A DNA stretch of 42,715 nucleotides from a bacterium (lineage in GTDB: Bacteria; Patescibacteriota; Minisyncoccia; Moranbacterales; UBA2206). The position numbers were made by a program, and so were the translations under genes. Positions 1 through 42,715 of this stretch are shown here, piece by piece. Where the stretch lies: positions 1 through 42,715 of the forward strand of contig JAJYDG010000004.1 in the NCBI GenBank assembly GCA_021777675.1, given 5' to 3'. A model generated the notes under the pieces. That model was not told where the DNA came from. It was given only the letters and a program-made list of their open reading frames with translations, and searched no databases. How positions within the stretch are numbered: the first letter of the stretch is position 1; each line of letters starts with the position of its first letter.

Positions 1-1
1 C

Positions 2-684
2 AATTTTTTATCAACCTACGCGCTGTATCCCTTATCATTATCGTTAATTTTTATTTCTATTTTTACCATCATTATTCATAATAAAATAACCAAAACAAAA
101 ACCAACTTTAAACTTACCCCCCCCCCATAGCTATCATAATCATATCCCTCCTTTTCAGTGCTATTATTCTTTGGCTAGCTCCGCTTAAAGTTGTGAGATA
201 TATTTTACCGGCGCTTCCTCTGATTATGCTTTTAATTCCGGTTGTTTTGTATTCAATAAAAAATAAATTTTATATGCTAATAATTGCCTCATTGCTTATT
301 ATTATTTATACTATAAACGCTTTCAATATTGCCAACATAACTTATCTCTATTCAAATAAACTTACAGAAATGTCAATTTCAAAAAAAACACACATGCCAT
401 TATATATTTTAAGTGAAACTGACTATAGAATGGTTTTGGAATGGTCGCCATATACTTATGACAAAAAAAGATATATATTCTTTAAAAAACCCGGCGATTT
501 AATAAACGCGATTAATGAGCGAGATGATAAACAAATCCAAGTGGCGATAGATAGCCAATACACTCGCGAAAAATCAAACGAAATTAATACTGAGTTATTA
601 AAAAAATATAATCCGGTATCCGAAACAACAACATTTACTGGCGACAATACCGGTTTTAATGTTTTTGAATTTGATTTAAAATAA
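2..684 (+). CDS. C-terminal part of a multipass membrane protein, probably GT39/ArnT-like glycosyltransferase; frame interrupted at a C10 tract (117-126)
   Basis: Frame from nt 2 reads NFLSTYALYPLSLSLIFISIFTIII...KLTPPP up to the poly-C; the ORF track frame (GTG at 193) is open back to nt 127 (IAIIIISLLFSAIILWLAPLKVVRYILPALPL). The two join if the C tract is 9 instead of 10. Confidence 0.5.
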
Positions 685-700
685 TTAATTTTCCAAAAAA

Positions 701-1615
701 ATGAAAAAAATAGCCATCTTAATTCCTTGCTATAACGAGGAAAAAACAATTGAAAAAGTAATAAAAGATTTTCACAGGGAACTGCCTCAGGCTGATGTTT
801 ATGTTTATGACAATAACTCCAAAGATCATACCGCAACAATAGCCATGAAATCGGGAGCTATCGTGCGAAAAGAAATCCGTCAGGGAAAAGGATTTGTAGT
901 CCAAAGAATGTTTCGGGAAATTGATGCCGATATTTATATTCTAGTCGATGGAGATGATACCTATCCGGCAGAAAAAGCAACTAAGATGGTTTTTGAAGTT
1001 GAAAACGGAAACGATATGGTAGTGGGAGACAGGCTGTCAAATGGCACATACGCCAATGAAAACAAGAGAAGCTTTCATGGATTTGGAAATAATCTTGTTC
1101 GTTCTCTGGTTAATATATTATTTAAATCAAACTTAAAAGATATAATGAGTGGCTATCGTGTTTTTTCCCGCGATTTCGTAAAGAATTATCCCGTACTCGT
1201 AGGAGGCTTTCAACTCGAAACGGATATGACAATTTTTGCCCTGGACAGAAACTTTGCTATTCGCGAAATTCCAATCGCATATCGCGACAGACCCAATGGT
1301 AGCATTTCAAAACTCAACACCTATTCTGATGGAATAAAAGTTATCGCTACAATTTTTAATCTTTTTCGCTATTATCGTCCCTTTCTTTATTTCTCCCTGT
1401 TTTCAATTATTTTTCTTTTGCTTGGAATAATTGTCGGAACGCCGGTTATATTGGAATATATAGAATTAAAATATATCTACAAAGTTCCTTCTGCAACTCT
1501 CGCAAGCGGACTAATTTTGTTATCGGCGCTATCTTTTTTGTGTGGAATAATCCTTGATGCCGTTAAGAGATCAAACAAAGAAGCGCTTGAAATGAATATG
1601 AAAAAAAACAACTAA
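701..1615 (+). CDS. Family 2 glycosyltransferase (DPM/DPG synthase-like) with C-terminal TM helices
   Basis: IPCYNEEKTIEKVI, LVDGDDTYP, MSGYRVFSRDF motifs; two C-terminal hydrophobic segments. Confidence 0.9.
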   Translation: MKKIAILIPCYNEEKTIEKVIKDFHRELPQADVYVYDNNSKDHTATIAMKSGAIVRKEIRQGKGFVVQRMFREIDADIYILVDGDDTYPAEKATKMVFEVENGNDMVVGDRLSNGTYANENKRSFHGFGNNLVRSLVNILFKSNLKDIMSGYRVFSRDFVKNYPVLVGGFQLETDMTIFALDRNFAIREIPIAYRDRPNGSISKLNTYSDGIKVIATIFNLFRYYRPFLYFSLFSIIFLLLGIIVGTPVILEYIELKYIYKVPSATLASGLILLSALSFLCGIILDAVKRSNKEALEMNMKKNN

Positions 1616-1641
1616 TCCATTCTCAAATAATTCAAATATCC

Positions 1642-2625
1642 ATGAAAAAAATCAATCAAAAAAAATCGCATCACCCCAACAGTCCCATTCCTCAGTGGAT
1701 ATTTTCAAGTTTTTTTTATGAATTTTATTTAAAAAATATTCAAAAACACATTCCCCTGCCGGCTTTCAGGATTGTTGATCGAATATTGGGGTTGAGAGAA
1801 AAAAAAGAAATATCAATAGATGAAAATAAAAAACAAATACAAAGGGTATTGGATATGAATATAGACGAGGTTACTGGAATTGTTTTTGAAAAATGCCACA
1901 ATCCAAGAGTATCAATAATAATTCCAATATATAATAAATGGCAATTCACCTATAACTGTCTAAAATCAATAAAAAAAAATGAACCGAAAACTGAATTTGA
2001 AATAATTGTTATCGATAATGCATCTTTCGACGATACCAGTTTGATGTTTGAAAAAATAAAAAATATAACCTATCTTAAAAATGATATCAATCTCGGATTT
2101 TCCAAAGCATGCAATCGAGGAGCAAGAAATGCTAATGGAGAATATTTATTATTCCTAAATAACGATACGGTCGCCAAAAAAAATTGGCTTGATCCGTTGA
2201 TTGATGAATTGGATAGTAATAAAAACGCTTCGATTGTCGGAAGCAAGCTCTTATTTCCTGATAATACAATTCAACACGCTGGAATTGGATTTGCCAGCGA
2301 CAAGATACCTTTTCATTTATTTTATAGATTGAATTTCAATGATTTTGCCACAAATGAGCGAAAACTTTTTGATGCCGTAACGGGAGCAAGTTTGATGATT
2401 AGAGCATCTGATTTTTTTAGGATTGGCGGATTTGATGAGCAGTATATCAATGGATTGGAAGATATTGATTTGTGCCTAAAAATCAAAGAACTGAAAAAAG
2501 AAATAGTTTACAGGCCTGACAGCGTGCTTTATCATTATGAAAGCATGAGTGATGGTCGATTTGACAGTGCAAAAGAAAATGTAAAATTATTTCTAAACAA
2601 ATGGGGTGAAAAAATAACCCCGTAA
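1642..2625 (+). CDS. Family 2 glycosyltransferase (rhamnosyltransferase-like)
   Basis: VSIIIPIYNKWQFTYNCLKSI, LLFLNNDTV, GGFDEQYINGLEDIDLCLK. Confidence 0.9.
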   Translation: MKKINQKKSHHPNSPIPQWIFSSFFYEFYLKNIQKHIPLPAFRIVDRILGLREKKEISIDENKKQIQRVLDMNIDEVTGIVFEKCHNPRVSIIIPIYNKWQFTYNCLKSIKKNEPKTEFEIIVIDNASFDDTSLMFEKIKNITYLKNDINLGFSKACNRGARNANGEYLLFLNNDTVAKKNWLDPLIDELDSNKNASIVGSKLLFPDNTIQHAGIGFASDKIPFHLFYRLNFNDFATNERKLFDAVTGASLMIRASDFFRIGGFDEQYINGLEDIDLCLKIKELKKEIVYRPDSVLYHYESMSDGRFDSAKENVKLFLNKWGEKITP

Positions 2626-2630
2626 CAATT

Positions 2631-3524
2631 TTGTTTTATAAATTGCATATGCTTACTGTTTTTTGCTCAATTTCAGAGAAAGAAATCAAACAAGCAACGG
2701 CTTGGCTTATTCCTTCACTGGAAAAACAAAAAAATATTGAGAAAATAAACTTATATTTAATCAATTATAGCGGAACAAATTCGCTGAATGTTGCTAAAAA
2801 AAATCATGGGATCGTTTCGGTCGAAGAAATCAGCAACAAGAAAAAAATGGGATTTGGCGAAGCGCATAATTTTGCTTTCAAAAAAATATTGCCAAAAAAT
2901 CATTTTTTAATTATAAACCCCGATGTTTATTTGAATAAAAACTGCATATCAAAAATGATTGAAACCATTCAATCCGATCAAACTATTGGAATTGTCGAGG
3001 CTCGCCAAATGCCATTTGAACATCCGAAAGAATACAATAAAAAAACAAAAGAAACTCCGTGGGCAAGCGGATTTGGCATGCTTATCAATTCCGCTTTTTT
3101 TAAAAAAGTAAATGGATTTGATGAAAAGTTTTGGATGTATTGCGAGGATGTTGATCTTTCTTGGAGAGCATGGATAAATGATTACCGAATAATCTACAAT
3201 CCCCTTGCCACCGCCTACCATTTTACCGGGATATATTCCAGATACAGAAATGATCGCTATTATCTGGAACAATTTTGGAGTGCAAGAAATTTCCTATATC
3301 TAGCTTATAAATTTTTTGGAAATGACGGAGCGGATCGCGGAATAAAAATATTTGAAAGCACGAATTATCCGAAAAATTTCAAAAATGCAGTTATGCAATC
3401 TTTTCAGGAGCTGAAAATAACAACGACTGATGACTTTTTCAATAAAAATAAAAAGAAAATACTTTCATTAAATACTAAAATAAAAATAACAGGATTTAAT
3501 TTATACCATGAAACAAGAAATTAA
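2631..3524 (+). CDS. Family 2 glycosyltransferase
   Basis: IINPDVYLNKNCI, GFDEKFWMYCEDVDLSWRAW, typical of the rhamnosyltransferase subgroup. Confidence 0.88.
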   Translation: MFYKLHMLTVFCSISEKEIKQATAWLIPSLEKQKNIEKINLYLINYSGTNSLNVAKKNHGIVSVEEISNKKKMGFGEAHNFAFKKILPKNHFLIINPDVYLNKNCISKMIETIQSDQTIGIVEARQMPFEHPKEYNKKTKETPWASGFGMLINSAFFKKVNGFDEKFWMYCEDVDLSWRAWINDYRIIYNPLATAYHFTGIYSRYRNDRYYLEQFWSARNFLYLAYKFFGNDGADRGIKIFESTNYPKNFKNAVMQSFQELKITTTDDFFNKNKKKILSLNTKIKITGFNLYHETRN

Positions 3525-5241
3525 AAAATCTATGCAGACAGAAATTGCAAAAACAAATTTTCGCTATTTTTTCATATCTGAAAAATTTGAAAACCCCTTA
3601 ATCGAATCAGTTATCAAAGAAAGCGATTTGGTGAATTTTTTAAATGAAACTATACATACTTGCCAAGAGGATTATATCTTGCTTTTTAAAGACACCTGCT
3701 TTTTCCCACTGAATATGGCGGATATGATCCAACAATGCATAAAAAAAGCGAATGATGAATTTGGAGAGGGATCTTGGGCGATAATCGGAAATTACGGATT
3801 AGAATTTTTATCGGAAAAAATTTTAAAATATAAAACTGACTCACAAACGGCAATAATTCCAAGCGGATCGCCATATCCGCGCTTTGCATCATACCTAGAC
3901 GGTGATGTTATTTTATTGAACATTAAAAATATTCGCAAAAACAACATTGCATTTCCGCCGGTCAAGATTGACTTAAGATCTTCAGATATTTTTTTAATTT
4001 TATTATGCGAGGCGTATAAAAACAATTTAATTTGCGCCATAGATTCCAAGCTATACGCAAAAGATATCGATGAAAGAAAAAAGATTGCACATCAAGAAAA
4101 TGATTATCTTGCCGAATATTGGAGAAATAATTATATAAACAATTCAATCAAAACAATATCCGGAACGATTGAAATTGAAAATGATTTGAATTATCTTAAG
4201 CAAAACGCTATTGATAAGAGAGCGGATTTTTATGAAAATATCAGATCAGCCATATTTAATATTTATCGTGAAAGAGAAAAAAAAACCATTTTCATCCTAA
4301 TCAGAACAAGGCTTAATCGCCCCAATCAAATTAGGCGGTTACTTGATTCCATAGAAATAGCAAATGCTTATTATCGGGAAAATATTAACATCGCCGTCAT
4401 TCTATCCGTTAATAACTATACCGTCACCAATCCTGAAATGAATATTTCAGAATTAAAAAAAACATACAAAGATATCTCTTTTTTATCTTTTGTCCTAAAT
4501 GAACCTTTTGAATATTTTCCTCGAGTTTCCGCCATAAAAGGCGCTCTAAAGTTAATAACCGAGTCTAAAAATAATTTTATTTGGATTGTTGATGATGACG
4601 ATTTTATTTATCCGGATGCCTTTGCTCACATTCCTTTTTTCTTGAATGATAAGAGTATTTTTCTTGGAAATTCATTTGCTTTTAAAGAAAAATGGGATAA
4701 AGATAGCGACACGACTTTTCCAATAGAAAGTAAAAAGAAAATGCTATTTGATACTTCACTATATTATAACTTCGCCAATGGCAACAATCCTGTTCCTATG
4801 TGTTCAATTATTTTTCCGGCACAAACGCTAAAAAATATATTTAACAAATATGCTTTGAAAGGAGATTATTATGAAGATTACGCTTTATTTATTCTTGCAC
4901 AAAAAAATATCAACGTTAACCATTACCCGATTTTAATTGCCGGCATATCATACCATGGACTCAGTCAAACAATGAATACGAATGTGGATAAATGGAATAG
5001 TAGTTATGCCACTTTTATTTCAGAAATTGTAAATTGCCAAATTATCGATGAATGGACGGAAAATTTCATTAACGAACAAAAAAATGAAATTGCGCAAAAA
5101 AATCAAATAATCGCCGATACAAAAAGAGAACTTCACGCCATTAAAATTTCTCTGCAATGGAGAATTCCCAATTTTTTCTATCGCTTATATGTAAATCATA
5201 TTCAAACGCTATTTGTGAAAAAAATAGAAAATAGAAAATAA
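3508..5241 (+). CDS. Glycosyltransferase-like protein (GT-A-like central domain)
   Basis: FILIRTRLNRPNQIRRLLDSIE ... WIVDDDDFIYPDAF; start overlaps the upstream ORF. Confidence 0.7.
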   Translation: MKQEIKKSMQTEIAKTNFRYFFISEKFENPLIESVIKESDLVNFLNETIHTCQEDYILLFKDTCFFPLNMADMIQQCIKKANDEFGEGSWAIIGNYGLEFLSEKILKYKTDSQTAIIPSGSPYPRFASYLDGDVILLNIKNIRKNNIAFPPVKIDLRSSDIFLILLCEAYKNNLICAIDSKLYAKDIDERKKIAHQENDYLAEYWRNNYINNSIKTISGTIEIENDLNYLKQNAIDKRADFYENIRSAIFNIYREREKKTIFILIRTRLNRPNQIRRLLDSIEIANAYYRENINIAVILSVNNYTVTNPEMNISELKKTYKDISFLSFVLNEPFEYFPRVSAIKGALKLITESKNNFIWIVDDDDFIYPDAFAHIPFFLNDKSIFLGNSFAFKEKWDKDSDTTFPIESKKKMLFDTSLYYNFANGNNPVPMCSIIFPAQTLKNIFNKYALKGDYYEDYALFILAQKNINVNHYPILIAGISYHGLSQTMNTNVDKWNSSYATFISEIVNCQIIDEWTENFINEQKNEIAQKNQIIADTKRELHAIKISLQWRIPNFFYRLYVNHIQTLFVKKIENRK

Positions 5242-5246
5242 GGAAT

Positions 5247-7109
5247 TTAATTTACCGGCACATACCACGCAATGCCTTCATAGCTCCAAACACTGGTTGG
5301 ATAATTGGCGATAACATAATTTTTTTCCGCTTCGGAAGCGGTATAGAAATGTCCTTGTTTGGTGTCGCTCCAAAAACGATATACCGGCTGTGTATCAGCC
5401 ATTTGAGTGGCATAAACATAAAAAGCAATGCCTTCATAACTCCAAACACTGGTTGGATAATTGGCGATAACATAATTTTTTTCCGCTTCCGAAGCAGTAT
5501 AGAAATGTCCTTGTTTGGTGTCGCTCCAAAAACGATATACCGGCGTAATGCCCGTCCCGGTCTGATTAAAAGCGCGATAAGCAATGCCTTCATAGCTCCA
5601 AACACTAGTCGGATAATTGGCGATAACATAATTTTTTTCCGCTTCGGAAGCAGTAAAAAAATGATGCTGTTTAGTGTCGCTCCAAAAACGATATACATTT
5701 GTAGAGTCTGGAACGACTGGCGGATTATTCGCCATATTCAAAGCACTCTCCATATTGAGCCTTTTTCCTGAATTGATTTTTTGTATTTCGGCGCTCGTCT
5801 TTAACGGATCACCGGAATTCAATAAAATATAACGCATTTGTTCAATACTTAAATTTGGATTTTTTTCATATAATAATGCGGAAACGCCAGAAACGTATGG
5901 TGCGGAAAATGAGGTTCCATCTCCTATTGAATAAGCTGAGAGATTATTTGTGGAAACAATATTTTCTCCCGGCGCTGCAAGATCAACCGATGTTGATCCG
6001 TAATCGCTAAAAGTTGAAATATAATCGCTTTGATTAGTCGATGCTACAGAAATAATATTCAAACTTGTATAATCCGAAGGATAAAAATGAGAACTGTCGT
6101 TATTCGTACCGCTATTACCGGCAGCTGCGACAAAAATTCCGGGAAAAGAGTCAATTGCGTTCTTTTCAAGTTGTGAATAATCCACTCCGCCATAACTGGC
6201 ATTTATCACTTTCGCTCCATTATTTTTGGCAAAATTTATCGCATTGATTTCAGAAGCAACATCAAATCCGAATTTAATCACCATTATTTTTGTATGGTTA
6301 TAGTAGCTTGTTCCACTAACCCCGATTGAATTGTTGGTGCTTGCTCCGAATATTCCCGATGTCATACTTCCATGTCCGTCAGTATCGCTTGGATCGTTAT
6401 TTCTCGCCGCATAATTCCAGCCATGATTGGGGCAACCGCCTGAGATGGAAACATTATTTTCATCTTTGCAAAAAGTTCCATCCCACATATTTCCGACCAA
6501 ATCCGGATGGCTATAATCCGCTCCGGTGTCAATATCTGCCACGATTGCCGTTCCTGCTGAAGAACTTTCATTGTTCCAGCCGGAAATAGCACCAATATCG
6601 GCTCCGGCGGTTCCGGTAATTCCATTTACTGTTTGACCGGTATTATTAAGCGCCCATAAATAATTTGAAAAATAGGCGTCATTAGGTGTCGCCGTCGGAT
6701 ATCTTTTGAAATTAGGCTCCGCCAATTCAATTGATGGATCGGATTTTAATTTTTTGATTGTCTTATCGACTGAATCGCTTGTTTGCAAAAGTCGAATATT
6801 CAAATCGGAAAATTCCGCCAATTTAGTAAAATTTTTTTCTTTTTCGAAATTATCCGCCTTTGATTCCCCTGATGGTTTTTTTAAATTAATTGCGCTTTTT
6901 TTATACTTAACCAAAACTTCGCCTTCCGCATAGTCGTTATTTTTGTATTTTTTTACTTCGGCAGTTTGCCTTGACGAAAAATTAAGAGTTTGTTCGGCTG
7001 CTCCGGAATAATTGCGCAAAAGGAAAAAAAAGGCAATCGCAAAAAAAACAATCCCGACAATTTTTTTGGTTGAAAATATTTTTTTATTTCTTTGCATATT
7101 GAATGGCAT
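5247..7109 (-). CDS. Secreted S8 subtilisin-family serine protease with three C-terminal DUF5648-like repeats
   Basis: N-terminal signal/TM; Asp ADIDTGADYSHPDL, His DTDGHGSMTSGI, Ser GTSFSAPYVSG; three YRFWSDTKQ(G/H)HF(Y/F)TASEAEKNYVIANYPTSVWSYEGIA units. Confidence 0.93.
   Translation of the reverse strand: MPFNMQRNKKIFSTKKIVGIVFFAIAFFFLLRNYSGAAEQTLNFSSRQTAEVKKYKNNDYAEGEVLVKYKKSAINLKKPSGESKADNFEKEKNFTKLAEFSDLNIRLLQTSDSVDKTIKKLKSDPSIELAEPNFKRYPTATPNDAYFSNYLWALNNTGQTVNGITGTAGADIGAISGWNNESSSAGTAIVADIDTGADYSHPDLVGNMWDGTFCKDENNVSISGGCPNHGWNYAARNNDPSDTDGHGSMTSGIFGASTNNSIGVSGTSYYNHTKIMVIKFGFDVASEINAINFAKNNGAKVINASYGGVDYSQLEKNAIDSFPGIFVAAAGNSGTNNDSSHFYPSDYTSLNIISVASTNQSDYISTFSDYGSTSVDLAAPGENIVSTNNLSAYSIGDGTSFSAPYVSGVSALLYEKNPNLSIEQMRYILLNSGDPLKTSAEIQKINSGKRLNMESALNMANNPPVVPDSTNVYRFWSDTKQHHFFTASEAEKNYVIANYPTSVWSYEGIAYRAFNQTGTGITPVYRFWSDTKQGHFYTASEAEKNYVIANYPTSVWSYEGIAFYVYATQMADTQPVYRFWSDTKQGHFYTASEAEKNYVIANYPTSVWSYEGIAWYVPVN
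5269..5699 (-). repeat. Three near-identical ~118-bp coding repeats in the S8 protease C-terminus
   Basis: The block 'gcaatgccttcatagctccaaacactggttggataattggcgataacataattttttt...tcgctccaaaaacgatata' recurs three times. Confidence 0.9.
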
Positions 7110-7236
7110 ACAAAACGATATTGTTCGTTAAAATTATATAAATATTATAACAGCCAATCGCTATACATACAATCAAATGGCAAAAAAACGCTTCTCGACT
7201 AAAATTTCCCCCTATGCTAATATTTAAATACCAATT

Positions 7237-9258
7237 ATGAAAAATCCCCTAATTGCAATTCCCGCATACAAAAAAACTCTTACGGAATTTGAAAGAATTT
7301 CCCTTGTTCAATGTTGCAAAATTCTAAAAAAGCATATCTTTTTTTTAATTTGCCCTCGGCAACTAGATATATCCGCCTATGAATTCATACTAAAAAAATA
7401 TGCAATTGATTATGAAATAGCCAGATTTGACGATATTTTTTTTAGTAACATCGAAAAATATAATGAATTAATGCTAAATGCTAATTTCTATGAACACTTT
7501 GCAAACTATGATTTTATGCTGATTTACCAATTAGATGCTTATGTTTTTAGTGACAGCTTAGATTATTGGCGCGCTAAAAATTATGACTATATTGGAGCAC
7601 CTTGGTTTGAAAATTTCAGTTCAAGCGACGATGAGGCAAAATTATTAAATATTGCCGGAAATGGTGGTTTTTCACTAAGAAAAATTGATAGTTTCATAAA
7701 TTTGCTTGGATGTAATAAAAATGAAACGGCTTCATTTATTAGCGAATATATAAAAAACGGCCAAAATGAAGATATGTTTTTCAGCAAATTTGCAAAAAAT
7801 ATTGATAATAATTTTAAGGTTGCTCCGCCTAATGAAGCAATGCGTTTTTCTTTCGAATGCCAACCGCAAAAACTCTACAAAATGACTAATGAAAAATTGC
7901 CCTTTGGCTGTCATGGATGGGACCGCTACGATTTTGGTTTTTGGGAAAATTTTATAGATCTAAAAAATGTTGATTTTAAAAAAGAAAATAAATCAAATTT
8001 AGAAAAAATTTCCACCTTGCGAGAAAAACTGGACAAAGAAAAGGAAAGATTCGAAAATGTGAATGCTTCATTGGAATTAATTGAGTCGCAAAAAGCCATG
8101 CTGTCCGCTGAACTATCGGTCATTTATGCTTCTTACACATGGAAAGTCGCCTTGTTTTTGCAAAAAATACTCAACATACTGATTCCTCAAAATACATTGC
8201 GCAATAAACTGGCAGTTTCTTCTTTTCGCATGCTACGCAAAACAGTCCTAAAAATTATTGAGATAAAAAAAAGGCTATGGGAAATATTTTTGCAAACAAA
8301 AAACCGCATAATAAAACCTCTGCCGAGAAAAAAAATCAAACCGAATTTAGAATCCAAAAAAATAGTCTACATCGATCATTCCTATCATAATAAAACCAAG
8401 TCCAGCGATTTTCTTTTGAACTATTTGAAAGAATATTTTGATGTGGAAATAGTATATGACAACAGCTGGAATGGCCAAGCTTTTCCCGATTTGTCTTTTG
8501 TTGATGAAAGCTATTTGGGTATAGTTTTTTTTCAAAATTTACCATCTATTGAAACATTAAAAACACTTAAAAATGACAACCTGATTTTTTTTCCGATGTA
8601 TGATCAATCCGGTAATCTTGGTTGTGATTTTTGGAACAAGCATCGTAATTTGAAAATTATCAATTTTTCTCAAACCTTGCATAAAAAACTTTTAAAATGG
8701 GGCATAGAATCAACCTATATCCAATATTTTCCCGATCCGGAAGAATTTATACCGGGGAAAAAAGACGAGATTTTTTTCTGGCAAAGATTAACCGAGATCA
8801 ATTTTGACATAATTAAAAAACTTTTTGAAAATAAAGAACTAAAAATTCACATTCATACGGCACTTGATCCGGGACAAAATTTCACCAGACCAAAAAAAAC
8901 AGATGAACAAAAATTTCAAATCACCTATTCCGATTGGTTTGAATCAAAAACAGAAATGCAAGATCTGATTAAGCAAAAAGGTATCTATATCGCTCCCAGA
9001 AAAATGGAAGGAATCGGATTGTCTTTTTTGGAGGCAATGGCAATGGGCAAAGCCATTATTGCAATTGACAATCCGACAATGAACGAATATATTCGCCACA
9101 ACGAAACCGGTTATTTGTTCAATCTAAAAAAACCCATAAAAATCGAGTTGTCCCATATTGAAGAAATTCAAAGAAACACCCATACCTATATGCAGGCAGG
9201 CTATAAAAAATGGGAGATAGAAAAAAAAGCCATTATTGATATCATTAAAAGCGCCTAA
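7237..9258 (+). CDS. DUF5672-like domain fused to a C-terminal GT1/GT4-like glycosyltransferase domain
   Basis: N-term NPLIAIPAYKK...LIYQLDAYVFSDSLDYWRAKNYDYIGAPWF is DUF5672-like; C-term APRKMEGIGLSFLEAMAMGKAIIAIDNPTMNEYI is GT-B-like. Confidence 0.75.
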   Translation: MKNPLIAIPAYKKTLTEFERISLVQCCKILKKHIFFLICPRQLDISAYEFILKKYAIDYEIARFDDIFFSNIEKYNELMLNANFYEHFANYDFMLIYQLDAYVFSDSLDYWRAKNYDYIGAPWFENFSSSDDEAKLLNIAGNGGFSLRKIDSFINLLGCNKNETASFISEYIKNGQNEDMFFSKFAKNIDNNFKVAPPNEAMRFSFECQPQKLYKMTNEKLPFGCHGWDRYDFGFWENFIDLKNVDFKKENKSNLEKISTLREKLDKEKERFENVNASLELIESQKAMLSAELSVIYASYTWKVALFLQKILNILIPQNTLRNKLAVSSFRMLRKTVLKIIEIKKRLWEIFLQTKNRIIKPLPRKKIKPNLESKKIVYIDHSYHNKTKSSDFLLNYLKEYFDVEIVYDNSWNGQAFPDLSFVDESYLGIVFFQNLPSIETLKTLKNDNLIFFPMYDQSGNLGCDFWNKHRNLKIINFSQTLHKKLLKWGIESTYIQYFPDPEEFIPGKKDEIFFWQRLTEINFDIIKKLFENKELKIHIHTALDPGQNFTRPKKTDEQKFQITYSDWFESKTEMQDLIKQKGIYIAPRKMEGIGLSFLEAMAMGKAIIAIDNPTMNEYIRHNETGYLFNLKKPIKIELSHIEEIQRNTHTYMQAGYKKWEIEKKAIIDIIKSA

Positions 9259-9290
9259 AAAAATAATTTTAATTATAAATTTAAACATAA

Positions 9291-11174
9291 ATGAATAATG
9301 ATAATCCGAAAATATCCATAATCACCCCATCATACAACAGTGGAAAATTCATTGAACGAGCCATTAAAAGCGTTCTCGAACAAGACTATGAAAACTGGGA
9401 ACATATCATAATGGACAGTGAATCAACCGATAATACACTGGAAATATTAAAAAAATATCCGCATTTAGATTGGACTTCAAAAAAAGATAACGGTCAAGCA
9501 GACGCGATGAATAAGGGTTTTCTGAAAAGCACCGGCAATATCATTGTCTATCTTAATGCCGATGATTATTTTTTTCCGGGAGCATTTTCGGCTGTTGTTA
9601 AAGAATTTAAACGAGGCGCAAAATTTGTGGTGGGCAATATTTTAGTTAAGAGCCCCCGCTTAAATGCGGAATTTCTAAATACGCCAAGAATAACTTTATC
9701 CGGAATGTTGAGACATTGGGAACCAAACGCTTTTCCGCATAATCCGGTCGGCTATTTTTATTTACGCGAAGTGCAAGAAAATTGCCCGTTTAATCCGCAA
9801 AATTATGCCGGAATGGATTTGGAATTCCTGCTTGACGCATCTTCAAAATACGCCTTTTCAAAAATCGATTTTACGCTTGGCTGTTTCGAAGATGGAATAG
9901 CAACAAAAACCGGAGTAACGCAATCACGATTTGATTATTGGAAGCCAAGCAACTTGCCTTATCTGGAAAAATACATAAATAAATTGTCGCCAAGAGAAAA
10001 ATTAAAATACGAAAAAGATCGTCGCGATGGATATGCTTTGATGCAAGAACATATGAACAAGCTGAATGAAAAAAAATTTGAACTTATTCCCAGCGAAAAA
10101 TTGCCACTTATTTCGATTATTGTTCCGACTTATAATTGCGAAAAATATATTTGTCGAGCAATTAATTCCGTTTTATCTCAAAATTTAAAAAATTTAGAAA
10201 TTATTGTTATTGATGATGCATCATCCGACAATACCCTAAATTTACTTAAACAATTACATAAAAATAATCCGCAAATCAAAATTTTGATCCAGGAAAAAAA
10301 TCAGAAACAAGGCGCAGCGAGAAACAGGGGGCTGGATGAGGCCAGGGGAAAATATATTTTTTTTCTTGACGCTGACGATTGGCTGGAAAATGGTTGTCTG
10401 AAGCATCTGCTCTCCCTTTCAGAAAAATATGCGACAGAAATAACAGCTTGCGGAACCAATAAAGTTTGGGAAAATGGAAAAAAAGAATTCTATCATGGCT
10501 ATGCGCTTTCCTGCGATGATAAAAAAGAAGCATTAAATTATTTAGCTGATTACAAAATCGGCACAATCGTTTGGAATAAACTTTACCAAAGAGAGTTTAT
10601 TGAAAAAAACAAATTACGCTTTTCTGTTCCCTATGAACACGAAGATGTGATGTTTTCCGTACAAGCAATATTCTCTTGTCAAAACTATATTTCCATCGCC
10701 ACGCCATATTATAATTATTTTCAAAGAGAAACTTCACTTGTCCATTCTAAGCAACAATTATTGCATTTGGAATCATATATTAAGTTATATGCTGATATGA
10801 TCACTTTTTTTGAAAAAAATAATTTTGGAAAAAATGAAGAAGAAGAGATTATTTGTCGCCGACTGCTAAAAGCACATTGTTCAAGAGAGGTTCATCGACA
10901 ATTCATTCGTTATGCCAAAACGCATAAAAAAGAAGATTGGGAAAGAGACATTTGGCTAGCTTGCAAAAATATTTTAGGCACACCGGGATTTGCCGTTGCC
11001 GATTTTTTAATTTTTTCCATCGAAAATTCAGACTTAAATAAAAAATCCGCCCTGAAAAAATTCAATCGAAAATCCTTTTCCGAAAAATGTGCAAAATTAT
11101 TGCTGGCAAGCAAGTTCGGTCCGCTAGCACAAAAAACTTACTATTTTTTAAAAGATAAAAAAATAATTAAATAA
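9291..11174 (+). CDS. Tandem family 2 glycosyltransferase (two GT-A domains)
   Basis: ISIITPSYNSGKFIERAIKSVLEQDYENWE...LNADDYFFPG, then ISIIVPTYNCEKYICRAINSVLSQ...FFLDADDWLE. Confidence 0.92.
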   Translation: MNNDNPKISIITPSYNSGKFIERAIKSVLEQDYENWEHIIMDSESTDNTLEILKKYPHLDWTSKKDNGQADAMNKGFLKSTGNIIVYLNADDYFFPGAFSAVVKEFKRGAKFVVGNILVKSPRLNAEFLNTPRITLSGMLRHWEPNAFPHNPVGYFYLREVQENCPFNPQNYAGMDLEFLLDASSKYAFSKIDFTLGCFEDGIATKTGVTQSRFDYWKPSNLPYLEKYINKLSPREKLKYEKDRRDGYALMQEHMNKLNEKKFELIPSEKLPLISIIVPTYNCEKYICRAINSVLSQNLKNLEIIVIDDASSDNTLNLLKQLHKNNPQIKILIQEKNQKQGAARNRGLDEARGKYIFFLDADDWLENGCLKHLLSLSEKYATEITACGTNKVWENGKKEFYHGYALSCDDKKEALNYLADYKIGTIVWNKLYQREFIEKNKLRFSVPYEHEDVMFSVQAIFSCQNYISIATPYYNYFQRETSLVHSKQQLLHLESYIKLYADMITFFEKNNFGKNEEEEIICRRLLKAHCSREVHRQFIRYAKTHKKEDWERDIWLACKNILGTPGFAVADFLIFSIENSDLNKKSALKKFNRKSFSEKCAKLLLASKFGPLAQKTYYFLKDKKIIK

Positions 11175-11208
11175 TTTTAAAAAAAAATTAAATTTAATCA
11201 ATCCCCAG

Positions 11209-12324
11209 ATGAAAATATCAATCGTTATTCCAATTTATAATGAAGAAACGACCCTGGAAAGCATTATTCTTGCCGTAAGTCATGCCGACACTTTGGGCAT
11301 TGAAAAGCAAGTCATTCTCGTGGACGATTGTAGTTGTGATAAATCACGAGAAATATTGAAAAAATATGAAAAAATTCATACTGTTATCTATCATAAAAAA
11401 AATAAAGGCAAGGGCGGAGCGCTTCAAACCGGTTTTAAAAATGCCATCGGAGATATTATCATTATTCAAGATGCTGATTTGGAATATGACCCCGATGAAT
11501 ATCCAAAATTACTAAAACCACTTTTGGATAATAAAGCCGATGTGGTTTTTGGATCGCGCTTTGCAGGCGGACAAGCGCATCGCGTGCTTTATTTTTGGCA
11601 CACTGTAATGAATAAATTTTTAACTTTACTTTCCAATGCGTTTTCCGATTTAAACTTAACCGATATGGAAACTTGTTATAAAGTTTTTCGCAAAAGTGTT
11701 TTAGATAAAATTCATATTGAAGAAAACCGCTTCGGTTTTGAACCTGAAATTACCGCTAAAGTCGGAGAGCTTTCTCGTACGCAAAATATTCGGGTTTATG
11801 AAGTTGGCATTTCTTATCATGGCAGAACCTATTCCGATGGTAAAAAAATCGGCTGGAAAGACGGAATTCAAGCTCTTTGGTGCATTTTTAAATATAACAC
11901 CTCTCCCTTTGCGCGCCTAACGAAATATGCCTTGAATGGAGTTTTGGTTGCTTTATCGCAAATTTTATCCATTTTTATTTTGGTAAATTATTTCGCTTTT
12001 CAAACTCCGGCCCTGCAAGAAGTCGCCAATTTAATCAGCATTGAAATCAGCGTTTTGGTTGGATTGCTATTGCATTCTAATATCACTTGGCGCTATAAAT
12101 ATGAAACTGTTAGAAATTTTTTGAAAATTTTTATTTATTTTCACCTGATAACCGGGATTTCTTTTGTTGCTCGAGTCATTCTATTCCCCATTCTTGCCAC
12201 AACCGGAATGAATTATATGGCCAACACGCTTATTGGCGTGTTCTTAGCAATTGTGCTTAATTTTCTGGGTTATGATCGATTATTTTTTAAAAATAAATTA
12301 GCGAAAATAGTTAAGCAAAAATAA
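11209..12324 (+). CDS. Family 2 glycosyltransferase (dolichol-phosphate-type) fused to a GtrA-like membrane domain
   Basis: SIVIPIYNEETTLESII, IIQDADLEYDPDEYPKLLKP, ETCYKVFRKSVLDKI; four C-terminal hydrophobic helices. Confidence 0.9.
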   Translation: MKISIVIPIYNEETTLESIILAVSHADTLGIEKQVILVDDCSCDKSREILKKYEKIHTVIYHKKNKGKGGALQTGFKNAIGDIIIIQDADLEYDPDEYPKLLKPLLDNKADVVFGSRFAGGQAHRVLYFWHTVMNKFLTLLSNAFSDLNLTDMETCYKVFRKSVLDKIHIEENRFGFEPEITAKVGELSRTQNIRVYEVGISYHGRTYSDGKKIGWKDGIQALWCIFKYNTSPFARLTKYALNGVLVALSQILSIFILVNYFAFQTPALQEVANLISIEISVLVGLLLHSNITWRYKYETVRNFLKIFIYFHLITGISFVARVILFPILATTGMNYMANTLIGVFLAIVLNFLGYDRLFFKNKLAKIVKQK

Positions 12325-12335
12325 CTTTTTAAATA

Positions 12336-13979
12336 ATGCTTCAATTATTCGTACTGTTTTCATTTTTTCTTTGGTTGTTTTCCTTGCTTGGAATAGGCTG
12401 TTTTTTGCATGCCTTTCTTTCAATTTTTTTTAGAGATTTTGACCTATCCGATGAATTGATCATTTTTTATTATGGCACACTTGGATTGATTTGCGTTTCC
12501 GTAATCGGAACACTTTTTAATTTTTTTATTCCCCTTGGCCAATCTTTTTCCGTCATTGTCTTACTCCCGGGGCTGTTTTTGTTTTATATTTACAGAAAAA
12601 ATTTCATTTCTCTGAAGAAAAATAACCTTTTTCTCATGGCCATGCTTTCTCTTTTCTGCGGGTTTTTTTCACTAATGAATCTAACCAACTATGACACCGG
12701 GCTCTATCATCTTCCAATGATTAACTGGATCACAAAAAGCATACTGCCTTTCGGTCTTGCCAATCTGCATGACCGTTTCGGTTTCAATTCATCTTGGTTC
12801 GTTGCCGCTTCAATTATTTATCCGCTAAGAAGCATTACTAAATCGCCTTTTTTTATTGTTAACGCCCTGATTTATTTTTTTTATGGAACTTTGATTTTTT
12901 CATCTTTACTAAAAATACAAAACGAATCAAAGCTTAAATTTTCTTCACTCTTTATTTTGATAACATTTTTCCCATGGCTATTTACGCTTAATCCTTTTTT
13001 TGTTTCCTCACCTTCTCCGGACGCACCAATTATTATTTTGATTTTCTTCACCACTTTTTTGATTATTCGCTATTTTGAAAATAAAAAAGAAGATAATATT
13101 TTAATTGCCTTACTCTTTTCTTTTTTTGCCCTTACTGTAAAATTATCCGCTTTTTTTTGTTTTTTTGAAGTTTTATTAATCGCCATTTTTGCCTGCAAAA
13201 AAGCAACTAAGCTTAAATATGGAATAATTCTATTGGCATTGTTGATCATTGGAATTCCCTATTTAAGCAGAGGCGTAATTCTATCCGGCTATACTGCATT
13301 TCCTTTAACTGCCGGCTATTTTAATTTTCAATGGAGCGTTGCTCCGGAATCTGCCGAAAATACAGCGAATTGGATAAAAAGCTGGGCAAGAATTCCCGGC
13401 GTTGACTGGCATATTGCGTTAAAAAATCCAAACTGGCCATCATCTTGGTTGCAACGAAATAGTGTTTTTTTATGGCCATATTGCATATCGATTGCTTTAA
13501 GTATTTTACTTATTTTGCTTAGTTTTATTTTGGAAAAAAACAAGAAAGCGCTAAAATTTTTAGCTATCTTGTCACTCTCTTTTTCAGGTTGTCTTTTTTG
13601 GTTTTTTTCCGCCCCTGAACCGCGCTTTGGTTATGGCTATTTATTTTCTTTTTCCAGTCTATTGTGGAGTTATGGTCTCTATAACTTATTTGCTGAGAAA
13701 AAAATAACCGACTTGCTAATGAAAAGTGTTTTGTTTCTTTTTTTCTTTTTACTGATTTTCAATAATAACCTATCCCTAAAGCAAATATTTAAAACAACTA
13801 AAATTAAAAATGCCCGCTATGAAAAAAACACAACCAACCAATCGGATATCGTTTTTTCACCAAAATCAGGAGATCAATGTTTCGATGCTCCGCTTCCTTG
13901 CACGCCCTATTTCAATAAAGATTTGAAAATAATAAAAGATAAAAATAATAATTTCAAAATGTTTTATTTTGAAAAATAA
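12336..13979 (+). CDS. Polytopic membrane protein, glycan-cluster associated (LIC_10190-like)
   Basis: Multiple TM segments; NYDTGLYHLPMINWI motif. Confidence 0.6.
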   Translation: MLQLFVLFSFFLWLFSLLGIGCFLHAFLSIFFRDFDLSDELIIFYYGTLGLICVSVIGTLFNFFIPLGQSFSVIVLLPGLFLFYIYRKNFISLKKNNLFLMAMLSLFCGFFSLMNLTNYDTGLYHLPMINWITKSILPFGLANLHDRFGFNSSWFVAASIIYPLRSITKSPFFIVNALIYFFYGTLIFSSLLKIQNESKLKFSSLFILITFFPWLFTLNPFFVSSPSPDAPIIILIFFTTFLIIRYFENKKEDNILIALLFSFFALTVKLSAFFCFFEVLLIAIFACKKATKLKYGIILLALLIIGIPYLSRGVILSGYTAFPLTAGYFNFQWSVAPESAENTANWIKSWARIPGVDWHIALKNPNWPSSWLQRNSVFLWPYCISIALSILLILLSFILEKNKKALKFLAILSLSFSGCLFWFFSAPEPRFGYGYLFSFSSLLWSYGLYNLFAEKKITDLLMKSVLFLFFFLLIFNNNLSLKQIFKTTKIKNARYEKNTTNQSDIVFSPKSGDQCFDAPLPCTPYFNKDLKIIKDKNNNFKMFYFEK

Positions 13980-15120
13980 ATCTATGAAAAAATATTTGTT
14001 AATAATTCATCCTCATTTTACAATTCCGGGTGGTGCCGGAAAAATGGCACTAGAGCTGGGCAAACGATTATCAAAAGAAATGAATGTCATAGTGATTGCG
14101 CAAAAAATAAATCAAGAATATATCAAAGAATTTCCCGAACTTATTTTTGAAAGTGTCAACGGACCCGTTACGAGCAGTTTTTTATTTTGGCTGCTCCTTC
14201 CCTTTTGGCAAATTAAAACCGCAAAAATAATCAAAAAATATGCAAAAAAAGGAAAAGTAACCTTGCTTTGTAGCGTCTTTCCTGCTAATTGGATCGGATT
14301 GCCCTATAAAATTTTTCATAAAAATATTCGTTGTACTTGGTTTTGTCATGAACCCAGCGGATTTATTCATATTAAAAAATGGCGCAATGCAATCAGCAGT
14401 CCGCCCAAAAGAATTATCGCCAATACTATCTTCCCTCTTTTATCATTGCTTGATAAAAAATTAGTGGCTTACGCCGATGATATTTTTGTCAATTCACGAT
14501 ATTCCCAAGCTGTTGCAAAAAAAATTTATCGAAGGACGGGAATAATCATTTATCCCGGAGTAGATGCAAAAAAATATAGCCCTGTTCGCTTTGAGGAAAA
14601 AGAAAATTATATTTTAAGTGTGGGAAGATTATCCAAATTCAAAAATTTCAATATTTTAATTTCCGCTTTTGCAAAATTAAAGGATAAAAAAGTGCTTCTT
14701 TATCTCATTGGAAATGGAGAGGAAAAAAATAATTTACAAAATTTAACAAAAAAATTAGAAATTGAAAAACGCGTTGTTTTCTTTTCCAACATTAATGACC
14801 AAACACTTGTAGATTTTTATGCTAAAGCAAAAATATTCGCGCTTTGCTCTAGAAATGAGCCATTTGGCATCGTACCAATTGAGGCGATGGCTTGTGGAAC
14901 TGCTGTTATCGCCGATAATTCCGGCGGACCGCTTGAAACAATTATCAATGGAAAAACCGGCGAGCTAATTAATTGCGAAATTGAAAATCTTCATCTCGCA
15001 TTGGAAAAATTATTGGTAAATGAAAAAACTCTAAAAATCTATTCTCTCGCAGCAAGAAATTGGGCAGTGGAAAATTTTAATTGGGACAATTCGACGGAAA
15101 AAATAAAAAGATTCTTATAA
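13969..15120 (+). CDS. GT4-family glycosyltransferase
   Basis: IIYPGVDAKKYSP, LSVGRLSKFKNFNILISAF, CSRNEPFGIVPIEAMACGTAVIADNSGGPLETI. Confidence 0.94.
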   Translation: MKNKSMKKYLLIIHPHFTIPGGAGKMALELGKRLSKEMNVIVIAQKINQEYIKEFPELIFESVNGPVTSSFLFWLLLPFWQIKTAKIIKKYAKKGKVTLLCSVFPANWIGLPYKIFHKNIRCTWFCHEPSGFIHIKKWRNAISSPPKRIIANTIFPLLSLLDKKLVAYADDIFVNSRYSQAVAKKIYRRTGIIIYPGVDAKKYSPVRFEEKENYILSVGRLSKFKNFNILISAFAKLKDKKVLLYLIGNGEEKNNLQNLTKKLEIEKRVVFFSNINDQTLVDFYAKAKIFALCSRNEPFGIVPIEAMACGTAVIADNSGGPLETIINGKTGELINCEIENLHLALEKLLVNEKTLKIYSLAARNWAVENFNWDNSTEKIKRFL

Positions 15121-15141
15121 AAAACATACTTTTATTTTTTT

Positions 15142-17811
15142 CTATGATTTGAACACTTTCATTCTTCCTAAAAAAAATTCGAATAGTAATAAAAAACCGA
15201 AGACAGAAAAAATAAAGGTAAATTCATTTTCGCTTTCCGCTTGCTGTTGCTTTGCGCCAGCTAACTGTTTAGTTGAAATAAAATTATTTTCACTCTTTGT
15301 CGCTGAATTATTACTCGAAAACTTTTCCGTTTTAACATTTTCCGAGACAGCAGTGGCTAACACTTCTTTTTGCGCCTTTTTCGCTTTGCTTTTCTTGTGA
15401 TTGGCAGTATTTGAATTATCTGAAATTTTTGGAACAACCGGATTATTTTCAGACAAAATAACTGCCGGAACGACCGGAGTATCAGTGTTTTCTCCTATAA
15501 CACTTTTTGTATTTTCTTCATTTGAATTTGAATCAATTTGAGTTTGTTGGTCGGGATTTATCACACTATTTTCGCTAACGAGTACTGCTAATTCTTCTTT
15601 TCCACCAGCCACAGTTGTTCCTGAAAAAGTGGTTGTGAATTCCGTCGGCGCAATCCCATCAATTTTGGAAATTCTTGCCGCTTCAATCGCATAGCTTCCT
15701 GTTGCTGTGCCTTGGGTTAGGATGCGATATTTTCCATCTTCGGGATTGGGAATAGCAATAAATTCATTGGGGGTTTCATATCCGCTATAATAAGCACCGT
15801 CAATTTGATTGACAGTTTTATTTTTATCAAAATCCTTTCCAACAATCTTTCCACTAGGCGAAATTATTTGGATATCAATTGGGGAAAAAACATTAAATAG
15901 CAAAATATTGGGGATATGTGTCTTATTTACTTCTTCGCAAGAATTTTTTCCCGTCAATTCATAGAGCACTTCGCATTGCGCTTCTTGTGGCAAATTTATA
16001 TGCGAAGAATTTAGAATTGTTTGTTTTTCAGCCGGAATTGCCTTGGCGCTATTAAGAGGAACAGTTTCGTCTCCTTGTGAAGATTCTATTGCATAATCAC
16101 CCATATTATTATCATAAAATTTTTCAGGCATTCCATCTTCCCAACGATCTTCCACTATACTATCAATAACTCTTATCTTGGCAATAGTATTTTTCTTATC
16201 CCCTTCGCCAACAATATTTATCAATTTAACTTTTTTCAATCTTTCCAAACTATCCTTTTGATTTAAATCTTCTAAAAATTTATTTCTGGGATATTTTTCA
16301 AAATATTTTCTAGTTGAATTTTTCGACACATCAAATAAATAATCATAGATAGGAAGCAATTGTTGTGCAGAAGGAACCTCTTTTCGCAAATATGCGTATA
16401 AATTAACATACCCTTTGTGCAACGCTTCCATCTCAAAGTGATGTTTGACTATTTTCTCTTCAATAGTAAAAAATCCTTCTCCTGCTTCCCATCTCAAATA
16501 AGCTTCTGGTGCTCCAATATTGGGCGTTCCTAATAATATTAGATGGCTGACATCATCTTGATAGTTAGCACCTTCGACATAACTTCGCGCAACTAGTCCG
16601 CCCATGCTGTGCGCCACCAAATCAACCTTGGAAAGTCCGGAAGTTTTTTTTATTTGTTCGATTTTATTTTTCAATAAATCAGCTGATTGAATATTATCAT
16701 TTCTCCATTCATAAGGAAAGGTAAACATAGTTTGATTTTCTTTGTAACCGTTTTTTTTCAACGAAGCCAATAAATCATCATAGGTATGTAAAATTGGATC
16801 AAGTACTAATTCGCCGGATGCATTTTTTTCTGATCCCATAATTCCCGGGATTATAATAACTGGATCAGCAATGAAATCTGTCGTTTTGAATCCATCCAAA
16901 GCATAGTCACCCTGCAATAATTCACCACCTGAAAAATTATTTGTTTCGGTTTTTGGTCCAAAGGAACTGTCATACCAATTGTTTTTCAATTTAACTGCCG
17001 AAAAATCAACACCCCAATCTTCATTATTACTGGCATATTTTTCAGCATGAGAAACAAGCGCCACATTCTGAGCATTGCCGGAAAAATTGGAATTAATAAC
17101 CTCCAATGAACTTCTCATTTCTCCTTCATAATTATCAATATTGACTTCAATATCCGCGTAGGCATTATTTCTAAAAACAGCATTTTCTATATGTAAGTTT
17201 CCCGCATTAAGCCTTATGGCTGGGTTAATAAGATTAGGAATAATCACATCTTGCGCATAGACTGGCGGCAAAAAAAATGCCCTCCAATCATCCAGCCAAC
17301 TCATCCCTTTGGAACACTTTTTTCGATCAACATATCTGGCAGTTCCCATATTGGAAAATTCAACATAACGCATCAATGACTTACCGGCATTATTATTGCT
17401 AAACTCGATTAAACCACTTTCTTGATTAAAACATTCCGGATCGTATCCCTCACCAAACATAGATAAATCAACATTAGCTTTTTTAAAATAAATTTTATCA
17501 TCTCGTGTTCCCTCAGCAATGATTCTTCCGGAATATACATATAAACTCAAAAGTTCTATCTGTGTTCCTGCTTCAATTTTAAGTGTTGCTCCGTCAACAA
17601 TAACTATTGATTTCGCCGGATTATTGAAAATCTTTTTTCCACTCCAAACAATGTCCTGATTGATCACGATATAATCATCAAAGTTGCTCCACTTATTTTC
17701 GTCGTTTTCAATGGCTTGAACAGTTTCGGCATATGAAAAATCAATAGGCACTGAGCCGGAAAAAACAAAAACAACACCAAAAAATATTAATGAAAAACTT
17801 TTTTTAAACAT
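15142..17811 (-). CDS. Secreted/anchored alpha/beta-hydrolase (lipase/LCAT-like) with N-terminal beta-helix-like region and C-terminal TM
   Basis: Signal peptide; PVIIIPGIMGSEKNASGEL; VDLVAHSMGGLVARSYVEG; C-terminal FTFIFSVFGFLLLFEFFLGRMK. Confidence 0.82.
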   Translation of the reverse strand: MFKKSFSLIFFGVVFVFSGSVPIDFSYAETVQAIENDENKWSNFDDYIVINQDIVWSGKKIFNNPAKSIVIVDGATLKIEAGTQIELLSLYVYSGRIIAEGTRDDKIYFKKANVDLSMFGEGYDPECFNQESGLIEFSNNNAGKSLMRYVEFSNMGTARYVDRKKCSKGMSWLDDWRAFFLPPVYAQDVIIPNLINPAIRLNAGNLHIENAVFRNNAYADIEVNIDNYEGEMRSSLEVINSNFSGNAQNVALVSHAEKYASNNEDWGVDFSAVKLKNNWYDSSFGPKTETNNFSGGELLQGDYALDGFKTTDFIADPVIIIPGIMGSEKNASGELVLDPILHTYDDLLASLKKNGYKENQTMFTFPYEWRNDNIQSADLLKNKIEQIKKTSGLSKVDLVAHSMGGLVARSYVEGANYQDDVSHLILLGTPNIGAPEAYLRWEAGEGFFTIEEKIVKHHFEMEALHKGYVNLYAYLRKEVPSAQQLLPIYDYLFDVSKNSTRKYFEKYPRNKFLEDLNQKDSLERLKKVKLINIVGEGDKKNTIAKIRVIDSIVEDRWEDGMPEKFYDNNMGDYAIESSQGDETVPLNSAKAIPAEKQTILNSSHINLPQEAQCEVLYELTGKNSCEEVNKTHIPNILLFNVFSPIDIQIISPSGKIVGKDFDKNKTVNQIDGAYYSGYETPNEFIAIPNPEDGKYRILTQGTATGSYAIEAARISKIDGIAPTEFTTTFSGTTVAGGKEELAVLVSENSVINPDQQTQIDSNSNEENTKSVIGENTDTPVVPAVILSENNPVVPKISDNSNTANHKKSKAKKAQKEVLATAVSENVKTEKFSSNNSATKSENNFISTKQLAGAKQQQAESENEFTFIFSVFGFLLLFEFFLGRMKVFKS

Positions 17812-18092
17812 TTTCTAAATTTAACGCTATTTATGAATAAAAAAATCAACCAAACCAAATTCAAAAGTGGCCAATAAGCAACCACCCAAATGACAATAAA
17901 TTTTAAATTATAGATACCAAATATTCGAGAACCTGAGTTTAAATAAATTCCCAAATTTGCCAAAGCAGAAAAAACAAACAATCCGATTGTTATTTTTTTT
18001 GTTTTAAAATAAACGCCAATCGCAATTGCAAAAGAGATACATAATAAAATAAGTATTATTTTTAAATCAATGCTCGGACTGGAAAAAAACAT
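17787..18092 (-). CDS. Small membrane protein, hypothetical
   Basis: 101 aa with several hydrophobic helices; overlaps the start of the lipase ORF on the same strand. Confidence 0.55.
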   Translation of the reverse strand: MFFSSPSIDLKIILILLCISFAIAIGVYFKTKKITIGLFVFSALANLGIYLNSGSRIFGIYNLKFIVIWVVAYWPLLNLVWLIFLFINSVKFRKCLKKVFH

Positions 18093-18166
18093 ATTTTTTC
18101 ATTTTATAAAATTTACTTTTAGATTATTATACCATAAAAATATTTTTTGCCTATTTTTATTTATTT

Positions 18167-19654
18167 ATGTATAATAACTTTATGTTTAATTTGCGAAAAA
18201 GTTTGAATTTCTGTCAAAAACCGTTCTTTATTCTCGGCTTGATTTTGGTTGGTTTTTTTTTGAAAGGCGTGCTTCTTTCTGCTATCTTCCCCATTTTTGA
18301 CGGACAAGACGAATCACGACACTATAACACAATTCAATATTTATCCGAACCAAAAGAAAAAAATTGGACAGTTGCCACTCAAAATGGCAAGCAAAATAAA
18401 AATAATCTTGCCACCTATCGTTATTCAGAGGAAATAAAACAAACGGCAATTGCAACAGATAATGACGCCTTACGCGGAGACATTTTTAATACAATTGATT
18501 TTTCCAATTCTTCGGTTGGAGAAAACGAGCAAATGATCAATCAGCGACTTTGGAAGCCATACAATTTTATCTCTCCGCCAGACATTGTTTTTGGCACCCA
18601 ACTTTATCATTCTATCGGCTCTTTAATTGAAAAAGCTTTTTCCCGGCAAAGTATTTTGGTTCGTTTCTATTTGTTGCGCATTTTTTCTGTTTTTTTAGGA
18701 ACTATAACCGTTTTATTTGCTTATTTAATTGCAAAAAGTATCGGCTTTTCTGAAAAACACAGCTTGCTTATTACCGCTATAATTTCTTTTCAACCAAAAT
18801 TTTCCTTTTATTATTCTAATATCAATTATGATGCGCTTTTAATTTTAATGTTCTCCGTTTTTACTTACTTTGGAATATTAACCATAAAAAAAGGCTTGAA
18901 TTGGAAAAATTTAGCGCTACTTGCTGTTTCAAGTTTGATTGCTTTTCTGACAAAAAAAACTGGCGCTATTCTTTTTGTTGTTATGATTTCATTGATAATC
19001 CTTTTGCTTAATGAAAGAATCAAACACCAAAAAAATAAAAATATAAGAACTGCTTTTTATTTCATATCAGCTGCTTCGCTGGCTCTTGTTCTAATTTATC
19101 TATCAAAATATGTAGCGTTCTTTAATGAATCTTTTTTTGCGCTAACTGATTCGCTTGGCAATTATCTTTCGAAAAGTTTGACTATGGGCAGATTCGCACT
19201 TTCAGCACGCACTTATTGGGGCACACTAAGCTGGGTTAATAGTTGGTTTATGGATTATGTTATTAATTTTATTTGGATTGTGGAAATTTTATCTGTTATT
19301 GGTTTGGTTTTTTTGCTTTTTAATAAAAAAGAGGGAATTCCAAAATTTCTACCGGAAAAAAAATACCTTTTCTTCCTCATTGGAATGATTGTTGCCTTGC
19401 AACTTGGCATACGCACTGCCGATTGGTCGGTTTTCACCATTGCGGAAAAACTCAGCTTGGGCGCTCCGGGACGCTATTTTTTGCCCAATCTGACAGCACA
19501 TATATTGGTGGTTTTTTCCGGATTGGGTATGCTTTTTTTTCATTTCAAAAAAGAACATTATTTTGAAAAATCACTTCTTATCGGAACTATTCTGATGTTC
19601 TCTTTTACGCTTTATTTAATTTTTAATGTAGTGATTTTCAGATTTTATTTATAA
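18167..19654 (+). CDS. DUF2142-like polytopic membrane protein
   Basis: FPIFDGQDESRHYNTIQYL near the N-terminus, many TM segments, GAPGRYFLPNL. Confidence 0.7.
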   Translation: MYNNFMFNLRKSLNFCQKPFFILGLILVGFFLKGVLLSAIFPIFDGQDESRHYNTIQYLSEPKEKNWTVATQNGKQNKNNLATYRYSEEIKQTAIATDNDALRGDIFNTIDFSNSSVGENEQMINQRLWKPYNFISPPDIVFGTQLYHSIGSLIEKAFSRQSILVRFYLLRIFSVFLGTITVLFAYLIAKSIGFSEKHSLLITAIISFQPKFSFYYSNINYDALLILMFSVFTYFGILTIKKGLNWKNLALLAVSSLIAFLTKKTGAILFVVMISLIILLLNERIKHQKNKNIRTAFYFISAASLALVLIYLSKYVAFFNESFFALTDSLGNYLSKSLTMGRFALSARTYWGTLSWVNSWFMDYVINFIWIVEILSVIGLVFLLFNKKEGIPKFLPEKKYLFFLIGMIVALQLGIRTADWSVFTIAEKLSLGAPGRYFLPNLTAHILVVFSGLGMLFFHFKKEHYFEKSLLIGTILMFSFTLYLIFNVVIFRFYL

Positions 19655-19661
19655 AACCGCC

Positions 19662-20339
19662 ATGTTTAAATATTCCAATAAAAAAATAATATTGACCCTT
19701 TTTTGTATATTGCTTTTGGGGATTTTTTTTAGATTTTTTGCAATTCTATCATTTTCCGATTCCAATATTCTTCTGAAAAAAGAAACTTTGGTACCCCTCC
19801 AACCGAAAGAAATGCTAACACAAAAAATTTTTATTAATCGCAATAATCTTTCTTCGTTTGATTTTCTTTTGCGCACTCCGGGAATTAAATCCGGAGAAAA
19901 AGCTGAAATAATCATAGCCGAGGATGATTGCCAAACACCAATCAGGCAAGGCAATCTGCAGGAAGCTTTTCTTAATTCTAAAAATCTTTATACGGTCTCT
20001 TTTCCAAGCATTCCCAATTCACAAAATAAAACGTACTGCTTAAGGGTTTCCTTTACTCCACAAAAAAACAGTGCGAAAAAAATACAGCTCTTCGCGATGA
20101 CTGACAAGAGCCATCCTTTCACACTTATAAATTCAACTACTAAGACAAGCTATCCCGATCAAACGCTATCCATACGACCAAATTATACCAATGATAACCT
20201 GCTAGAAGATTTTTCCGAATTAAATCAAAGGATATCCCAATATAAACCGTATTTTCTGAAAAATGCTTTTTTGAATATTAGTATAATTGGCTTTTTATTG
20301 GCTTCAATTCTGGCAATTGTGTTGCTTATTTTGTGCTAA
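19662..20339 (+). CDS. Hypothetical protein with N- and C-terminal TM helices
   Basis: 225-aa ORF directly downstream of the DUF2142-like gene. Confidence 0.6.
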   Translation: MFKYSNKKIILTLFCILLLGIFFRFFAILSFSDSNILLKKETLVPLQPKEMLTQKIFINRNNLSSFDFLLRTPGIKSGEKAEIIIAEDDCQTPIRQGNLQEAFLNSKNLYTVSFPSIPNSQNKTYCLRVSFTPQKNSAKKIQLFAMTDKSHPFTLINSTTKTSYPDQTLSIRPNYTNDNLLEDFSELNQRISQYKPYFLKNAFLNISIIGFLLASILAIVLLILC

Positions 20340-20347
20340 AAATAGTG

Positions 20348-21577
20348 TTATTTTTTCTTGCATAACTTTCTTAGGAAAGTGTAATAATTTTCGTTATGGC
20401 TATTTTCAACAGTAAAATCTTTTATGATTTTACTTTGTGCCTCTTTCCCTATTTTCAATCTTAATTTAGCATTTTCAATCAATTGTTCCAATTTTGTTTG
20501 CCATTCTTTTTCATTTTCCGCCAAAAAACCATCTACTCCATCAATTATGCATTCGGAAAAAGTTTGATTTTTAATTGCTACTGTCGGAACCTGCAAAATA
20601 CCCGCTTCCAAAAATTTAATTTCAGATTTGGCTTCGCAAAAAGGATCCCTTAAAACCAACGGCGCTAAATTAATATCCGCTTCGCAAAGATTGACATAAT
20701 ATTTTTCTCTGGAAACAAGTGGCAATCGTTCGATTCTCGTAGCATATTTTTCAAAATCATTATTAATCTTCAATGGACCGCCTAAAACTAATTTCACAGT
20801 CGGATATTTTTTTAAAATATTCAAAAGCGGATTTGTTATTTGCTCAAAATCCCGATCATGACTGCTTGTTCCACTGAAATAAGCAATTTTTATTTTTATT
20901 GATTGTTTTTTTTGTTTTTTTGCTACTAATTTTTGTGCCAATGCGACTTCTTTTTGAGAAATTTTATTTTTTGATACAAAAACTTTCTTGCCGTAACCCT
21001 CTAATATTTTTGCTAAATAGCTCGTGCTAGTAACGCAATTTTCAACATATGCATCCGACAAAATTTCCAATCCCAGACCTTTTTGATATTGTCTTTTTTC
21101 CAATTCATTCATTTTGGTTTTATACAATTCCGTCTTTTGAATGTATTTCAAATCAAAAACCAGATCATCTGTTTCAAAAATAATCGCTTTTTTTTGAGTT
21201 TTTATTTCTTGAATAACTTTTTGCGTTAATACTGTTTCCAATGTGCGACGAAAAATGAAAATTTGAAAATCATCAACCAGCTTCAAGAGTCGCGGATTTT
21301 CCTGCAAAGTAACAGCTGTTTTTATTCCATGACGATTTAATTCTTCGGCTTGATTAAAAGCGCGATAGTGCGCACTATCACCTATTCCGCCGGAGATAAT
21401 CAAAACGTCTCCGGGGGAAATTTTAAAAATCAAATCAAAAAACAGTCCGAGATAATGTCCGCTTTTTCTTATCCCACCCAAAAAACCTTCTTGTTTGAAA
21501 GTGGAAAAAATTTTTCCTAACTTAATTAGAATTGGTTGCATAGCTCTTATTCTAAAGCATCCGTTTGCGCTTGGCAA
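20348..21577 (-). CDS. GT1/GT-B-like glycosyltransferase
   Basis: ISGGIGDSAHYRAFNQAEELNRHGI, IFETDDLVFDL, EIKFLEAGILQVPTVAIKNQTFSECI. Confidence 0.78.
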   Translation of the reverse strand: MPSANGCFRIRAMQPILIKLGKIFSTFKQEGFLGGIRKSGHYLGLFFDLIFKISPGDVLIISGGIGDSAHYRAFNQAEELNRHGIKTAVTLQENPRLLKLVDDFQIFIFRRTLETVLTQKVIQEIKTQKKAIIFETDDLVFDLKYIQKTELYKTKMNELEKRQYQKGLGLEILSDAYVENCVTSTSYLAKILEGYGKKVFVSKNKISQKEVALAQKLVAKKQKKQSIKIKIAYFSGTSSHDRDFEQITNPLLNILKKYPTVKLVLGGPLKINNDFEKYATRIERLPLVSREKYYVNLCEADINLAPLVLRDPFCEAKSEIKFLEAGILQVPTVAIKNQTFSECIIDGVDGFLAENEKEWQTKLEQLIENAKLRLKIGKEAQSKIIKDFTVENSHNENYYTFLRKLCKKK

Positions 21578-21605
21578 ATAAAGAAAATGCCGTTATAATC
21601 AAATT

Positions 21606-22943
21606 ATGCTTAATTTTACGAAAAAAATAATTCTTGAACCAAAATGGCAAAAACGCTATACAATCTTGCGCTCTCTGCTTTATAGCGGAACGGTGGCTTT
21701 TTTGTTTGTTTTAGCTTATATAATAGTTTTTCCCTCCATCAGTCTAAATTATTCCTTTTCCGCCAGAGCATCTTCCAACAAAAATACCATTTCCGACCCG
21801 CGCAATTCCGACAACTCCGCACTTAAAAAAGGGGTTTTGCCTGACAAGAAATTACTCTTTGATACAACCATTATGGGAAATTTTTCCGATGCCACAATCA
21901 ATATTGTTCTTGGAAAAAATTCCAATCAAATCTCAAATGGTACGCTTTCTGTTAAAAAATCATATCGAGCATTTCTTTATCCAACCGGCGATCCTATTGG
22001 CTTTAAAGATGGAAGCTTGCTTTTTTCCGATGGAAATTTTTATATTATTTCCAATGGCGAAAAACGCCAATTCGCCTCGCAAACAATCATGCAAGATCTT
22101 GGCTTTTCCATCGGAATGTTCACTCCTATAGAAAAAAATGAATTGATTTATAACAAAACCGGCAACACCATTGAGGATGCTTCTGCATATCCAAATGGAA
22201 CGCTTTTTCTGATTGACGGAGAATATTACCAATTAAAAAATAACCAGCTCTATCTTTTTGTGAGTGAAAAAGCTTTTCTTTCCCGCTATGATGCTAATTT
22301 AGCACTCAAAAAAGATTCCTCCTTTTTGGAAAAATTTCCCTTAGCCGATGATCAAATCGGATTGGCAGATGGAACTCTGGCATCAATCGGAACTTCTGTC
22401 TTTGTTTTAAGTAAAAATAAAAGTTATTCCATTTCCAGTCCGCAAGTATTTGAAATGATGGGCTTCAACTGGAGCGATGTTTATCAAGCTAACTCAGAAG
22501 AAGTTGGTATTTACAAAAAACAAAAATTCTCTATTCAAGGCTTCACTCATCCTGATGGAACGATTTTTGAAGATGCTCAAACGAAAAATTATTATATCAT
22601 AGAAAATGAACAAAAACATCAAATAATCGGAACTGAGCTTTTGAAATCATATCTAAAAATTCATCCCGTGCTAATCGATAGTGCCAGCTTGAATAACACC
22701 GTAAATTGCACATTTAAAAAAGATTTGCTAACACTGCGCGATTCTTATTCATGCACAATCCCTTTGAAAAAAATAATGACTGAAAAAGGCAACGATTATC
22801 AGTTTATCGGAGAATTTAATTCAGGAATTCGTATCAGTCAAATTAGCGCTATCTTCAATACGGCTCCCAATATTTCCAATCTGCGAAATTCACTTTCCAA
22901 TATAAAAGCATCTCTAATTAGCAACTATAATACAACTCGATGA
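21606..22943 (+). CDS. Anchored hypothetical protein with repeated DGT(L/I)/YYII modules
   Basis: N-terminal TM; repeated GFKDGSLLFSDGNFYIISNGEKRQF, YPNGTLFLIDGEYYQLKNNQLYLF, LADGTLASIGTSVFVLSKNKSYSI, HPDGTIFEDAQTKNYYIIENEQKHQI. Confidence 0.7.
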   Translation: MLNFTKKIILEPKWQKRYTILRSLLYSGTVAFLFVLAYIIVFPSISLNYSFSARASSNKNTISDPRNSDNSALKKGVLPDKKLLFDTTIMGNFSDATINIVLGKNSNQISNGTLSVKKSYRAFLYPTGDPIGFKDGSLLFSDGNFYIISNGEKRQFASQTIMQDLGFSIGMFTPIEKNELIYNKTGNTIEDASAYPNGTLFLIDGEYYQLKNNQLYLFVSEKAFLSRYDANLALKKDSSFLEKFPLADDQIGLADGTLASIGTSVFVLSKNKSYSISSPQVFEMMGFNWSDVYQANSEEVGIYKKQKFSIQGFTHPDGTIFEDAQTKNYYIIENEQKHQIIGTELLKSYLKIHPVLIDSASLNNTVNCTFKKDLLTLRDSYSCTIPLKKIMTEKGNDYQFIGEFNSGIRISQISAIFNTAPNISNLRNSLSNIKASLISNYNTTR

Positions 22944-23356
22944 AAAATAAAATAACTCTTTTTATCAAAAATCTAAATCATAAACAAAATTTATTGCTTA
23001 TTTACAAACTTCTTTATGATATGGCTTTTATTTTACTTTTTTTATTTTCCTGTCTGACAATCACGGAAGGATTTTTGCCAAATTTTTTATCTTCACACTT
23101 AAATGTCACTTCGCTTATCTTATCGCTACTTATTGTATTAGTGGCAATCGGAAAACTTGGAGAAAAACTCGATCTGCACTATTCAATAATTTCAATTCGC
23201 AAAAAAAAATCAATCCCCTTTTTAGTGGTGCTTATAATTTTACTTTTAGGCAGTTCAATATTAAAATTTCCGCTTTGGGAAAATTTATTGATTATATCCG
23301 GAATGCTTTATTTGCTCTTCATTTTTTATCGTATCATTCTTAGAGCTGAACACTGA
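22940..23356 (+). CDS. Small multi-TM membrane protein, hypothetical
   Basis: ATGA overlap with the upstream ORF; four hydrophobic segments. Confidence 0.6.
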   Translation: MKNKITLFIKNLNHKQNLLLIYKLLYDMAFILLFLFSCLTITEGFLPNFLSSHLNVTSLILSLLIVLVAIGKLGEKLDLHYSIISIRKKKSIPFLVVLIILLLGSSILKFPLWENLLIISGMLYLLFIFYRIILRAEH

Positions 23357-24488
23357 TCTTCATTTCTTGAGAATTACGCAAGATAGTTAATTCAATTTTT
23401 TCTCCCTTGTTGTGTTTGTATAACAAATCGGGAAGTGTTTGATTATCCGTTATTTTGTCTCCTGAAATCGCAATTATAATATCTCCGAGCTTAAGTCCGG
23501 CACTGGCAGCTGGAGAATTAGCAATAATTGCCAAGCCTTGTTGCGTAGAAGGAGAATAAATCACTGCGCCATTTTGTACAGTTAAATTATTCAATAACGC
23601 ATATGTTTTCGTGATTGGCAAATAATAAATTCCCAACACCGAATTATTAGCTATTGTCTTATTAATTTCCTTATTTAGAACATTTTTAATTTTACTGGAA
23701 GGTATTTGAAAGAAGAAAGTTTTTCCATCACGATCATTCTCACCGGTTAATCCAATCGTTTGCCCGGAATAATCAATAAGCGGTCCACCGACAAAATCAG
23801 CCTTTCGAATTAAATCCGTTTCAAAAACTCCTTCCATTTTTTCTGAAGATGCAATTGTTTTATCAGATAAATTATATTCATAATTAAACTTGTTTAAAAT
23901 TCCCGTAGCAAAAAACGAATTATATATACCCGAAGTATTGCCTATGGCGATCACTCGCTCTCCAATAATCGCATCATCGGAATTTCCGAAAGAAATAGCA
24001 GAAAGATTACTGGCGTTTATTTTTAGAAAGGCCAAATTGCTATATGAATCAATATCCAAAAGTGTCGCGTCATAAACGTTATTATCATTCGTTATGACTT
24101 TATAGCTGGCATTTTGAGGAAAAATCGCGCTTGAATAGGTCATAATTAATCCATCGCTAGTTGCAATAACACCAGTTCCGTTTTTACTGATTGGCAAAAT
24201 AGCTACTTGACCCTTTTTTTCCGCAACAGTTTCAGAAGAAATTATATTTACAACAGAAGAAATTACCGGAGCAGCAATTTTTCCCACTGAAGTATCGTCT
24301 TTAACATAGACTTGCTCTGTTTTGTTGATAACCGTAACATCATTAGTTGCTTTTTTGAAAAAAGAATATCTTGAAAAAAACTTAACTGTCGCTAAATAGG
24401 GAAATATGTATTGATTTGCGACTATTCCACTCAATGCACTGACAAGGATAATAATCAAGATAAAAAAAATCTTTCTCATTTTACTCAT
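23340..24488 (-). CDS. HtrA/DegP-like pseudoprotease with PDZ domain; catalytic triad lost
   Basis: Aligns with the neighbouring HtrA: TNKHVV becomes TYSSAI, DPVNDMAVIKI becomes DSYSNLAFLKI, GNSGGPL becomes DFVGGPL; PDZ SPAASAGLKLGDIIIAISGDKI. Confidence 0.85.
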   Translation of the reverse strand: MSKMRKIFFILIIILVSALSGIVANQYIFPYLATVKFFSRYSFFKKATNDVTVINKTEQVYVKDDTSVGKIAAPVISSVVNIISSETVAEKKGQVAILPISKNGTGVIATSDGLIMTYSSAIFPQNASYKVITNDNNVYDATLLDIDSYSNLAFLKINASNLSAISFGNSDDAIIGERVIAIGNTSGIYNSFFATGILNKFNYEYNLSDKTIASSEKMEGVFETDLIRKADFVGGPLIDYSGQTIGLTGENDRDGKTFFFQIPSSKIKNVLNKEINKTIANNSVLGIYYLPITKTYALLNNLTVQNGAVIYSPSTQQGLAIIANSPAASAGLKLGDIIIAISGDKITDNQTLPDLLYKHNKGEKIELTILRNSQEMKISVQL

Positions 24489-24507
24489 AATATAAAAAAT
24501 AAAAAAA

Positions 24508-25260
24508 TTAAATGGCTGGCGTCCATTTTGAAGTGAGCAAAATAATCACTATCAAGCAAGAAAAAAACACCGCTCCCAATAACATTCTCTTCTGATTTAA
24601 AATACCCAAAAAATAGCTTTGCACAATATCCCAAAGCATATAATAGAGTATAAGGGCAATTACTCCCGTGGTCAAATAACCAAACGGCCAAAAATTTATA
24701 GACCAAGCCAATTCCGCCATAGATAAGCCCAAAACAAAGCTATATAGCCAAGCCGTATTTTTCTTGTCATTTTTAACAATTATAGAAAAATACTGATAAC
24801 TCACAAAAAGGGTGATAAAAAAATATACCAGCATTAAAACATAAAGCGGGACCAGGAAATTCAAATAAAGGCCATAGGCTCCGGCATAGGCGAAAAAAAT
24901 TGTTGTTGAAGTGGCCGCCATATTCATTCCCCTGGCGGTCTGATCTTTTTCATAATTTCCCAATCGATAAGCGCCAAAAACAGCTAGATAATGCATCATG
25001 CTTGCTAACAAAATAAAAATCTGACGCTCATAAAAAATTCCTATCAAATACAAAAGTGCTATTGAAGATAATGTAAAAAGAATAGGTAAAACCGAAAATC
25101 TCCATTTTTTGCCAATAATCTTTCCCTCGCGCAAAGAAAACAGAAGCAATAAAAAAGAAAAGAAGAGGACTTGATTGCTGTTATTATGAACATACGAAAT
25201 AATTTCCAAAAAAAACAGAAACAGCAAGCTATAAAAAAATGGGCGCAACTTTAAAAACAT
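24508..25260 (-). CDS. Polytopic membrane protein, hypothetical
   Basis: 250 aa, about seven hydrophobic segments, between two HtrA-family genes. Confidence 0.65.
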   Translation of the reverse strand: MFLKLRPFFYSLLFLFFLEIISYVHNNSNQVLFFSFLLLLFSLREGKIIGKKWRFSVLPILFTLSSIALLYLIGIFYERQIFILLASMMHYLAVFGAYRLGNYEKDQTARGMNMAATSTTIFFAYAGAYGLYLNFLVPLYVLMLVYFFITLFVSYQYFSIIVKNDKKNTAWLYSFVLGLSMAELAWSINFWPFGYLTTGVIALILYYMLWDIVQSYFLGILNQKRMLLGAVFFSCLIVIILLTSKWTPAI

Positions 25261-25266
25261 AATTTT

Positions 25267-26640
25267 TTAATTTTTTCTTTCTTCCAATTTCACTTTAATT
25301 TCTTTCACGCTTCCCTTGTGCCAAACTTTCAAAGTTACTTCATCCCCAACATTGGCATTGGAAACTAAATCTGTTAGGCTGTTTTTATCATCAATTTTAG
25401 TACCGTTTATTTCCAAAATAACATCATTTTCCATAATTCCCGCTTTGTCAGCCGGAGAACCGGGAATTACGGCGAAATCAGTTATATTTTGCCCCCTCAG
25501 AACCAGCACCCCATAATTAAAAGGCAGATTGATTTGTTTTTGCAAGCTGGCATCAATCGGAATATAGCGAACGCCAAGATATGGAATAGATATTTTCCCT
25601 GTTGCTTTTATTTGATTAATCATTTTTTCAACTTGTGAAATTGGCAACGCAAATCCGACATTTTGCGCACCTTGCGCCATTGCCACATTGATTCCGACTA
25701 CTTGTCCTTCAATATTCAAAAGTGGTCCGCCGGAATTTCCCGGATTAATCGCCGCGTCTGTTTGAATAATATTTGTTAATTTTTCAGAATCGCCAAAGCC
25801 TCCTCCGGCAGTTAGATTTCTTTTTAATCCGGAAATAATTCCCTTACTGACCGTATTGGAAAATTCTCCGAGAGAATTGCCGATTGCAATCACCGTTTGA
25901 CCAATATTTAAAGAATTAGAGTCGCCAAAATTTAAAACAGGAAAATTCGATCCTTCAATTTTTATCACCGCCATATCATTCACCGGATCTCTTGCAAGAA
26001 CTTTTGCTGGATATTCCTTCCCATCATTTGTTACTACAGTATAATCAGCTGTCGTATCCGAAACCACATGTTTATTTGTTACAATCATCCCATCCTCCGT
26101 AATAATAAATCCCGTCCCTCCTCCGATTTTTTCTTTTTGTGTTCCATTTTGAGTAGAATTATTTTGATTTTGATTGGCAGATCCGGAACCGGAATTATCT
26201 GGCAATCCCGATCCATTATCAAACAAACCAAAGGGATCAAAAATATTATTTTGTAATTTAGAAATGTCTTTGCTTATCACAATACTAACCACCGCCGGAG
26301 ATGCTTTCTTAACCACATCAATTACTGCCGAATCCTCCTCAACAATTTTTTCTCGCGATACAGCCGGATTTTCTTTTGCCACAGACGGACTGTTGCTATT
26401 TAACTGATTATGGAAAAACACAGGAAATCTCTGCTCCAAACCTCCAAAAAATTTATTACCAAAACCGCTTGCTATAAAGCCAAAAATCGATCCAAAAAAA
26501 GAAGACATGATCATCACACCCAAAAACAAAAAAATAAGATGCCCCCTATTATGCCGAGAATGACTAACTTTATTGTGTTTTTTTTCGCCACCGCTATTCT
26601 CATTTGATAGATCATGAGAAGTGTTTTCTAAATTTTCCAT
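25267..26640 (-). CDS. HtrA/DegP-family serine protease with PDZ domain
   Basis: N-terminal TM; GGGTGFIITEDGMIVTNKHVV, DPVNDMAVIKIEG, TDAAINPGNSGGPLLN; PDZ GSPADKAGIMENDVILEINGTKI. Confidence 0.96.
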   Translation of the reverse strand: MENLENTSHDLSNENSGGEKKHNKVSHSRHNRGHLIFLFLGVMIMSSFFGSIFGFIASGFGNKFFGGLEQRFPVFFHNQLNSNSPSVAKENPAVSREKIVEEDSAVIDVVKKASPAVVSIVISKDISKLQNNIFDPFGLFDNGSGLPDNSGSGSANQNQNNSTQNGTQKEKIGGGTGFIITEDGMIVTNKHVVSDTTADYTVVTNDGKEYPAKVLARDPVNDMAVIKIEGSNFPVLNFGDSNSLNIGQTVIAIGNSLGEFSNTVSKGIISGLKRNLTAGGGFGDSEKLTNIIQTDAAINPGNSGGPLLNIEGQVVGINVAMAQGAQNVGFALPISQVEKMINQIKATGKISIPYLGVRYIPIDASLQKQINLPFNYGVLVLRGQNITDFAVIPGSPADKAGIMENDVILEINGTKIDDKNSLTDLVSNANVGDEVTLKVWHKGSVKEIKVKLEERKN

Positions 26641-26713
26641 ATATTTTTTTGAACTTATTATGCCTGTTCTTTTTCATAAAAGAACAGAAAAAATTTTCCA
26701 ATTACCCCGCCAC

Positions 26714-26896
26714 CTACTCCTCCATAGAAATTGCGCTTACGGGGCAACTATCAATCACATTTTGACAATCACAATCGCCACAATCGTCAGTAATGACATG
26801 TGACTTTCCATCCTCCACTCTAAAAACTTCCGGGCAAAGAGATTCGCAGGTTCCACAACCGATGCAAATATCCTCATCCACGCGTGCTTTTGACAT
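26714..26896 (-). CDS. Small 4Fe-4S ferredoxin
   Basis: 60 aa; DEDICIGCGTCESLCPEVFRV ... CDCQNVIDSCPVSAI. Confidence 0.92.
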   Translation of the reverse strand: MSKARVDEDICIGCGTCESLCPEVFRVEDGKSHVITDDCGDCDCQNVIDSCPVSAISMEE

Positions 26897-26929
26897 ATTG
26901 TTTAAAAAAATTAAAAATTAACTAATTTA

Positions 26930-27982
26930 TTATAACAAAACAGATATATCTCCGGGGGAATTCTTAATTAGATTGTCTTCGAAATTTTTCAAATCATTAT
27001 TTTTAAATTCAACTTGTCCATCATTTTTATTCCAATAAAAATCCACGGAGAAAATATGGATATTCATATTTTTTTCATACTTAGACAGCCAATCGGAAAA
27101 ACTTGTTGTTCTTATAAAAATTTGTCGGAGCTTCAACTCTGCTATTCCATTTTCGCTTCTCTGATCTTCAACTTTAACAATGTGATAGCCGAGTCTGCTT
27201 TTGATAATATCGCTATATTCACCCTTTTTTATGGCAAAAACCGGGGACACCATTTCATATAACATTTCTTTTGCGCTAAGCCAACCCAAATCTCCGCCAC
27301 TGGAAGCGCTTTCCCCTTCCGAATACTTTTTTGCTACTGCTTCGAAATCTTTTCCACTTTTTAATTCGTCCAGTGCGGCGGAAATTTTGTTCTTAGCGGA
27401 AACATTTTCCGGATCGGTTTCATTCAAATTGGCAATCAAAGCGGATCTATACATATCCGGCTTAACAATATTTTCTTCAAAATCAGATAGATTCCAACCG
27501 TACAATTTTAATAAATTATTTTTTAAAAATGTTTCACTGCCATATTCTTTCATTTTTTGAGAAACATTTTGTGCAATACTCGTCGAGCTAATCACAATTC
27601 CTCGTTTTTTCGCTTCATTTTCAATTAATTTATTTTCAATTAATTTATTAAGTACATTTTTTTCTTTGATTGCCAATTTCTTTTTTCCATCATCGGAATT
27701 AAAATCGATTTTAATTCCCAAATTGGAAAAATCCTGATTCTCATAAAACATTTTAGCAGAATTTAAATTATCCTTCAACTTGCCGATTGAAATAAAATTA
27801 ACGCCACCCCATTCTGCAATAGGATATGGAATATACTCAGCTGTTTTTACTACTATTTTATTATCACTATTGAATGCATAAATAAGAATGGAAATGGTTG
27901 CCAAATAGACCGCGAAAAGAATTGCCAGCCCGATCATAACTGTCTGTATTTTTATTTTTCTGTCATTATTTTTTTTTTGCAT
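26930..27982 (-). CDS. Membrane-anchored parvulin-type (PpiC) peptidyl-prolyl isomerase
   Basis: N-terminal TM; AVAKKYSEGESASSGGDLGWLSAKEM...VFAIKKGEYSDIIKSRLGYHIVKVEDQ. Confidence 0.9.
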   Translation of the reverse strand: MQKKNNDRKIKIQTVMIGLAILFAVYLATISILIYAFNSDNKIVVKTAEYIPYPIAEWGGVNFISIGKLKDNLNSAKMFYENQDFSNLGIKIDFNSDDGKKKLAIKEKNVLNKLIENKLIENEAKKRGIVISSTSIAQNVSQKMKEYGSETFLKNNLLKLYGWNLSDFEENIVKPDMYRSALIANLNETDPENVSAKNKISAALDELKSGKDFEAVAKKYSEGESASSGGDLGWLSAKEMLYEMVSPVFAIKKGEYSDIIKSRLGYHIVKVEDQRSENGIAELKLRQIFIRTTSFSDWLSKYEKNMNIHIFSVDFYWNKNDGQVEFKNNDLKNFEDNLIKNSPGDISVLL

Positions 27983-28006
27983 AAAATAAATTCAGTCTTT
28001 TTAGTT

Positions 28007-28426
28007 TTAATACTTAAAAAAATAATTCCACCATTTTTGCAAATTAGATATTTTAATGGTAATTTGTTGTTGTTGTTTATTTTTTTCAATGATATTCACA
28101 TCTGTGTTTATATTTTTTTCAGCCACTCCCGGCACAATAACCACCATTTTTTCTCCCGGTTTTTGTAAGTTTAATTTATCGCGCATTTCTTTTTCCTGAG
28201 AATCTTTTCCTTCAAAATATTTCAATTTATCGGCTAAATGTAAATTATCCCCTTGAATTCTGTCCGCATCCGCTTGTAAATCATTAATGTTTTTTTGAAT
28301 CTGTTTTTTTTGATAAGTTTCTTTTAAAATTGCCAGAACAATAAAAACCAGGGCAACTAAACCCAAAAAAATTATTATCCTGATTAGCCAGGAATTTTCC
28401 TTTTTGTCCGAATGATTTTTTCGCAT
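28007..28426 (-). CDS. FtsB/DivIC-like septum formation initiator
   Basis: Single N-terminal TM then coiled coil (NDLQADADRIQGDNLHLADKLKYFEGKDSQEKEMRDKLNLQKPGEKMVVI). Confidence 0.8.
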   Translation of the reverse strand: MRKNHSDKKENSWLIRIIIFLGLVALVFIVLAILKETYQKKQIQKNINDLQADADRIQGDNLHLADKLKYFEGKDSQEKEMRDKLNLQKPGEKMVVIVPGVAEKNINTDVNIIEKNKQQQQITIKISNLQKWWNYFFKY

Positions 28427-28427
28427 A

Positions 28428-28547
28428 TTATTTGCCTAGCATTGAAAGAGCTGGAGCAATTGTAAAAGCCACCATTGAAAGAACGGCTAAAATGGAAATC
28501 ACCACCCAAATTCGATATATTTTTTTATTGCGTTTTTTAAAACTCAT
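28428..28547 (-). CDS. 39-aa single-TM protein, missed by the ORF track
   Basis: Reverse complement reads MSFKKRNKKIYRIWVVISILAVLSMVAFTIAPALSMLGK*; basic N-terminus then TM helix; directly upstream of the FtsB-like gene on the same strand. Confidence 0.6.
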   Translation of the reverse strand: MSFKKRNKKIYRIWVVISILAVLSMVAFTIAPALSMLGK

Positions 28548-28620
28548 ATTATTATATTAACAAAATTTTAAAAATTTAACAACACTCAATAAATAAATGC
28601 TGATAATGCTGAAAAAACAA

Positions 28621-28660
28621 TAAAAAATGTCCCGATACCAATTTTGGCACCGGGACATTT
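28621..28660 (-). terminator. Intrinsic terminator downstream of the histidine kinase
   Basis: AAATGTCCCG (28625-28634) / CGGGACATTT (28651-28660), followed on the minus strand by a T run. Confidence 0.8.
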
Positions 28661-28664
28661 GCTA

Positions 28665-30293
28665 TTATTGTGAATTTAAAATATCAAAAACCTTTAAGGA
28701 AAAACTTTTTAAATCATAAGGCTTTTGAATAAACCCGTTGCAACCGAGTTGTGCAATTTCTTGCACCATTCCTTCTTGACTATATCCGCTGGAAAAAATA
28801 ACTTTAACTTTTGAATCAATTTCCCGTAAACGTTTAAAAACAACCTCTCCAGACATGTTTGGCATAATCATATCTAAAACGACCAGGTTTATTTTTCCTG
28901 GATTTTTTAAAAAAATATCAATAGCTTCAGCCCCATTTCCAGCTGTTACTACTTGATATCCCATAAATTCCAACATATCCCTTCCAACACTAGCAACCAA
29001 ATCCTCATCATCAACAAGAAGAATCGTCCCTTTTCCAAAAGATATTACTTCATCTTTTCTTGCTTTTAGGGAATTTTGTTTTTCAGAAGCTGGAATATGG
29101 ATTGTGAAAACTGTGCCACGATCTAATTCGCTACTAACATTGATAGCACCTCCATGTGTATTGATGATTCCATAAGCCATTGCCAATCCCAATCCCGTGC
29201 CTCTCCCCATTTCTTTTGTCGTAAAAAATGGTTCAAAAATTCTTTTTTTAATTTTTGGATCAATTCCCTTTCCGTTGTCACTAAATAATATTTCTACATA
29301 TAACCCCGGCTTAAGCGAATATATTGAAGCTGTTTCTTTGGTTAAAATAATATTTTTTGTTAGAATAAAAATTTTCCCATCACCTTCCATCGCTTGGCAA
29401 GCGTTTATGCAAAGATTCAAAAAAACTTGCTTCATTTGATCGGCATCAGCCATTGCCAACCATGGATTTTCCTGAAATTCTTCGATTATGGAAACTTCCT
29501 TTTTTGTTCTTGAAAACATTTCCAGGGTTTCTTTTATGAGCTCATTTATATTCGTAGGACAAATATTATAACTTCCTTGGCGAGCAAAACCCAAGAGTTG
29601 CCTAGTCAGCGCCGATCCGTTTTCCGCGGCTTTATTAATATTATTCAGCCGATCCTTAATAATATTATTTGAAGCAAGCTCAGAAATCATGGAAAGAAGG
29701 GATGCGTTACCCAAAATTACCATAAGTAAATTATTAAAATCGTGCGCAATCCCGCCAGCTAATAATCCCAAAGAATTCATTTTATCAACATGTCGCAATT
29801 CTTCTTCAAGTTTTTTTCGCTTGGTAATATCACGAGTAACGGAAATAATACCTGTTGCCTGTTGCTTTTCGTCTCGAATGTAGCCAAAGGTTATCTCCAC
29901 ATCAATAATTGATCCGTCTTTTTTATATTCCTTGAGTTCCAAAATTTGAGTTCTGTTCGGATCCGCTATCCCACTTGCCTCCAAAAGCTTTTCCTCTTTA
30001 TAGAGTCGTTTAACCGTCAGCAATGATTCGGGAGTCAGCACCTGATCCAATGTTTCTTTCATTGCCTCCTCGACTGTCAATCCTCGCAACGCCATAACCG
30101 CCGGACAAACATGCTTCAAATTTAATTCCATATCATAAATAGTCGCGGTATCCACCATAAAAGTAGCAATGAGTTTGAATGTTTCCAATTCTTTGGCCAT
30201 TTGACGAAATTCCATCAAGCAAGCATCAATTTCTTTTCTTTTTCCTATCGTCAAATCGACTTCCGCCAAAATCTTTTCCAATTTTTCTATCAT
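28665..30293 (-). CDS. Soluble hybrid sensor histidine kinase (PAS-HisKA-HATPase-REC)
   Basis: GIISVTRDITKRKKLEEELRHVDKMNSLGLLAGGIAHDFNNLLMVI; FSDNGKGIDPKIKKRIFEPFFTTKEMGRGTGLGLAMAYGI; ILLVDDEDLVASV...LVVLDMIMPNMSG...KPYD. Confidence 0.95.
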   Translation of the reverse strand: MIEKLEKILAEVDLTIGKRKEIDACLMEFRQMAKELETFKLIATFMVDTATIYDMELNLKHVCPAVMALRGLTVEEAMKETLDQVLTPESLLTVKRLYKEEKLLEASGIADPNRTQILELKEYKKDGSIIDVEITFGYIRDEKQQATGIISVTRDITKRKKLEEELRHVDKMNSLGLLAGGIAHDFNNLLMVILGNASLLSMISELASNNIIKDRLNNINKAAENGSALTRQLLGFARQGSYNICPTNINELIKETLEMFSRTKKEVSIIEEFQENPWLAMADADQMKQVFLNLCINACQAMEGDGKIFILTKNIILTKETASIYSLKPGLYVEILFSDNGKGIDPKIKKRIFEPFFTTKEMGRGTGLGLAMAYGIINTHGGAINVSSELDRGTVFTIHIPASEKQNSLKARKDEVISFGKGTILLVDDEDLVASVGRDMLEFMGYQVVTAGNGAEAIDIFLKNPGKINLVVLDMIMPNMSGEVVFKRLREIDSKVKVIFSSGYSQEGMVQEIAQLGCNGFIQKPYDLKSFSLKVFDILNSQ

Positions 30294-30503
30294 CAGCCTT
30301 TCTCCTTTTTATGTTGTAATCCGAATTATTAAAGAACTATCTTTAAGAAGTTATTCTAAGCCTTTTTTCAATCTTGTCAAATATTCCGATTTCTTTTTCT
30401 TAAAAAACCAAACCGACACCAACCTATTTACGCTTAAGCGTGTTCGTTTTTCAAACTAGTGTTGGTTATTTTTATCGCTTATTGTACTTTTTTAACTTCT
30501 TTT

Positions 30504-32288
30504 TTATTCAATATCTCCGATTTCTTGCAGCTTAATTAACTTTTGATAAAGACCGCCGAAATTTTTTAAAAGCTCCAAATGATTGCCTTCCTCAGCCACC
30601 TTTCCCCGTTCCAATACAATAATTTTATCAGCTTTTTTAATTGTACTTAAACGATGAGCAATCACAATTACCGTCCTGTTTTTACTGATTTTATCCATTG
30701 CATCTTGAATAAGTCGTTCGGAATATGAATCAAGGCTTGAAGTTGCCTCGTCAAAAATAAGAATGTGCGGATTAGCCAAAATTGCCCTGGCAATTCCCAC
30801 ACGTTGCCTTTGTCCGCCGGAAAGTTTAATTCCACGCTCTCCCACAATCGTGTCATAACCATTTTTAAGTTGCAAAATAAATTCTTCCGCATTGGCAATA
30901 CGCGCTGCCGCTTTTATTTCGGATAAAGTTGCATTGGGTTTAGCATAAGAAATATTTTCTTTTACGCTGGTATCAAAAATTTCCACTTCCTGAGGAACAA
31001 TCGCTATAAAACGCCGAAAGGCATAGAGATCGTATTCACGCAGATCATGTCCATCTAAAAGAATTTGCCCGCTCAAAGGATCATAATGCCGATAAATCAT
31101 CCGTGCTACAGTAGTTTTTCCTCCGCCAGACGGACCGACAAGTGCCGTTACGCAACCGGAATTGATTGTGAAATTAACATTATTAAGAGCGCAATTTTTA
31201 CTATCCGCATAACAAAATGATAAATTTTTAAATTCAATAGCACCATCGATATTTTTCGGTTTAATTCCTTGCGGATTATTTTTAACTGTTTCTTCTTCTC
31301 TCGATAATACATATAATCGCTCAACTGCCTCGCTGGATTCCATAATGCGATCATAAAGACGCGAGATGCGAAATAGCGATAGTAAGGCTTTTTCCGAAAT
31401 AGTGTAGACAAAAACGATACTGCCAATGGTAATTCGTCCTTTAATCACAAGATAAATTCCAAAAAACAAAACACAGCCTCTGCCAAGATCAATAACCAGA
31501 TTTCTAAGTAAGTTATATTTCAGGACTTTTCCAAATTCATTCAATGTGCTACTTGCCACATTCTTCGTCGCTTGCAAAAATTGCCTATGCTCACGCAATT
31601 CTTGTACAAAAGATTTTACCGTATTAATGTTGACAATTGATTGTGTCATTAGACTTCCCGCCACCTCCTGCGCATCAAAACGTTTTTTACGAAAAGAAAA
31701 AACTGATTTATTGAGTCGTAAAGTAAGAAAAATAAACATTGGAACAAAAATCAAAATAATCAAGCCAAAGCGCCAATCAACAATAAAAAGCGTAATGGTG
31801 GTAAAAATAATTTGAAAAACGGTTGGCGCCACTTCCCAAAAGAAATTACTGAACAAATTATCAATTTTATCCACTCCGCGATTGATTTTGATTATTTTGC
31901 TTCCGGTATTTTCTTTTTCGTGATAACCAAGACCCAAAAAAACCATTTTTTTATGGGCATTTGCCGAAAGATAGGATAAAATTTCCACCAAAATATCAAA
32001 CACCTTTCGATCACTGAAATAATCCATCATTGAAGTTGTCTGATTTACAAAAAACATTAAAAAAATCAAAATAAAAATATTTTTAATTTGAGCCACATTG
32101 AAATTAGTGATTTTATCAATCACTAATTTCAATAAATAAGGACCGACTAAGCGTACAAGCTCTGTTAGCATAATTAACACAAACAACCGTAAAATAGCTT
32201 TGCGACTTGGCTTAAAAAGTTCCCATATATGCTTCCAAAAACTTCCCAAATCAATTTTGGTTTGTTTTTCTTCAACTTCTTTTGACAT
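30504..32288 (-). CDS. ABC transporter, fused permease/ATP-binding (exporter type)
   Basis: TM domain then ALVGPSGGGKTTVARMIYRH, LSGGQRQRVGIARAILANPHILIFDEATSSLD, VIVIAHRLSTI. Confidence 0.96.
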   Translation of the reverse strand: MSKEVEEKQTKIDLGSFWKHIWELFKPSRKAILRLFVLIMLTELVRLVGPYLLKLVIDKITNFNVAQIKNIFILIFLMFFVNQTTSMMDYFSDRKVFDILVEILSYLSANAHKKMVFLGLGYHEKENTGSKIIKINRGVDKIDNLFSNFFWEVAPTVFQIIFTTITLFIVDWRFGLIILIFVPMFIFLTLRLNKSVFSFRKKRFDAQEVAGSLMTQSIVNINTVKSFVQELREHRQFLQATKNVASSTLNEFGKVLKYNLLRNLVIDLGRGCVLFFGIYLVIKGRITIGSIVFVYTISEKALLSLFRISRLYDRIMESSEAVERLYVLSREEETVKNNPQGIKPKNIDGAIEFKNLSFCYADSKNCALNNVNFTINSGCVTALVGPSGGGKTTVARMIYRHYDPLSGQILLDGHDLREYDLYAFRRFIAIVPQEVEIFDTSVKENISYAKPNATLSEIKAAARIANAEEFILQLKNGYDTIVGERGIKLSGGQRQRVGIARAILANPHILIFDEATSSLDSYSERLIQDAMDKISKNRTVIVIAHRLSTIKKADKIIVLERGKVAEEGNHLELLKNFGGLYQKLIKLQEIGDIE

Positions 32289-32306
32289 AATCTTTCTTGA
32301 AATAAA

Positions 32307-34103
32307 TTATTTTTTCAAAACCGCCAGAAAAGCTTCCGAAGGAATTGCCACTCTGCCAATAGTTTTCATTTTTTTCTTACCTTTTTTTTGTTTTTCCAAA
32401 AGTTTCTTTTTACGCGAAACATCGCCACCATAAAGTTTGGCAATAACATCTTTGCGAAAAGCTTTAACAGTTTCTCGCGCAATTACTTTTCCGCCAATTG
32501 CGGCCTGAATGGCAATGTTAAAATTTTGTCGCGGTAATGCGTCTTTTAATTTTTCCACTACGTGTTTTCCCTCTTTAAATGATTGAGATTTGGGAACGAT
32601 GCGGGAAAAAGCTTCTATTTTATCTTCGGAAATTATAATATCCAATTTCACCAATTCATTCGGACGATAATCTAAAAAAACATAGTTCATTGAAGCATAA
32701 CCGGAAGATGCACTCTTAAGATCATCGTGTAAATTGGTAATCACATCCGTCAATGGACAATTAAACTTCAAAATCATTCGCTCACTATTTAGGTATTCCG
32801 TATCGATATATTGCGCCCGGGTGTTTTTCATTACTTCCATAATCGATCCCAAATAACCGGATGGAGAAACTAATTCTAAATAAACATAGGGTTCGAAAAT
32901 TGCTTCAATTGATGACGGATCGGGTAATTCCGACGGTGAATAAATTTTCAACCTTTCTTTTTTTCCTTTTAATTCAACTTCGTAGACAACGCTTGGTGTG
33001 GTGATTGTCGGATTGATTTCAAACTCAGCACTCAAGCGAGCCTGGATAATTTCCAAATGCAATAGACCCAAAAAACCGCAACGAAAACCACGACCAAGCG
33101 CCAGATTGCTTTCTGGCTCAAAAACAAAAGCCGCATCATTTAATTTTAACTTGGAAAGCGCATCGCGCATTAAGTTATAATCATCGCCGGAAGTCGGATA
33201 AAAAGACGCATACACCATTGGACTGACTTCGCGATAACCGGGTAATTTTTCCACCTGAGCTTTAAACTTGGAAAGCGTAACGGTGTCCCCGACCTTGCAA
33301 TATTCCACACTTTTAAATCCGGTTGCTATATAACCGATTTCTCCCACTTTTAACTTTTGAGTTTTTTGTAAATCTGGCTTAAAATAACCCGCTTCAATCA
33401 CATCGCTTTCCGCTCCCGTTGCCAGCATTGAAATTTTCTCTTCTGCTGAAATCTCTCCATCAATCACTCGAACATAGGCCAAAACACCTTTATATATATC
33501 GTATTTTGAATCAAAAACTAATGCACGAAGTGGTTTATTTTCATCACCTTGAGGTGCGGGAATTTTTTCTATAATTTTATTCAACAATATTTCCACACCC
33601 TGACCTGTCTTTCCGGATACTTCCAAAATATCTTCTTTTTTACAACCAATAATTTGCATGATTTCCGCTTTAACTTTTTCCACATTAGCATTTGGCAAAT
33701 CAATTTTATTAACCACAGGAATAATTTCCAAATTATGATCAATGGCTTGATAGAGATTAGCCAATGTTTGCGCTTGCACTCCCTTGGTTGCATCGACTAG
33801 AAGCACAGCCCCTTCAACAGCTGCTAATGAACGCGAAACCTCATAACCAAAATCAACATGCCCGGGAGTGTCAATCAAATTTAAAATACGCCCTTTGTAG
33901 TGCATGCGAACAGGCTGCATTTTAATCGTTATCCCGCGCTCACGTTCCAAATCCATCTGGTCTAGAAGTTGCTCTTTCATCTTACGCATTTCCACTGTTC
34001 CGGTTATTTCCAGCATACGATCAGATAAAGTTGATTTACCGTGATCAATGTGGGCAATTATACAAAAATTTCGAATATTATTGTTTTCTGGCATATTTTT
34101 CAT
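32307..34103 (-). CDS. lepA: Elongation factor 4
   Basis: NIRNFCIIAHIDHGKSTLSDRMLEITGTVEMRKMKEQLLDQMDLERERGITIKMQPVRM; DTPGHVDFGYEVSRSLAA; FRCGFLGLLHLEIIQARLSAEF; C-term AKLYGGDVSRKKKLLEKQKKGKKKMKTIGRVAIPSEAFLAVL. Confidence 0.98.
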   Translation of the reverse strand: MKNMPENNNIRNFCIIAHIDHGKSTLSDRMLEITGTVEMRKMKEQLLDQMDLERERGITIKMQPVRMHYKGRILNLIDTPGHVDFGYEVSRSLAAVEGAVLLVDATKGVQAQTLANLYQAIDHNLEIIPVVNKIDLPNANVEKVKAEIMQIIGCKKEDILEVSGKTGQGVEILLNKIIEKIPAPQGDENKPLRALVFDSKYDIYKGVLAYVRVIDGEISAEEKISMLATGAESDVIEAGYFKPDLQKTQKLKVGEIGYIATGFKSVEYCKVGDTVTLSKFKAQVEKLPGYREVSPMVYASFYPTSGDDYNLMRDALSKLKLNDAAFVFEPESNLALGRGFRCGFLGLLHLEIIQARLSAEFEINPTITTPSVVYEVELKGKKERLKIYSPSELPDPSSIEAIFEPYVYLELVSPSGYLGSIMEVMKNTRAQYIDTEYLNSERMILKFNCPLTDVITNLHDDLKSASSGYASMNYVFLDYRPNELVKLDIIISEDKIEAFSRIVPKSQSFKEGKHVVEKLKDALPRQNFNIAIQAAIGGKVIARETVKAFRKDVIAKLYGGDVSRKKKLLEKQKKGKKKMKTIGRVAIPSEAFLAVLKK

Positions 34104-34915
34104 TCTAACGGACTTTTAATTTTTCTTAACGCTGGATTCATCACCTTAGTATAAATCTGAGTCGTTCTTATGTTAGCATGCCCAAGCAATTCTTGCACGT
34201 AGCGCACATCAACACCGTTTTCCAAAAGATGCGTGGCAAAACTATGCCTGAGTGAGTGAAATGTCGCTTCTTTTTTGATGCCAGCCTTTTTCAATGCCTG
34301 CTCAAAAACCTTTTGAGCGGTTCTTTCAGCTAGCCTGCCTCCGCGTTCACTGGCAAAAACATAATTGTTAAGATTTTTGCCTGCAGTTAATTTTTCAATA
34401 TTTCCAATCAACTTTTCCGGCAAAAGTGTTATCCGATCCTTATTCCATTTCGCGTCTTTGATATGAATAGTTAGTTCTGCTAGGCAAATATCCTTAACTT
34501 TCAAATTAATAATCTCACTAACTCGCAAGCCACCGGAATAGGCCAGTGCTATCATTAGATTATGCTTTTCATTGCTAATCACTGATAATATTTTATCGAT
34601 TTCTGCTCGCGATAGCACAATCGGTAATTTACTAGGAGTTTTGGCAAAGCGCACATCAATTTTTCTCCGAAATTTCAAAACATTCCAGCAAAAAAAGTTA
34701 ATCGCTTGCAAATGCTGGTTCGTTGTTTGCGATGACGCACCTGAATCGATTTTTGACAAAATATACTGCTTGATAAATTCGACGTCAACAATCTCAAAAT
34801 CCTTTTGCTTAGTCTTTAGATAACTAGTGACACATGCGCGATAAGAATCAATAGTTTTTGGGCTATATCCCCTCAACCTAAGTTCATCTTCTAATTTTTT
34901 CAAATAGACATCCAT
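34100..34915 (-). CDS. Tyrosine recombinase; candidate integrase of the adjacent attC-like array
   Basis: SAM-like N-terminus (LEDELRLRGYSPKTIDSYRACVTSYL); GGLRVSEIINLKVKD, HSLRHSFATHLLENGVDVRYVQELLGHANIRTTQIYTKV; ends NPALRKIKSPLE, resembling the IntI C-terminal RSPLD. No IntI-type insertion. Confidence 0.93.
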   Translation of the reverse strand: MDVYLKKLEDELRLRGYSPKTIDSYRACVTSYLKTKQKDFEIVDVEFIKQYILSKIDSGASSQTTNQHLQAINFFCWNVLKFRRKIDVRFAKTPSKLPIVLSRAEIDKILSVISNEKHNLMIALAYSGGLRVSEIINLKVKDICLAELTIHIKDAKWNKDRITLLPEKLIGNIEKLTAGKNLNNYVFASERGGRLAERTAQKVFEQALKKAGIKKEATFHSLRHSFATHLLENGVDVRYVQELLGHANIRTTQIYTKVMNPALRKIKSPLE

Positions 34916-34947
34916 TAAATTTTTTGCTATAATTTGAGCATAAATAA

Positions 34948-34976
34948 ATTATACATAATATTCACAAATTTAGCAA
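34948..34976 (-). promoter_or_regulatory. Candidate sigma70-type promoter for the recombinase
   Basis: Minus strand TTGCTA - 17 nt - TATAAT, about 33 nt upstream of the recombinase ATG. Confidence 0.6.
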
Positions 34977-34989
34977 TATTATGCACAAT

Positions 34990-35030
34990 ATCCGAAAACA
35001 CTTCAGATATAAACGAGTTAGCTGAAATAT
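34990..35030 (+). other. Candidate attI-like insertion point
   Basis: TTCAGATATAAACGAGTTAGCTGAAATA resembles the 3' end of the first attC-like element, ATCAGATATGCCGAAACGTTATGTGAAATA. Confidence 0.4.
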
Positions 35031-35176
35031 TCCTTTTCTTTTTTGGGCTATCGCCCAATTGTTTTAAAAAATTTTAAAATTTCTTTTTCATTAATTAAAG
35101 AGGGGGAATAAGGTGTTTTCTCCGCTCCGCTACGAAAACGATTTATTTTTAAGGGGAAAAATGTAATAATAAAATT

Positions 35177-36157
35177 ATGACAACTACTGCATCAAGACAA
35201 ATGACAACTGGAAAATCTTTTGAGTATGCTTTGCTTGTTCAATTTGAAGAAAAATTGAAAGACAAAACAAATCTTGAAGTTATCAAAAATTCTTCTTTTG
35301 AAATTGCAAAAGGCTGTTTTGAAAATGTGAGCGAAACAGAAAAGAGCGACTATTTACTCACCGCTAGTTTTGCAGTCAATTTTTTAATGGATATAGAGCC
35401 ACGCCTCACAAACGATATTGGCAAAGACGATATTCTGCAACTTGAAATTTTATCAGATCAACATGGAAAATCAGGCGATGTTAGAGATGTTTTAGCAATT
35501 CGTTTATTGCAAAAATGGGAAATTGGAGTATCAGCCAAAAACAATCATCATGCAGTAAAGCATTCTCGGCTATCTTCAAATATTGATTTTGGTGAAAAAT
35601 GGCTTGGAATAAAAACATCAAAAGAATATTTTGAAACAGTAACACCTATTTTTAACAATTTGGAAAAAATTAGAAAAGAAAGCAGTGCAAAGAAAAAGTG
35701 GAGTGAACTTGGTGATTATCATTCATCAATCTATATTCCAATTTTAAAAGCCTTTATTAAAGAACTGAAAAATCTATACAAAAAAGATTCTAAAAAAGTA
35801 GCGTCTAATCTAGTCGCATACCTCGTTGGAAATAAAGATTTTTACAAAGTTATTAAAGGCAAAAATAGTGTAGAAATACACGCTTACAATTTGAATGGAA
35901 CATTAAATTTGCCTTTTGACGACATTCTTCCAAAATACAAAACACCAAAAGTTCCATTGCCAACAGAAATTGTTGATATTTGTTTCAAAACCGATAGCCA
36001 AACAACAGCAATAGTAACCATGAATAATGATTGGACTCTTTCTTTTCGTATTCATAATGCAAGTTCTAGGGTTGAATCGTCCTTGAAATTTGATATAAAT
36101 CTTTTAAAATCCCCGAAAAAATTATTTAAAAACACACTAAATATTAGTCACGAATAA
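35177..36157 (+). CDS. HaeIII-family type II restriction endonuclease (predicted GGCC)
   Basis: 326 aa; HaeIII-family-like (SFEYALLVQFEEKL, DQHGKSGDVRDVLAIRLLQKWEIGVSAKNNHHAVKHSRLS, DFGEKWLGI); next to an M.HaeIII-like methylase. Confidence 0.88.
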   Translation: MTTTASRQMTTGKSFEYALLVQFEEKLKDKTNLEVIKNSSFEIAKGCFENVSETEKSDYLLTASFAVNFLMDIEPRLTNDIGKDDILQLEILSDQHGKSGDVRDVLAIRLLQKWEIGVSAKNNHHAVKHSRLSSNIDFGEKWLGIKTSKEYFETVTPIFNNLEKIRKESSAKKKWSELGDYHSSIYIPILKAFIKELKNLYKKDSKKVASNLVAYLVGNKDFYKVIKGKNSVEIHAYNLNGTLNLPFDDILPKYKTPKVPLPTEIVDICFKTDSQTTAIVTMNNDWTLSFRIHNASSRVESSLKFDINLLKSPKKLFKNTLNISHE

Positions 36158-36159
36158 TT

Positions 36160-37137
36160 ATGAAAATAGCTTCATTGTTTACAGGTGCAGGAGGACTTGA
36201 TCTAGGCTTTGAAAAAGCTGGTTTCCATGTCGTCTGGGCAAATGAATATGACCCAACAATTTGGGAAACTTTTGAACACAATTTTCCAAAAACAAAACTT
36301 GATAAAAGAAGCATTGTTGAGGTTCCTGCTTCTGAAATTCCCGATGTTGACGGAATCATTGGTGGACCACCTTGTCAAAGCTGGAGCGAGGCTGGAGCTG
36401 GACGTGGAATAAATGATAAACGAGGAAAATTGTTTTATGACTACATTCGTTTATTAAAAGAAAAACAACCAAAATTTTTTCTTGCAGAAAATGTATCAGG
36501 CATTCTTCATCCTAAACACAAAGAGGCTTTTTCAAATATAATAAAAGAATTTGAGAATGCTGGATATGAAATTTCCTGCAAATTATTGAATGCAAATGAT
36601 TATGATGTTCCTGAAGATAGATTGCGTGTCATTATTGTGGGATATAATAAAAAACTAAAGAAAAAATTTGAATTTCCAGAACCGCAAAAATATAAACCAG
36701 TATTGAAAGACGCTATTTATGATTTGCGTTTAGCAAAACCTGCGTTAGATAAAAATAAAACAAATGGTGATGTATTAAAAATCCCAAATCACGAATACAT
36801 GAATGGCGGTTTTTCTTCAATTTATATGTCGCGAAATCGTGTTCGTTCATGGGATGAGCCTTCTTTTACTATTCAAGCTGGCGGTCGCCATGCGCCAATT
36901 CATCCACAAGCTCCAAAAATGAAATTTATAAGTCAGAATGAAAGAGTTTTTGTTCCCGGCAAAGAGCATTTATATCGCCGTCTATCTGTTCGCGAATGTG
37001 CAAGAATTCAAACATTTCCCGATGATTTTATTTTTAAATATCGTGACATTGCTGACGGATACAAAATGATTGGAAATGCTGTTGCAGTAAATTTCGCTCA
37101 TCATTTAGCAAAAAAAATAATGGCTGATTTAAAATAA
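36160..37137 (+). CDS. HaeIII-like DNA (cytosine-5) methyltransferase (predicted GGCC)
   Basis: SLFTGAGGLDLGFEKAGF, GIIGGPPCQSWSEAGAGRGINDKRGKLFYDYIRLLKEKQPKFFLAENV, ALDKNKTNGD...NHEYMNGGFSSIYMSRNRVRSWDEPSFTIQAGGR, HLYRRLSVRECARIQTFPDDFIF...DGYKMIGNAV; close to M.HaeIII as recalled. Confidence 0.95.
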   Translation: MKIASLFTGAGGLDLGFEKAGFHVVWANEYDPTIWETFEHNFPKTKLDKRSIVEVPASEIPDVDGIIGGPPCQSWSEAGAGRGINDKRGKLFYDYIRLLKEKQPKFFLAENVSGILHPKHKEAFSNIIKEFENAGYEISCKLLNANDYDVPEDRLRVIIVGYNKKLKKKFEFPEPQKYKPVLKDAIYDLRLAKPALDKNKTNGDVLKIPNHEYMNGGFSSIYMSRNRVRSWDEPSFTIQAGGRHAPIHPQAPKMKFISQNERVFVPGKEHLYRRLSVRECARIQTFPDDFIFKYRDIADGYKMIGNAVAVNFAHHLAKKIMADLK

Positions 37138-37150
37138 TACTTTAAATTAC

Positions 37151-38566
37151 ATGTCTGATCAAATCACTAATATATATCAGTTATTTCAAAAGTTCTCATG
37201 GAACAGTTTTTTAGATATTAACGAAGAGAAAAAATACATTAAACTAGCCAATTCTGAGGAATATATTTTCAAGAAAGAACAAGGTTTTTCAAAAATAAAT
37301 TTTTTCAATTTTGATCCGACCCAAAGAAATGTTACAAAAAGAGAAAACTACCTTACCCTGCTTATTCATGATGATTTAAAGGCTTTAACTTTTATAAATT
37401 ACTGGGCAAACGAAGAAAAAAATAACTTTGGATATAACTTTTCAAGAGAACATTGGATTTTCAAAAAAATATTTGAGGGCGTTGATACTGTAAAAATTTC
37501 AGCAAAATATAAAATAGATATTCAGAAAAGAGCAAAAACCCTATTGATAAAGCCTGAAAAATTTAAAGAGATACAAGAAGAAATCACAAAAATAGATAAA
37601 AGAGCCAAATCATCAAAAGCGAGTCTTCTTAATTTTTTAGTTAATCAAGCAAAATTCACTTTTTTGAATAAAAGAACTCAAAAAACCACAAGTATTACAA
37701 AGGGAGAATGTGACTTTCTCATTAACAGACTGAATCTAAACACAAAAAAGGAGAAAAAAGATTTTCAGCAATACTTAAATTCGGACGACATAACATCACT
37801 TGGCTCCCTCTTTGAGGAAATGATCAAAAAAGAGGTTTTTGATAAAGAATATTTTAGAAGGTTAGACGAGTATTTCATCAAAGAAAAATTGGAAAATATA
37901 ATAGAAAATGGAAAGGAAATTCTGAATCTAAAGAGCGAAAGCGTAAAATCAAAAGAAGCCAAGAGGCTAATCCAAAAAATGTTTTCTCAACAAATAGGGC
38001 AATTAGAAACTGTTTGGCAAAATTTTTTCGATAAATACTTACTATACTTATTTTTTTCATATAAAAAAATTGTGCCCAAGGTTGAGTTAAACGATCTTGA
38101 AAGCCTAGACAAGCAATATCCAGACTTTATCGGGGTAAATCATTATGATGGAATTGATATTATTGAAATTAAAACACATCTAAAAAATATCCTTACTTGG
38201 GACAGAAATCATAAAAATTTTGCGTTTTCGTCAGAAATGAGTAAAGCAATCATTCAAACAATTAATTACATGGATGCCATTTCAGACGACAAGATTAAAA
38301 AATCAAAAGATAAAAAAGACATCCTGGACTATCTTAATATTGATGAAAATCTTTATAGACCAAAAGGAATTATAATTATTTCGTCTAAAAATAAAATCTG
38401 CAAAAATCAAAACAGGCTATCAAAAGATCAAAAAACCAGACTTAGCAAAGATTTCACAAAACTTAGAAATAGTATCCATAACATTCAAATATTTACTTTT
38501 GATGAAATTTTATCAATCGCAGAAAGATATACAGAGAATATAAATTCGAATTTAATAGGAAAATAA
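37151..38566 (+). CDS. Shedu-like (SduA/DUF4263) anti-phage nuclease
   Basis: C-terminal QYPDFIGVNHYDGIDIIEIKTHLKNIL (D...ExK), KAIIQTINYMDAI, RPKGIIIISSKNK, FDEIL; charged divergent N-terminus. Confidence 0.75.
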   Translation: MSDQITNIYQLFQKFSWNSFLDINEEKKYIKLANSEEYIFKKEQGFSKINFFNFDPTQRNVTKRENYLTLLIHDDLKALTFINYWANEEKNNFGYNFSREHWIFKKIFEGVDTVKISAKYKIDIQKRAKTLLIKPEKFKEIQEEITKIDKRAKSSKASLLNFLVNQAKFTFLNKRTQKTTSITKGECDFLINRLNLNTKKEKKDFQQYLNSDDITSLGSLFEEMIKKEVFDKEYFRRLDEYFIKEKLENIIENGKEILNLKSESVKSKEAKRLIQKMFSQQIGQLETVWQNFFDKYLLYLFFSYKKIVPKVELNDLESLDKQYPDFIGVNHYDGIDIIEIKTHLKNILTWDRNHKNFAFSSEMSKAIIQTINYMDAISDDKIKKSKDKKDILDYLNIDENLYRPKGIIIISSKNKICKNQNRLSKDQKTRLSKDFTKLRNSIHNIQIFTFDEILSIAERYTENINSNLIGK

Positions 38567-38579
38567 AATGTTTTCGGTC

Positions 38580-38612
38580 GGGCAATTCACCCCTTTAGTT
38601 CCCCTCTTGCCC
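38580..38612 (+). repeat. Hairpin element H1 with C-rich loop
   Basis: GGGCAA-TTCACCCCTTTAGTTCCCCTC-TTGCCC. Confidence 0.8.
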
Positions 38613-38633
38613 CTCCCTCAAACAGAATAAGGA

Positions 38634-38684
38634 GTTTTGGATTTTGGGCATTCACCCCTAGCCCCTCTGCCCAAAATCCAAAAC
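38634..38684 (+). repeat. Hairpin element H2 with C-rich loop and perfect 17-bp stem
   Basis: GTTTTGGATTTTGGGCA (38634-38650) / TGCCCAAAATCCAAAAC (38668-38684); loop TTCACCCCTAGCCCCTC. Confidence 0.9.
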
Positions 38685-38753
38685 GGAAAAAGAAATTTGA
38701 AAATTTTTTAAAACAAGTTTTCTTATCAGAAAACAAAAGAAAAGGAATACATC

Positions 38754-38855
38754 AGCTAACACGGCATATCTGGTTACGGCTTTTATACAAAAGCCTCCAC
38801 CCATATTTGCCTTCGCTACGCTACGGCAAACATCAGATATGCCGAAACGTTATGT
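38754..38855 (+). other. attC-like recombination site 1
   Basis: AGCTAAC...GTTATGT ends; outer repeat CGGCATATCTG/CAGATATGCCG; inner hairpins GGCTTTTatacAAAAGCC and TTTGCC...GGCAAA. Confidence 0.72.
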
Positions 38856-38885
38856 GAAATAAAATTCTTTTTCTTTTTTAAACTT

Positions 38886-38990
38886 GCTTTTTTATAATAA
38901 GGAAGAATAAGTTTTTTTATCTATTTATATAGGGGTATGAGGTGTTTTTTCTGCCCACAAAGGGACAGTAAAAAACGATTTTATTTTATA
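38886..38990 (+). promoter_or_regulatory. Conserved module leader
   Basis: GCTTTTTTATAATAAGGAAGAATA..GTTTTTTTATCT..TTATATAGGGGTA...AGGTGTTTTTTCTGCCC nearly repeated at 41483-41555; imperfect hairpin GTTTTTTCTGCCC...GGGACAGTAAAAAAC. Confidence 0.6.
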
Positions 38991-39004
38991 TTTTTGAAAA
39001 CAAT

Positions 39005-39259
39005 ATGAACGAAATTAACTTAAACGCATTTTTAAAACTTTTATCAGAGAAACTTGGCAAACAAATAACCTTTTCTAAATACGAAGAAAAATCAGGAGAC
39101 AAAGAAATTCATAAATTTATGCCTCTCGTTGTTGGCTGGATTGGAATCGTGCGAGTTTATCCCCGCTGGTTTCCTGACCATGATGTTGAAATTGCAACTC
39201 GCTTTATAAATCATATTAAAGAAATTGTAAGAAAAAAAGAATTTATATGGAACGATTAA
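39005..39259 (+). CDS. Hypothetical 84-aa protein
   Basis: MNEINLNAFLKLLSEKLGKQITFSKYEEKSG...; overlaps the start of the next ORF, so probably translationally coupled. Confidence 0.6.
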   Translation: MNEINLNAFLKLLSEKLGKQITFSKYEEKSGDKEIHKFMPLVVGWIGIVRVYPRWFPDHDVEIATRFINHIKEIVRKKEFIWND

Positions 39260-40113
39260 GCCAAGAACTAAACCCGAAGAAGAAAGAATTAAAAGTTGAT
39301 ATTATCCGCCATGGTCCGTCAACTTATCGACAACCTAAATGGACTGATGTAAAAACAGCTGATGATTTAAACACAATTGGTCGTTTTGTTGATGGTGCAA
39401 AAACAGAAGAAGAAATTTCGCAAGGTAAAAAAGAAGCCGTTGAAATAATTAAAAAAACGGCGGAAGAAATTGCGAATGAAATTGAGCCAGGCGAAGAAGT
39501 TGTTATTTGGTCGTCGCCAACAGGCAGAACGCTTGAAACAGCCCGAATTATCAGTGAGGTTTTACGAGAAAAAGGCATAGAATTGCGAAGCAAGGGAACA
39601 TCAGAAGAATATGGTATTAAAATCTTTGAGAAATTAGGAGAAGTAAAAAATTTCTCATGGCCACTATTTGAACCACTAATGAATGGTGGTGAAGTTGAAT
39701 TTAACGAAAATAAATTCAAAATTGACAAAACATTGTCCAATCCAGATAATATCGGCCATCCTGATTATTTCACATCTGACGCAATCAAAAATATTTCTAA
39801 TGAGGCAAAGACGAAATGGCCAAAAGACTACGTGAATGAAATTGAAAAATTTGAAAGTTTCGCAGAAGTAAATAAAAGAATGATTGATATGCTTAGTCGT
39901 TTGAAGAAAGTCGGCGACAAAAAATATAGAGTAATTATAGTTACACACGATGCGCTTACGGGCGGGATTGTAAAAACTTTTACTCACGATAAATTATCAG
40001 GAATAAACCCTGGTCAACGTATTTCATTAGAAAGAAAAGAAGATAAATTAGTAGTTACAAGAGTCGGTGATATAACCGAAGGAAATTCTGAAAAAGACAT
40101 TACGGAACAATAA
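39247..40113 (+). CDS. Histidine phosphatase (phosphoglycerate mutase-like) family protein
   Basis: VDIIRHGPSTYRQP, VVIWSSPTGRTLETARII, YRVIIVTHDALTGGIV. Confidence 0.85.
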   Translation: MERLSQELNPKKKELKVDIIRHGPSTYRQPKWTDVKTADDLNTIGRFVDGAKTEEEISQGKKEAVEIIKKTAEEIANEIEPGEEVVIWSSPTGRTLETARIISEVLREKGIELRSKGTSEEYGIKIFEKLGEVKNFSWPLFEPLMNGGEVEFNENKFKIDKTLSNPDNIGHPDYFTSDAIKNISNEAKTKWPKDYVNEIEKFESFAEVNKRMIDMLSRLKKVGDKKYRVIIVTHDALTGGIVKTFTHDKLSGINPGQRISLERKEDKLVVTRVGDITEGNSEKDITEQ

Positions 40114-40124
40114 GGGGTCTTTAA

Positions 40125-40162
40125 TTTTGGGCATTCACCCCTTTTATTCCCCTCTGCCCAAA
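40125..40162 (+). repeat. Hairpin element H3 with C-rich loop
   Basis: TTTGGGCA-TTCACCCCTTTTATTCCCCTC-TGCCCAAA. Confidence 0.85.
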
Positions 40163-40250
40163 GCCCAAAACAGAAAATCTTATTTTGCACTATTTTATAA
40201 AAAAGAAGACCAGAAAGAAACTAATAATAAGGATGAGAAAAAATTACATC

Positions 40251-40402
40251 GCCTAACAAGTTGTATCAGGTTCCAGAAATTTGCCTCAATTATATTCCAA
40301 AGGAGCGCAAATTTCTTCCACCCAAATTTTTGCCTCTTTAGGTCTTTTGATATAACATTAAGGAAGCGAGGCAAAAACTTCAGATATTCTGATACGTTAT
40401 CT
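40251..40402 (+). other. attC-like recombination site 2
   Basis: GCCTAAC...GTTATCT; outer GTATCAG/CTGATAC; inner perfect GAAATTTGC/GCAAATTTC and TTTTTGCCTC/GAGGCAAAAA. Confidence 0.72.
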
Positions 40403-40475
40403 GTAATTATTTTGAAATTTGTAGCCTTTAATGGTATGGCAAAAAATTATTTTATCAACTTAAAATACCCTTCCA

Positions 40476-41117
40476 ATGAAAAATGAATTAAAAAATCAGT
40501 TAATCAAAATCGCCAAGGAGAAAATCTCAGACATTGATGTTTCCCATGATTTTGACCATGCAATGAGAGTCTTATCTAATGCTGAGCGAATTGCCAAAGA
40601 TGAGGGTGGCGATTTGGATATTATTTTTCCCGCTGCCTTGTTCCACGACATAATCGTGTACCCGAAAAATCATCCCGATAAACATAAATCACAAGAAGAA
40701 AGCGCGGAATCAGCGGAAAAAATACTAAATTCTTTTGGCAATTTTCCGCAAACAAAGATTGAAAAAGTTAAAACATGCATCTTGGAATGTTCTTTCAGCA
40801 AGGGAATCGTTCCTAAAATGTTAGAATCGCAAATTTTGCAGGACGCTGACGGGATTGAAGCGACCGGCGCAATATCTATCATGAGAACTTATTCTTCGAC
40901 TGGACAAATGAAAAGGCCTTTTTACAATATTGAAGATCCGTTCTGCAAAAATCGCACGCCCGACACTACAAAATTTGCATTAGATTTGTTCTATGAGCGA
41001 TTGCTGAAAGTTGCTGAAAGAATGCATACAAAAACTGCCAAAAAAATTGCCAAAAGAAGAACTGATTTTTTAATTACTTTCCTAAAAGAGTTTGAATTGG
41101 AACTGAAAGGAAAATAA
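40476..41117 (+). CDS. HD-domain phosphohydrolase family protein
   Basis: DVSHDFDHAMRVLSNAERIAKDEGGDLDIIFPAALFHDIIVYP ... ILQDADGIEATGAISIMRTYS. Confidence 0.85.
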   Translation: MKNELKNQLIKIAKEKISDIDVSHDFDHAMRVLSNAERIAKDEGGDLDIIFPAALFHDIIVYPKNHPDKHKSQEESAESAEKILNSFGNFPQTKIEKVKTCILECSFSKGIVPKMLESQILQDADGIEATGAISIMRTYSSTGQMKRPFYNIEDPFCKNRTPDTTKFALDLFYERLLKVAERMHTKTAKKIAKRRTDFLITFLKEFELELKGK

Positions 41118-41310
41118 TTTTGCCATCTATATTGAATCAGCCACAAATTTCAAAATAACTCTGCGGATTTGCTTTTTTCAACCTTGCTAATAAACTGGTC
41201 AATTAAAAAATATCTCACAATTGAAAAACTAATGCCCAAAGCAAATCCTTGCCCCGTTGCACTCTCACCCTTCCTTTATATATAATCCATAAGGTGTCAG
41301 GGTTCGGGAC

Positions 41311-41401
41311 AAATAACACGGTATAACTGGTTCGCTCGTTGCACCACGCTCAACCCATATCCGCCGAAGGCGGACATCTCAGATATACCGAAACATTATG
41401 A
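41311..41401 (+). other. attC-like recombination site 3, degenerate right end
   Basis: AAATAACACGGTATAACTGGTT...CTCAGATATACCGAAACATTATG; outer CGGTATAaCTG/CAGATATACCG (one mismatch); inner TCCGCCgaaGGCGGA; GTTA replaced by ATTA. Confidence 0.62.
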
Positions 41402-41482
41402 AAAAATTTCGCTGAGCCCACCGAGCAAATCCGTGCACGATATGTGAAATAATTTTTTTACTTTTTATATTTTTTCTCAATC

Positions 41483-41555
41483 CGCTTTTTTATAATAAGG
41501 AAGAATATGTTTTTTTATCTTTTATATAGGGGTAGCAAGGTGTTTTTTCTGCCCA
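41483..41555 (+). promoter_or_regulatory. Second copy of the conserved module leader
   Basis: GCTTTTTTATAATAAGGAAGAATATGTTTTTTTATCTTTTATATAGGGGTAGCAAGGTGTTTTTTCTGCCC, nearly identical to 38886-38955. Confidence 0.6.
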
Positions 41556-41792
41556 AATTTAAACTATACAAAGATGATTGTTTGAATATTTTAAACTCTC
41601 TACCAGAAAATTCGGTAGATATGATTTTTGCCGATCCGCCCTATTTTCTTTCAAGCGGTAGCTTTACTTGTCAAAATGGGCAAATGGTTAGCGTAAAAAG
41701 GGAGATTGGGACTTAACCAATGGAACAAAGAAAAATTTTGAATTTCATAATGGATGGATAAAAGCGTGTCGTCGAGTCTTGAAACCAAAATG
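41507..41792 (+). pseudogene. Frameshifted, truncated DpnIIB-like adenine DNA methyltransferase
   Basis: KLYKDDCLNILNSLPENSVDMIFADPPYFLSSGSFTCQNGQMVSVK, then in another frame GDWDLTNGTKKNFEFHNGWIKACRRVLKPK; frameshift near A5 at ~41696. Confidence 0.8.
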
Positions 41793-42080
41793 ATTTAAAA
41801 GTTGAATAGCACAAATAATCCTAGTTTTTTCTTTTTAAATTATGCTTTACGGACATAAAAGGTACAGAATTTTGTAGTTATTCCAAAGCACTTTTTTATT
41901 CCTGAAATTATTAAGAAAAGAAAGTTACTTTCGGAAAATGCCAGACAAGCCGGATGGGTTGGTTGTAATATTTTACTTCAAAGTATTCCACAGAGTGGAA
42001 AAATTTTTTATGTAAAAAATGAAAGGTTTGAAAAAAAGGGGGATGTTTTAAAAAATTGGAATAAAACCTTATTCTTAACT
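41790..42080 (+). pseudogene. DpnI-family restriction endonuclease remnant (N-terminus missing, internal stops)
   Basis: MI*KLNSTNNPSFFFLNYALRT*KVQNFVVIPKHFFIPEIIKKRKLLSENARQAGWVGCNILLQSIPQSGKIFYVKNERFEKKGDVLKNWNKTLFL parallels the recalled DpnI segment MMKRVQADNNPNFFFLTYTKNFEVNNFLVLPKQFVTPKSIIQRKPLAPTARRAGWIGCNIDLSQVPSKGRIFLV. Confidence 0.82.
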
Positions 42081-42406
42081 TGTATGGAAAGATGATAAGT
42101 ATTTAGATTTTTCAGACAAAAAATTATATCCGCAATTTCAATTATGGTATATTTAAATTAGTGTGGCTCTAGCTACCCCCAGAGGCAACAATTAGGGCTT
42201 CACTAAAGGCCATGAAAGATGAGGTTTTTTTTCAAGAAAAACATTGCTGAGCGCTATAAGCTTCAAATTGATAATTTAATCAAAGAAGGTGCTCATAACA
42301 AAATTGTTATACCGAATTCATATTATGTCAAAAACAAAGCCATCCTATCGCAAAACTAAATTTGGTATTCTTTCGATTTCTTAAATTGAAGCCATGATTT
42401 ACTGAT

Positions 42407-42432
42407 GGCGTTGCTAATGTAAACGCCTTTTT
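42407..42432 (+). terminator. Candidate intrinsic terminator
   Basis: GGCGTT...AACGCC followed by TTTTT. Confidence 0.45.
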
Positions 42433-42494
42433 GTTGCGCGAATTTGAAAATTTGCCCATAAATATAAAAACAAAACGAGACTGTTTGTTTGGAA

Positions 42495-42571
42495 TGGCGG
42501 GAACGGCCGGACTCGAACCGGTGACCTACTGCGTGACAGGCAGTCGCTCTAACCAACTGAGCTACGCTCCC
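42495..42571 (-). tRNA. tRNA-Asp (GTC) with encoded CCA
   Basis: Reverse complement GGGAGCGTAGCTCAGTTGGTTAGAGCGACTGCCTGTCACGCAGTAGGTCACCGGTTCGAGTCCGGCCGTTCCCGCCA. Confidence 0.93.
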
Positions 42572-42609
42572 TTTTTGAAATTTTAAATTGTAAATTAAAA
42601 TTTACTTCG

Positions 42610-42683
<74 letters not shown>

Positions 42684-42715
42684 CAAAACTATTTCTTATT
42701 TAAATTCATTGTGTT

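Follow-up and report, generated by a model that had tools for sequence, protein, structure and literature searches.

We are confident that the stretch of DNA analysed here (the window; 42,715 nucleotides) holds an integron-type gene-capture platform, and that this platform represents a distinct family, spread through Patescibacteria, whose integrase lacks the I2 region; no recombination has been tested. Three modules of plus-strand genes diverge from a minus-strand tyrosine recombinase and are bounded by folded sites of the attC type, which belong to one covarying family. An earlier note on this DNA had described this arrangement, and its reading of an integron layout in a Patescibacteria-type host is supported. 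What is expected of an integron system is present, namely an attI beside the integrase as the insertion point, R'' boxes complementary to the start of their own cassette and, by genome comparison only, cassettes that vary as units. The system behaves like an integron yet falls outside the known family, because the tests for IntI (I2) and for canonical attC sites are not met. The attI/attC architecture, the covariation, the breakpoint at GTT, the cassette-wise variation among relatives and the cassettes common to different families are all observed directly in the sequences. Single-strand use, the choice of the bottom strand, the cut position and activity today are inferred only, as is recombination of attI with attC by the integrase, since no excised circle and no experiment stand behind the locus; it looks like a working one from its sequence, and its function and present-day activity remain inferences without observed recombination. 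Nearly all hosts are draft genomes derived from metagenomes. We found no published account of integrons in Patescibacteria, but preprints lay outside the literature search and subscription papers were only sparsely covered, which makes this absence weak evidence.

The recombinase (34100-34915, minus strand, 271 aa) is identified as an I2-less, integron-type tyrosine recombinase by profile matches, alignment and a structure model. It matches PF00589 with an E value of 1e-42, and the catalytic residues R131, K156, H220, R223, H246 and Y255 are invariant in 25 relatives (alignment A3), so the test for a tyrosine recombinase is met. The test for the IntI-specific insert (I2) is not: a region of ~50 residues is missing in every member of the family, the alignment to TIGR02249 (IntI) covers only model positions about 1-181 and 232-313 across the family, and the family integrase is 43 aa shorter than IntI4 at the I2 region. 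Its TIGR02249 score of 209 bits lies below the cut-off of 265, and the score with the best NCBIfam model, NF040815 (XerA_Arch/integron integrase), is 212 bits, short of the cut-off of 220. The AlphaFold model has a mean pLDDT of 87, and the closest PDB match of this predicted fold is IntI4 (2A3V), followed by XerA. XerA and XerCD are of about the same length and likewise have no I2 region, but they form a separate clade, and the I2-less integrase is tied to arrays rather than to a dif site. In our tree the family and IntI group together, apart from Xer, with support of 100/98.

The three intergenic elements that the earlier note had picked out were recovered by a covariance model of the family, built from 22 native sites aligned from relatives and the window, as attC1 (38749-38860), attC2 (40246-40407) and attC3 (41306-41406), all on the plus strand. 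attC1, which was itself a training sequence, scores 98.9 bits; attC2 (57.8 bits, E 1e-11) and attC3 (65.0 bits, E 2e-13) were outside the training set. The shared architecture proposed for them holds family-wide, with outer arms and a GGTT box recurring throughout and a nearly invariant CACCCAWATT between the two inner hairpins at the tip; AACA on the R'' side, C-W-TC in the right arm and TT at R' are invariant. Compensatory double changes occur at 18 of the 21 predicted pairs in the alignment of 22 sites, and searches with the model yielded 232 sites, distributed over 72 loci. An Rfam search returned two tRNAs only. The three sites are not equally preserved, however. attC1 is intact (R'' AAC at 38758-38760, R' GTT at 38849-38851), while the distal sites are judged decayed because the arms of attC2 are mismatched and attC3 has one mispaired base in its stem and ATTA as its R'. 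Specifically, the L'' arm of attC2, GTTGTATCAG, has no in-register match to its L' arm, AGATATTCTGATAC, and pairs only with a 7-nt shift, so that the site looks chimeric; attC3 is partly decayed.

The label "non-canonical" that had been given to the system proved right, and more strongly than stated, because neither the window nor the arrays of four relatives (L152, L164, L173 and L181) contain a match to a canonical attC model at E<=10. This model (R2) was built in this analysis from 13 canonical sites and is not IntegronFinder's own; in the control arrays, comprising class 1 integrons and chromosomal arrays of Methylobacter, it has 44 matches, most of them held out and many in Methylobacter. 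The reciprocal search with the family model finds nothing at E<=1 in the same controls. It is very unlikely, and already contradicted, that the locus is a canonical integron of IntI and standard attC sites that has merely diverged. Such a reading can point to the shared layout, in which a divergent integrase adjoins an attI, insertion occurs at G|TT, R'' is complementary to the start of its own cassette, genes share one orientation and attC sites fold, and to IntI4 as the closest fold of the integrase model; it cannot accommodate the absence of the IntI-specific region from all members, or the empty reciprocal searches when the canonical model does find held-out Methylobacter sites. The extra-helical bases also sit on the other arm, as WT on the L' arm of the family consensus fold versus the L'' arm of the canonical controls, and the canonical test that places them on the R''-L'' arm (PMC2727003) is not met. 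Further differences are the conserved two-hairpin tip with its CACCCAWATT, an extended R box (GTTRNNYGAAAT / ACATCRNNYAAC) and terminal inverted repeats of up to 43 nt.

An attI had been part of the proposed layout without a position; we place it at 35000-35029 on the plus strand, just 5' of the integrase. It reads (A)CTTCAGATATA-AACGAG-TTAGCTGAAAT, from which we infer an 11+6+11 layout and a crossover at G35017|T35018. The element is similar to the right half of attC (TTCAGATAT...AAAC...GTTANNYGAAAT). The sequence upstream of the integrase is common to relatives as far as the GTT (...CACTTCGNATATAAACGAGTT) and diverges after it. Homology between the window and the sister genome G030 (L100) ends at 35019; between L017 and L018, an identity of 96.5% extends over 1,525 bp through integrase and attI, after which the two diverge. 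Among sister genomes, modules thus vary as whole units, and the breakpoints fall at the attI GTT. Neither of the outcomes that had been named beforehand as refuting the claim, invariant modules or a non-integron repeat family, was obtained; both of these checks favour the integron reading. Contig C22 of the genome from which the window comes carries a second attI, accompanied by at least one cassette; no integrase was found on this contig. A TATAAT-like box lies upstream of attI, noted by eye only; Pc and SOS control are not established.

The dif-like core of attI (11+6+11) and the existence of arrays without a P0001-type integrase (G027, G029) could suggest modules of the pdif type that are moved by host XerCD, with the adjacent recombinase irrelevant. 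We consider this hardly tenable: the sites are folded hairpins of 90-200 nt with covarying arms and not 28-bp duplexes, in relatives the attI half-site lies directly beside this integrase, the integrase falls outside the Xer clade, and orphan arrays are also common in known integrons (PMC9668308).

In the integron reading, the window carries three cassettes and the remains of a fourth, all on the plus strand. Cassette 1 (35018-38849, about 3.8 kb) ends in attC1 and encodes a HaeIII-type restriction endonuclease (35177-36157; PF09556, E 7e-97), a C5-cytosine DNA methyltransferase (36160-37137; PF00145, E 2e-97) and, by profile match, a Shedu SduA_C-like nuclease (37151-38566). Its 5' terminal inverted repeat (35017-35042) pairs at 24 of 26 positions with a 3' repeat (38735-38760) that ends in the R'' box, with a fixed AA/TG mismatch at positions 10-11. 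Between these ends lie a leader, GGGGnAATAAGGTGTTTTCTCCGCTCCGCTACGAAAACGATTT (35090-35165), which has 30 copies including the window's upstream of different genes, and a tail hairpin (38630-38686) with a near-invariant ATTCACCCCYnnCCCCTCT loop, present in 45 copies. Cassette 2 (38850-40396) contains an 84-aa ORF without a family match (39005-39259) and a histidine phosphatase superfamily protein (39247-40113; PF00300); its R'' box fits its own start poorly (three of five variable positions), and with this mismatch of start and end it is probably chimeric. Cassette 3 (40397-41395) encodes an HD-domain phosphohydrolase (40476-41117; PF01966), and its end R box fits its own start at four of the five variable positions, so that complementarity to the own start holds in the window for cassettes 1 and 3 and not for cassette 2. 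Past attC3, a degenerate fourth cassette (41437-42350) consists of a start-like sequence, GATATGTGAAATAAT, a leader and a broken DNA methylase gene; its start at about 41440 reads GATATGTGAAAT in place of GTTATGTGAAAT. attC1 and cassette 1 look recent and intact, and the gradient of decay from there to the broken fourth cassette fits insertion at attI.

An integron cassette should close with an R'' that matches the start of the same cassette. This decisive signature is present across the family, where the 3' end complements the 5' start of the same cassette and not that of the next one. At the five variable positions (4-8) the match is 82% to the own start versus 48% to the next cassette's, a value reached by none of 10,000 permutations, and an extended match score of at least 12 is obtained for 42% of the 60 internal cassettes (those between consecutive attC sites) versus 0.17% after shuffling. 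The length of the match depends on the cassette end. It spans roughly 20-33 nt in cassettes ending in ACATC, where the mismatch at positions 10-11 is fixed (GAAAT at the start, GATGT at the end), and is confined to the 9-10-nt R box in those ending in CGGGTC or CCCTC; the longest, 43 nt, belongs to one cassette in the second array of the window's genome. Many cassettes have terminal inverted repeats of 20-43 nt with a fixed 2-nt mismatch, versus at most 13 nt in the controls: class 1 cassettes match over 6-12 nt and 25 Methylobacter cassettes over a median of 9 nt (maximum 13 nt), in agreement with the published 9-11 nt for canonical cassettes (PMC2727003). This extension beyond the R box appears to be new, and the long, cassette-specific repeats suggest that the identity of a cassette is checked through its structure. 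Cassette ORFs run along the array strand in 68 cases and opposite to it in 14. MITE- or REP-like palindromic repeats, or terminators, beside an unrelated phage-type recombinase would be palindromic and repeated as these elements are, and tyrosine recombinases are common, but we find this scarcely credible, as it leaves unexplained the complementarity between the end and the start of one and the same flanking gene module, the homology breaks at the attI GTT with one attI joined to different modules, and the common polarity of sites and genes.

Cassettes of the integron family are also shared between hosts. Over its HaeIII-type restriction-modification region (34989-37137) the window shares 94.4% identity with the cassette nearest attI in L152; this genome belongs to another family, and its integrase is 58% identical to the window's. 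The attC cores of the two cassettes are identical, their inverted repeats differ at both ends and are self-complementary in each, and the Shedu-like gene is found in the window copy only. The exact tail motif occurs 18 times in 34 genomes, ~70-100 bp before attC in the copies compared. From these data we infer that cassette frames also swap genes with one another, through homology in the leader and tail. Co-evolution of the inverted repeats had been considered for the swapped ends of the window and L152 cassettes, which are nearly identical otherwise, and was dropped, since gene exchange through leader and tail is simpler.

Mechanistically, the recombinase would act on two partners, attI as double-stranded DNA and the attC of a circular cassette in the form folded from the bottom strand; cutting at G|TT in both sites and joining them would place the new cassette next to attI. 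In the circle, the 9-bp R boxes would close the base of the hairpin, helped in one class of cassettes by an additional 10-30 bp of terminal inverted repeat. Within an array, the R' box would be supplied by the next cassette and fit poorly, and we infer that this mismatch may let the enzyme favour intact circles (insertion) over array sites (excision). The bottom strand gives the more stable fold in 94 of 104 array sites and in all 27 circularised sites with long repeats, which agrees with bottom-strand use and may reflect base composition. Canonical attC sites carry their extra-helical bases on the R''-L'' arm, and strand use is reversed when these bases are moved (PMC2727003); by analogy, the position of such bases on the L'-R' arm in this family would favour the top strand. 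The geometry of the array nevertheless implies the bottom strand, against the canonical rule.

In a sample of 380 genomes spread evenly over the phylum, the integrase was detected (E<=1e-30) in 54; attC sites are present in 29 of the 34 genomes of the window's GTDB family, some of them without an integrase. Arrays reach at least 10 sites (L164, L152), and several genomes, G027 and G029 among them, have arrays without a detected integrase. The platform crosses families and reaches Gracilibacteria that read TGA as glycine (L021, L024) and apparently archaea, where a Pacearchaeota record (L030) has an attI-like start and four attC, although a binning error could account for it. No arrays of this type were found beside integrase relatives in Bacteroidota, Aciduliprofundum or other Pacearchaeota. 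Archaeal integrons have been described outside the classical hosts as well, and in this they resemble the Pacearchaeota record with its I2-less family; they were found by IntegronFinder, with IntI identified via its IntI-specific domain (PMC9668308). Because of this reliance, IntegronFinder should miss the I2-less family, and standard integron finders in general should overlook this gene-capture platform, which carries defence genes, restriction-modification among them, in bacteria with small genomes.

The family also bears on where integrons came from. Published work describes no I2 in proteins other than integron integrases and proposes that integrons originated when a Xer-like ancestor gained it (PMC4792948); a large natural family that apparently does the job of an integron without I2 makes this proposal directly testable. 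In the rooted tree IntI falls inside a wider clade of these integrases, its exact spot unresolved, and a tree that keeps the array-linked integrases in one clade to the exclusion of IntI is rejected, if only mildly (p-AU 0.034). On these two grounds I2-less integrons might represent an older stage, within which canonical IntI arose by gaining I2 while the extra-helical bases of attC switched arm. We put this forward as a doubtful possibility; only four IntI rows on a long branch entered the tree, so the placement of IntI is tentative. As for viruses, no integrase above 40% identity was found in viral contigs. One contig of a viral collection (L218) has a good attC, and weak related arrays are seen in L221 and L224.

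The cassette leader, with the consensus GGGGnAATAAGGTGTTTT-TCCGCTCCGCTACG-AAAAC, occurs in 30 copies, each located 5' of differing genes, and its copies in the window lie at 35090-35165 and at about 38890-38990 and 41480-41555. At the cassette ends, shortly 5' of attC, we found a tail hairpin in 45 copies (38630-38686 and 40106-40172 in the window), which combines a variable stem, AAGGAGTTTT...AAAAC, with the near-invariant loop ATTCACCCCYnnCCCCTCT. The AGAGGGGT stretch of the leader is complementary to ACCCCTCT in this loop. It is possible that the leader serves as a promoter or 5' UTR hairpin. Between the integrase start and attI (34925-35000), a conserved GCTATAAT box is accompanied by TTCGNA(T) repeats, and these elements are candidates for the Pc/Pint promoters and for additional sites at which the integrase binds.

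A second attI, followed by a cassette and an attC, was found in the window's own genome (L201, contig C22, about 4177-6220 on the array strand), with no integrase found there. Its cassette carries NUDIX-like and other ORFs, has a terminal repeat of 43 nt, and starts identically to cassette 2 of the window.

In other genomes, defense-type genes are frequent among the cassettes of L164, L150, L152, L173, and L181, including EcoRI and TdeIII R-M, AbiLi, Gabija/PtuA/AriA-like ATPases, HNH, NUDIX, and methyltransferases. The Gracilibacteria members L021 and L024 read TGA as glycine; therefore, cassette entry or exit there would mean crossing a genetic-code boundary.

Viral-collection contigs also carry attC or attC-like sites. 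A family attC scoring 81 bits lies within a 71-kb contig (L218, 1209-1318), and related but weak attC-like arrays occur on two others (L221, 8026-10107; L224, 999-5200), whose integrases are 37 to 40% identical. L221 has the GAAAT/GATGT mismatch of the present family, here within longer repeats.
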